DNA of 64,000 nucleotides from Saksenaea vasiformis B4078 (taxonomy: Eukaryota > Mucoromycota > Mucoromycetes > Mucorales > Saksenaeaceae): positions 1 to 64,000 of the forward strand of contig JNDT01001580.1 of NCBI GenBank assembly GCA_000697055.1. Reading direction: 5' to 3'. A program made the translations under genes and the position numbers. A model generated the notes under the pieces. It was not told where the DNA came from. It saw nothing but the letters and a program-made list of their open reading frames with translations, and searched no databases. Positions 1 to 64,000 of this stretch are shown in pieces. The stretch's first letter is position 1; each line of letters begins with the position of its first letter.

Positions 1-2
1 CA

Positions 3-125
3 CCCTGGTCTCAGCAAAGCATTTTTCAACAAGCACAGGAAGCAGAATCGTCACAAGAACCACTAAGACGATCAGCAAGGCTACAACAGAAACGACAAAA
101 AAGGATCCACGAGCCAAGTGGATAG
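3..125 (+). other. Open-frame tail resembling the end of a retroelement polyprotein
   Basis: Frame 3 is open from the window edge to a TAG at 123-125. It ends in a Gln/Arg/Lys-rich tail containing EPLRRSARLQQKRQK. Short basic tails with an RRSxRLQ-type motif often close LTR-retrotransposon polyproteins, but this motif is not diagnostic. Nothing upstream is visible, no LTR or target-site duplication was found downstream, and the piece could equally be the end of an ordinary gene or chance. Confidence 0.2.
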
Positions 126-2987
126 GGCTTCCACGCCCGGTACTTGGTAAGCACTATTGAACCTCCTGGGCCGTTTCCTTTCATACTCACCAACCAAATT
201 ATTCACGCGTCTTGCATGAGCTTGGCGAGGGGCTGGGTATTGCGCTGTTGAAGGTCTAAACAGGTTCGTGGATGCGTCAATTCAAACAATTGCAACACGG
301 CAGCTCACATCATCCATTAGCGTCAAGCTTAGCTTCTCAATTCCGCCAAGCAGATTTGCAAGATGCGACTTCATTTTTTGAAAAGACGCAATTGCGTTTT
401 AAAGATGCAACATCTCTCAACATTTTCCTTTTTCGTACAGTTTGTATCCAAGACCCCATTATTTTGTCCATTTTTTAAAACTTCGACAATAATATCTCCC
501 GCAGTGACCACTCCTTGCAAAAAGCAAGTGAACGTTTCATTGATGGCTTGGGTAGTCATAGCTTCGGCCATAGCATTTTACAGATACGCAGTACAAAAGT
601 AACGGCATTCACTGGACAATACGGGTTTCTGTCTATAACGGGAAGGAGGGACGTCGATCTTTTTTTTTTTTTTTTTTTTGCGGAAAGTCAACATCCTATG
701 CATTTACCTCAATGACCTTCCCAGGCACACGTAGCAGAATATGAGAATGGTAGCTCAGCACCGTTAACACATAGGTGAGTGTATTCGGCGAATAGTGGCT
801 ACTGCTATATGAAGCTGAAGTAAGAGCACTGGCCCCTACCGTCGACAAATAGGATGTTCAAGTTATAGGGTTGTGATACTCAACGGGAATAGCCTATTTT
901 AGATTAACAAATGCCTACTATTTTATTATCGCTTCTCCAGCGGCTAACCCTGCTGTCCGCAATATTTCCGGAGGCACATCAGATGTCACGCACACTATGT
1001 CGGTTACATGGTGGTCAGTCGTAACTATTTTAAAGGTAGCATTTGAAAACAAAACGGATCCAAAGTGGGAACATTGTGATTACCAAGTGGGGTTTCAAAT
1101 AATTATCGCGCGAGAAGTCCCAAAGCTGTCATTTGCGAAATAAACAGAAATGCAGAGATCCCACCACGTACTTGCGTAAGTGACAAAGAAAATAAGCTTT
1201 GCAGTCATTTGAATCAGTTTATCAACAAACATTCAGCTGAATAGCCGCTGTCACCCTTGTATTTTCTTTACTGCAAATAGATCCTTGCTTTATCATAGGA
1301 TGTATTTGCCTCGCGTCTGTCTTTGGTAAAGGCAAAAGCTAAATCTAATTTCTCTTGGCTGACGCTGAAAAGAAGTCCCTCCCCCTTTTCTGTTTGAGCT
1401 ATCAAGTGCAACAATGTGATCAGCGATGATGTGTCCCAATTCACGCTAAGGGAGTCTGGTGTCATAACTATGTACTACGGAGAGAATATACCGGCAAACG
1501 ATGGGGGACCCAACAAACGGTAGCTCAGCCCGCAATAAGGGAAACATGTGGTGTTGCGATGCGTGCCACAGATCAAATAGTCTGGGTTGACGCTAGCGTG
1601 GAACGATTCCAGATCGTTTGCACCCAGACCAGGAAATTTATCTTATCGTTATTGAAATCCTTCCCGTGCGTGGTGTACAACCTTCAGAAAAAAGAAAAGG
1701 GGGGCGGAAGGATAACCCAAAATGAAGCTAGCTTAAAAGAAGCCGATAGTTGTCTAATCCACCATGCTTAACACCTTTGTTTGTAGTACAGCGCTGGAAC
1801 TCAGTCAGTCAAGATACGAGGGCTGTGATAGTGAGTCACCGTTCCGAAGAAAAACGACACGTAGATGCTGCCGGTTTGCAAGGTGCGTGGTTACAGACAA
1901 TCATGCTTCCCGAAAGACAAAAATATTTGCTCGGATTACCCAATAAAAACAGAGAAAGGGAACATGCTATCCGCAGAATCAACCATATGGTCTATAGGTC
2001 TAAACAAGGACAACACAATGAGCATACATAGGCAATTTCGAATCATTTATGACAGAATTCATTTAAAAGTCAATCCCATAGATAGAAATATATCCACTTC
2101 AACAGCGTCCTATTGAAATAAAGAGATACGAACAGGGTCTCAGCGCGTTTCTAACAGGTTACTCGACAGAGTCGCTGTACAACAAACATGCAAACAAGCA
2201 ACGTTATAAGCGTTCTTTCATCTAATCAGTGATAAGAGAGATGATCATAAAGAGATATAAACATTTGGCACAGAGAGCACCGTGTTGTTATTCTGTTAGG
2301 AAACAGAGGTAGCTTTCATAGATTCTAAAAGATGGAAATACATCTGTAGTTACTCTAGCAATGGTCATGGTGGAAGTGCAGCTCCTTGCGTTAAGGCTAC
2401 AGAACGTGATGCATGCATGTCAGCGAGGGTGCTAACGTACATCGATCGTGTCATGTTTATTTATGATTGCGTTTGCTAAAATGTCACGTTTTTGGTGCCA
2501 AATAGTCTTTCCGTAGACGATGCAAAATTACATCAAGGTAAGGCGTAAAATTATGCACTAAACTCCTGAAGCGTTACGCTAGCAAGTTGACGTAAGCTGA
2601 CCACAAAAGGATACTTCCTTTGAAAAAGTCCTCCTTACAATTTGTCTGTCAATGTCTAATGAAAAGGGGAAGTTTTTTTTTTTTTGTTGAGCACCCTACC
2701 GCGAAATACTTCCTGCAGCCACGTGTGTGTGTGATAATGAGGTGTGCAGTCCTTCTATCCTCCGAATTGCCTTGGTTGGGAGGAAGGATCTGTGCCGCGT
2801 ACTCGGTAGGTTATAACGATCGTTGATTCTTACGCAGGGTCACTCCTACGACTATTCCCCCAGAAATTTCTGCTAGATGATGATGCGTCACTTTAGGTTT
2901 TTGGCATTGAATCCATGATAAGCCGAGTTCAGAAAGATCGGTCCATCGTGAAGGGTGAATAACATAGCCTCTTTACACAGTTGGTCT

Positions 2988-3007
2988 TATTATTATTATT
3001 ATTATTT
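2988..3007. repeat. (TAT)n microsatellite
   Basis: Perfect run of about six to seven TAT/ATT triplets in intergenic sequence. Confidence 0.9.
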
Positions 3008-3585
3008 AGCATGTTCCAGTTTATTTGGAGGACCCTAGTTTACATAAAGTATCCATTGCAACGAATGCATTAATGACGCATATTTAATTATTGCTTTGGA
3101 CAGCTAGCACACTAAAATGTATATTGTATAGTGGAAATGTCAATAATGGAAATTGACTGCACAGACCATCAACAAGCCCTGATCCAACGATTTGGCACCC
3201 TTGTCTCCCTTTTTTTTTTTACTTCCACCCTCTGCAGAGCCAGACAAGTATATATTAAAATGCAACCATGCCACATATTGCATTCTTGACCAGAAGAAGC
3301 GTATTTTACATCACTCAATTGAATGATTTGTTACTTTCAGTATTTTGTAGATAAATTCTTGCTCATTGACTAGGAAATAGTAGACCAGGAATCAATGGGT
3401 CGACAAGCTACATTTGTTGTTCATTATGTCCAAATGGAGTGAATAAAAACTGAAATGCGGGTGAAACGGGGACTATTGTGTTAATAATTTCATGTTTCGG
3501 GAGGAAGACTGAAGACCATCTCGCTCTTTAACTATTCGACCGGAATGATAGATACAAATTCGTCGTGAAATTCAATCAGTGACAT

Positions 3586-3619
3586 CTACTACTACTACTA
3601 CTGGTAGTAGTAGTAGTAA
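3586..3619. repeat. Near-perfect inverted repeat of CTA/TAG triplets
   Basis: Sixteen bases of CTA triplets (3586-3601), a two-base TG centre, then GTAGTAGTAGTAGTA. The arms pair at 15 of 16 positions, so the strand can fold into a tight hairpin. A further TAG run follows. It probably arose by microsatellite slippage with strand switching; no function is implied. Confidence 0.85.
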
Positions 3620-4238
3620 TAGTAGCTCTAGCTCTAGGCTACAGGTCAATTTATTCTATGTCTTGGACAGAGAGCTCCTTGTAAATACATTTACCAAGTA
3701 TTCCGCAGCGTGATTGACTAAAAATAGTCTATAGGAGATCTTTGTTTTTTTATTTGCGCAGGAGTATGACTTATCTTTTTCTTGATCCAGAAGTGCTTAC
3801 ATGATATTACATTTTATTGTCATGGGTTACAATCAATTCATATGCCCTTTGGTCTTCAAGGAACTCGAGTGATGCATATCCAAGAGCTATTCCCTGCAAG
3901 TTTCCTTTTCCTGGTTATCGAGCGACATCTTCAAGGGTTTTCTATTTAGAGTGTCAAAATGATAAAAATAAAAGTTTCTTCTGCCTTGTAGGCTTATAGT
4001 TGCGTAGTAACGGGGAGGCTTTTTTCTTCTAATAGCTGACTCGCTTCAAATGCAAAAAGGACTTTTTTGTGCAAAAAAGGAAACTGCGTGTCACACAACG
4101 TTTTCACGTGAAAAAGATGATAGGTGCTTTTTTTTTTTTTTTAGGTCCTGTGTCTTGCTTTTATCTTTTTTTCTTTTTCCCCACTTTTTTTTTTTTTTTT
4201 TTTGTCCTTTTTTTTCGCTTTCAGTTTTTTATGCAGCT

Positions 4239-5983
4239 ATGGAGTTTCACCGACAACGGCTAGATAAATTATATCATCTTTATGTAAAGGAAGAGAGTAC
4301 GATCGACAGTATTCAGGCAGCTGTACGGAGAGAATTGCCGTTACTGGTACAGGAATTCCAGCTATCTTTAGACCAGACATCTCGTTTGGAAGATTATATC
4401 AATGATAGAGGTAAATGCTCTTCTTTCTGCTGTTGTTGTTGTTGTTGTTGTTGTTGTAGGCGGTATTCATTATTATTTTAGTGATGATGTTTCGAGTTTT
4501 GCGGAAGAACAGATTTTCGTTACCCCATACATTGTCTGCTGTAATGGATACTATCCGTTGGCGTATTCGTGAGGAGGTCGACTTTATCAGTATGTCGGCT
4601 GTCCAAGAATTCCTGGACAAACCTTTTTGCTTTTTTCGAAAACAGGATCGATGCAACCGACCTATTCTTCTTATCCAACTACAATATCTTCCTCGCCCTA
4701 CTTCGCCGTCCAAAGACATGACAGATTACCTGACGCCGTTTATCATTTTTATGCTTGAAATAGTCCGAAAATATACGGCGGAGTTGACACATGCTCGGCT
4801 AGCGAGTGATAATCCGGGTGTTGTGACGGATATTCTTGTTTTGGTAGATTTCAAAAGCGCACGAGGACTACCTATGGTACGGGAAAAAAAAAACATAAGG
4901 GAAAGAGTGGATGTTCATTCTTCTGTTCTTCTTATTTAGGAGCGAGGATTATTACATGCTTTTATCCAATTGTTAAAACGATACCCGGGTATGGCAGGCT
5001 CAGTATGTTTACTCAATTTCGGGTGGATGTATCAGGGCATGTGGCAAATGTGTAAATTATTGTTGACGGAGGAAGCCAAGAACCGAGTGAGCTTTCCCAA
5101 CATAAACGAATTGAAATCCATGATAGATGATGATGATGATGATGATCTGCTGGCAGGTAACAGAAAACAACAAAATGGGATAACAAAGGGAAGAAGGTTT
5201 AACAGAATAAGTTACCATCCTCTTTTAGATCTGAATGGAAATGAAGCTGTGACTTGGGATATACAGCAAGATATGATTTATGCAAAATACCAAGCAAAGA
5301 TTCCATCGGTTTTGCCTTCCCCTCCATCGTCGCCTCGTCTGCTTAGTCGAAGGAATTCTTCTGCTTCGATGCATTCCGTATATTATGATACATCGGATAC
5401 AGTGGCAACATCCTCTTCGTTCTTGACACCGTTAACACCGGTTACTTCCCATCTCCATCTTTCGTTTACATCTAACAGTGTTTATGCAACGCCTATTGGT
5501 GCGCTTAGTCCAGTGTCAAGTTACACCAATCTGAGCAATGTCACCAAGTCCTACGCGCTTCAGCCACCTAAATTACGGTCCAGTATCAAAGCGTTTCTAA
5601 GTCCTGACACAAGCGGCGAGAGTGATAACCGAGGGGTTTCTTCACGCGCTTTACGACAAAGGTTACGAGCAGTCCAACGAGAACGCTGGAATTTGTCATG
5701 GTCATCATCATCGTCGTCGTCATCTCTACCTGATGGGTGGCGACGGTTTGTAGTTCATGCACTGTTCAAGATGGAGCAGAGTAGCAAACAAGTATTGCGG
5801 AAAACGGTGAAATACCGAAATATGTTATACTGGATTGCAGCATGTGTTATATTACGTAATCGAGTGCGTGAGGTGTTACATAGTGTGTTTATACTATTTA
5901 TCGAGGTGGTTTTACATCGTTCAAGCGGGACGGCTCGTTTAGAAAGCTTATTACGTTTGACAACAGGACAGATGACCTTGTAG
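4239..5983 (+). CDS. CRAL-TRIO (Sec14-like) domain protein with long Ser-rich C-terminal tail
   Basis: Four exons (4239-4410, 4482-4876, 4940-5156, 5229-5983) join in frame to 512 residues. Residues about 95-245 form a CRAL-TRIO lipid-binding fold: a conserved DRCNRPILLIQ strand, then a helix leading to VVTDILVLVDFKSARG, then LLKRYPGMAGSVCLLNFGW, the usual Sec14-type core in which a lipid-exchange helix follows a PERL-like strand. Sec14 relatives bind phosphatidylinositol or similar lipids and act at membranes; the ligand here is unknown. After the domain come an Asp run, a Ser/Thr/Pro-rich linker and a basic amphipathic C-terminal region of about 100 residues that may contact membranes. The start chosen is the first ATG of the frame giving a good N-terminal helix; upstream is poly-T. 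Intron 1 contains a (GTT)n tract. Intron 3 is 72 bp and stop-free, so retention would add 24 residues without a frameshift. Confidence 0.75.
4430..4456. repeat. (TTG)n microsatellite inside an intron
   Basis: Perfect TTG run in intron 1 of the CRAL-TRIO gene. It ends in TAG, creating a decoy acceptor about 20 bp before the acceptor that keeps the reading frame (AG at 4480-4481). Confidence 0.85.
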
Positions 5984-6303
5984 TTCGTCATATATATCAC
6001 GTTTTTATCTTTTTATTTGTCAAGAAAAAGACAAAATAAAATTTTGCATCATTCAAAACAACTTTTTGTTGTTTTCTTAAAAAAAAATCTATGTTTCTTT
6101 TTTTTTTTTTTATTTCTTTTTTGTTTTTCTTTTTATTTCTTTTCTTGTTTCCCGTTTTTTTTGTTTTCCTTTATTAAGTGCGTTTTGTAAAATGGGATGC
6201 AGATTTCACATATATAAAAAAGAAGTCGCACGTGATGGAGATATGTGGTTGTTGTTGTTGTTGTTGTTGTTGTTGTAGTAGTGATGACCTATCCACGTGA
6301 TGT
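5984..6303. other. Shared 3' region between convergent genes
   Basis: Between the stops of the CRAL-TRIO gene and the WWE-like gene. It holds an AATAAA-type signal near 6033 (ACAAAATAAAATT) for the plus-strand gene, several T-rich stretches whose complement offers AATAAAA for the minus-strand gene, and a (TTG)n run at 6247-6276. No coding sequence is seen. Confidence 0.5.
6247..6276. repeat. (TTG)n microsatellite
   Basis: About ten perfect TTG/GTT triplets, the same motif as in intron 1 of the neighbouring CRAL-TRIO gene. Confidence 0.9.
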
Positions 6304-6639
6304 TTAAGCGTTTGGTTTGTGTCCATGATCCATCATCTCTCCTCTTGTAATTAATATGTCTCTATCTGGTAAACAGCCTAGTAACAGGATGGGATACAGT
6401 AGAATATCATGATCAAAATGGGAATCACGGAGGACGATGGCCACAGCATTATGATGATATTGTATTTCCGAGTGTATCGAAGGATCTTCCTCTTCCAAGT
6501 CCACCGCTAATTCTTCTAAAGATTTTCTCTGCAGGTCGGCATGATGACGATAAACAAATTCGAGTTTTTTTTGATTCTCCCTGTCGAATGGTATCCAAGC
6601 GTCGGTAAATTGTTGGTTTTCAAAGAACCAAATCACCAT
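6304..6639 (-). CDS. Small WWE-like domain protein
   Basis: An uninterrupted 111-residue frame starting at ATG 6639. Residues 3-40 read like a WWE-type module: WFFENQQFTDAWIPFDREN followed by an acidic/aromatic helix (LEFVYRHH). This Trp-Phe...Trp-x-Pro-Phe arrangement and spacing are typical of WWE domains and of the N-terminal part of DDHD phospholipases. The rest (acidic stretch, then a hydrophobic segment ending RDILITRGEMM) is compatible with the second half of that fold. The full phospholipase catalytic region is absent here, so this is either a stand-alone module or the last exon of a gene whose upstream exons I cannot find. The codons are unlike the purine tract just upstream, which supports a start near 6639. 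Confidence 0.45.
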   Translation of the reverse strand: MVIWFFENQQFTDAWIPFDRENQKKLEFVYRHHADLQRKSLEELAVDLEEEDPSIHSEIQYHHNAVAIVLRDSHFDHDILLYPILLLGCLPDRDILITRGEMMDHGHKPNA

Positions 6640-6705
6640 CACAGAACGGTAAAAAGGGGAACAAAAATGTTGATAAAAAATGAAATTTACAATGACAAAC
6701 AAAAA

Positions 6706-6806
6706 GTATTAAAAATGAAAAAAGAAAAAAAAAGAGATAAGAGAAAAGAAAAAAAGAGAGAGAGAGAGAAAGAGAGAAAAGAGAAGAAAAGAGAAAAAAA
6801 AATAAG
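6706..6806. repeat. Purine (A/G) low-complexity tract
   Basis: About 100 bp of almost pure purine, mostly AAAG/GAGA units, just upstream of the WWE-like start on the minus strand (so a C/T-rich leader for that gene). Confidence 0.85.
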
Positions 6807-6871
6807 GGGATCAGGGTAACCAAAACAAAGTCATGGAAAAAGTTTGAATAAAGGTGAAAATATTACGATAT

Positions 6872-6872
6872 T

Positions 6873-6910
<38 letters not shown>
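6872..6910. repeat. (TA)n microsatellite
   Basis: Nearly perfect TA dinucleotide run with one G interruption. Confidence 0.9.
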
Positions 6911-8539
6911 AAGAAGAAGACGCACTTATATTGGATCTATATATGATTGGTTGAATGTCGTTATAGATATACAAAAAGATGTATTCATTTGTAAGAGTGT
7001 GTTCTGGGAGAGACAATAATTTTCTGCAGAATTTTATTTGTGCAACAACAGCCCCTCATTGGGAGCAAGCATTTTGAAGAGCACATTAACGTCATCTAAC
7101 TGCGTGCAACTACACTAATATCCGAAAAACTATTTGACAGCTAAATCCCCCCAAAACTCCCCTTTTTTTTGGCCCTCTTACTGACTTATATAGTCTTCGT
7201 CTCTCTCTCTCTCCCTCTCTCTATTTCTCTTTCTCTGTGTGTGTTTCACTCTTTCTCTCTCTCACTCTGGGCCTTTGTCTCTGTGGTCACACACACACGC
7301 ACTCTCTCTCGGTCTCTCCTTCTCTCATAAAACGGAGCCCTTTTCTTTCTTAAAATACTCTCCTTTTTGATGTCATTATCGAGATTGACAACATCCCAAA
7401 ATAAAACCTATTCTTCCTCATGTAGTTTAGTATCGATCTTATACCACTTTTTAGCACGTTATCTGCCGCCATTTCAATTTAGATCCGGAAAACTACGCCT
7501 TGTATAAATACATAACACATACACATACATATACATATGCCTTGTCACCCTTAGACTCGAGTGCAAATCACTCAAACTATCTTAATCTGGTTATTGTGTT
7601 TTGTCTTTTATCCGTGACTAGACAAAAATCAAATACATTATCAATCTGTTCATACGTCCAATTCCTTACTCACCCAATCAGCAAACAGAAATCTCTCTCT
7701 TCTAAGTTGCACAGTACAACTGCAAGTGAACTTGACCGGATAAAGAGCTGGCGTCTGTATCTCTGTCATTGTGCATCCCGGGTTTCTGAAACATTATTGG
7801 TTTATCGATCATTCTGTTCCCTCCGCCCCTTTTTTTTCATCGAGAGATCTATGGATTGACCGTGCATATTCAACATATTCTATGGACAATGTGACCCACA
7901 ATCATGGTTATCATTTAATGTTTGCCGTCGATCATCAACCGTTCGATCAAAAAAAAAAAAAGAGGTGACAAAGAATTGGGCTTGTCCATGTGGAAATTAG
8001 GAGTTGAACCTTCTTCTCACCCTGGATGCGTATCACTTTCATTTTGTTTGTAACCTTGGTTGGAAAAAATCACTATTCGGTGGATTACAACAACAAGAAG
8101 CCTCAATGGTTAGTCTACAGCTGCATGAAACACTCTCACCAAAATAGTAATAGAACCGGCTCACTCAATCACTCACAGCTTGTTTGACATGTAAATACCT
8201 GTGTCCTAAGTATAGAAACCTTTTCTTTGTTATGCATTATAGTATTTAAAGCATCCTAAGCGGGGTCAACTGGATCCAGCTCTTAACAAATAGGTCCCAT
8301 TTTCAGGGCAGACGGTCTACTTTTTCTTGATTAAAAAAAAAGGAACTAGGTACTATGCTGCCGATAAGGCTGTTAAGTGTATTTTGCCAACAGAGCATGC
8401 ACGCATGAAAACAATGATTTTTTTTGTACCATGCAGCTATAACAACCTGCTCCTAAACCCCCTTTTGCACCCCCTTTTTCCTGCACCAACAAGGTACCTT
8501 ATTCCGATGCAAGTTTCTCTTTGGATTTTTATTGCATGA
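6911..8539. other. Intergenic stretch, possible short coding remnants
   Basis: Apart from the microsatellites there are short plus-strand frames at 7690-7970 and 8010-8150. Locally they look coding, but I could not connect them with a start, consistent phase and plausible introns. The 13-A run at 7949-7961 would break any frame. I make no gene call. Confidence 0.3.
7198..7335. repeat. Compound (CT)n / (CA)n microsatellite
   Basis: Pyrimidine-rich CT/TCTC runs with an embedded ACACAC stretch near 7290; low complexity only. Confidence 0.8.
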
Positions 8540-11255
8540 TCAAATAACACTAGGATACTGCGCCTGTACACTACGATTGATCCGCAGCATTTCCTTAAAT
8601 GTATCTTCATTGCCATGTCGCACTTCAAACTCTCGCCATGTTTTCCAGAAATCAGGATGATTCTGCTCACAAAAATAATTAAGCGCTGTCCACAACGCCC
8701 CCATTCCATCATCCACCTTACCTTTGGATCGAAGAATTGGGATCCATAAGCATAGATCGCTCGGGCCCGATCAATTTCACCAAGCTTCCGCTCAAGCTCT
8801 GCATATTTGACACACATAATCCGCACATCCTTGTCAGGTAGCTCCTCGATCGCCCGCTCGTAAATTTCACGCGCCGACATGACACCAAAAGACTCGGTTG
8901 CTTTTGCAATGTAAAACTGGAACATCTAATCATTTTTTTTTACGCATCTTAGTTATCTGCAGCATTGCATCGCATCGCCCTTCACCACTTATTACCTCTA
9001 AACGATCCTCATCCGCAACTCCCTTTGTGGCGCGGTCGTAGATCCTCATGGCATGACGTGCCAAACCATATTCTTCTTCCAGCTTACCATACATAAGATA
9101 GATGGCTTTGGCGTATTTGGGAGGACATTTATCCAATGACTGTTCAAACAAGTCTCTTGCTCTTTCCAGCTTCTCGCCACCCTACACGAAATAAACAAAT
9201 AAATAAGTAAAAAACAACTTCCTATGCAACTTACGTAGCGAGAAATAAATCGTTGAAGATAAATATTCCAGAGCTCAAATGCAATGGGCCAGCCAAACAA
9301 TTCGATGCCACGCTCATAAACCTTGAAAGCCTCCTCGAAATATTGATTTTCCTCCAAAAACGCGGCATAGTTGACAACGGTTTGTGGATTGGCAATACGA
9401 AGCTCCATCACTCGATCATAAACTGCTTTGGCGCTTTCTATCGAGCCCACACTCTCTTCCAAGTCAATGTAAAAACTCCACAATCGCAAGCTCTTGAAAA
9501 CACGTTGTTGAACGGGTAGTGACTCGTCATGGAAATTAATCTGTTTCGGATTGATTCCCGGTAACCTGGGCGTTTTCGTAGCTCGGCCCATGACATCAAT
9601 CGCCCGTGCAAAGTCGTCGTACCGCGTTTCCATTTCGGCATACTCGCACCACACCTCGGCTAGGTCGTTGACTGTCTTGTAATTCACCTTGACTGCCTTC
9701 TCGAAAATAGCACGTGCAGCATCACGGTCACCACCTTCTTCGTAGAATTTGGCAAATTTAACCCACAGATCCTGCAACTTGCCATGCGCCTTTTTCGGAT
9801 TGATGGTCTGCACAGCTTGTGTATACGTTTGGACAATCTAAATCCATCGTTAACTAAATATTCCATTGTTCCCATAAAGAAAAATAATACCTTGTCATTA
9901 TTATTTTTCCAAAGAGCAACTCTCTTTTCCCATTCGGTCACATTGTTAGGGTTCTGTCGTAGCAGCACATCGTTCACCAGGAAAGGTCGACGGTCCATCA
10001 ATCGTTCAAAACGTAACAACCGGAGATCGAGATCGAGATCCTCATCTTCATCCTTCTCGCCCGTCCGCTCCCTCTCTGCAGCCATTTCCATCTTTGTTGC
10101 AATCACTTCTTCTTCAAACTGCGCATAGGCATCAAAGATAGCGGTGAAGTCACGAACAGTAAGGACAGTTGTAATGCCCTCTTCAAAGATGTCGCGTGCC
10201 TAAACAACAGCATCGCCAACTTGAGTAAACAAAAAAGAAAAGAAAACGGAATCCCTCTTTTTTTTTTTTACCTTTTCTAGTTGACCCATCTTAATCCAGT
10301 ACATTGCTAATCGACAGTACAGGATACCCACTTGATCTGTAAATCGCTTGATTCCGCTTCGAATAATAGGCTCAACTTGCAGGCTCTTTATATCTACACA
10401 ATGCTCCACAACAAGCTCGCACAGGTCTTGCCATAGCTGATAATGGGATTTTCCATGAATCGATTGGAAATTACTGTCGTTCACGATAGACACAAGCTTC
10501 ACGGCGGCCTCGTCATAGCGTTCTAACTTTATCAAATGATCAACATATGTCTCCACATGGGCAGGTTCGAGCTAATCGACATGGGTCAGTTTCAATGAAA
10601 AAAAAAAAAAATTCCCTTTGCTCTCTACCTTGATATAGCGTCGAAGAACACGAATGGCTGTTTCGCCTCCAGCAGACTCTGCAAATTCAAGATATAATTC
10701 CCAAACACGAGAGTGCTGTGTGACAGGTAATGCTCTTAGTGCCCGATCAAACGTTCGTCGCGTTGTGGTAAGAATAGGTTGTGTTGTCAGAAACTCGAGA
10801 TAGTCCAACCAGATACGTGGCATCTAGAAAACAGTTCATTATCTACGTTCTTGACGTCAAGACCAATCATTACCTTGTTAAGAAGGACAAGTGAGCGCTC
10901 AAAACAGTTGTTCATCGCAGCATACTGTTCCTTGAATTTAACAGGATTAACACCAGCTAATTTCTCTCGACGCAGATCCAGATAACGTTTCCACAGTTTA
11001 TACGATCCAGGAAGCTCTTTAATAGCACGTTCGTAAGTGAGACACAATGCGGCATACGATCCATGTCGCTTGTGGTCAATGTATCGTAACCAACTGCGAA
11101 GGGAGTAGGGGTTACGCAGAAGCTCCTCTTCATAAGGTATGTCGAGCTCAGTCTAAGCGATGCATTGCCATTGATCAGAATGGAAGAAACAAACAAATAG
11201 AAACCCGGGATCTTACAATCATGTAGTCATCGTGAACGTCTTCCATCGTTGCCAT
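8540..11255 (-). CDS. SYF1: Pre-mRNA-splicing factor SYF1 (HAT-repeat protein)
   Basis: About nine exons join into roughly 745 residues made of half-a-TPR (HAT) repeats, for example SWLRYIDHKR, RIWLDYLEFL, LWSFYIDLEE and FWKTWREFEVRHG. The order and repeat wording match Syf1/Cwf3/XAB2, a scaffold of the NineTeen complex that stabilises the activated spliceosome in the nucleus. Approximate exons on the minus strand: 11255-11217, 11152-10874, 10823-10629, 10571-10272, 10199-9891, 9837-9235, 9181-8996, 8925 to about 8720, then a last exon to 8540. All introns are GT-AG, about 50-72 bp. The start is ATG 11255, with a second in-frame ATG at 11246. The family usually continues some tens of residues past the last HAT repeat; here the frame stops about 40 residues after the final intron, so the tail is short or a further exon is missed. 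An AATAAA lies just after the stop. Confidence 0.9.
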
Positions 11256-14200
11256 TGGACCCACAAGAACCTGCGTGCACCCACAAGGAAAAAAGCGCGA
11301 GCACTTTTTTCACGTCACTCAGTTTCATACTCCGCCATGATGTGGGCACCACACTTAACCTGTACCGTACAGCACCAAAGAATGCGGTCTTGTAGAACGC
11401 TTATAGTTCAGCCATGCACCTGATCGTACACCCAGGATGTTTGTAGCTGTTTGTTGCTAGAGTCCTCTTTTTTTTTCCTATTTACATATACTAAGATTAC
11501 TAAGTTCTGAATATCCCGGAATAAAGAAACCGGTATGCAATCGTGGGCTGATAGCTTGAACCGATTTCGATACACTTTAGCCTTTTCCCCTCAGAGACAG
11601 CGCTATCGGCACTAACAGTGAAAGTTTAACTTTAATGTTAGAAAGTCCCTCAGACGATAATAACCCATCATGAAGGTCATCTTTCTTTTTTTTCCTTCAA
11701 TGGGAAGAAGATGCAAGGTAGAAGTGGATAGCTGAGATTCTCGAACCCAACATTGAATTTGGCAACGCGATCAATCATGGATGGCTAACGCTATTTACGT
11801 TAATGCGGCAGAACAAGAGTAGTTTGTACATAAAAACTAGCCACATTAGTTGTTACTCAGCCATCTCAGCAGGTTATTCATTGACGAATACGTAACACTA
11901 TCCGTACAAAATTGAACATTCTTTATCGGTGCTCTATCATGAAAATCCTACCTCTTTCTAAATGCTCATAGCGTTGCAAAGACAGTCATCTTTCCGTAGT
12001 TACTCAATTTCTTGTACATTGTGACTCCTCCACGTTGGTGAAGTTGTCCGTCCTCCGATTAGACTTCTGGTGACAGGCTGTAATAAATCGCGGTATAGCT
12101 GTTCAATCCGGATGAACTGATCTAAGTTCCTTCAACGAAACATATCATATTGGCTATTTGTAGGGTACGCTAGCACAGAACTTGAAAGTGCGTCTATATG
12201 CATCCACTACGAGACGATGCGCCACTATACTTGATCTCGTTGCCGGAGGGTTCTAGTCAACTCGCTCTATCAATTGTGGAATGCGCTTTCCATTCAGTCT
12301 TATCTCATTGGCGAATCAATAGAAAATGCTGCAAGAGGTGCAGATCGATAATCAATCGGCGTCTGGTATATCGATCTACGCCAACCCTGTATGCATCTTG
12401 CTAAAGATAGAGTAGGCGAAATCCTGCGCTTCGAAACCATTAAACTTTTCGAAAAGGGAGACCTTGCAGAGGCAAACGAGGCTCCTCGTTTGCCTATTCT
12501 CTCATAGTTTCCCGAGCGAGAGTATTAAGCATCTCTTGTAGAAAAAAGACGTCGACAGATCTGTGTGTCTACAAGAACTCGTAGCCGAAAAAAAAAATCA
12601 GGCGAAGCACTTGGTAACGCGATGTTCAATGAAAATTACGATCACATCGACGAATATAATTACCAGAATTGAATTGTATGATATGTACTGTAGTTCTCCT
12701 AAGGCTGCGAGAATGCATAGCCGGGAACTTATCAAAACGGCATATCATAGTATCTCCCCTGGAATGCTCAACTCTTCACTCATAATTGCTGAACTCATTA
12801 CCAACTGGATAAAAGCATAGGACAATGCCTGTAAGCATAGAATATCGCTGGTTATTAGAAGTAAAAAGTACCCAAAAGTCGTATAAACAAAAGCCTTGGG
12901 ATTTGATCGAGATTTCCTGCCGCAGATCAACCTAGTCATAACCGTATTTACCAGATTCTTCCCATTATTCTATGCTACTTTAAGACTGTTTGGCATTGCC
13001 TCAAAAGAAACTTTACGTAGGAAGTAGTCATTTTTTTTTCCTAGGATGAACTCTTGAATCTTGCGTGGAAGCTGACTTTTATGATTCTTGTGTCCCTTGA
13101 AGGACTAAGTTGATATAAGTGGAGGATAAACTTATCGCCAATTCATATATACTAATAATTGCATATTCGATCTTTTCTCAGCACCATCTTGACTCCCCGT
13201 AGATCCGAAATTTGTATAAATCAGCGTATAACTACACTCGATAAGCAGCAACTCAGTGCTCTAGTGTGGCACCAGATATCATGCCTCTGTACACCTTAAA
13301 CATATACAACTGTATCTGATCAATTGCACCATCACTCAGCTGATTTCGGTTATATGGATGTAGCCCCTGATAACGCTAGGTTTTCTGTATTGCTACGAAA
13401 TAAAAAGCTATTGTCACCCGCGACTTACAAGATTCACGGTTTCATATGCTCGATAGTCAAGATATCAACCGTCTCTCTCTTCGAGTGGCTTGATACAGTG
13501 TTGATGATATCAATTCTGCCGAAAGGCTGGGGCAGATCGCTTGTTGTGACACAGCGTTTGAAGTGCACTATCTGTCATGACCTCGTTTCATCGCCACGTG
13601 CCTCGACTTCTCTCTGACTTCCCAATGCGTTTATCCACTTCAGGAAATTTCCATCCGTCATTGATCGGACGTCAACCAACATTGCCTCCTTTTCTGAGCA
13701 GAGTAATCAAAATATCAAAATTTGAATCGACAGCAGGTGTTACCTTCGAGTGTCAGGATGGCGCGGTCTATCGCAACCGTCCGCACCCAATTATCAGACA
13801 ATAAAGCAGGCGTGAAACCGATCTCCAACAGAAAGAGTCTCGAGATTGCCTTGCCCTTGCTCTTGTATTTTTGAGTGATTATATGCGAAGACGACATGCC
13901 AAATTAGCTAAGTGCAGCGAGCATAGATGCCGCCGTACATGGATGGTGGGTCTCCGACGTCCCAAGGAGGTCGCAAGCATGCCAGCTTTCTGCTATCACT
14001 ATCATAATCAGGATTTTATTCCTTCCATTTCGTCTGGAGACAGTTCGGCAAACAAACGCTTCCGCTTACGAGATACAGGGCGTTCTATTTCGATAGCTTT
14101 TCTTACTGTCCATGCAGATCAACATGGTTGTCTAATACCTATCGCTATGGGCGATGCATAGAATTTAATAAAAAGACTGCAGATGTCCACTCACCCCAAT

Positions 14201-17200
14201 TATATTATCTTTTTCTATAACTGCACATGTAATGCGCATCGCTTAAAACCGATTTGAACAACAGACACTCGGTAGCTGGAGCGGGATATTCAACGAGCGC
14301 CCGTAGGATTTTGTTTTCGTAACGTCACTGGTGCTTGAAAATGGTCGGATTACAGCATGCCCGGAGGTGGCTAAACTCCACTACCAGACGAAAAAAAAAT
14401 TTCTTTGCACTGGGTTTCATATTTGAAAACTTTTTGAAGGACAAGTCAGTTTCAAATGACATCTTCATGATCCACTCAGACTTATTGGATTTATCAGCAA
14501 ACGTGCATATGCAAGCCCTTTGAGAGTTCTTCCTTTCTCAAACGACGCCTCTCCCATCACCCTACTTTGTTCCTATGACTTAACGTGCGGTTTTTATCAC
14601 TTCAAAAAATTTAGTCGTTATGTATCGCGGACTTTCTAAGATAAGTCCCTTTTGTAAACGCAGCGATTACGGCCTCGTTCATTTGCGAACTGACGTGATT
14701 TTACGTAATGTTGCACGACGATCCCTGTTTCCTATCTCTCGCTAGATCCCGAGCATCACGATCGCTAGATAATTTTAGGCCGCTATCAACCGAAGGTAGC
14801 TCTATGGAACCTTGGGTTGTATGGACATACAAAATGTAGTTCATAGTCTTCAAGGGTAGTGGAATTTCACCTATTCTCTGCCCAGGTCTTAGACCATTTT
14901 CATTAACAGCAGTGGTTCTAATATTAACCTGTGTCTGTCATCTGCATTTGTATCTGCAGGTAATTGGGATAGAATAATGTGCCCGAAAGTTTATGCAGTG
15001 CGCAAATCTTTTCGCTATGTCAGGGCACCGGCACCGTGTTTTCGAGAAACTTTAATGCCCATTTTCTTAAAGGGCTAACATTTTCTTTGGTCTGACCAAG
15101 CTTTTTTTTTTCAGTGAAAACCGTTCTACCATTTTTTTCCTGCTGTCGACGAGATGAAAGGCTACTGTCACTTACGTGAGTGACTGATATGGAAAACGGT
15201 GTTAGCGTGGGCCAGAAACAATGATATAAGGAGACTTCTTTCTCTCGCGGTTAAACAATGAGGATGATGCAGTCATTTTTGTGAATAAGTAAGACTTAGA
15301 TCATGGAAGATAGCTTTTTCTAAATCCAGCAGTATTGCTTACTCATTCAGGGGAATAATCTTCCGTCTTCTAATCGTTACGCCTTCTGGCAGCATTTTTA
15401 AACTCAGTTTTACATCAAAATTCCTCAGACAACCACGCAAAACATACAGGGATTTTTCTATGTTATCACAGCGTACGATGACGGTAGACTACGTTCTATT
15501 TTAACGTGGAGAATCATTCTGCAGCAAAATAACTTGCTAGTGTTCTAAAGAGGAAGAGAATCCTGAAGATCAATGAGTTGATGTCTGGGGGGTACACGAT
15601 CAATCCACGAGGAATTTTGAAGAGACGGAGTAGATTCCACGTTTGTTATAATAATAATAACCGTTACATTCATGAGGTTCAAGATATACCCGATCTAGCG
15701 ATTTTCCGATAGCCTCAACCCTCAGAGAGTCCGCTGAAGATTGGAGTTATCGAAAACTGGGAAAAAGAGTGAAGATGAAATTGTTCAGCGACCGTTGCAG
15801 CACCATAAGCAGCGCTGATATACTTTTTGTCAGAGGGATACTAATCGATATGCCTTAATGGTAGAAAGTGAAATTGTCAGGAACTTAAAGAGATCTGGAG
15901 GAACTGGTCATTAGAAAAGAATTCGAGAGGCTGGAGTGTCTTGATGCTGCAGTAGATCTGGCAAACTTCACGTTAACTAGAACAAATGCCACGCAAGAAA
16001 TGAGATTCATGATTTCATATTCGCAGAAGATACAAATAAAAGGTTAGTAACCGTTTCCAGGTTCTTTGATGATGTAAAAGATTACCTACACCTGCTACCC
16101 GACACTCCGAATTTTTTGTGCTCTCAATGCATTTGGAATTGTGAACAGAATTGAGTCGCGTTCCCATGTATGCGATCCTTTACCGGTTGTGTAGTCAAGG
16201 TGGTCGAATCCGATGCCTAGAATTCAGATACTCGCTGTCTAGCCTGCTAACTAGATGTGGGCTCAATGTCTGCAGGAAGACGAATATTACATGATGGATG
16301 AATATAGAACTGATGTAACATACAGAATATCATGTTTAGAATGATCGAAAAAGATAGTTAATCACAACGAAATACCTAGCATCGCCATCTACTGGGGCCG
16401 ATGCTGGTTTCATTTAGGATATCCAATATCTCCATGAAGGGATTGGTTGTATTTTTCTCAATTCTTCGTCCGCTAATTGCGACGTCTTGTGAGCGGAAAC
16501 AATATCTCGGCGTGCGCGAAATGTGTAGGACAACGACCCACCCATTATAATGACTAATTTGTAGTACACTATCAATCTTTCGTTGGCTAAGTGGTTCATC
16601 CTTTTCTTTTTCCTTACGGGGCTATTCGGAAGATCGTTGGATTATCTGGGAAAAGCTACGATTAGAGAGATCTTTCAGGAACCTTTCGTCGGATCTCACG
16701 GCTGTGTACCGATCCTTATATTAAAAAATCGCCAATGCAATTAAGCAATAGTACCATACTTCGTAATCGAGGTATTACCTACTGCATAAAAACTAGGACG
16801 GTGGTCTATTGAAACAAGCGTAAAACATGACCATTTGTCAGGTACAGTATAACCTCGTGCATCAAAGAGCTGGAAAAACTTTTTGCATCAGGGCAGGAAC
16901 GAAAGATACACTAACTGAAAACCTCATTCAAGTCGTCATGTATCTGCCAAATGTTGCTGATCGCTATACCGGTTCTGTTTCAGCTTCATATATATCACAA
17001 TAAGACATGTATCTGTGAAGGGGAAAAATAGCATTGACAAATTAGGAATAATGCTCACGCAGGAAGCTCATGGTTGACGGATAAAAAATTAAACAACAAA
17101 ACTTTCTTATTCTCAAGACTATTCGTGGTATCTGAAAAAAAATTTAGCACAATTGAATATGTGCTGCATCAGTAGATAGCAGCGTTTCTTCGATCATGTT

Positions 17201-18108
17201 TTCCGTTGTTTTTTTTTACTTTCTTCCATCGGGTAACTGATAACCTGAGATTTACCGATCTGACATTATACAAATCTCTGGAAAAAAGTTTCATACCGGA
17301 AGGACTCCGGAGGGAGGAAAAAAAGATGATACAGTGAGCACATCACGGCCAAATATTTAACGTCTCCAAGGCTTTAAATATACCATATTTGGAGATTTCA
17401 GCATGAAAGTCACGACGCTTGCATGACCCAACTGAGAAAACTGGAAAATCATTCAACTCCCATAAAAAAGTAAATCGGCTTTGGCGTTCCGGTGTAACCA
17501 TACCAATCAGATCCATGTAAATCCAGCTTTTTCCTATAAACCATGCAACAAAATGATTGCTGATTCATTGGTAATTAGGTGCCATTTGTTGAGTAGACAA
17601 CCTTGATGCACTTTTAATGAGGGCGCATCAGTTGTTTTTTGACAGGGATACAGAGGGAAAACATTAAGAAGCTTTACAGTTTCGTTGCGGAATAAATAGT
17701 TTTTCCATCTTATTAAGAGTCTCTGCCTGTACAATGGAACTAGTCGCAAACTCGGTTTTTTTGCTACTTCAATTATTTTTATGTTTTTAATTTTACAACT
17801 GGTAACAAATACTAGCTGACATAGATCGCACAGCAAAGGATCGCCTGTTACAAGCATGTCCTCTGCAATAGCTCACTGGGAATAGTCAGGCTGAAAGACC
17901 TGATTACCAACCTAATATAACCACGAGCAAAAAAAAAGTATTCTTCCCGTTTAATGCGTTAAGTTTCAGACCTTTCTTAATTGGGAACATCTTGCTAATG
18001 GGAGATTGTTTTTAGCCGCATCACGCAGCGGCAACCTGCATATAAAAAGCGCCTGTTTATCTGCTTCATTCCTACATCTACTCAATTCACAGAAGTTCAT
18101 ATTAAATA
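11256..18108. other. Large gene-free stretch (6.85 kb)
   Basis: No convincing gene in either direction. Open frames are short and broken by stops in all frames. The longest pieces with a protein-like look are 13324-13617 (+) and 17534-17857 (-, 107 codons); neither has a recognisable family, phase-consistent neighbours or a plausible start. The stretch may hold eroded transposon or pseudogene sequence, but no terminal repeats or target-site duplications were found. The first 200 bp upstream of SYF1 and the last 150 bp before 18109 are likely promoters. Confidence 0.5.
18041..18049 (+). promoter_or_regulatory. TATA box of the A-T-R reductase gene
   Basis: TATAAAAAG lies 68 bp before the ATG at 18109, a usual spacing for a fungal TATA element plus a short leader. 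The sequence between it and the ATG is pyrimidine-rich. Confidence 0.6.
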
Positions 18109-21100
18109 ATGGCGCCTGCATCCTTTTCCGAAGATCCTTTTCCAGTCCAATACAACGAAGCGCTTGCGCTGATCCGTTATTTTGAACGACAAGCATCCCA
18201 CTTTGCTGATAACGCTTACATTCGTTATCCAGCTGGAACAACCTTCAAAACACTGACTTATGGAGAGGTGGACCGTATTGCTACAAACGTCGCATGCAAA
18301 TTCAGAAAACAAATCAAAGATGTTTCGTGTATCGCTCTCTTAGCCGATCATTCAGCCCACTACCTGATCGTCATGCTAGCTGTTCTGAAATTGCGTATTA
18401 CTCTGTTGACACTGTCTACACGAAACTCGGAAGAAGCCATTGTCGATCTAATCAACAAGACAAGTACGCAGCTGGTGATGGCCACAGAGAAATACCGGAA
18501 TGTGGCACGCAACTCTGTCAATCACGTTCCCGGCTGCAGCGTTCTGCATTTGGATCCGATGGATTTTTCCACACTTCTCAAAGAACCATTGAACCCGGAG
18601 GCTGACACTCTCTTGGACCGTAATTACTCGCCAAAGGACATCGAGAAGATTGGTCTTATTATTCACAGGTAGGACAGGGGAAAAAAAAAGAAAAGAAAAG
18701 GAAAAAAAATATTGAACACCTATTTGTAGTTCTGGTTCGACAGCGCATCCTAAACCCATTCGTTTGAGCAACCGTTTCCTGGTCCAGTTGATCCAGTATT
18801 TTCATGCATGTTACGCAGGTGTACCAAACAGTAATCAGCTGTACAACGAATCGGATATCATGCTTTCCTGCCTTCCATTGTAAGCTGGTTTTTTTTCTAC
18901 GCCATATGCACCTTACACAAGTTTCTTTATTTAGATTCCATGTGTTTGGCGTATTCAGTATATTCAACATGGCCACTGTAGGCGGAAGCTGTGTATTCCT
19001 AAAGGGCCTTCCACCTTCGACCACCGACTTGGACGATGCAATGAAGCAGAATGGTGTCACTTATTTCGCAGCAACCCCGCTGATCTATGAACAAATGATT
19101 CCTCACTTGCGGGAAACAAACGATTATTCAGCCATGCAAAACTTGAAGATAGCAATGTATGTCTCATTGCCTTTACTCCTCTGCTATGTACTCATACTCC
19201 TGTTTTAGTTTTGGCGGTGCTCCTCTTAAGCTAGAAACGGGAAAGTTTTATCACGAAAAAAACGTCAACCTCCGCAATGTTTATGGTTCAACTGGTAGGA
19301 CAAAGCATTAAACCAAGGAAAAAGTTTTTGTTTTTTTACTGATACACAAACTCTTACCTTTTAAGAAACCAACACCGTTATGAGTAGCGGATTTGATGCC
19401 AAAGACAACGAGTGGAACTCCCTGTTCCCTCTGGAGTATCTACGAAAGTATTTCATTTGGGAGCCAGTGGGTGATGGTCTTTTCCACCTTGCCATTCGAG
19501 GCGAATGCCCATGTCTTGCTTCCAACTTGCCACTCAGAGAGGACGGATGTTACGCCACCAATGATCTCTGGAAGGAAACGGAATCAGTCCATGGTAGATA
19601 CATCTATTACGGACGCAAGGATGACACGTTGATCATGTAAGAGAGAGGGGATTGATCTGTTTTTGTTTATGTTGATCGCTAAACATTTAACATAGGGAGA
19701 ATGGTGAAAAGACGAACCCTCTGCCCATGGAAGCAACCATTCGTGAAGCGGCGATTGTAAGAAACTGTGTGGTTCTAGGAGAACGGCGACAGTGTACGGC
19801 GGCATTGATTGAACTTGAACTGAACATTGCGATGCGCTACAGTCCCGATGAAATGATTGATCAAGGTAAATCTAGTAGGCAGATCAGTGGGAGCTTTAGT
19901 ACTCATATCATCTCATGGGGAATGGATAGTGCAAGCAGCTGTTACAAAAGCCAACAAAAGCGCTCCAAGCCATAGCACCATTTTGCCGCAAATGATCAAG
20001 ATCCTGCCATTTAATGCAAAACTCCCCGCAACAGACAAGGGAACAGTGATCCGCAAGAAAGCAGCAAAGGAGTACGAAGAGCTTATCGACAAGATGTATA
20101 GAGACTTCCTAGAGGGTCCTAGACAAGCTACCAATCATGTGGAGGGTACTTCCAATTGGAGCAAAGAACAACTTCAAACCTTCCTCGTCGATTCCATTGC
20201 CAGTGTGCTCCAGATTCAAAAGGCGGAGCTTATCAAGGATACGTCGCGATCATTGTTTGATCTGGGTCTCAATTCGCTTCTCGCCATCCAACTGCGTAAC
20301 CGCATCTGTCAAGCATTTGATGTACCTCAGAACTTTCTGTTCCAGCATCCAACCATTGAGTCTATGCAGGAAGCGCTTCAAAGTGGCGCACAAACAGGGC
20401 AGGACGTTATGCAGGAAGAGAAGCGGAAAACGGAAGAGCTGCTTGAAAAGTACCTCAAACGGGCCGATCAAGACTTCCCTGTCGCGGAAAACTCGTATCC
20501 GCCGGCAAGTGACCATGTCGTGTTGCTCACGGGAGCAACTGGCTCGCTTGGTTCTTTCATGCTGCGCGATTTGGTCAAGAATGCCAATGTCAAGAAGATT
20601 TACTGTCTTGTCCGTGGTAAAGACAACTTGAAGAAACGTATTCGCGACGGGTTTGAAGCAAGACTTCTCGATACGTCCTTACTGGATTCGTCCAAGGTCG
20701 AGGTACTTCCGATGAGGTTGAACGAGCCAAATCTGGGATGGTCACAAGATGTGTACGACCAACTCAAGCGTGAAGTTACCATTGTACAGCACTGCGCATG
20801 GCTGCTCGACTTTAACCAGCCTGTCACCCATTACGACAAAGAATGTATTTCTGGCTTTTACAACTTGCTCCAATTTGCATACCGCAAGGTCAACCCGATG
20901 AATGTCCACTTTATTTCCAGTATCAGTGCCAGTGCCGCCTACGGACCCAGGGTACCAGAAGAGCCACTTCCACGCAACATCAATGTCACCATGCCAATGG
21001 GTTACGCCCACTCCAAATATATTAGTGAGCATCTTTTGAACTATCTGACCAAAGAAAAGAACTTCCCTTGCTACGTTGAACGTCTTGGTCAAGTCTGTGG

Positions 21101-21671
21101 TGATTCGGTCCATGGCGCATGGAATACATCTGAACAATACCCGCTGATGTTTATTGGCGGTGGCCAAGTGATGCACAAGGTACGTTCTACTGACTGAAAA
21201 AAAAAGTATTTTTTTTCTCTCTCGTGCTAATAAAAAAGATGATAGATGCCTGAATTAGATACAACCATCGATTGGATTACGGTCGATCTCGCTGCAGCCA
21301 CCATTACAGACATTATGCTCCGTACAGCTGGCGAACGAGCAACACTCAGCAACTCCATCTACCATATCGTGAACCCCCGATCGATCAAATGGTCAGATAT
21401 TCTGAACGCAATGAAATCATGTGGCATGCGCTTCGATGTGATTCCCCCCTCAGAATGGGTTAAAGAGCTGGCAAAGGACGACACCAACCCTGCGTATCGT
21501 CTCATGGGCTTTTACGAGAACAATTTCAAAGAGAGCTTTACCATGCCTATATGGGAAACGAACAAGACATCCAAAGCAAGTACCTATATCCAGCAATCGC
21601 CGGTGCTGGATGCATCCCTTTTCTCCAAGTATCTCCACTTTTGGCAACAGGTGGGATTTTATAAGGCATAG
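18109..21671 (+). CDS. NRPS-like carboxylate reductase (adenylation-thiolation-reductase)
   Basis: Eight exons (18109-18668, 18730-18879, 18935-19156, 19209-19294, 19366-19636, 19696-19865, 19930-21179, 21246-21671) give 1044 residues with phases that fit throughout. Order: an AMP-binding adenylation domain (SSGSTAHPKP loop, YGSTETN motif, then a GRYIYYGRKDDT-type core), a phosphopantetheine carrier domain (DLGLNSLLAIQ, Ser as attachment site), and a thioester reductase with an NADPH Rossmann fold (LTGATGSLGSFML) and catalytic Tyr/Lys in GYAHSKYISE. Such enzymes activate a carboxylic acid with ATP, hold it as a thioester and release it as an aldehyde or alcohol. No condensation domain is present. 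It is shorter than Lys2 alpha-aminoadipate reductases (about 1400 residues) and lacks their extra N-terminal part, so a role outside lysine synthesis is likely. The substrate cannot be read from the sequence. Confidence 0.88.
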
Positions 21672-21784
21672 ATTTTCGGTATCTTTCCAAATAGCTATCT
21701 CGTGTCGTCAGAAAACTTCTTCCGAAAAAAGAACATAAATAAAAGCAGCATTCCTATTAAGGTTTTTGACATCTCTTTTTCATT

Positions 21785-22198
21785 ATGACCATTTCGGGGG
21801 ACGACGATAGAAGGTCAACCACCATCGCACCAGAACGATACTATACACCACAACCCATTCAGTCCAACAAACGCATATCGATGCAAGGTACAGGCAAAGA
21901 AAAAAAAATCCGCTGATATCACACAAAAAAAGTAGTAAAACGAAAAGAAATACACAACTCTTTTGTATGGAAACAGGGCTTGACTATCATCCCACACCTC
22001 AGCCTACGTCCGTCACCATGCAGAACAATGTCACTGTATCCCCGAGTGATCCGTGCTGTTTAGGGTGGTAAATGAAATTCTTCATTTATTGCATTTGATC
22101 ATTCATTTCTTTCTTTCTTCTTCTCCCCTTTCTTTTTTGGACTGGCAACATAAAGCCTCCTGGCGTGTTTGTTGTGCTGTGCAGTGAAAGGTGAATAG
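21785..22198 (+). CDS. Small CYSTM-like cysteine-rich tail protein
   Basis: Three exons (21785-21887, 21977-22067, 22156-22198) with GT-AG introns of 89 and 88 bp join in frame to 78 residues. The N-terminal two thirds are polar and rich in Pro, Gln and Thr. The last 20 residues are DPCCLGCLLACLLCCAVKGE, a hydrophobic segment with six cysteines. This layout (short disordered Pro/Gln-rich head, CC-x-CLLACLLCC end) is that of the cysteine-rich transmembrane module family, small tail-anchored proteins linked to stress tolerance in plants and fungi. The gene starts only 113 bp after the reductase stop, so its promoter lies in that reductase's 3' region. Each exon is too short to stand out alone; the call rests on the spliced C-terminus. 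Confidence 0.6.
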
Positions 22199-23081
22199 AG
22201 TTCATGCGACGGGTTTAGCACTCCGCTACCCAAAGCTTAGTCACAACGTCGCCAGTTCCATAACTGAGCTTTGACTAAACGGAGATGACCCATTCAGTGG
22301 ATAATGAAATTAGTGAAACAACTGTATATACCAGCCAGGCTGAATAAACAGCTATATGTCAATTTTTTACTTACGCTGAGCCACTTTAAGGCACTGTCTT
22401 GGTCGAATGTTTTTTAAAGTTTGTGGGCTTGATTCTATCTCGTTTGCGAGCATAGATGCGATCAAAAAGACTATGAGTATCAGAAGTAATTGTACAACGC
22501 TTACAAGAGCCATTTCACTGGGATGATTTTCCAACGCATGCTGGTGGCACAGATTATTTTGGAAAAACATTGCCCCACTAGTCGTTTTCAGCCATAAGCT
22601 CACCAGCAAACGCCCACGATTTCCGTGATTTTTACCCCTCCATTTTTGCTTGTGGGACATGGTCATCCGAATAATATCTACCGGATCGTTAAAATCGACC
22701 CTAGGTCGAAGCATTTTACTCCTATAAACTTAATTGGGCACGTTTCGATAAAATTTTCATGCCACGTACTTGTATTTCACAACGAGACATGTATTTGTCA
22801 CGATACAACTCTGTTTTATGGTCGCATATGGAACAGAGTTTGCTAACGATACTCTTCAACGGCAATCGTTAGAAGTTGGCTGCCTGGATAATTGTCTAAA
22901 CATCCGATTACATGAAACCAATCAAGCTGGACCAATTTAGTATTGATGGTTACCTTCGTCGGCTTTATATCCACACCACCAAATGCCACGATCGTACGTG
23001 TGCGGTGGTCTTCAACTGATGTTCCTTTCCTCTTTCTCCATTTTGCTCGGTGGCCTTTCTTTGTGGTTCTTTGTGTAAGCG
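22199..23081. other. Intergenic stretch
   Basis: A GAATAAA signal near 22340 may end the CYSTM-like transcript. On the minus strand, 22513-22367 could encode a 48-residue peptide with a strong signal-peptide-like start (MALVSVVQLLLILIVFLIAS). Its short polar tail and lack of other support keep it below the level of a gene call. Confidence 0.35.
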
Positions 23082-24056
23082 CTATTTTACACTATTACAA
23101 GAACGGATTGAGCAGCTAATCCATCTAGTGTCATTCAATGTGCCCTCGACAGAAAATTCTTGGTTTCGCGGTGCCTACAAGGACAACTGAACAAAGAATA
23201 GCCATGATTCGTAAATCAACGCGCTTACCATGTACTTGAAGGAGAGTCGTAAGATACAGATCGCACGTTTTGGCGAAGTCTTGTTTACTAGTTGTAGACT
23301 GCTAGTCAATATAACACAGCACGATCCTTCTTCTTTGCTGATATTGTCTGTCTGATACACTGGTTCCACAAGCTTTCCGCGTTCTTTCATTATGTAGATC
23401 TTCATTGATGTCAACAGCAGTGACAGGATCTCGTAAACCTATTGTAGACGTAGCAATAAATTCACCTTCTATTGCTATCTCGGACGACAGTGTTTAGGAA
23501 TTACCAGTGTCTATGCCTACAACTGGTGTTTTTGGCGAATTTCCAATTGCTTCTCGGTTCATGTTCAAACAGTAGATCCCCCAATTTCCGTGAGACAAAT
23601 TCCCAGATCGAAGTAAGTTTCTGACATGTTCCTGGGAATTCGGATGTTCTACTATTATGCAAGAGTCAGAGATACCAGCATGGTCGAACCAGTTACTCGA
23701 CCTCTCTATAATATTCAAAAGAATATTTGTTGTTACGCATCTGTCTTCATATAGCACGCAAATGATGTAGATTTCTATTTAAAAGAAAAACTCGAAATTC
23801 ATGCACCAGCTGCGCGGTCCAGTTACTGGCGTGAAGAACTCTTACCGTCTGTTTTAGATTCATTGCCCCATTGTTGGTGGTCGGGGTGTAGCTGATCGAA
23901 GCTGAAAACTCGCTTCCATATCTTCTCCCTATCCTCACCGCTGCGGCACATTTTCTGGGAGTTATCCTTCGGGATCAATTCTCCTGGATGATTCCATGGA
24001 TGTTGCGAGAGAATGGAGTTGTTCCTAGAGTGAATCCTCAGGAACGTGGGGGTCAT
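23082..24056 (-). CDS. Predicted four-exon gene of unknown function
   Basis: Four exons on the minus strand (24056-23846, 23774-23521, 23438-23229, 23174-23082) fit together in phase with canonical GT-AG introns of 71, 82 and 54 bp, giving 255 residues and a clean stop. The second exon contains NWFDHAGISDSCIIVEHP and GNWGIYCLNMNREA; the third is rich in Lys, Ser and hydrophobics and contains CCVILTSSLQLVNK. I recognise no domain. The start is uncertain: the frame stays open upstream to about 24137, and ATG 24056 is the first methionine within it. The support is the fit of three introns and the lack of stops; it has no homology behind it. It is divergent from the WD40 gene starting at 24380, with about 320 bp between. 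Confidence 0.4.
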
Positions 24057-24379
24057 TACTGTAGGATAGCTGTAATGTTTCTCAAAGGAAGTCTGAATAA
24101 TGGACTGTGTTTGATGGCTAGATAAATGGGAACACAAGTAATTTTCCTATAGTGACATATCCTTGGGTGCCTATCAACCCGCAGCATTATCACGCTTGTA
24201 AAGTTTAAGATTTGAAAAATGAGTGGGGATCAAAGCATAGCGTCTATAAGTAAAACTTATATCGAGATAGACGATGCCTTACTATCATCAGATTAACAGT
24301 ATCACATGATTTTGGAGTTTCCAAAAAAAAAAAAAGAGAGAAAGAGAGAGGGGACTGCTTCTCCGAAGTTTTAATCTGC

Positions 24380-27300
24380 ATGGCTTCTTCCGTTACCTTC
24401 CCCTTGGTCGTCTGGCATAATTTTACCAATCCAAACACAACATGTTTAACTTGCAGCTATCCTAATGTGTATGCGGGTCAAAAGGATGGCCATATATGGG
24501 TTTACTCAATAACAGACACCGAGCCTGCCATGCTAAAGGTAGTTGAATCAGCCAACGTTAATAAAACAAAATCAAATGCAGAAAAACAGCTCACATGAAG
24601 GCTATAGCATAAATTTCTGTTGGTGGGCCATAAGGCTCCCGTTGTTGCTTTGTGTGTTGTAAAGACTGAGACTGATGCATTATCCAAAACCGAAGATGTC
24701 TTGATTAGTGCCTCTGAGGATGGGTATGTTGTCCACGCGTTCCCATTGCCCGACATTGAAAATATATGCCCATGATATAGCGAAATTGCTCGTTGGAATG
24801 CCTCAGATGGACGTTGTCAATCCGTTAATCCAAAAGGTTTTTTCGGGATTCCCCGGCACCTGAAAGTGTTTCGGCAGGTAAAAAGACGCGTCGAAAAGAA
24901 AAGCAAAGTTGCTAAGAGTTTATTCCCGGAGTTCTGTGATCGGCATATTTTTTGTTGTGGTCAGTCTAACGAAATCTGCATCTTGAACGCAACTACGTTG
25001 GAAGTAAGGATTTTCGAGAGATCGGGGAAAAAAGAAAGCTTACGCTTTCTGATGCTTGCAACTAGGTAGTTCGGGTATGGGGTGGACACGCAAACTGGGT
25101 AACATGTACCGATATCTTTGATACGGGTAAGCATACTGTTGTCTGTGTTGATGGCATAGTTACCGGGGAAGACAGTTAGTAAGCGTTCGCGGCTTATCAC
25201 ATTGACAATGGAGGGTTGCTTGGATATATGGGATTTCGACTCTTCCAAACAGATCGTATTTAAGGATCAGTCAGCGCCGAACGCATCGCGCCTTGTTATT
25301 GATATGGATGGTTTGGATCCTATGTTCGATCTTATCAGCGACCAAAGCTCTCCTGGGTTATGTATGGCGTTAACTGGTCGACATGTTATGGTACTGTTGC
25401 AAATAGGACGACTATATCATGCTTATCTTATCTAATCCGCCGCCAGTTGTTTGCCCTTAACGACTTGAACCTTATCCCAGAGGTGACACTTCCAGCTCCA
25501 GAAGGAACGAGCTGGACTGGTGGTGCTTTTTGCGGTGAAAACAGGTTTGCCGTCTGGACACAGGTAGGTATCAGAAAGAACGTAGGGTCTCTATACATAC
25601 TAAACTTTGTATGCTGTTTTTTTTTTTTTTAGCATGGTGACATATTTGACTATGTGCTAAAACCACCGGAAGGGGTTAAACCCGGTTCGGTCACTTTGGA
25701 GGAATCTCAGATTTACTACAGGTAACAGGATAGACAACTGGATGAAACATGTTGCATCTCACTTCTATCGTTCCAGTGCTACGTTATTACGGTGTTATTC
25801 TTTCGATCATGGCGGTACGCTCATGAAGATTGCTACTTTTGTAACTTACTATCATGTAAAGATTCGTCTATGTTGCCGGGTATGCTGACTACCGCAATAT
25901 GTCGAGGAGGGATCCGAGGGAGTAGTGACCTGTGTGCTGTTACGTTTTGCAATCGCCCCAACGCATCCACTTTTGTGGTCAGCGCATTAGACACGACAGA
26001 GGCATCGAAGGATACACACAAAGAAGAAAGTACATCATCTGTAGTACAACGTTCAGGTTTGGCCAACCAACTTCTGATATTATCAAAATAACAGATAAAT
26101 ATGTAAGAAATCTCGCTGGCGGACATGTGGCCTCTAAATAAACGTAAGGACCCGAAATTTGGAGGGATCACCACCACCGTTCCCGTAAGCAGCAATCATT
26201 TAGCCATTGGTTACGGTATGTTTGCAGACGGGATTATTATATTTGTGCTGATCAGCCTACCCTAGAGAATGGTACGATTTGTGTCGTACCTATTGCTATG
26301 GCTTTGTTGCATTTTGGTGAAGTATCACAACATATGGACCGTCGATATGACGTACGGGTCTTCGAAAAGGCGCACGATGGCGAAGTGACATGCATGATTG
26401 TTCCCGAGCATCACCTGTCTGACCATCAATATTTATTATCGGGTGGCCGGGATGGAGCAGTGAAGATTTGGAATTTAATGTAATGAAGGTTTACACAAAC
26501 TCGTGGCTAATCAAACAACCCCTCCCCCTTTTGGTAGCGATGGAAAATACGTGGCTTCCTTTACTGTGCATACATTACCTGTGGATTCCTTTATTGAGCC
26601 CGCAGAACAGACAGATGCTCGGATACGTGGGTGCGTACTTTCCGTAGCAAAAGACAGCTCTCTTGCATTAATCTCGGTGGATTCCATGAACTGGTAAGTG
26701 ACAGATGCGGTTGAAATGGAATAGGTAATTAAGGATAACCGTGCAGTCTCTTCATTTTCCCTGGTCACCCTTGTCCTCTAACTACAATACAATGGCGCGT
26801 ATCAGAGGATTATCTGGTGCTTGGGTATAGTGACGAAACAGTATTCGTCTGGCAGGTAATATAGCCTACGCTTATGTTCCCAGGAGTTAAGCGCGACATG
26901 GTAGATGCAAACAGCACATCTCGACCGTGTCTTAACCGGGAAAAGCTCCAAAGATGTTCTAGAAGATGATCGTTGGCCCGTGAATCACTTAAAATCTAGC
27001 TCATCATCCAAGTCCAATCACGCAAAGCAAACAGTTACACTTAAACCTGTCTCTTCCACCGTTAACGGTAAGCTAAGCAGAACGTATTGTTTCTCTCTCT
27101 GACATTTGATGAAGGTCTCTCTATACCTACAAATGTTGCCCATGTCTTTATCTTTAACATACGGCGGCTTATCAACGATATTTATACCAATTTTAACGCG
27201 GATCCAGCGACGGAACATGGTCCTCCTGTTGTATTACAACCATCAATGTCTTCATCTTCATTCGACGGAGTTGTTCCTGATCTTACAGCTTCCCGTTCAG

Positions 27301-29415
27301 ACAAAGAGGACGATCCACTTGATCATCAAAACGAGGAATCGATGTTAGCGAATGGAGCAAATACTGCTGATCCAGGAAATGAATGGAAGGAAAGGAGACT
27401 TGAGCTGATTGCTGCTGTTGTATCTTCTGTGGTTTCATGGAATATTAGCGAAGCTTTTGAAGTTGTGTGTCGTCGACCACTCACACTATCTAAAGATGCT
27501 GGAAAAACCGTTAGCTATGGTTTGAAGGGGTACATTACTGCTTGAAGGCGATTGGAAGAAAGTTGACCACCAACTATTCTTATAGTGCGAATGGCAATAT
27601 GTCTATTTTGGCTCCTTTAGCAGATGAGAAGGATGCATGGAAAATATCTCCTTCCATGACTGCTTTGCGTCTATTGTCTATTGCCTTGCTATCCAAAGCT
27701 ATTATCTATCTTGAAGGTAAAGAGGAATTGTGTTTTACCCCTTCCCTTAACAGATCAAATAGGGCAAGAGGGGCGTAGCTCAGATCTCATTGCAGGCTAT
27801 GCTATGGCTTTGCCTGCCGTCGTAGGAAAGCAGTACCATTTCCCATCCCTGTCCCTTTTGAGCAAGTACTGGCAAGATCCATCAGGTGAAGTACATTAAT
27901 GATATGCTGTGTTAGTTGTTGACTAGAACGAGTAGCACGGTCGCTGTTTTCCAGTGCTGTTACTGGACTATCTAAAGAGGACATTCTAGCTATGGTGGAT
28001 TACTGGGAAACATTTTGTGAGTAATAGTATTATGTCATCGAAAGCCATGGATTGAACAAGAGTGACTACCTAGTGCCCACATCAAGCTCACCAGAGAACA
28101 ATGGATCCCAAATGATGGTTCGAGCTACCATCGTTCTGGGACTTATTGGATGCGACCAACCTCAAATCCTGAATCCAAGGTAAAGATCCACGTTCTCTAT
28201 GCATGCAAACTTAAAGCTTGTTTCCATCTTCTCGATACAGAGTCAGACGTTCCACTGCGCTGAGTTTGACTTTACTCCTATCCGATTCAGACCTAGATGA
28301 ACCACGCGAATCAGTGCCTGTCCCATCCGTTCCACGAACATTAGCCTCTATGGAGTTGTTAAGTCAAGGGTTTTCTACGTGGGAATCCTATGTAAATGCA
28401 GCCGAGGTGCTACGAACATTGTTTGCGTATGCAGCCGATCCTCAGTACAACGCCCTTGTTAGCCGAGGAGCCAAGACTGCCATTTTTGAAATTGCAAAGT
28501 CCAATATCCTGTTAGTAATGGGAACATTGACATACGATACGATGCACGCTAAAAGTATGGAGGAACGGATACGCTGCCTAAAGATCATCGGCCATTTTAT
28601 AAGAAAGGTAATAGATGTCTGTTTTTGATAGACCGCTTACATACACCATTTATAGAAACCCGTGTTGCTCTATGCTAATGTCCAGAGAGTTGTGGAGGCA
28701 GTTGTGAAGACGCTCGATCCCAATATCCCCCATATGCGGGAAAGCGTTTTACAATCTGCCACAGCTATTCTGCATGACCTGGTGAAAACGTACGCCTAAT
28801 TAGTAGCTAGCTGTGTGGACATGCAGGGTGATCTCATCGTTTCTTCTAGATATCCATTTGTGGACTTCAACGGTACTGCACAGAAACTTGCTATAGGCAC
28901 GCTTGAGGGCGCCTCGATCATTTATGATTTACGGACTGCGACGCGGTCTGTTGTATTGGAGGTAACGTTGCATCGCTACTTGCAACTATGCATTTAAAAC
29001 CTGATGTACAAAAAAAAAAGGGGCATACAGGACCAGTAACTGTGTTGGCGTTTTCACCTGATGCAAAGTTCATTGCTACTTGTTCTATCTTGGATCAGAC
29101 TGTACGGGTTTGGTACTCAAACTTAAGCCTCCTTGGTATCTTAACAAGCAGCTTATCCCATGGTCTACAACAAAACAAACATGATTCAGCAAGTTCGGGA
29201 TCCCAAAAACCATACAAAGTTTTTCCCTTTGCTGTTCCTCATGGTAAAACAAAAAGAAAACCAGGAAGATCATAGCGAGCCTTCGTTTTAACATTCTGTT
29301 TTCCTTAGAATCGATGGATCCTTCCGATATTATTTTGCATGTACGATTCGAATGGACATCAACACGAGGTGTGAAGTTGCATGTCAGAGATCTAGTGATG
29401 AGTTTCACCGTGTAG
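24380..29415 (+). CDS. WD40-repeat protein of the WDR7 / rabconnectin-3-beta type
   Basis: A gene of many short exons. Pieces in order: an N-terminal WD repeat (CSYPNVYAGQKDGHIWVYS), LLVGHKAPVVALCVV with ISASEDG and then EIARWNASDGRC across an intron, EGCLDIWDFDSSK, a mid region with VFEKAHDGEVTCMIVPEH and LLSGGRDGAVKIWN, QWRVSEDYLVLGYSDETVFVWQ, a long helical middle (27100-28800), and C-terminal WD repeats (GHTGPVTVLAFSPDAKFIAT, RFEWTSTRGVKLHVRD). This order and spacing match WDR7, a large two-propeller protein that partners DMXL/Rav1-type proteins in V-ATPase regulation and vesicle acidification. Introns are 50-75 bp; several WD blades are split by them. The exon structure between 25800 and 26160 is unclear. 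The stop is TAG 29413-29415. The protein is roughly 1300 residues. Confidence 0.75.
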
Positions 29416-29731
29416 TAAATAAAAAAAATAACAGTTTTTTGGTATATTCTATCGATATCATTTTAGCTTAATATTGGCCTATAGGTAGTCTGACACAGAG
29501 ATAAACGCTCACTAGATTTGTGTCCCTACAAGAGTTCACCTTGGCTCTAGGAAAAGAAAAACGATTTTTTTGGAGATGGAAAGTTCTGTTTGCAGCTGAT
29601 GATGGCATTGCAGTCAAGGAGAGATTACAAGCGTGGGACTTGGCGTCATAATGAAATCGGAAATAACGTTCACCTGTTTATTTTTTTTAAGTTCTTGGAT
29701 TTTCGAGCGGGCAGAGCTCAACAAAGAAAAA

Positions 29732-29740
29732 TATAAATAG
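29732..29740 (+). promoter_or_regulatory. TATA box of the secreted-repeat gene
   Basis: TATAAATAG lies 55 bp before the ATG at 29787, a well-placed core promoter element. It suggests a strongly or conditionally expressed gene. Confidence 0.6.
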
Positions 29741-29786
29741 TCAAGAACTCGTCATTCTGTATTATTACCCAGTGCCCGCTTGCAAT

Positions 29787-30488
29787 ATGCGTTCTGTTCT
29801 CGCTCTTTGTCTGCTCTCTTTGTCTGTTGTCTCGGCCAACGTGCCCCAAGACCTCACGGCAGTCAGTGATTGCTATAACCACCGTATCGATTCTATCCAA
29901 ACCGAATTCAAGATTAGCACAGGAGCACATATCAAGTGCATCGATGCATGTTTTAAGGCTGATCAGGCCTGTATAAAGGACTGTTACGCTGCTTATGCTA
30001 CCAATCTCCATGGTATTCTCGAAGATGTCACTCCTGCCCGCTTTGAGCACTGCAAGAAAGACGAATATCTGCATAACCAGTTCCCAGGATTCAGCCAATG
30101 CAAAGTAGATTTTGGAATTCCTTTCGCTCCGGGTCCAAATATTCCTGAGAGCCCAAGTCTCATCGACCACTTGCTGAACGATCCGTTCCTCAAGGACTAC
30201 CTCCTCAAGGATTCATTCTTCAAGGACTATATTCTCAAAGACCCCTACTTCAGGGAACGCCTGATGAACGACCCACATCTCAGGGATTATTTGAAAGATG
30301 CTTACCTCAAGGACTCTTACTTGCTGAAGGACACCTACCTCAAAGAGGACTATCTTCTCAAAGGTGCGTATCTTAAGGATTCGTACTTGAAGGAATCTTA
30401 TCACAGGGATCCCCATATCCTCAAAGATTCTTACATGAATAATCAGCCCCATAACCGTCCAAAAGTGCCTGAATATTTGAGAATTTGA
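29787..30488 (+). CDS. Secreted protein with Leu-Lys-Asp-Tyr repeats
   Basis: A single exon of 233 residues. Residues 1-18 are a clear signal peptide (MRSVLALCLLSLSVVSAN) with probable cleavage after Ser-Ala. Residues about 20-115 form a small domain with seven cysteines (spacing CYNH...CIDAC...CIKDC...C...C) that could make three disulfides. From about residue 125 the chain is a run of imperfect 5-10 residue units such as LKDYLLKDSFFKDYILKDPY and YLKDSYLLKDTYLKE, alternating Leu/Tyr with Lys/Asp. The charge is nearly balanced and the repeat is Tyr-rich, which suggests a cell-wall or adhesive role, but I know no named family. The frame also opens upstream through GTG 29772; the ATG at 29787 starts the signal peptide and sits after a TATA box. 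Confidence 0.75.
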   Translation: MRSVLALCLLSLSVVSANVPQDLTAVSDCYNHRIDSIQTEFKISTGAHIKCIDACFKADQACIKDCYAAYATNLHGILEDVTPARFEHCKKDEYLHNQFPGFSQCKVDFGIPFAPGPNIPESPSLIDHLLNDPFLKDYLLKDSFFKDYILKDPYFRERLMNDPHLRDYLKDAYLKDSYLLKDTYLKEDYLLKGAYLKDSYLKESYHRDPHILKDSYMNNQPHNRPKVPEYLRI

Positions 30489-30610
30489 ATAAAATACCCA
30501 TCAACACATGTTGCTGAACAGCACATTGTGTGATATCAACCTTTTTCAAAACGTTTCATTGTACGAACACAGTTTGTGACATTATGCTGCACCATTTTCT
30601 TTTAAAAAAT

Positions 30611-32113
30611 TCAAATTCTAAATATCGCTCTAGAATAAGGAACATCTACCATCTGGCTTGCCAAATTTGCCTTCCCCAGAAGAATACCATTTTCGGTGGT
30701 TGCTCCGAACACGTTGCTATTCACTTCAGTCGCCTTCGTATTAGGAAACGGTGTAGCATCAATAGTTTCATCCTTATCTGCTACAGCAATGACCATTGAG
30801 CCTGTATCAACTGATGTCAACAGATCTGTCGGCGTCAATGTTTTTTTCTTCGCTCTACGCATAAACTAGGCAAAAAGAGTTCAACTGGCTGCATTTATTA
30901 TTTTCGTCCTAAAAGTTACCTGAACAACTTGTCCTACTTCCAAATCTTCTGTGGTATCAACTGACATGTTCCCACGCGACGGATCGCCACTTGTAACTTT
31001 ATTTACTGCCATCTTTTCATTGTCAATGTTTCATTGCGCTCGTTCGAAGTATCATCCACTTACCGTGGTAACATCCAGTTCGGTCTGACCATGTGGATAG
31101 ATACCCAGATAGAATTCCTCATCTTTTGATATCTGAGCGTTTTTACCTTGTCGGATCAGCTCGAGAAGCAAACCAGTAGCACCGGCTTCATCCAAGTCTA
31201 AAATAATATTGCCCCGACATCTTCGGATTATGCGCAACACATAGGAATTTAGCTCCTCTGTTGACCTGCGAAAATAGCTTTTGCCTTTTACCTCGTGATT
31301 GTCATTGGTTTGCCGAGTGTTTCCAGCTGTGTATGATCCAGCACCAAAGAGGACCTTTGTGCACCGTTATAGCATGCAAATCCTGCGATGCCTGCGCTCA
31401 TGATTTGCTTGTTGTAGAACAATGTGTATGGATGTTCGTTCACAAAAGGCGTTGAGGCGCCCACCACACCAATCTAGTAAGACGTTTTAATCTCTTTTGC
31501 TCCGCTGCTGTGGTCATAAAGTCACCTTATAAGTTTCAGGGTAGTGATGATCAAAAGACTGAAGCAATTCATCCGGTTCGTGATCCGATACCATAAAGAC
31601 AAAAGACGGCGCCTTGGGTACCCCTTCTAATGTTGTAGGCAAATGATGTCGTTGGGCAGGGCGACTGACACTGCCAAAGCCTTCCCAACCTGCTTCGTCG
31701 ACGTAGTTTGGTTGGTCTACGCGTCCCCAACGACCCACCGAGATACTTCGGACTTTCTGCCGTGTATCCGTATCTGCTATACCAAAGCCAACCACGTCCT
31801 CATCGTATCCCATCCACAATGACAGGCCATGGCCCGACGAGGATGGTACACGATCTACCACTGCACCCACAAGCAGTTGTGGATTCAACGCCTGACCTAA
31901 CGCGTCAGGCAACGCTTCATAGTCTGCTGCGGAAAAAGATTTCGAGACAAGAGCAACGCATACATTTGGATCACATCGTGGCAATTGGGCGGCGCATGCA
32001 TCCACACATTTGCGGATGCCATTTCCGGTAGAGGTGATACAAGTCCATAGCGACCTGCGATGCCCTTGTCGATTAACAAAGGCAACAGGAAAACGGCGCA
32101 GCACGAAAGACAT
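30611..32113 (-). CDS. FIST-domain protein
   Basis: Five exons on the minus strand join in frame: 32113 to about 31526, about 31473-31292, about 31259-31066, about 31012-30921, and about 30870-30611. The first exon contains the FIST N-terminal half (SKSFSAADYEALPDALGQAL, LVGAVVDRVPSSSGHGLSLW); the second has IGVVGASTPFVNEHPYTLFY, a glycine-rich segment typical of FIST sensors; later exons carry the FIST-C part (LVLDHTQLETLG, EFYLGIYPHGQTE, GSMVIAVADKDE). FIST domains (F-box and intracellular signal transduction) are thought to bind small ligands; in animals they occur in FBXO22. No F-box is seen here. ATG 32113 is chosen over the open-frame extension to 32248 because it starts a basic, mitochondrial-looking stretch (MSFVLRRFPVAFVNRQ); that targeting is only a guess. 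Convergent with the secreted-repeat gene, 122 bp apart. Confidence 0.75.
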
Positions 32114-32914
32114 TATCCTAATCCGGGGGTGTGGGTTTGCGCCAGTGCGTGTACAGTGTAAGTCTAAGCCACTGTGCACGAACCTTCTCGTCACCTGAGC
32201 ACCAGCAGAATTGTCATTCGCAAGCTGACAGTACCTGATAAGAGACAATCATAATGTAAAAAGTAATAAAGATCAATGGACGGAGGTATCTTGTTCCATG
32301 TGCGTTATAATGGCCAATTTAGTATAAGAAGCTTACGCCTATGGCTCGTTCAGGTACTATTAATTTCAGAGTTCTTCCTGTACCTGGTTTTGTGTCTGCT
32401 CACTCGCTCCGCTTGCATCGAAGTTGATTCTATTTCATACCCATACTTCGAATAGTTTGTTAGGTTCTTTGAAGTAGCTTTGCGCATACGATGCCGAAAA
32501 ATTGGTGTCCGAAAACGATCCGATTTCCTACGGTTACGTTTTGTTTGCGGGTGTGGTAAATCAACAACGGTTATGAGAGACAACTCTCTACTTATACTTT
32601 CTCAATTACATGCTATAAGAGCAGGGTCAATGAATTACAACTATCAATCGGAGTCCATAATATAGTCAGAAAGGGAAGACATTTATCCGAAGTTATAAAT
32701 ACTGACCCATCACAATTTCTAAATAAACACGACTCTCACGATACTTCTCGATTGTCTACATTATTGAACCTTTAAAAACCAAGTTTATAACAGCGGGTAT
32801 CTAGACCATCTTCCGGCTTTGCATCATTCTGCTATAGATTCATAGTATCATAACATAACTAAAATGGAATAGGACAGCTTTATAAGATTGACAATGGCAG
32901 TGGAGTTCTTTTCT
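32114..32914. other. Intergenic stretch upstream of the FIST gene
   Basis: No gene is called. A 77-codon minus-strand frame at 32350-32583 is basic and locally stop-free but has no ATG at its start and no recognisable motif. The right part is the 3' region of the giant Sel1 gene. Confidence 0.4.
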
Positions 32915-35900
32915 TTACATATTGGGACGTTCATACATAGCCCCCATTTCGATTTGGGCGTAGGGATGATTCTTGTCCGCAGCTTTTTTTAACCACTCAA
33001 GTGCTTTCGCACTATCTTTTACTACACCTTTGCCATCCTTGTACATCATTCCAAGATGATATTGTCCATCAACATCATTCTGCGTAGCTGCTTTTGTAAA
33101 CCACTTGACTGCATTCGCATGGTCTTGAGCAACACCCTGACCGTTCAAATACATCATCCCGATTAGATTTTGTGCACGGGGATCATTTTGATTTGCCGCT
33201 TCCTTAAACCATTCGAGCGCCTTCTCGCAGTCTTTCTCGACACCATTTCCGTCTCTGTACATAGCTCCAACAGTAGACTGTGCAACGCTGTAGCCTTGTT
33301 TCGCAGCCTTTTCGAACCACTTGAACGACTCACTATAGTTTTTATCAACGCCTTCTCCATTCAAATACATAAAGCCAAGCTGTGTTTGGGCAAAGGCATG
33401 ATCTCGTTCCGCTACTTTCCGAAACCATTCGGCTGCTTTCTGAGGATCTTTCCCAGTGCCTTTTCCATCTTTGTACATAAGTCCAAGACTAAACTGTGCG
33501 TTGATGTGCCCTCTCTCGGCTGCTTTAGAGAATAAGTGAAATGCTTCTTCGTAGTCTGTCTCAACACCTTGTCCATTCATATACATAAAACCAAGCTGAG
33601 TCTGGGCACCAACATGATTATTCTGTTCTGCTTTTGTGAACCATTCCACCGCTTCTCTGTAGTCTTGCTCGACACCACTTCCATCTCTGTACATTATTCC
33701 AAGGTTGTACTGCGCAAACTCGTTGTTTTTCTTCTCCGCCGCTATTTTGAACCACTTGGATGCCTCCTTACAGTCTTTGGAAACCCCTTGTCCTTTCAAA
33801 TACATAAAACCGACTTCGTTTTGCGCATCAGGATAGCTTTGAGTTGCAGCTTTAAAGAACCATTCGAACGCGTCTTTATCCTTCCCTTCTTCCCTACACA
33901 TTACGCCAAGGTTGTACTGTCCGAAGGGATTATTCTGCTCAGCTGATCTTTGATACCATCCAAAAGCTTCCTGCTGATTTTGATCGACGCCTTCTCCGTG
34001 CAGGTACATATAGCCAACATCGTTCTGCGCATCGGAATGATTATTGCTTGCTGCTTTCAAAAGCCATTGAAAAGCTTCAATGTGATCCTTTTCAACACCT
34101 TTGCCGTTGTTGTACATCATTCCCAGATTGTACTGCGCGTTAGGATTGTCCTGTTCGGCCGCTTTTCTAAACCACTCTACTGCTTCTGCGTCGCTGCGGC
34201 CTTTATGCATCAAACCAAGCTGATTCTGAGCGTCAGGATGGCTTTTCTCTGCTGCTCTCGAAAGCCATTTGCCTGCTTCGTCCGGGTCTTTGGCAACGCC
34301 TTTTCCATCCCTGTACATGATCGCGAGGTTATATTGCCCATTGGCATTACCGTTTGCAGCTGCCTTTTTAAACCATTCGACTGCTTTCATATCATCGCGA
34401 GTAACGCCTTGTCCATTTGAGCACATTATTCCAACTTGATTCTGTGCATTGGTATCATCTTGAGCTGCTGCTTTCAAAAACCACTCATACGCCCTCCTGT
34501 GGTCTTGATCGAGACCTTTTCCGTCCTTGTACATGACACCAAGCGTAAACTGCGCAATACTGTTGTTTTGATTCGCTGCCTTTATGAACCAGTCAAATGC
34601 TTTTCTGTAATCCACGTTAACCCCGCAACCGTTGAGATACATAAAACCGACTTGGTTTTGCGCATTGGCACGCCCTTGGTCCGCCGCCTTTTCGAACCAT
34701 TTGAGTGCATCCATATGGTCTTGCTCCACACCTTTTCCGTCTCTGTACATCAATCCGAGGTTGTACTGTCCGTTGGCATTGTTCTGATCAGCTGCTTTTC
34801 TAAACCATGCGAGAGCTTGGTTGTCGTCTTGATCAACGCTTTCCCCGTTCTTGTACATGTATCCAACTTGATTTTGCGCCTCGGGATGATCTTGTTCGGC
34901 TGCTTTGGAGAAGAGTTCAAACGCTTCAGCGTAATTCTGTTCAATTCCTTTTCCATCTCTGTACATTATGCCAAGATTGTATTGGCCGTCAGCACTGCCT
35001 AAACGGGCAGCTCTTTTATACTGCTCTACTGCTTTTTCTTCATCCTGATCCTGCAAATGCACGAGTCCAACCAGGTTTAGCGCATCAGGGTGATTTTGCT
35101 CCGCTGCTTTCGAAATATATTCCTTTGCCTTGACACTATCATGTTCAGTTCCTTTCCCATCTCTATACATTATTCCAAGGTAGTACTGTCCGTTGGCATT
35201 GCCTTGCTGAGCTGCTTTTTCGAACCATTCGAAGGCCTTTGCGTCGTTTTGATCCGTTCCATGTCCATACAAAAGCATTACTCCAACTTGATTTTGTGCA
35301 TTGTCATCATTCTGATTTGCAGCTTTCAAAAACCAGCCATATGCTTTACCATAGTCCTGATCGGTTCCTTTTCCATCTCTGTACATTATTCCAAGGTTGT
35401 ATTGCCCTTTAGCGTTCCCCTCCTTGGCGGATTTTCGGTACCATTCAAATGCTTTGTTATTGTCATGACTGATACCTTCCCCGTTCGAGTACATAAATCC
35501 GATGGCGTTTTGCGCCTCAGAATGACTCTGAGTCGCCGCTTTGTCAAACCATTCAAATGCCTTTTCGTAGTTTTTCTCGACGCCGTCCCCGTCTTTGTAC
35601 ATAAATCCAAGGCTGCACTGTGCGATCGCATTGCCTCCCTTGGCTGCTTCTTCAAAACACCTGAATGCCTTCTCGTAATTTTTGTCGGTTCCATAACCAT
35701 CCAAGTACATGAACCCAACTTGAGTCAGAGCGTCTAATCTGCCTTGATCCGCTGCTTTCTGAAACCATCCAAGTGCCTTTGTATGGTCTTGAATGACGCC
35801 TTTTCCATCTTTATACATAATTCCGAGAGTGAACTGGCCGGTGTTGTTTTGCTGGTCAGCTGCTTTTGTAAGCCATTCAAATGCTTCTTGGTAATTTTGA

Positions 35901-38900
35901 TCGATGCCCTGTCCCTCAAAGTACATAAGTCCAAGTTGAACTTGAGCTTCAGGATGTCCTTGTTTTGCCGCTTTGGAAAGCCACTGATATGCTTCTTCAT
36001 GGTCTTGACCAACTTCTTTTCCATCTTTGCACATTATCCCATCTTTGTACATCATTCCAAGACTGTACTGAGCGTACATATCTTTTTTTTCGGCTGCCTT
36101 TCTGAACCACTCAGCTGCTTTCTCTCTGTTTTCAGCTGCACCTTCTCTTTGCAGGTACATCAACCCAACTTGGTTCTGTGCATTGGCATCATTTTGTCTT
36201 GCTGCTTTCAAGAACCATTCAAATGCCTTCGTAAGGTCTCGAATGACACCGTTTCCATCTTTGTACATTACACCAAGACTGTACTGCCCAATGCTATTAC
36301 TCTGGTCAGCTGATTTCTTGAACCATTCGAATGCTTTTGTGGGATTTTGCTCAACGCCATCTCCGTACAAGTACATAAACCCCACTTGGTTTTGAGCATT
36401 GACTCGATTTTGCTCTGCCGCTTTCTCAAACCAATGGAACGCTTGCTTTGGATCTTTGTCCACACCTTTTCCATCCCTGTACATTACTCCTAGGTTGTAC
36501 TGTCCGTTGGGGTTGTTTTGCTCAGCGGCTTTTATAAACCATTTGACTGCTTCCTTGTCATCTGCACCTCTATGGATAAGACCAACTTGGTTCTGTGCCT
36601 CTGGATAGTCTTTCTTTGCTGCTTCTGAGAAGTGATGACTGGCTTTAGCTTGGTCTCGTTGGACTCCTTTTCCATCTCTGTATAATATTCCAAGATTGTA
36701 ATGTCCATCGGGTATGCCTTGTTCGGCAGCTCTTTTGTACCACTGATACGCCGCTATGTAGTCTGGACCGTTCTCTTGCAGATTAGAGCGTAGACCCTGT
36801 GCCTGGGTTTGCGACTCCGTCTCATTCACCGCGCTTTTTAACCATTCCGATGCCCTTGAGTAATCGCGATTCTCGTCTCTCTCGTCTCTGTACATTGTTC
36901 CAGGACTACATTGTCCACTGAAGTTATTTTGCTCGGTGTTACTTTCCAAATATTCACTTCCTTTCTCAACATCTTCGAGAAGACCGCTCCCAGTGCTATA
37001 CATCATTGTAATATCATTTCGTGCGTCAACATGACCTTGTTTCGCTGCTTTCAAAAGCCATTCAAGCGCTTCTTTGTGATCTTGCTTCACTCCATGGCCA
37101 TCTTCGTCACCTTGCTTTGCGCCATAGCCATACCTGTACATAGTACCCATATTGTATTGCGCATAGACATTGTTGTTTTTAGCTGCCTTTTTGAACCATT
37201 CAAATGCCTTCTCGTAGTCGTGATTGACTCCCTTTCCGACAAAGTGCATCCATCCGACGTGGTTTTGGGCGTCAGCATGCTTTTGTTCCGCTGCTTTCAG
37301 AAACAATTCATACGCTTGCTTATTGTCTTGAGTGACGCCTTTTCCATCTTTATACATCATTGCAAGATTGTATTGTCCATCAGGACTTTCTTGATCGGCT
37401 GCTTTTTTGTACCACTCAAATGCTTTTTCATAGTCAGGGCACTTGCAATACATGGATCCGATCCTGATCTGCGCATCAGGATGATTTTGATATGCTGCTG
37501 CCATAAACCACTTGAGTGCTTCCGCATCGTTTTCGTCTACACCTTGTCCATCTCTATATGCAATTCCGAGTTCATATTGCGCGCTGCTGTCTCTCTGATC
37601 AGCAGCTTTTGTAAACCATTCGAGTGCTTTAGAATAGTCTTGCTCGGTTCCAGTGCCACTTCTGTACATCACCCCAACCTGGTATTGCGCAATAGGATTG
37701 CCATTCTTGGCCGATTTTTCGAAATATGCGAACGCCTGTCCATCACTTTTCAGCATTCCAGTACCGAGGTAATATATGTATCCGATTCTGCATTGTGCTA
37801 CGGCATCATTCTGTTCTGCTGCTAGTTTAAGCCAACGGAGTGCCGTTCTTTGGTCTGGCTCTGTTCCCTCTCCATGTAGAAACATGATTCCGACATTTAG
37901 CTGTGCATCAGGATCACCCTGCTCTGCAGCCCTAAGGAACCACGTGAAAGCCTCGCTGTCATTTTTCTCAACACCTCTGCCGTGGCTGTACATGTGTCCA
38001 AGGTTATACCATGCTTGGACATTATTCTGTTCTGCGGCTTTTTTAAACCATTCAAATGCCTTATAATGGTCCAAAGCGACACCGAGTCCTTGACTGTACA
38101 TGCAGGCGACTCTATTGCATGCGTCACCATTATTTTGCTCAGCAGCTTTCCCAATCCATTCAAAGGCTTTGGATATGCTTTTATCTATGCCGTGCCCCTC
38201 TGCGTATGCAAGCCCGAGATTATACTGCGCGCCAGCATGTCCTTCAAGTGCGGCCTTCTGGAACCATTTGACTGCTTCAGGTTCGTCCTTCTTTACTCCT
38301 CTGCCATCTTTGTACATCATTCCAAGGCTATACTGCGCATCTCGATGCCCCTGATCAGCTGCTCGTTTGAACCATTGGACTGCTCCAGTGTAATCCTGAT
38401 CTATGTCTTTACTATCCTGATAAACTGCTGCGAGAGCATATTGACTGTTGGCATGGTCTCGACTTGCTGCCTTTGCAAGCCATTTTACTGCCTCGGTTTT
38501 GTCGCCGTCGACACCTGTTCCATCTCGGTACGCAACGCCGATGTTGTACTGAGATTCAACGTCATTTTGGCCAAGAGCGCTTGAGATCCATTCGCACACT
38601 TGTATAAACTTGCTGGAGGCCCCATATCCGTTGGCGTACAAAATCCATAGTTTATGCTGTGTCATGTAACCTTCAGGAATACCCGTTATATAGGGTGAAT
38701 CCGTGGCCTTCTTGGTATTATGGCTGATACGCTGTGTGTAGTCACGGTGAAGATTTTTGGTATGCCTGAACTGGACATCATCCTTAAATCTCGCCTCCAC
38801 AGCAGATTTTAAACGGTCAGGCAATAGATAATACGTGGGAACAAATTCTGTTAACTGGATGATCATCGGATTCTTTTCGATCGAGCGCTTCCATTGTGCA

Positions 38901-41643
38901 ATGTCATATTGATCGCCGAATGGTGTAGTATTGTCGAAACATTTGCTTATAAGCAGCGTATCACCTCCTATAAATGGGACATGTGAGTCATCACGTAAGT
39001 ACGGGAATTATATAGCCGTACCTATAATGTTGTACCGCTGCCCTGAACGACTGGCATTTTGGAAGGTAACATCTCCACGCTCACTATCGTCACACTCTAT
39101 TGCGATTCTCCCACCTTCAATGCGTACGGTGATTAGATATTCCCTTAAAGTCTAGTGCATTTACCAAGCAAAATCTTCGTGGGATAAAAAAACCCAAACT
39201 CTCGGAAAACATGTTCCATTTTTTCCGACTTTAACTCTGAAGAAGAATTCAGTGCGCGTTGGACTTCATTTATGAAATCTTCGCTTGCTTGCACATTATC
39301 ACCAAGGCACAGCTAATATGGACAATATTTAGCACAAACACCAGTAGTATGCTGTACCAACCTCAGAAACCGGCACATATGTTATCCAGTAGCCAGTCTT
39401 CCTTTCCGAGCCCCGTGCATGTTCTTCGGATACTTCGCCATCTAGCTGCTGAGGGAGCAAATGTTTCTGAAATTCAGTTTCCAGAATTGCATTGAGACCC
39501 TGATTCAAATTATCGTTGCCCGTTTTTCTAACATATTTTTTGTACGCTTTATCATTCAGCCGAAGATATTTTGAAATAAATGATTTTTCACTGTCGGATG
39601 AGTTTCTTGCTCCTCTCCCACCCTCAGAGTCATGCATTTCGATTGGGGTTGCGTTTGTTAATTGTCCATCGTACTGTACTCCCCTGTTCCAGTGGTGAAG
39701 CAGAACGTCAGATATTTCAAAAGAAGGACAAATATTTTGAAATCCACGAGACATAATGCTCCAGGAAGTATCATGCCTGTTGCAATGCTTGTCTGAGATT
39801 GCGGCGACGACGGATATACAGGCCTTTGATAACGAAGGATTCGTAGCATCTTGCAAAGCTACTGACATGTCGTATAGGCGTCGTTGTGGTAGTGTGCAAA
39901 GATACATATACACACTGTCTCCTGTGTCGTATGCAAATTCGCTTTGCAATGCTATATTGTCTCCCACTTGGACATAGTCACTGTCACCGCTTTCAGGTTC
40001 CTGGTCAACTGACTGGGTATCGCCACCCTGAACAGAGTGTCGAATCACTTTCCTTATTTTTTTATAAGTCTCGTACATCATATATATGGTTAACCTGTCT
40101 CACCATTTCTGATGTAATGTGGGTGATAGCTCGGCCACGCTGACTATGAGGTAATCTTCTTTGTGCGCGGATACGCTTGTACTGCTCGGAATCTCTGCCG
40201 AGCGCTCAGACGAAGGTAGCGAAATAAACTTTTTGACTGGCGTTCCCGTTACACATTCAAGCTCAGGAGATAGCAACTGTACATAAACCACGTCACCGTA
40301 TTTTACACGACCGTAATTATGGTTTTCGTGAACTTCCACAAGATTAAAAGCAACTGGATGGACTCTATCTTCATATGGATCCTTTGGAGTTGTTCCGGGA
40401 TCAATTAGACATAACATATTCCCTGAAACAAGGAGGACGTTATGTCAAACTAAATCAATAGGTACTTGTATAGGCTTACCAGTTTCTTGGTTTTCGTTGT
40501 CAATCTTCCTCCTGTATTGGAACTCGCACATGTATGGATTGGAATGATTAGCGTTTTGGTCATTCACCGCAAACTCAATAGGATGATTGTAAAATACGGA
40601 ATTGTCATCTTCGAGATTTTTGTCATAGATCTCTTTTACTTGTTGGCGCTGTTGTTCGTCCAAGATGTCGTATATTGGTTTCATAGCCTGGAATTGGATG
40701 ACCTCCAAGTTTGAAGGGATGCTGTCTTTCCAATTTTGACTACTGTTGTTTAATAGCTCTTGGGGATCTCCACCTAATGGATCTTCATAAGCGTATCTCT
40801 GAAATCCCGTTGGTTTTTACGTTACCTATAACGGCGCGGTACTTATTATTCCCATCTACCTCAAGAAAGATATTTGCGGCAACGTCACTGGAGAAGCCTA
40901 ATTTTTCATGGCGTTCCCTCTTTGTAAGGCAGTTTTCCCTTTCATACACAATCCTGCCTCCTACAGAATAACTGTCACGGCTTTATTTTTTCAAAGGTTT
41001 CACATACCTAATAAGACTTTTGACGGGTAGTAGTAACCGAATCGGCTGAAGACGTTCTCCAAAGCGCGATATTTCTGTTTATTGGTATCTCCACTCAAAG
41101 CTTCCTCGACTGATCGCTTGAAAGCATCGTTGCCCACAAGAGGGCCCGAAGATAGGCGCACCTAGGCAGACAGGTCAATAATGAGCTGTGCACTTTACTG
41201 TATCTATTCTCACTTCTGCGCAGCAAATATAAGCGACATTATATGTTGCTCTTTCACTCGTTCGTTGAATATTGCAAGCAGCTTCTGCACAGGCGTCATA
41301 TGTAAATATCTCGGAAGAAACGCTATGGAATTTGCAATCGAGAGACACTTCGTTGACCATGTTATCCTTTCTGACAGTCCTTGCGCAAACATGCTCAGGG
41401 AACGGTATGTTGCCCTGGTGCCGATAAATCAAGTTTGTAAAGTTTTCAATTGAACTGAAACGCAATGCAGGTTCTTTGGCAGCAGATCCATCAAAATGAA
41501 AGCCATGTTCACATCGCTTGATTATCTCATTAATCAAGCTAGATGAAGGAGTATTCGGCTTGAAAAACAATGTTAAATAATGTGGGTAATGGAACATGAG
41601 TTCCTACCTCTAAGCCTAAAACTTTTGAATCCTGAAAGGTCAT
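32915..41643 (-). CDS. Giant MACPF-like / Sel1-repeat protein A
   Basis: About ten exons on the minus strand, ending in one huge exon (to 32915) that alone codes about 2000 residues; the whole is roughly 2800. The N-terminal part has two segments with a perforin-like signature: FGYYYPSKVLLGG (about 41020-41055) and FGFFYPTKILLGG (about 39160-39200, split by an intron). Both fit Y/F-G-x-x-Y-x6-GG, the MACPF pattern, though the Thr-His pair is lost. Each is followed by a GGD segment and a W-x-x-S-[IL]...PIYD[IL]L-like helix seen in fungal MACPF-like proteins. Between them lie two strand-rich modules with KYGDVVYVQLL and VQVGDNIALQ. The C-terminal array holds about 52 Sel1 repeats, an alpha-solenoid scaffold for protein contacts. 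No signal peptide is seen. The start is ATG 41643 (MTFQDSKVLGLE), matched by the paralog. A pore-forming role is only a possibility. Confidence 0.75.
32918..38560 (-). repeat. Array of about 52 Sel1 repeats (108-bp units), gene A
   Basis: Counting by eye gives 52 full or near-full 36-residue units of the form AQYNLGxMYRDGKGV...AFEWFKKAAEQN, plus a cut final unit ending YERPNM. Units 15-17 (coding roughly 36750-37020) are degenerate. From about unit 18 onward, units with GQYNLGIMYRDGKG alternate with units with AQNQVGFMYLNGQG, giving a 72-residue (216-bp) higher-order period. A few units are short (about 31-32 residues, for example 11, 19, 33, 41, 44) and two are long through internal duplications (14 and 24). 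Confidence 0.85.
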
Positions 41644-41684
41644 TGAAGAACAAGAAAAAGATGTGATTATTTCCCACGTCTTTT

Positions 41685-41734
41685 GTACCTTGACCTCGGC
41701 ATTAGCTCCGCTGTAATCTCATTAAAGTTATGCC
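41685..41734 (-). promoter_or_regulatory. Conserved leader block of gene A
   Basis: About 50 bp upstream of the gene A ATG resembles 50870-50920, which is in the same position before gene B. Shared stretches include GCCGAGGT followed by a GTAC donor-like site on the minus strand. No reading frame is stop-free and continues into the gene in both copies, so it is more likely a 5' leader or promoter element than an exon. Confidence 0.45.
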
Positions 41735-42175
41735 ATATTGTGGCACAAAGTATTCAAAACACTAAGCCGAAAGGCGGTTAGTACATTTTTGACTGATATT
41801 TTGCAGATAGAACTAAGTGAAGAAGTACATTATGCAATATCAGCGTCGGTAGCAGCATGCACTTGTGTGTGAAAAGCTAAAGTTCTATGGTAGACGCGTG
41901 GAACGCAAATGGATGGAACGGAGATAATAAGGTTTACACGGTACAACTGTCGGAAGGTCACTCCAAAAACGAGATATATAAGTCAAACGTTCCTCAAACA
42001 GAGTCCTTGTGAGCAAATACAAGGAACGAGCGTGCGTTTCCAAAGAGCTGATAGATAAGAGAGCCTGACTGGCAAGATCAGCTAGCTCTGATGCGCAAAG
42101 GGACGGGCGGCATCGGAAGACTACGAGTTGAAGCACTATGGTTCTCCTGGGTGGTGATGCTTTTCTAAAGAATAT

Positions 42176-42685
42176 CAAATACTTTTGCAGGAAAGATGCA
42201 GACACAGCAATTCCCCGTTACTTTCGATAGCTTTGTAATAACATGTGCTATTATATACGTACAGGGTTAAAATATCCAAGGAATCGTCAGAAAACGTACT
42301 TGAAATAGTGTAGTACGAAGCTCCATTTAACCAAGGGATTCTGGGTGTCTCTATAGCGTATCCAAGCATATGCTTGATGCCATCCAACAACAGCGCAGCG
42401 TATCTAATATTTTCGCTTTCCAGTTCTGTTGTAAATCCATGGACGAAACCTGCTTTTGACGACTGTACCATCTGCTTCAACAATCACGGTCGAATTGAAC
42501 GCATGCCAATGACCTTTTAGCCTCAGGCCCTCTTTGTCGACGCTGAAGTCATTTTGGCTGGCGGCTATCCTCCCTATGCTATAGGAGGTGCAATCGAGTG
42601 GGTACCTTGATGAAGGTTCGCTGTTACAAATCAGTATCATTGTCATAAAAGGAGCTCTGCTCGTCAGAAAACACTTGGCTACCAA
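42176..42685 (-). pseudogene. Possible eroded gene or unrecognised two-exon gene
   Basis: Two overlapping minus-strand frames (42685-42404 and 42483-42175) both look protein-like: the first contains LRLKGHWHAFNSTVIVEAD, the second IETPRIPWLNGASYYTISS. They can be bridged by a GT-AG intron, but no version gives a convincing complete protein, and I recognise no family. It may be a remnant or a real small gene; the evidence is weak. Confidence 0.25.
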
Positions 42686-43616
42686 AAGTTAAGCACACAG
42701 ATTCCCCATGTCATGTATCACGACTGCTCTTTATGGTAGGTTAATTTTGCGGGAAAATCGGAATAAGAGCGTGCCTACGTACAGTGCAAACAATAAAGTT
42801 GCAAACCTGATTAATACAAGCTCTTCCTTTTTATCGACTTCAGTGCCGTATACCTTGTGTTAATAGGTCTTTATTCATCTCTTTTTCTTTTATTTATTTT
42901 TCTATTTATTTCTGACAATTCTCACATTCGTAGTCATGCCGTAATTGTTGGCGTTAGTATTTTTGTTGACGTCTCGGACAAAATCATTATACAGCCTTCC
43001 TGTAAACAATATTTACTATCAAAGCCTTCATATCTCACGGATGTCCTCATTCTGGTTTGCTATTAATACGGTCGTTATTTCTAAACGACAGTCGCTTTAC
43101 TTTTTGTAAACAGAGGGGCGGAGCATCCCAAATGAACGTCCAAAGGAACAGTAGGTTACCTGTGTTATGGCATGGAATTGACTAATTCACATCTCCTTGC
43201 AAGATGGCTTCTTCTTAGATAGTTATCTCCATCTAAATTTTCTCTGTGCAAAAATCGCCTTTCCAATTCAATTATAGAAAGAGTATTTTAATGCCTGTCC
43301 TCAAAAGTAAGAAGAGGGTACAGTGACAACACCATTACAAAGAGTATATCTTCTATAGCCATGGGACCATCCTTCTTTTTTTTTTGTATATAAGCGATGT
43401 TTGTGACGACGATTGCTTGGCTGCGCAACTTATCTTGTTAAGTACGAAGATTGTTGCTTTTTGATTGTGTTTGTTCTTGTTCTTTTTTGTTTTTTGTTTT
43501 TTGTTCTTGCGCTTCTTTTTTCCCTTCGTGGCCTTCTTCATCATAGTGTGCTCCTTGTTTTTTGCATCATTCATGTACCTCTTTTTGCTTTTGTTCTTGA
43601 TGGGCTTTTTCTTTCT

Positions 43617-43757
43617 TGTAGATATGGATTTGCCTGTATATATTGGTTGTTCTCGCGGATGGATTGCTCTTGTAGACATGGATTGTTATTGTAGATATGG
43701 ATTGTTCTTGTAGATATGGATTGTTCTCGTAGATATGGATTGTTCTTGTAATTAACT
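43617..43757. repeat. 21-bp minisatellite
   Basis: Five to seven imperfect copies of a unit close to TTCTTGTAGATATGGATTG, with variants (GACATGG, CTCGTAG). The last four copies are nearly identical, which suggests recent expansion. Confidence 0.8.
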
Positions 43758-43886
43758 TCTTGAATTTGAGTTTCTTCTTGATATTTTGATTCTTGCTTTC
43801 TTATCCTTTGTTTCTGATATGTTCTCGGTATTGACGGCGTTGTTGTTCTTTTCCTTTTTTTTTTTTTGTTATTGGATCTCTTTTCC

Positions 43887-44300
43887 CTAAATTGATGCTC
43901 TTGGTTTTTGCTTATTCCTGACTGTGGGTTGTTCAAGATATTGTTGCACTGATGTGGCATATTTTTTTTTGTATGCGATTTGTTTTTGTGTCTGTACTTC
44001 GTTGAATTGGTCGTTTCTGTATTTCTTTGATTTCATTGGTTTTGTGCTTCTTTGAGTTCGCCGTTTCTTGGAGTTCTTGAATTTCTCGTTGATATTCTCG
44101 TTGGTATCTTCGTTCGCATGTTCATTGGTATTTTCAGAGGTATCCTTGCCCGTGTTCTCATCGTTTGTATTCATATCGCTTCTTGGGCAAGAATAATGGT
44201 TTTTGCTGCGGCGTCTGGGACATCTGGCAGAAGAGATGCCTTCTACCAAAGGTGAACCGGAGGTGTTGATCGGATAGTCAATGCCAAGAAGGCCACGCAT
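43887..44300 (-). CDS. Hypothetical low-complexity Asn/Thr/Lys-rich protein
   Basis: An ATG-initiated frame of 137 residues. The first 45 residues have ordinary composition with Cys and Arg (RCPRRRSKNHYSCPRSD). The rest is Asn/Thr/Glu repeats (NTNEHANEDTNENINEK) and then Lys/Arg-rich. No family is recognised. It could be a small real gene or a stop-free low-complexity tract; the neighbouring minisatellite argues for caution. Confidence 0.3.
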   Translation of the reverse strand: MRGLLGIDYPINTSGSPLVEGISSARCPRRRSKNHYSCPRSDMNTNDENTGKDTSENTNEHANEDTNENINEKFKNSKKRRTQRSTKPMKSKKYRNDQFNEVQTQKQIAYKKKYATSVQQYLEQPTVRNKQKPRASI

Positions 44301-44681
44301 TGAAAGAGCACGTTGGAAAATAATAGAGATGGCGAAGACCGTAGTTCAATACAATTCGAGCCGACGATAAGTTTTGTCGTTTTCACGTTTCCCCAAATTT
44401 TCGTAGCAGCATATAAATGTATACATCGGGTTGTCTTTTTCCCAGGCATCACATCACAGCTCCAAAGAAAGAAGGTATACTCGCCTCTTCACAGCCAAAA
44501 ATAGTATCAATATGGCTTCCTTGGCCGTGGAAGCTTTACCTGCTTCACGGTTAAAAAGGCTACCAGAGATCCCTCTCTGACTGGAGGATACCTGTGTAAG
44601 ATAAGAAATAAGAAAAAAAAATACCATAGCCTTGATCTTCATCTAGCTGGTCGACAACATAGAAGAAATTCTACTAGAGAT

Positions 44682-47600
44682 TTATTTTTTAGAGTATATC
44701 ACTTTAAGTTGGTTTTGCGCAGCTAGATTGTTTTGATCTGCTGCCTTTTTTAACCATTCGACAGCCTTCACGCTATCTCTGCGCACACCCTTCCCAGCTT
44801 TATACATGAATCCAAGCTTGTATTGCGCTTTCGCATGCTCTTGATTCGCTGCTTTCTTGTACCACTCGATTGCTTTCCCGTAATTTTTGTCTACGCCTTG
44901 CCCATTTTCGTACATAAGCGCAATTTGGTATCGCGCTTCCGTATGATTCTGATCTGCTAATCTTTTCAACCGTCTGAATGCTTCCGCGTAGCTCTGATCT
45001 ACGCCTTTTCCAGATTTATACATGATTGCAAGATTAAATTGCCCAGTGGCATCATTTAGATCGGCTGATTTCTTGAACGATTCGGCAGCCTCTCTGTCGT
45101 TTTTATCTACTCCTTGTCCCTTGCTATACATAACCCCAAGTTGGTTTTGTGCCTTTGCATGGTTTTGGCTAGCTGCTTTCAGAAACCATTCGAATGATTG
45201 CGTGTAGTCCTCGCCTACACCTTTTCCATCTCTGTACATGATTCCAAGCTTGTATTGGCTGCTCGCATGATTCTGATTAGCTGCTTTTTCATACCATTCA
45301 GCGGCTTTCCGATAATCCCTCTCTACGCCTTGACCGTCGTCATACATGGTTGCGATTTGATTTTGCGCATCTGCGTGATTTCCAATCGCTGCTGTCAAAA
45401 AACACTGAAATGCTTTCTTGTAGTCTTCCTCCGCATGCTTCCCTTCTATGTATGAAACCCCAAGCATATACTGCGTGTTAGTATCCGTTTGGTCGGTTCC
45501 TTTTCGAGATTGCTCGACTGTTATTGCGTGATCTTTCTGTGGTTCATGAAAATCATCACGCGTAAACCCCGCTATGATTTGTTTGCCCTCAGCGCCATTG
45601 TCCACTTGTTTCAGTTGCCAGTCAAATACGTCCATGTCGTTTCTATCGGCGTTGGCACTATCGGTGCATGGAGCGCCAATGCTGTGCTGTCTGTAAGCGT
45701 GGATCTGAGTGCTCGCTTTTTGACGCCATTCTGCTGCTTGTGTATGATCTTGACGCACGCCTTCACCTATTTCATACATTGTAGCGACTTGTGTTTGTGC
45801 GTCTGCACAATTTTGGTTTGCTGCCTCCAGGAACCATTCAAATGCCTTTTTGTGGTCTTGGTGTATGCCTCTTCCGCCTCGGTACATAATTCCAAGGTTG
45901 AATTGTCCGATAGCGCTACCTTGTTCGGCCGCTTTTCTATACCATTTTACTGCTTCCTTGAAGTCCTGATCTACTCCATCTCCGTTTTCGTACATCAGCC
46001 CAATTTCGTTTTGTGCACTTGCATAGCCTTGATCTGCAGCCTTTTTGCACCAGTAGAATGCCTTTTCATGAGATTTTTCTACACCGCACCCATCCACATA
46101 GCAGATCCCAAGATTATACTGTGCTTTGGCATGATTTTGTTTCGCCGCTCTTTTATACCACTTGACTGCTCTCACAGTACCTTGACGAACTCCCTCACCA
46201 TTTTCATACATCAAACCGACTTCGTTCTGCGCACTCGCAAAATTTTGATAGGCCGCCTTTTTCAACCAAGCAAATGCTTTTGCATAGTCTTGGTCTATAC
46301 CTTTTCCATCTCTGTACATGATTCCAAGATTATATTGCCCATGTACATGAGCCTGATCTGCTGCTTTTCTAAACCATTCGGTCGCCTTCACATAATCTTG
46401 ATCAACGCCTTGTCCGTGTTTGTACATGAATCCAAGCTCATTCTGCGCGTCTGCATCATTTTGATGCGCTGCTTTCAAGAACCATTCGAATGACTTTGCA
46501 TAATTTCTCTGTACTCCATTTCCCTTTCTGTACATCAATCCCATGTTGTACTGCGCATCGACATTGCCCTGTTCGGACGCTTTCCTATACCATTCGATAG
46601 CCGTAGCGCAATCTTTATCCATACTATGCCGACTTTCGTAGATAGTTTCAACTTCCCTTCGTGCGTCTTCATCATCATGATTTGCTGCTTTCATAAACCA
46701 TTCGAATGCTCTTACAAGGTCTTTTTCTACTCCTTTTCCTTCCTTGTACGCGATTCCGAGCTGGTACTGCGATTTTGAGTCGTCTTGGTTTGCAGCCTTC
46801 TCAAACCATGTAAACGATTTAAAGTAGTCCTGAGCGGTTCCTGTTCCATCACGGTACATGATACCCATGTTATATTGTGCATCACTATAATTCTGTTTCG
46901 CGGATTTATTAAACCAGCTGAACGCTTGTTCAAGGTCTCGGTCAACGTATATGTTATGACTGTACATGCAACCAAGATTGTATTGAGCTCTGGCGTCACC
47001 CCGGTTGGCAGATCTTTGAAACCATCTGAATGCATCGAATTCTGATTTTTCTACACCTTGGCCGTCCATATACATAATTGCGATATTGTATTGAGCATCT
47101 GGGTCAGGATCACCGTGGTCGACAGCTTTTTGGAACCATTCAAATGCTTTGATGTCGTCCTGCACTACGCCTGTGCCATTGCTATACATGAGTCCAAGAT
47201 TATACTGCGCTTTGGCGTTGTTCTGGGATGCAGCCTTGGTGAACCATTCAAACGCCTTTGCATAGTCTTGATCAACACCTTCACCATGACTGTACATGCA
47301 TGCGAGACTATTACACGCATGGCTATGATCCTTCTCAGCAGCTGCCTTGAACCATTTTACCGCTTCCCGGTAATCTGATTCCACACCGTCGCCTTCCGCA
47401 TACGTTACTCCGAGACAATATTGTGCATCAGCATGTCTCTTTTCGGCAGCTTGTTTAAGCCATTTAAGAGCTTCGTGCTCATCCTGATCCATTCCTTTGC
47501 CTTCCTTGTAAATCAACGCAAGATGATACTGCGCGTCTGAGTGCTGTTTTGCAGCAGCTTTCTTAAACCATTTAACCGCTTCATTGTAATCTTGCTTTAT

Positions 47601-50600
47601 GCCTACACCATCTTTGCACATCATGCCAAGAGCATACTGCCCGTCAGAATGACCTTGTTCCGCAGCTTTTCGGCACCACTTGATTGATTCAATGTCACTG
47701 CGTTTCACGCATCTTCCATCTCGGTAAGCGATGGCGATATTGTACTGTGCATCGGCATTATTTTGACGAAGGGCATACGAAAACCATTCGCACAGCTGTA
47801 TAAAATCTTTGGATGCACCGTAGCCTTTCCCATACATCAGCCATACCTTATGCTGTGTCACAAAGTCATTGGAGAAATTTATCATAGCGCAATCGTCGAG
47901 TGATTGTTGAACGTCATGAGTAATACGATGCATAGAATCAACGTTGTTGTGGCTAGAAAATCGATACTGTAGTTCTTCATTAACGATGTCCTCGACGGTG
48001 CATCTTAGATGTTCTGGTAAAAGGTGATACGTAGGAACAAGCTCCTTAAGTTGAACAATTACTGGATTCGCTGGAAGGGATTCCATCCATTGTATGGTAT
48101 TATCGGTAAATGATGTGCACCTATCGTAAGGTTTGTACAAGAGCATTGGATCACCACCTACAGATAGCCAGTTACTGCATATAGACACAACAAATGCGTC
48201 GCTGTACCTGTTGCTTTGTAATGACGTCCTACGCGAATGACATCTAAAAGGTTGTTCTCTGCTGATTCAGTATCATAGTCAATGATGATCCTACCGCCTA
48301 TGAGGTGACAATATTTAGAATTTGACGAGGTTAGATAGACCTACCTAGTAATAGCTTCGAAGGATAAAAGTACCCAAATATTTGAAAGACTTGTTCAAGT
48401 CTTTTTGCCTTTTGCTGTGAAGAAAGACAAGCTAGCGCAGCCTCGATTTCTTTTACAAAATTTTCGGTTGCTTGGACGCTATCGTGGAGACACAGCTGAC
48501 ACAGATGTTTGATTACTGAACCCGTCACTGCATGCAGAAACCAACCTCGTAGCACGACGCATGTACAAGCAAATGGTGTGAACAGCCCTTCTTGGTGTGA
48601 AAATGTGGTTGACTGTTTTCATCTTCCAGTTGGTAGGGGACCAGTTGCGGTCGAAACGAAGCATCAATTACTGTGCTTGTAGGCCAGTTCAGGTAGCCCT
48701 TACTTATATTTTCGATATTCTCTTTGTATATCGTTACCTTCGTTTGGAGTTTCTTGGAAAGAAACGTCGTCTCACGATGGAACTTGTCGCCTGACAGCTG
48801 TTTGCATTCAGGATCAAGTAATTCAACTGGAGCCACACTGGCCAGTCGTCCATCACTTGTTATGCCTCTGTTCCAGTGGTAAATTAATGCGTTAGATACT
48901 TCTAGTGGTGAAAGCGGGCTGGATTGAGTTTCATGGAATCTGATACGCCATTTAGAACCAGAAATATTGTCATCATGAGCAGGGCTTGCCGCAATAACGG
49001 ACGTTCGCGCCTGCGACAACAAAGGGTTTGTGGTTTCTCTTGTGATAATTGCCAAAGATCGCGGCGAAGCTGTGCATAAATATACCGGTATGTGATTTCC
49101 CGAAGCATCCACAATTTCGCAGTGTAATACTATACTGTCTCCTATTTGGACATAGCCATTACCGTGTTCTACGCGGCCAAAAGACGTTTTGTTTTTCGCA
49201 TGCTGCGTGATCTTCCTGATGGAATCTTTGGTTAATTCCGAGCTGGATGGGTATACACTGTACCATTTTTGAATCAACATTGATGATAGTTCACTCGTGG
49301 TAACTGAGACATACTCAACCGTGTTCGTTGATGAGGACGGATACAACGATAAAAACCGGACGATTGGTGTTTCTTCCACAAATTCAAATTCTGTATATAA
49401 TAACTGTACGTAAACTGTATCGCCGTATTTCACACGTTCGTAACTATAATCTCCGTGCTCCTTCACAAAACGGAAAGCAATCGGATATACTCTATCTTCG
49501 TACATGTCTTTTGTAATCGTTTCACCGTCGACCAAGCATAATATGTTTCCTGCAATACAGGATGAAAATGCCACCATACATACACAGGTTATAGGTAATA
49601 TCCTCACCTGTCTGTTCGTCTGTTTGGCTGTTTTTGCTATGGCCAATCGTTGTATACTGGAATTCGCACATGCTAGAGTTACATCGATTGTTTCCCTGGC
49701 TATTAGATACAAATTCAACCGGATAATTGTAGAAAATACAGTTGTCATCCAAGAGCTTTCTTGTGTAGACCTCCGTTACTTGCGATCGCTGCTGTTCATT
49801 CAAGACATTGTAAATTGGTTTGATTCCTTGGAATTGAATTATCTTCATATTGGACAACAGGCTTTCCTTCCAGCTTTGAATTCCGCTTGCAAACAGCGTT
49901 TTGGGGTCACCACCTACCATAACCCCGGAGCAGTTTACTTTTCAGCCTACCTATCAGCCTATCCCAAACTTTTTATGTACCTATAACTTCATAGTACCTA
50001 TTGTACTGACTAGCAATGATCATGTTCTCTGCTGCAGCATCGCTTGAGAGGCCCACGTTTTTGTGTTGAACCTTTCCGGTTATGTGCTCTTCTTCTTCGT
50101 AGACGAGTCTACCTCCTACCGAAAACCGTCGTTTGATTTTTATCTCCATAAGAGTTATACATACCCAGTAAAATTTTTGAAGGATAGTAGTAACCAAATT
50201 GCCCAAACGCATTCTGTAATGCATAGTACTTCTCCTCATTGGTACTCGCCGACAGAGCTTCCAGAACCGACCTTGTGAAGCCAGTGTTCCCTGATAGAAG
50301 CCCCGAGGAAATTCGTACCTAATTACGCCACGTTACCGATATATCCACATTATACACATTCTGTACCTCTGCGCAACAAACATAAGCGATGGCACACGGG
50401 ATTCCTCCTGTGATCTGTGATTGGATGGACCTGCATGAGCCACAATTGCTTTCCGCACTAGCATCGTACGCAAATGTCTTCGGAAAGACATTGTGGAATT
50501 TGCAATCCATCAATAACGCATTGGGTATAGCGTCCTTGTTTATCGTTCGTGTACACATATGTTCGGGCAATGACTTGTCGAAAGAATATCGGTGAATCAA

Positions 50601-50815
50601 ATCAGAGAGATCATCACCATAATTGAAGTTCAGCGCAGGTTCTTTGGCAACACTGCCATCGAAATGGACACCGTATGCACACCGTTTGATAATGTCGTTC
50701 TCTATGCCAGATGGGGAAGCGCTTGCCTTAAAAAACACCGTTGTAAATTTTGTAAGTGAAAATGGACAGAGGCTACCTCCAAATAGAGTATACTCCAGTC
50801 CTTTTCAAGCGTCAT
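44682..50815 (-). CDS. Giant MACPF-like / Sel1-repeat protein B
   Basis: Paralog of gene A with the same exon plan, roughly 1900-2000 residues. First exon MTLEKDWSILYLE (50815), then an exon beginning ASASPSGIENDIIKRC that matches gene A (shared HFDGS-x-AKEPAL). Two perforin-like signatures: FGYYYPSKILLGG (about 50170-50210) and FGYFYPSKLLLGG (about 48350-48385, split by an intron). The region between holds a 400-codon frame (49748-48525) with KYGDTVYVQLLY and VQIGDSIVLHCE, strand-rich modules also found in gene A. The second MACPF-like half is followed by VGGDPMLLYKPY and a helix with VPTYHLLPEHLR, then by about 28 Sel1 repeats to the stop at 44682. No signal peptide is seen. It lies head-to-tail 3 kb upstream of gene A, so tandem duplication is the simplest origin. 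Confidence 0.75.
44685..47756 (-). repeat. Array of about 28 Sel1 repeats (108-bp units), gene B
   Basis: Counting by eye gives 28 units of 36 residues and a partial last unit ending VIYSKK. Units 20 and 21 (about 45490-45710) keep the 36-residue length but have lost almost all consensus positions. Units 5 and 7-8 carry small changes such as a two-residue insertion. The first units match the first units of gene A in order (for example unit 4 has AYAEG and unit 5 has CNxxACMYS in both), which shows the array start was duplicated as a block. Confidence 0.85.
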
Positions 50816-50869
50816 AGGTGGAAATTAAAAGGGAGGAAAAGAAGCTCATATTATATGTTGGATTGTACG

Positions 50870-50920
50870 GTACTTGAACCTCGGCGTTGTCTCCGTTTGT
50901 AATTCAATAAGGTTTGCGCC
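50870..50920 (-). promoter_or_regulatory. Conserved leader block of gene B
   Basis: Counterpart of the block at 41685-41734, about 55 bp before the gene B ATG, with roughly three quarters of bases matching by eye. It ends in a GTAC donor-like site on the minus strand, so a 5'-UTR intron is possible. Confidence 0.45.
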
Positions 50921-51420
50921 ATGTACAAGATGCGTTTCATCCATACCGCGAAGTATTAGATAGCACTCAAGGACTATTTTGAAAAAGAAAGAGCAGCTTC
51001 TGTTAATAGGAAAAAGTCGTCCGTGATGACTCCTCCAACAAGAGAGCATCGTGTATCTTACTTACGCTGAATACCATCGACCATCAAGAAGCGCGTAGAA
51101 AATTAAAGTTTCCCTAAGCAAACCAAACGTTGTTACACGCAGGATGGATTGCATTTAGTGGACTTCCATGTAGTCAGGAAATATGTACATCGGTTCATGG
51201 AGCAGAACATCTGCTATTCAAATTCGAGTTTTTATATTGAAGGAGGGATATACCGGTTTCATAATTAAATGACGAAATCAGCATGGTGAAGTATTCAGCA
51301 AACGTTCGTGTAACATACGACCCAACTTTCGCAGGAAGCATTAATAGACAGTCTCGGCAACTTGCGAACCGTTTGCTTTCTCTTTTTCTTTCGGCATAAT
51401 AACATCTAATATTGCAGCTG
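50921..51420. other. Divergent promoter region between gene B and BUD6
   Basis: About 500 bp separating the two starts. No gene or clear TATA element was recognised; short frames only. Confidence 0.4.
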
Positions 51421-53529
51421 ATGAACAATAATCCGTCAGTAGTGGCGCTGGAGGGAGGTAGGCCTTGTAGCCGCGATGTGTTCGCCGATATTCGGCGTGG
51501 CGGAAGGTCAGGACAACTAAAATACAGAATGGAAGGGTCAGGTAAGCCCCATATCTGGTACGGGTCATCTACTGACCTGCCACATTCACCTATTCCCCAG
51601 CCCCGTCCACTACCGCACTGCGTTCCATTCTCTTACAACCGGTCAATAACAGATGCCGCAGACGGAGCTTACGCCACACGTTACTCTCCATTACTACAAG
51701 TAACTCGGAAAATGAGTCAGAGACTGACTCAGAGAGTGACTCGGATAATCGTACTCGCAGCCACTATCGTGATTCACAACAGGTTAACGTTGGTTTACGT
51801 AGATAAGTACACCAAAGTAACTACAAGATATTTGGGACTGCCGAAAGAAGTTCAAGCACTTAGACAACGGCGTGCCTCTCGGCGTCGCTCCTCTGCTCGC
51901 CGTGTGTCAGAGTTTAGAGAAGAGAAATTGCTATCCAGTAGCATAAGTAAGGATCCGCCAGCGCCGCCAATACCAACCATGCTTTCAACAACGAGGCGAA
52001 GGGCACTGAACTTCGCAGTTCAAGAAAAAACGGACATACAAACAGGTAGATTTTGAACTTCTGCGTGTACGAATTTCTTAGCCTGAACGAATATTTGGCG
52101 TAGTGCTGTATCTTCAAATTGGGAAGAATGTTAAGAAGGTGATGCATGAAGGAGAAGTTAGTATATCATCCTTGCGAAAGTTATTTGTCGAACGATTTGG
52201 GTGCGCCTTTCAGCAAGATGAATTCCCTGAAATCTACGTACACAATTCGTCCGTAGGTATTTCCTACGAGTTAGAGAATTTGGAAGAAGTCAAAGACGAC
52301 ACGGTCCTCATACTGAATGTCAAAGGTAGATCAATCAATTCCACATAGTAAAAAATTGGAAGAATTAATAGAAAAAATTAGAGAGCGAAGTAGACCAACA
52401 ACAATGGAAGGATGAAATATCCAGAATAATCAGTAAAGAGATGGGAGCTATGCAAAAAGAGGTCATCGATATCCTAAAGAAACATGAACTACTGCTTAAG
52501 GAAATGCATAACAGGATGAAAAGATACAATCCCGTACAAACATCAGAGGCAGCTGCCTCCGGAACAAAAGTAGATGAAGACGAGAGTACACTCAAAACGG
52601 TACAGCGAAGTGAAAAATCAGCTGCGTTGGTGGCTGCTAGCACGGCACGTAATCCTATTATGGAGAGGATACCCATCGAAATTCGATTGCTTCTTCTACA
52701 AGTAACAACTATTAATGCGAATCAGAAACGCCAACAAATCAAGGAGAATATATATGCAGTGCTTAAACAAATGGAAGAAGAGAGCGATAGGAAACGGGAA
52801 TTAGGAGATAGGCGAAACCATGTTGAAAAATGTATTCAAAGTTTGATAATATTCTCGCATATGATGGAGGAGGGATTAGACGATCTGAAGGATATGGTAG
52901 ATGAGTTCAAGTTGGACGTTACAAAACGAAGATGCCGGCTCTCTAAACCACAGGTGACATACTGTTTAGAAGAGTGTAGATCATTGGCACACCATATAGA
53001 AAAATTTGGTGATTGTATTACAGCGCTCAAACCAATCTGGGAACGCACATGGAAACAAGAACTGGAAATAATGATATCGGAACAGAAGTTATTGAAGGAT
53101 CAGGGATTGCTATCACGAGCTTTGAGGGCTGACGCAGATACAGTACTTGAGGTCCTTGATCAACTCGAGTTAGTTTATGCTCATCAAACAGAACAAACGC
53201 CAAAGGCCGCCAAGCTGAATGTCGCACCTCCCCAAGAGTCATCTGAGCGTATGGAAGATGTCTTGAAGCAAGTGACCACGATTGTTGTCGACCACAAACG
53301 CCGACTCCAAGCGATTGAACTATACGAGAAAATGCGGGAAATTGATCTAGCCTACCGCATCAGTGACTATGAAAATGCCGATGAAAGCGCGATGCGACTG
53401 GACAACGCAAGCACGGCGGAAGAGTTCGAGCGCTTACGACAGCAGAACAATCAAGACATACTGAAGGCACTGTACCAAGCGCAGTACGACGAGGGTAAAG
53501 ATGCAGACCTGACCAGTTGTCGTGTCTAA
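51421..53529 (+). CDS. BUD6: Bud6/Aip3 actin-interacting polarity factor
   Basis: The last exon (about 52379-53529, 380 codons) and the exon before it (about 52104-52330) give a clear AIP3/Bud6 region: LYLQIGKNVKKVMHEGEVSI, LRKLFVERFGCAF, FPEIYVHNSSVGISYELENL, then a long helical part (IIFSHMMEEGLDDLKDMVDE, RSLAHHIEKFGDCITALKPI) and a C-terminal coiled coil. Bud6 binds actin and formin at the growing tip and helps nucleate actin cables. The N-terminal part (51421-52056) is basic and Ser-rich. A GT-AG intron at about 51542-51600 is plausible. Between about 51690 and 51820 two frames compete (a Ser/Asp-rich one and one leading to YVDKYTKVTTRYLGLP), so the splicing there is unresolved or there is a one-base frame error. 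The stop is TAA 53527-53529. It is convergent with RAX2. Confidence 0.85.
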
Positions 53530-54261
53530 AATTTCCGAGTGGCTTGAAATACATACTTCTCGCTGAACGACCTTTTCACGTTACTCTAAAGAACCTTACA
53601 TCCATGAGTAGTTAAGCTTGCATCGAAAAAGGCTCAGTTAACATATTATTTAAACCCTAATGTTATATTCACGTGAATGTGATCCTGGTGCATGCGAGTA
53701 TCATACGAGCACCACAAAAAGTTCCTCTACAAACCTACCTCAGATAGACGTCGACTGATATTCTCTCCCACCAGCTTGCTCCTGGCCGTTGGCAGATGTA
53801 ATAGGAGACACAACGGTACGTGGGAAGGACTCTCTTTATTATCCACTGCAGAGCGTCTGAGGTGACAGAGCGTTCAATAATTTTGTTGTGGGAAATAACG
53901 GACGTCATATCTCACAACGTTCTTGGATGATAAGCGACAGTAGCGCTCACATGCCGAGACGCTTTGGAGCGGAGAATATGCGGCCTAAGACTTCTTTGTA
54001 TAACATGGGTGGTCTTGTGCTGGATCAATGGAAGCGTTTATTATTGACGAAGTCTAAAATTGTCAGTCTTTATCTCGGTTCGAAGACACCATCCCTTTCA
54101 AAACGAACAGACTATCTATGATACAAGGCTTGATACCAAGTTGACATGCAAACAACTACATCCCAGTGCAAAATAATCCATACTAACGTAGAAATATATG
54201 CAAATCCTATTTTTTGAACTTATAAGCAAATAATACAATCTATGGTGATACAATATGCATA
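53530..54261. other. Intergenic region between convergent BUD6 and RAX2
   Basis: About 730 bp of 3' flanking sequence. A 77-codon plus-strand frame at 53888-54121 has no recognisable motif and is not called. Confidence 0.4.
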
Positions 54262-54534
54262 TCATGCTGGTTTGACATCTGTCACGTAGTTGCTCGGGAA
54301 GACTCCTGGTTTTTTGTCTCCTAAGGCAAACAGTGGGTGTCGTCAGAGACAGTCAAGGGGGAGAGTTGCAAAACTTACCGCTGTTTACATAACCCATCCA
54401 CCAAATATTGTCACTGGTATCAGTAACAATGATGGGGTCACCCGCTTTGAATTCGAGTTCACCGAGTTCTTTTGCTTCAAATGGGTATTTTGCGTACATC
54501 AATTTTGGTGGCTCTTGGGAACCGGCCGCTGCGT

Positions 54535-54565
<31 letters not shown>

Positions 54566-57500
54566 TACCGCTCCAGTAGCAGCGGCAGCGGCGGCACCTG
54601 CGCCACTGGGGCCGGCGGTGGTTGCTGCGCCTTGCATTGGAAGTGGTGGCGGCAGTGGTTTAGGAGTCCAGGGTGGCATAGGTTCTGGAACATCAGTTGC
54701 ACGACGGTGCTTGATGGCAAGTCCAATGACACCAGCACCAACCAAGACAAATACGAGACCCATGGATGATGCAATAGCGATCAGAATGACGGCTGGGACA
54801 GGCAAATGGTCTGTTAAAGGATTGTTAGCGAAATAGCGAAAACAGCCATAACAAAGACTTGCGCGTAATATCTTTAAATGTGCAGCAGCTCGATTGATGG
54901 AATATCCGCCGCACCACACCAGCCTCGCCACGTAACGTACTCGACAGGACAAACGGATACCATGTGGAGCCGTCAAACATGGCCGCACTTACACTACCGA
55001 AGGATCCCAAGACCAGGTGGCCAACTGCCATCAACATCATCTGAGAGTTGGCGGGGAAACGTGAATCATGTGGTGCGGAAGAAATGGGGACATAGAGAAG
55101 CTGGCGGATATCACTCGAAGGATCAAGTATTGCTAAACAAATTCGCTTCATTCAGTGCGAAAAGCATTCTTTTCCATTTTACATACCCAGGTTTTTAAAA
55201 GTAGTACCATCCCAAACACCAAAGTAAGAGTCGTTTTTCCTAATGCAACCATTCGTTCAGTATGCGTTTACATCCCCTTCCCTCTCTGCTATTGTTACCG
55301 TCTTCCTGCTAAATACATCTGCTGATCTTGTCCTTGTAGTAGTGCTGTCACCGTGCCTACACTGCTAGTATCCAGCGTAGCCCATGATGATGGATCGTTT
55401 GCGTTGAGACGAGCTGCCGAGATCTGTTTGCCGTCAAGTTGTAAAGATCCAGCGACAGTAACTTGATCATTTAATACTGTCATGCCAAGGATGCTTCCAA
55501 CAACACCATCTGTTATTCTATTCCATTGCAGCGTGCTAGGTCGAAGTGCGCATATGGATGGGCAGTCCAGCGAACCCACTGTAGAAAAGTTGCCTCCAAT
55601 ATAGACCGTTTGGCTATCAGGATCGACTTGAATCGTTTCCACAACGCCTGGGGATCCATCGGCAGCTAACATCCACGAGTCAACCGGTTTATCACTAATG
55701 CATTAAATTTACCATAGACACCCTGCGTGGGCACATTGGAACGTCTTATAAGGTCGTAGATCGCAAAGCTGTTGCTCTTGTCGCTGTCTCCTCTGAACTT
55801 TCCGCCAATGTACAATCGATCATTATAGACCGCTAACGCACGGATCTCACCATCCAACTCCTGTAATGGTTGCCATTTGCCATTTTCGTACATAGCAAGA
55901 CTGGAAACATTACTCCCCGTAAATCGTCCCCCAACTATCACTGTATGTTCATTCCAGTATAGTCCAACATCAACGATAGCATTCTCCTTCTCCATCAGGT
56001 AATGATGTATGGCAGTGTCGTTCAACGTAATAACATTTCCGTGATACGTCTGAGCGCTCCGTATTTTACCTGTAAGTAGACGTGAAGTAAGGGTAATAGA
56101 ACGGGAGCTGCTGATAGGGCCAACGATGAGGTAGCTTGGATCTATCCACTGCGACAGCAAAAGATCCCAGTTGGCATTGCCAATCGCTGCATGTTGAGAA
56201 GCGTGGGTAAAGTCTCCCGAAAACAGCATGGTTGTGTTATTTGTTTGTATGATGCGTTCAACGGGACCGTCAACACCCTGAAACAACAAGAATGACAGAT
56301 AGCCCCACCATTTCTTATCTTACCATGCCCAATGAAGACCACATTCCGTTTCTCACATCCAGTTGCGCGGCGTAGTTCACATTGACGTTGTTAGGCAAGC
56401 TCCCATTGAAAGTCCCCCCAACAAACAATGCTGTGGTGTCTAATGTTAGAAATACATGTGAAGGGTAAATAAACAAATCATTACTTTGTCCAACCAAGCG
56501 TAAATCGTTGACTTGACCGTTCATATGGATCGGAGCAAGTGGCACCAGTTGTCCTCCGCCAGCGCCATAATCGTAGGAAACGATGTTCTGATACGTTCCA
56601 TTTGCGCCAGCGAACTGACCTCCAATGTAAAGTATATCACCACTGGACGCATCCATCGTCAAGACAGTTGATCCGGGCATCAATTGCTCTAGTTTCTTTT
56701 CCGTTAAACAGCTTTTAAATCACAGCTGCCTTACGTGCAAGAGGACGCCAGGCAGAAGTTGAACCATTCAGTGTTGCATTTTGAGGACTGTACTCCAAAA
56801 TACTAGACAGAGGGGTCGACGTGCCGTTGCGAATAAATTGGATTGCATCTGCAATGACTGTCACCGTGCCGCTGTTCGGGGCTGTCGCGTTTGGTGATAC
56901 TCTGAGAGTGACCGTCGGACGGAAGTTGCCTGAAGTGGGCGCAATTGTACCATGGTATATCAAGGTCGATTTATCCTGGGTGTTTGTTTGGTCAATTATA
57001 ATTGTCCTGTTGATGCCAGGGAAAAACGAAAGAATCATTTCGACCTGCGTTCGCTGCCCACAGGTGCTGCTGCCAACACAGCCTGCCGTATGAGCATACA
57101 CCTCGTACTGGCCCTGCGCAGGTATATAACTGGTATGTGTGAACATAGGCTGCCTGCGTGTAACCCGTCCTTGTTTACTTACGGTTCATAGGTGACGGAT
57201 ACATTATTTGTAGTTAGTTGTGAAGTGGGAAATGATGATACAAGTACGTTTTGATAGTACCCATAGGCATATCGTTCATTCCATATTCCGGTGACAGAGG
57301 TAGATGAGACAGGATGATTGGAGCACTGCTGTGTGGTGTTGGCACTGGTAGTGGATGGGATGACTGCCGCCTCTTCATTCGTTGACAGCACTTGCATAAG
57401 TTACATGCCCCCTGCAAGTATACTCCGCTTACCGGATTGAAATATTTCTACACTGTTTAAACCGCCACCAGCACCGTACCAAGAATCAATATAGATTCGG

Positions 57501-58671
57501 ATGGCATCGGTGGAGATCGGGTGTATAACAGTAAAGTCTTGGTAGGCAAGTGTCGTTATGTTTGACAAGATACACGTGCCTGAGCAGTTAATGGTCTGAT
57601 GGGTAACTGGGTCCACGTAAGAAAGATCGAAATAATGGTTTGAACCTAAGGCCACGATACTTTTGACGAGTCAAAAACAAGTTAAAAGGTGAGGTTCCTA
57701 CCTGAAGGTTCGTGTCCCTCGCCCTTCATAGTGTGTATTTGCAATACGAAAGACAGTAGGCTGAACGTCGTAACCAAATTGGGCTTCCCAGTAGCCAGGT
57801 ACACCATTTTCAAGCAACCAAGGATTCCCTGGAGATTGTGGAGTACTGTTAGGGCAGATGATGTTGTGTGGATTACTAAAATTTGCGTTCAATGCGTTGT
57901 TGCCAGAACTGACCATCTTTTTTTTTTGATAATTATTTTTGTAATAGGCACACATACGCACCGACACCGTTAATCTTCTGATAACTAAAGTTTGACCCCC
58001 TTCCGAAATCCTGGACTTACCGTTGGATTTCCTAGATTTACGGTCTGGCTTGTATTTGCATTAAGAAATTGACCATCCATCGTGGTATCAAATCTTCCAC
58101 CGAAAAGGATGGTCTTTGCCTTTTGGTTCGGTTGAATGGTATAAACTGGGCCATTGAATCCTTTCCATGGTACTGCAGCCCAACCTGTATGATTCCATAT
58201 GGCCGCACTAGGTGACGGTTTTGTAAATTCACCTCCAACGTAGACGGCATCTGTGTCACAGTAAAGGGCATGTACAGGGCCATCAAGGCCTTGTGCCAAA
58301 GGAGATAAGGTTCTTGTATGCAGGTTGAATTGGGCAATATAATTGTACAACGTATTATGAATGGCGGTGAAATTTCCTCCAATAATCAAAGTTACGGGAT
58401 CCACTAAGCAAGTTGCCGAGATACGTCCATCCGCCGAGGCAATCAGTTCATAAATTCCATTTTCCTCTAGTATGATCGAGTCGAGATTTGGTGAGATAGA
58501 TTCAAACTGGTTTGTATTTCCATAACGTGACAAGCCAGCAAAGTCACCCACGAAGCCGAGTTGACCAACGACATTCCAGTCGATCGTCGGAATGACGAAC
58601 GGATCAGTTGCAACAAGTTGTACCAGGGACAAGGACAGCAGCAAACTTGAAGGAGTGATAGAATGTCGCAT
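54262..58671 (-). CDS. RAX2: Rax2-like polarity marker with C-terminal SH3 domain
   Basis: About nine exons on the minus strand, roughly 1250 residues. ATG 58671 starts a signal peptide (MRHSITPSSLLLSLSLVQLV). A long extracellular part follows, made of Kelch/propeller-like strands with repeated GG[NR]F units (LIIGGNFTAIHN, VYVGGEFTKPSP, ILFGGRFDTT, IVGGRFTGSNVSSLAMYENG, VYIGGNFSTVGS), as in Rax2 of budding yeast and filamentous fungi, a cortical landmark for bud-site or hyphal-tip polarity. One transmembrane helix (IAIASSMGLVFVLVGAGVIG) is followed by KHRR, a Pro-rich and poly-Ala linker encoded by a CTG run, and an SH3 domain: YPFEAKELGELEFKAGDPII, WWMGYVNSG, then GVFPSNYV after the last intron. 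The SH3 is complete, with the usual ALYDY-like start, acidic RT loop, WW and PSNY. Yeast Rax2 lacks an SH3. Confidence 0.85.
54533..54562. repeat. (CTG)n run coding poly-Ala in RAX2
   Basis: About nine CTG triplets on the plus strand, read as GCA/GCT Ala codons on the minus strand. They lie within the juxtamembrane linker between the transmembrane helix and the SH3 domain. Confidence 0.85.
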
Positions 58672-59443
58672 TTACGCAAAGAGAAAAATAAAGGAAAGAA
58701 GAGAAAAAAAGGGAGCAAGTATCTCTCAGTTGCTTACAGCCTGTTGCCTATAATGTAAGAAACGAAAACAAAGAAGTAATAAAAGTGGCGAGCCGAATTT
58801 TGTGTCTTTCGTATCACTTTATCCAGGTTCCGAGTCTGTCTCCACCACTTCAGGAGCATAGGAAACTCAGCTATGTAAGCCATGACCATATATCCCCGCT
58901 TTCTCCTTATCCTTCCTCCTCGAGTGCTTCGTAACTCGCTGTGTCACAGTGCTTCCGAATACTTGACGTCAGGTTACACGGCTTCGGAAGGCACACTGGT
59001 CCGCACTGAAATAATGAAAACGGGAAAAAACGTTCGAGCAAACAAATCTTTCTTTATTGTTATCTGGAGAATTTGCGAATGCAATATATAAATTATGGTA
59101 CTTTCCAATAACAACAGCATAATGCAGAACAGGCGTGCATCATTTCCTTTTGTCTTCCCTTGATCGCTGCTGTTGCTTCAATTTTTGAATTTGTACTAAA
59201 TGCTCTTAATGTTGAATCAAATTTTGCATCCACCAAAAGCCCAATTTACCTAAGGAAAGATTGAGCATGTGTTTACTACTTCATCAGAGCATCAATTAAC
59301 TTACATGAACTTGATGCTCCGATGAACATCAGATTTATTCGACCAGCACAAGAAGTAATCCACGCAAGGTTCAAAGATATAGCATGCAAAAAGAACTACT
59401 ACTTCCCAATGTAAATTTTATTTTGGATCTGGGACCAAAAAGT
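58672..59443. other. Upstream region of RAX2
   Basis: Promoter and leader of RAX2 (A/G-rich at 58680-58720 on the plus strand) and 3' region of the coiled-coil gene. Short frames only; nothing recognised. Confidence 0.4.
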
Positions 59444-60049
59444 TTAAGTCTGGCGTAAAGCAGCGAGAGTAGCCGAGTAGTCTTTATATTCTTTATCCAG
59501 CTCTTGCAGAAGAGCATCCTTCTCGGCTATTGCTTTTTTCAGATCGTTGATCGCTTTCTCTTGGAATAGCTGACGCGTCTTTTCCATGTCATCTCCAGCT
59601 TCATCAAAGAGGGTTTGGTATGGTCCCACTTGTTCCGTTATGGAATTTAATCTTTCCTCCGCTTTTTTCTCGTCTGCTAACAGGTCGCTGTATCTTTCCC
59701 GCGGTATGCCTTTCGTCCTCAGTTCCTCTACTTGTTGCTCGAGCTTCTTTCTTTCGACCTTTAGATCTTCAAGCACTTTTAAACACCCTTCATGTCGCTG
59801 ATTTGCTAGCGCTAGATCCTCCCTTAGGCTCTCGTTTTCGGTTGTAAGGAGATCTAGATCTACTCGGACATCGGTTTTTCGCGGTGATGTTCGACCGTAA
59901 TTTGGGCTGTCCTGGGACACCTCTTCTTCTGATCTATGTTTTGTAAGTGATGCTTCGTCTGCTGGTGATGACATGCTATAAGTGATGATTAGAGAAGCAA
60001 GCTCATGAAGCTTTCGCGGTGTTGTTGTACGCGTGACGGTTCTGAGCAT
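59444..60049 (-). CDS. Hypothetical coiled-coil protein
   Basis: A single-exon frame. From ATG 60049 it codes 201 residues; an in-frame ATG at 59974 would give 176. Residues after about 80 are one continuous heptad-rich helix (LLTTENESLREDLALANQRH, LKVERKKLEQQVEELR, AIAEKDALLQELDKEYKDY), a coiled coil of roughly 120 residues with a short break around GIPRERYSDLL. The N-terminal extension from 60049 (MLRTVTRTTTPRKLHELASL) is basic and could be a mitochondrial presequence; the shorter start gives an acidic, Ser-rich head instead. No family is recognised. Confidence 0.55.
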   Translation of the reverse strand: MLRTVTRTTTPRKLHELASLIITYSMSSPADEASLTKHRSEEEVSQDSPNYGRTSPRKTDVRVDLDLLTTENESLREDLALANQRHEGCLKVLEDLKVERKKLEQQVEELRTKGIPRERYSDLLADEKKAEERLNSITEQVGPYQTLFDEAGDDMEKTRQLFQEKAINDLKKAIAEKDALLQELDKEYKDYSATLAALRQT

Positions 60050-63000
60050 GAGTCGGATGTTCAAACCTTCTCCACGTTGGAGTAGCACTTATCTCGACAA
60101 CATCTAAGGTCTGCATATCTTTTTGTAGGTACCTGCGCGTAAAAACTGTATTGAATAAAAGAAAAGTTGTAAATGCAGCACTAATTAAGAATGAGCGTCT
60201 AATGATTCTAGTTCATTCTATGCATGCGGTACAACAACTGGTTAGCGAGCCCCATAGAAATCAAGTACAATGAATTTGTCAAACTTTGGTTCTAGTTGAT
60301 CCTAATTGTTCCTCACGGAAGTCACTGTCCGAAACACGTTTCAGAATTATGTGCAAGTTTTCACCACAATATCGGAGGTATCTACAGAAGCAGAGCAATG
60401 CAGCACCGAAATTAATGCGCTCTTGCTCCGTTGCTACGGATTAGAGAACGGTAGCATTCTCCTCTGTACGTAATTTAATCTCCGTGATCGATGTGCACAG
60501 CTTGCTGATCTCCATCGCCAGTAATTTTCTTTAGTACTTTGTTTCGCTACCGTTACTGTTCCTGAGTGACCGGACCATTATTGCGTTTGGCAGTTGATAT
60601 GAATCGTCAATAGCCGTTAACGTTTTATCTGGCACTATCGTTAGATGAATATCCACATCCACATTAGGTTACAAACAAACATTAGAGATAACTGCAGATA
60701 ATATCCGTGTGGGAGAATTAATTTTCGAAGCATCACGCCTCAAGCACGCATTTACATATCCCTGCTTTTCTTACAATTGGCACGACGTGTTGCTCCGATT
60801 TATTTCCGTTACCAGGCTTCGATTCGCCATCGTGCTTTTCCCTCCATGATTTAAGTGTCGACTTCGTTGTATATCTGCTTGTATACATAGCTACGGTTAA
60901 GAGACCCATGCTCTATATTGCTCTTCATGCTCAGGCTTTTACACTCTTTGGACATCGTCAGCCAATAGTAATGCATATAACCTCTACACTCATGCAGTCC
61001 AGTTCTGGGAATACCAGTCTGTAGGCATAATGCCAAAAACTGCGGTATAGCACCGACTAGACAGCATTGATTTCCCTATTGCCTTCGCTAACTCCTTGCA
61101 GAGTAGATGCTAATTTCAGAGCGTCGACGATTATCCCAAACTTGACTTGATCGAAATATTTTGGGATAAACTTCACGCACGATAAATGCTGCGTAATTTG
61201 ATAAAACTGTCTAGATCGATCTTGGTGGCTGCAATACACTTTTCTGGAAGGCCTGATATACACTATTAAATCATTGCCTCATTCGTAAAGCGATACACAA
61301 TATGCCAATGCCGAACGAACCGCTGTTTAAACTGACTTTGGTCAATCTCTTCTTTAAATGGGGCACCGTCAAGACCTCATTGATAAGCGTATGCAGGTTC
61401 TCCTCATATTTACGTCAATTACTCGAGGGATATATGCCTTAGAGTTTAGCGTGGCAAACATGCAATGTAATGATCGTGATTTCACCAAAGAGAAAAATGC
61501 TTATCGGAGCGACTTCCTTTGCATTGTGGTGACACACATACAGCTGCTTCTGTCAAAATTTGTTTCGCCGATGCTGAGCTTCGTTCTTGGCGTCCTGAAC
61601 CTAGACCTACCATATGGTTTTATTGTAGTTTTCCACGACTACGAGCTCACGTATTTCATGAAGGACTCAAATTTAACGCAGTTAATATCTTGGTTAAAAA
61701 ATTGTATCCATACGCTTTCTCTTGTTGTTCGAACATTTCCCCGTCGTCATCTTCATCGATGTACGGAATCGTTGTTGACGCGGTCGCTTGCTTCTGTGCT
61801 ACCACCCTAGCCCCTAATTGCAACGGAGGTAACTGATGCGTCAGAGCCAGCATTTCATATCTTTGTGTACGACATCTCGCATTTATCAGAGCCCCTAGTG
61901 TTCGATCAGGTGGCTCTTCCCTCCAACATGTATCTGTTTACACAAAGTATATAGTAGATACTTGCCGATACCAAGATGGCCAGAAAAGGGCCATTTCCCT
62001 TTTTCCGCGACTACTTGTTAAAGTGTGATTGTACAAGGTGAAGCAATCTGGTAAGTCGAGACGATTTCTTGCTGCCGATTAGCCAGCGGACCTACTCCCT
62101 GGTAAAAAGGAGATTGGCCGCCCAATTAAGGAACAGACGCTGGATCTGCCACTGTGAAAAGATCGCATCGGAAGCATTTATTCAAATGTCTTGATTAGCC
62201 TTAGATCTTCCATTCACCTTTTCAGTACCTGGAGCCGTCTTCTCTGAGAGATTTATGTCAAACGTCGCTGTACTACGCGTTCTACTATAAAGTCCTGCAG
62301 AAAAGGACGGACTGAAAATTGGATCCGGCAATGAAGTCATACAAAAGAGACGGATGAGTAAGGTATATTTAACGGTGACCATCTCACTGACCTTTTATAT
62401 GACGCAGAGGGCAATTGCAGCGTCGCTTCAGGAATTAATGGATGGAAAACAAAGAGTAGGAACGTCACAAGACTCACAACGGACAGATACATGGACTGCC
62501 CATTTTGCCGTTGGTGATGGCCGAAATTGCTGAGGATGCCAGTGATGAAGCCACTCGAGTCCTGTAATATACAAGTGTGGATCACCAAATAAGCATCCGT
62601 AATTTGGTGAGCAGCGTTCACTCACGTACCCATTTTCATCCAGAAGAGGAAGGAGGTGAAAACAGGAACAATCACAGGATCCGGGTAGATAATAGCATTT
62701 CTGAAACCGCACGTAGTGTGAAGTTTTATAGCAGCACTTGGAGGAATATTGCTATGCATGATTCATCCTCCACCATCTACAGGGTATTCACACTGAAATT
62801 CCCACTGTTTATATAAAATCGCAAAATTTGGAGTTTTATTAACGTAAAAGGAGCTACCAGCGAGAGCAAACTAGTTCAAATTGATGCGGGATTACCTGTA
62901 TGATGGTTCATGAAAAGAGAATGGTCGGCTGATGGCGTGTATTGGTTTCAGAAAGCAATTCTTGAAATGTTTCGGGGCAGCGCGGAAGCATCTCCGTAAA

Positions 63001-63567
63001 CCATTGGCTATGTGTCAAAGTCATTGAGGATAGTCAACTGTTGTTTTAATTTGTGTCAGATCTCTCCAGAAAGATATATCTGACGTTGCAGTTTTATTGA
63101 AGCCAACGTACATACGCGTTAAGCTGACGCAAATCTATATGCATATTCCTATTCAACCCGGAGAGCGAGGAACATGGGCATAAAATTTCCCGCTTGTCTT
63201 TATTCAGGCTTAGGAAACGATCAACGGCCACAGACATAGGCAACGAAAGTGCCAAAAAAAATGTCTTTGTTTAGCCCATTGTATGGTTATGTCGAACCTC
63301 ACAAATGAAGCAAGTGATGACTATGGATCCCAGGCTCATGTTCCGAAGCCGATGTGGCTCAATGATTTTTTTTTTTTTTCGCGAGTCTTACGACCGGAAA
63401 TCTTGTAAATCCAGGTACTGCCGTCGATCATGTTGTTTTGAGTCTTGCCCTTTTTGTACAGACTTCTAACGGCGCTGTTCCCCACTGTCACTATTTATGG
63501 CGCACCTGCGCTTTCCTTACGACCGTGTACCTTTCCTCTTTTTCTTCTTTTCTTTCTACTTTTCAAC
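60050..63567. other. Gene-poor stretch with decayed coding-like pieces
   Basis: About 3.5 kb. Minus-strand pieces at 60854-61263 and 61656-61853, and at 62337-62760, look locally coding but are broken by stops or frame changes. The rest shows only short frames. A poly-T run is at about 63366-63379. Confidence 0.4.
60854..61853 (-). pseudogene. Possible decayed gene
   Basis: On the minus strand, 61853-61656 (IDEDDDGEMFEQQEKAYGYN), 61263-61057 (FDQVKFGIIVDALKLASTLQ) and 61036-60851 (LCLQTGIPRTGLHECRGYMH) have protein-like composition and the same direction. They lie in different frames with stops between them, without convincing introns. They may be fragments of one eroded gene or transposon; no family is recognised. 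Confidence 0.2.
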
Positions 63568-64000
63568 ATGCCTCCAGTAGACCAAACGAGTTATAGCCAT
63601 TACCTTGTTGCACGTCAAGCAGTACAGGACCAAGCAGCCAACAAATTGACACCAACCGAAGATCAGAAGATCATTCTCATCATCATTGGTGTCTATATTG
63701 TTGGTATTCTGGTACTCTGGAATATGCCCATCGTAAAGGTTATCCTATCACCATTCAAGGTAAGTCGACATATGACTCTATTTCAGGGCACTCAGAACAG
63801 AAAAGCTGTTGACCGTGGGTCTGCACGAATTTTCTCATGCGATTGTTGGATGCCTTACTTGTGCAAAAATCGAATCGATCGAAATTGATCCGGATGAAGG
63901 CGGTGTCACGCGAATGGTAGTATATCGTCTAATTTTTCTCTCTTTACTGACCTATTCTACAGCGCGGTGGTATCCCGATGTGCACATTGCCTGCAGGTTA
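63568..64000 (+). CDS. M50B-like metalloprotease, 5' part (runs off the window)
   Basis: Three exons are visible: 63568-63759, about 63828-63917 and about 63962-64000. The N-terminus (MPPVDQTSYSHYLVARQAVQ) is followed by a transmembrane helix (IILIIIGVYIVGILVLWNMP). After the first intron comes GLHEFSHAIVGCLTCAKIES, with the HEFSH zinc motif (HExxH) of the M50B-like family, then EIDPDEGG and, after another intron, RGGIPMCTLPAGY. This order (short N-terminal helix, HEFSH, DPDEGG, GG-IP-x-x-x-LPAGY) is typical of the fungal and plant M50B-like membrane proteins. The window ends inside the third exon. The in-frame extension to 63445 is rejected because ATG 63568 begins the conserved N-terminus. 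Confidence 0.8.

What the first reader, a model, noticed from the sequence alone, without database searches (positions are those of the whole stretch)
32915..50815. Tandem pair of giant MACPF-like / Sel1-solenoid genes
Two neighbouring minus-strand genes share the same unusual layout: perforin-like signature segments, GD-rich strand modules, then 52 or 28 Sel1 repeats. Seen directly: the matching exons, the FGxxYPxKxLLGG motifs and the repeats. Known: the MACPF pattern is Y-G-T-H-Y-x6-GG, and Sel1 solenoids act as scaffolds. Inferred: a membrane-acting or lipid-binding head joined to a very large interaction arm, possibly for recognition of self or neighbours.
Basis: partly seen in the sequence, partly recalled or inferred. 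Interest (0 to 1): 0.9.

Follow-up and report, generated by a model that had tools for sequence, protein, structure and literature searches.

The report
Double-perforin heads on giant repeat arms
Two neighbouring fungal genes each encode two copies of a perforin-type (pore-former-like) domain joined to a very long chain of Sel1 protein-binding repeats, and they belong to a large, old family in the same genome whose job is unknown.

Summary
Both minus-strand genes splice without stops, into 9 and 10 exons. Each head has two MACPF domains, not one, flanking an unannotated GD-rich region. The second MACPF ends inside the same open exon as the Sel1 repeats, which points to one gene. Pfam MACPF matches both heads. 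Profiles of each MACPF copy find pleurotolysin B as nearest solved structure (E 7.9e-12 and 1.4e-7). The copies are homologous to each other and share intron places and phases, so they arose by internal duplication.

The genome holds about 50 family members. The 20 that I fetched, long open frames first, all have the head followed by 9-48 Sel1 units. A short form, one MACPF plus Sel1, also exists.

Pore formation is unproven. The segment holding pleurotolysin B's second membrane hairpin is shorter here, most of all in copy two. The only informative pair of members shows purifying selection. My searches of open papers found no MACPF-Sel1 protein. It is a new architecture within a known superfamily.

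The parts
32915..41597 (-). gene g1: MACPF-GD region-MACPF-Sel1, 9 exons, 2756 aa (start codon uncertain)
   Evidence: spliced model without stops; 7 of 8 introns recovered by alignment with the g2 head
40480..41597 (-). g1 MACPF copy 1 (exons 41597-41214, 41161-41008, 40960-40826, 40773-40480)
   Evidence: Pfam PF01823/PF22693; signature FGYYYPSKVLLGG; pleurotolysin B profile match of the family
39735..40422 (-). g1 GD-rich region (exon 40422-40104 and the first part of exon 40052-39362); lower limit approximate
   Evidence: aligned in 16 and 19 genes; no recurrent Pfam family, no convincing PDB relative
38770..39735 (-). g1 MACPF copy 2 (end of exon 6, exons 39312-39165, 39114-39022, start of exon 38967-32915); limits approximate
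   Evidence: hhalign of family copy 1 with copy 2 E 2.8e-38; Pfam MACPF at residues 6-65 of the Sel1 frame, 17.2 bits, below the cut-off on its own
32915..38551 (-). g1 Sel1 array, about 50 units
   Evidence: Pfam Sel1 49 stretches, 1481 bits; 55 by own profile
44682..50944 (-). gene g2: same layout, 10 exons, 1912 aa
49216..49263 (-). g2 intron, 48 bases, retained in the model
   Evidence: found by the aligner; GT-AG, phase 2, no stop when removed, joins QKW to KI as in the family
49608..50772 (-). g2 MACPF copy 1 (exons 50772-50367, 50318-50165, 50115-49981, 49913-49608)
   Evidence: Pfam MACPF; signature FGYYYPSKILLGG
48917..49549 (-). g2 GD-rich region (exon 49549-49264 and first part of exon 49215-48546); lower limit approximate
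   Evidence: alignment with g1 and P0003; relative P0003 found with the exon alignment A1
47963..48917 (-). g2 MACPF copy 2 (end of exon 49215-48546, exons 48495-48345, 48297-48208, start of exon 48157-44682); limits approximate
   Evidence: Pfam MACPF 24.3 bits, over the cut-off; signature FGYFYPSKLLLGG
44682..47753 (-). g2 Sel1 array, about 27 units
   Evidence: Pfam Sel1 26 stretches; 27 by own profile

Best explanation
These are two members of a large, old fungal family of giant proteins, probably cytosolic. Two pleurotolysin-B-type MACPF domains, born by internal duplication, flank a GD-rich region and are joined to a long Sel1 solenoid. Most likely the MACPF pair is an oligomerisation and membrane-surface head, and the Sel1 arm holds a partner protein or complex that places or licenses the head. 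Copy 1 may still insert into membranes; copy 2 has probably lost that ability and acts as structure. The roughly 50 copies with arms of different length would be a standing set of partner-specific versions of one device. Shown by sequence: gene structure, homology of both MACPF copies, internal duplication, the arm in frame with the head, family size, purifying selection in the closest pair. Inferred: cytosolic location, oligomerisation, membrane contact, partner binding.
For: Pfam MACPF on both heads and on 9 of 9 and 8 of 8 sampled copies at E up to 1. Pleurotolysin B, a solved MACPF structure, is the best profile match, collinear over profile positions 67-277 for copy 1, and also the best for copy 2. 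Copies 1 and 2: hhalign probability 99.95%, E 2.8e-38 over 242 columns; 10 column-shuffled controls reached at most 0.9%. Introns of phase 0, 1, 1 fall at matching places in both copies. 20 of 20 fetched members carry the head plus 9-48 Sel1 units. 39 of 48 head-type places have an open frame of 400 aa or more running through the end of copy 2. No 19-residue window reaches transmembrane-grade hydropathy in 22 of 22 heads, highest 1.57. dN/dS of the closest pair is about 0.23 (head) and 0.12 (arm).
Against: No structure model of a MACPF copy was possible, and no expression, localisation or lipid data exist here. The GG-to-GGD segment is 47 residues (33-65) in copy 1 and 30.5 (21-46) in copy 2, against 64 in pleurotolysin B (alignment, counted), and it is mostly charged; this weakens any membrane-inserting role. 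N-terminal exons are uncertain, so a secretion signal is not ruled out. Oligomerisation and arm partners are untested. In two of the four more distant pairs the arm has diverged more than the head.
Confidence: 0.5

Rival explanations
1. A regulated cell-death or non-self-recognition repertoire: the Sel1 arm senses a partner or intruder, and the MACPF head then forms a pore and kills the cell or compartment, as NLR and gasdermin systems do in other fungi.
For: About 50 members with arms of 9-48 units in those counted. The same genome shows only one weak NACHT hit and four HET hits (NB-ARC was not searched). Pore-forming executioners (HET-S, gasdermins) are established in fungal allorecognition (passages of PMC10197012). 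Three of the four HET hits lie on contig C441, which also has four family places.
Against: Purifying selection on the arm of the closest pair. No DNA-level tandem array in the two arms, and neighbouring units only about 45% identical, so no fast repeat turnover. Membrane-hairpin segment shortened. The main texts of three papers on fungal NLRs, immunity and cell death do not hold the words MACPF or perforin.
Confidence: 0.18
2. A plain non-lytic scaffold: both MACPF copies are only a structural fold and the protein is a Sel1 adaptor, for instance in secretion, signalling or cell-wall work, with no membrane insertion.
For: Shortened, charged hairpin segment, especially in copy 2. Sel1 solenoids are known scaffolds (recalled). 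Purifying selection in the closest pair.
Against: The loose MACPF signature of copy 1 is kept in 22 of 22 members, more than a mere spacer would need. The segment of copy 1 still has a median of 47 residues.
Confidence: 0.25
3. A weapon against other organisms, released without a signal peptide, possibly with the genome's single aegerolysin as partner.
For: Pleurotolysin B is the nearest solved relative. One aegerolysin match is present.
Against: One aegerolysin for about 50 members. A Sel1 arm of 1000-1900 residues is unlike any secreted MACPF partner known to me (recalled). No transmembrane-grade segment in 22 of 22 heads, though true N-termini are uncertain.
Confidence: 0.07

Closest known systems
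Pleurotolysin B (fungal MACPF pore former; PDB 9do6, 4v2t, 4oej)
   Same: Best solved relative of both MACPF copies; collinear match through the signature and the GGD...W motif for copy 1
   Different: Recalled: one MACPF, no Sel1, works with an aegerolysin partner. Here two copies, a shorter hairpin segment, a long arm and a GD-rich region without recognised relatives
Pfam MACPF_1 (PF22693, 'Fungal MACPF-like domain') and MACPF (PF01823)
   Same: Both over cut-off on both heads
   Different: No Pfam family covers the GD-rich region; the tandem MACPF plus Sel1 layout was not found in print in my searches
Sel1-repeat expansions of Glomeromycotina
   Same: Very many Sel1 repeats in one fungal genome: Paraglomus occultum has 1066 Sel1 motifs (passage of PMC9453076). 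[quoted passage not shown]
   Different: The words MACPF and perforin do not occur in the main text of either paper
Fungal NLRs and gasdermins
   Same: Works-like comparison only: effector head plus repeat arm, many copies
   Different: No nucleotide-binding domain among the Pfam matches of the two genes; no MACPF in the three papers scanned

Membership tests
MACPF superfamily | Sequence match to curated MACPF profile over cut-off | tested here: met
   Whole heads: g1 66.3 bits, g2 39.8 bits, cut-off 21.5. g2 copy 1 alone 26.2 and copy 2 alone 24.3 bits. 9 of 9 and 8 of 8 copies at E up to 1
MACPF superfamily | Signature aromatic-G-(TH)-aromatic-x6-GG | tested here: inconclusive
   A loose form with the right spacing fits 22 of 22 copy 1 and 18 of 22 copy 2; the TH pair reads mostly YY or YF, so the canonical form is not matched. 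It is not TH in pleurotolysin B either (alignment)
MACPF superfamily | MACPF fold (bent central sheet) | not testable with these tools
MACPF pore formers | Two membrane-inserting hairpin regions of sufficient length | tested here: inconclusive
   Second region shortened: 47 (33-65) in copy 1, 30.5 (21-46) in copy 2 versus 64 in pleurotolysin B; first region not measured
MACPF pore formers | Pore formation | not tested
   No experiment
Pleurotolysin B group | Closest sequence relative and aegerolysin partner | tested here: inconclusive
   Closest solved relative; one aegerolysin match in the genome, no sign of pairing
Sel1-repeat proteins | Tandem 36-residue Sel1 units | tested here: met
   49 and 26 Pfam stretches; 459 units aligned from 21 of the 22 genes
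Fungal NLR | Nucleotide-binding NACHT or NB-ARC domain | tested here: not met
   None among the Pfam matches of the two genes

The most novel reading that the evidence does not exclude
An immune or non-self-recognition repertoire of a fungus that has few NACHT and HET genes: about 50 intracellular tandem-MACPF executioners, each held in check or triggered by its own Sel1 receptor arm. This would make MACPF pores, known mostly as weapons against other cells, into a cell-autonomous death system of fungi.
Probability: 0.13. Interest if true: 0.92.

Novelty: new variant of a known kind. Interest (0 to 1): 0.66.

Why it matters
MACPF proteins known to me are mostly single-copy weapons or immune effectors (recalled). 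Here the fold has been doubled inside one chain, separated by a region without recognised relatives, and joined to a repeat arm of up to about 50 units, then multiplied to about 50 old genes in one fungus. Sel1 in early-diverging fungi is reported 'with no clear function' (passage); this gives part of such an expansion a concrete, testable partner domain. If the heads act on membranes, it would point to a cell-death or organelle-control system in a genome with few NACHT and HET hits.

Tried and rejected
Structure: AlphaFold2 on the g2 stretch 49547-48546 with three further rows gave pLDDT 34.6 and pTM 0.22; its first row held the 16 residues of the retained intron. No fold search was made on it. 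Protein database: full g2 with region 1-880 gave none of 6935 candidates; the g2 Sel1 frame with region 30-185 gave none of 117; only the exon alignment A1 found one relative, a 235-aa read-assembly protein, 50% identical to the matching g1 exon. The fungal reach of that database is unknown to me, so this absence says little. GD-rich region: I suspected a beta-trefoil by eye, but the exon alignments found two PDB chains at E 0.18 and 0.8 and none, and the Pfam matches were to one member each (best 7.5e-4, DUF1644), so I do not claim it. Recent DNA-level repeat growth of the arms: no 108-base array in Tandem Repeats Finder; 115 of 459 units have their nearest unit in the same gene, against 5.7% expected, so some within-gene copying did take place. 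Separate genes for head and arm: rejected on sequence, since copy 2 ends inside the Sel1 frame; no transcripts were seen. Organism: the 18S search did not complete each time; I call it a fungus from Rax2, AIP3/Bud6 and the fungal MACPF match and cannot name it; that it is early-branching is only a guess from the many Sel1 repeats. Selection: dS is near or past saturation for four of the five pairs, so only the closest pair is informative; site-wise selection was not tested.

Full report
What is there. The finding describes two minus-strand genes between 32915 and 50815. I built both by splicing at GT-AG sites suggested by conserved reading frames. g1 has exons 41597-41214, 41161-41008, 40960-40826, 40773-40480, 40422-40104, 40052-39362, 39312-39165, 39114-39022 and 38967-32915 (2756 aa, no stop). 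g2 was first modelled with nine exons and 1928 aa. Results on g2 used the 1928-aa form, which carries 16 extra residues; this changes no conclusion. A splice-aware aligner that I wrote, given the head of one gene and the raw DNA of the other, found 7 of the 8 g1 introns, reading through one, and 8 of the 9 g2 introns, missing the first. The start of g1 is uncertain. The heads are 354 of 866 positions identical, 41%.

Both heads are MACPF. Pfam MACPF (PF01823) matches the g1 head at E 5.6e-18 and g2 at 7e-10; the fungal MACPF_1 family matches at 5.5e-10 and 2.6e-8, all over the curated cut-offs. The head holds two MACPF copies. Copy 1 spans exons 2-5 of g2; copy 2 begins in the exon before 48495 and ends in the last exon, in frame with the Sel1 repeats. 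Cut out and scanned apart, 9 of 9 copy-1 and 8 of 8 copy-2 sequences match MACPF at E up to 1; these were 9 and 8 of the 22 members in hand. A profile of copy 1 (9 members) finds pleurotolysin B at E 7.9e-12 over profile positions 67-277, and a profile of copy 2 (8 members) finds it at 1.4e-7. The remaining rows of the two lists (12 and 15 rows, 8 of each pleurotolysin B) were weaker: an unnamed protein, an insecticidal protein, a MACPF-domain protein and complement components.

Copies 1 and 2 are duplicates of each other. Profile against profile, they align over 242 columns with probability 99.95% and E 2.8e-38. Neither aligns with the region between them (0.28% and 0.09%), and ten column-shuffled versions of copy 2 reached at most 0.9%. 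In both copies introns fall before the same strand (phase 0), inside LLG|G (phase 1) and inside the following G|GD (phase 1). Counting on the phases printed, 17 of 20 fetched members keep the 0,1,1,1 run at copy 1 and 15 of 20 the 0,1,1 run at copy 2; the rest differ by a missing, extra or misplaced model intron.

The region between the copies has invariant YGD and conserved VYLC, NP and W positions. Pfam matches were to one member each, best 7.5e-4, and the best solved chain scored E 0.18. It is unassigned.

The family. Searching the window's own genome (38.7 Mb, 666 contigs) with the g1 head gave 113 matches, 54 of 574 first-look candidates being scored, that I group by hand into 40 places. 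Single exons of other members gave 50 rows for the end of copy 2, of which I set aside two as Sel1-only; 39 of the 48 others sit in an open frame of 400 aa or more. Exon 6 gave 47 rows. Some rows are short fragments, so about 50 counts places, not proven intact genes. I fetched 20 of the 40 places, the ones with long open frames first, so their completeness is not an unbiased rate. All 20 have the head over nearly its whole length, 19 of 20 without a stop; in L044 the last part of the model, with many introns, is unreliable. Sel1 units follow on the same strand in all 20, 9 to 48 of them, two arrays (L040, L044) being cut by the end of the stretch. Head identity between the 22 genes has a median of 35% (26-63%): the family is old. 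A third member lies on the same contig at 74291-77975, outside the window. One locus (L001) is a short form: a single MACPF, an acidic linker and Sel1 in the same open frame, with intron phases 0,1,1, a plausible picture of the layout before duplication.

Outside this genome I found one relative, P0003, 235 aa from a 1272-base read-assembly contig (E 1.3e-67), 50% identical to the matching g1 exon. Two other protein searches found nothing.

The arms. 459 Sel1 units from 21 of the 22 genes (L040 was left out because its first open frame is short) alternate in a two-unit pattern: identity 0.494 at lag 2 against 0.454 and 0.445 at lags 1 and 3; between genes it is 0.416. L028 does not show the alternation. 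No array is visible at DNA level in the two window genes. Genome-wide, the Sel1 search had 3284 first-look candidates, 150 of them scored; many of those rows lie on contigs where I found no head, so Sel1 arms are probably also used in other proteins.

How it may work. For a pore, MACPF proteins turn two helical clusters into membrane hairpins (recalled). The second lies between the signature GG and the next GGD. Pleurotolysin B has 64 residues there (alignment, counted), and in the chain 4v3a about 20 (alignment), which I take, by inference, as the part without the hairpin. Here the segment is 47 (33-65) in copy 1 and 30.5 (21-46) in copy 2 and rich in charge. So copy 2 probably cannot insert and copy 1 only with a short hairpin. 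The first hairpin region was not measured. No transmembrane-grade segment exists in 22 of 22 heads; this suggests a cytosolic protein but N-termini are uncertain. Selection on the closest pair is purifying: head dN 0.238, dS 1.031; arm dN 0.179, dS 1.496. In the other four pairs dS is near or past saturation, and in two of them the arm has diverged more than the head. A head that oligomerises or rests on membranes, with an arm that binds partners, fits best; an immune use is possible but lacks positive evidence.

Context. Window neighbours are ordinary genes: Syf1, an AMP-binding reductase, AIP3/Bud6 and Rax2. The genome has one aegerolysin match, one weak NACHT match and four HET matches. NB-ARC was not searched.

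Literature. Full-text searches of the held open papers: MACPF with Sel1 and fung, none; MACPF with Mucoromycota, one, a Flammulina transcriptome seen in the listing only; Sel1 with expansion and Mucoromyco, four, two of them then looked into; MACPF with Rhizophagus, three, listing only; MACPF with early-diverging fungi, none; MACPF with fungal, pore-forming and domain architecture, nine, listing only; MACPF with NLR and heterokaryon incompatibility, none; perforin with Sel1 repeat and fungi, none; pleurotolysin with aegerolysin terms, six, one looked into; fungal NLR and allorecognition terms, eight listed of 109, three looked into. I read passages of PMC9453076, PMC10197012, PMC8778642 and PMC9505663, and term counts only, all zero, for PMC9815663 and PMC12881547. 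Subscription papers and genome-portal annotations were not searched, so the layout may be known to annotators.

Verdict. The layout is a new variant of the MACPF kind.

Noticed in passing
L001 (reverse strand), G000:C58: Short form: one MACPF, acidic linker, Sel1 in one open frame, intron phases 0,1,1; pieces of another copy lie just upstream.
   Followed up: partly
G000:C441: Three of the genome's four HET-domain hits (242342-242578, 244409-244879, 295994-296287; the first two may be one gene) lie on the contig that also carries four family places (about 166k, 263k, 328k, 337k).
   Followed up: no
G000:C85:15448-15831: A single aegerolysin match, the partner family of pleurotolysin B.
   Followed up: no
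G000:C281:74291-77975: Third family member on the same contig, plus strand, about 23 kb beyond g2 (L039).
   Followed up: partly
genome-wide: Sel1 units are very numerous and several arrays (for example on C202 and C569) lie on contigs where I found no head; their own N-terminal domains were not examined.
   Followed up: no
window 41700-44680: About 3 kb between g2 and g1 with a 19-base tandem array at 43613-43750.
   Followed up: no
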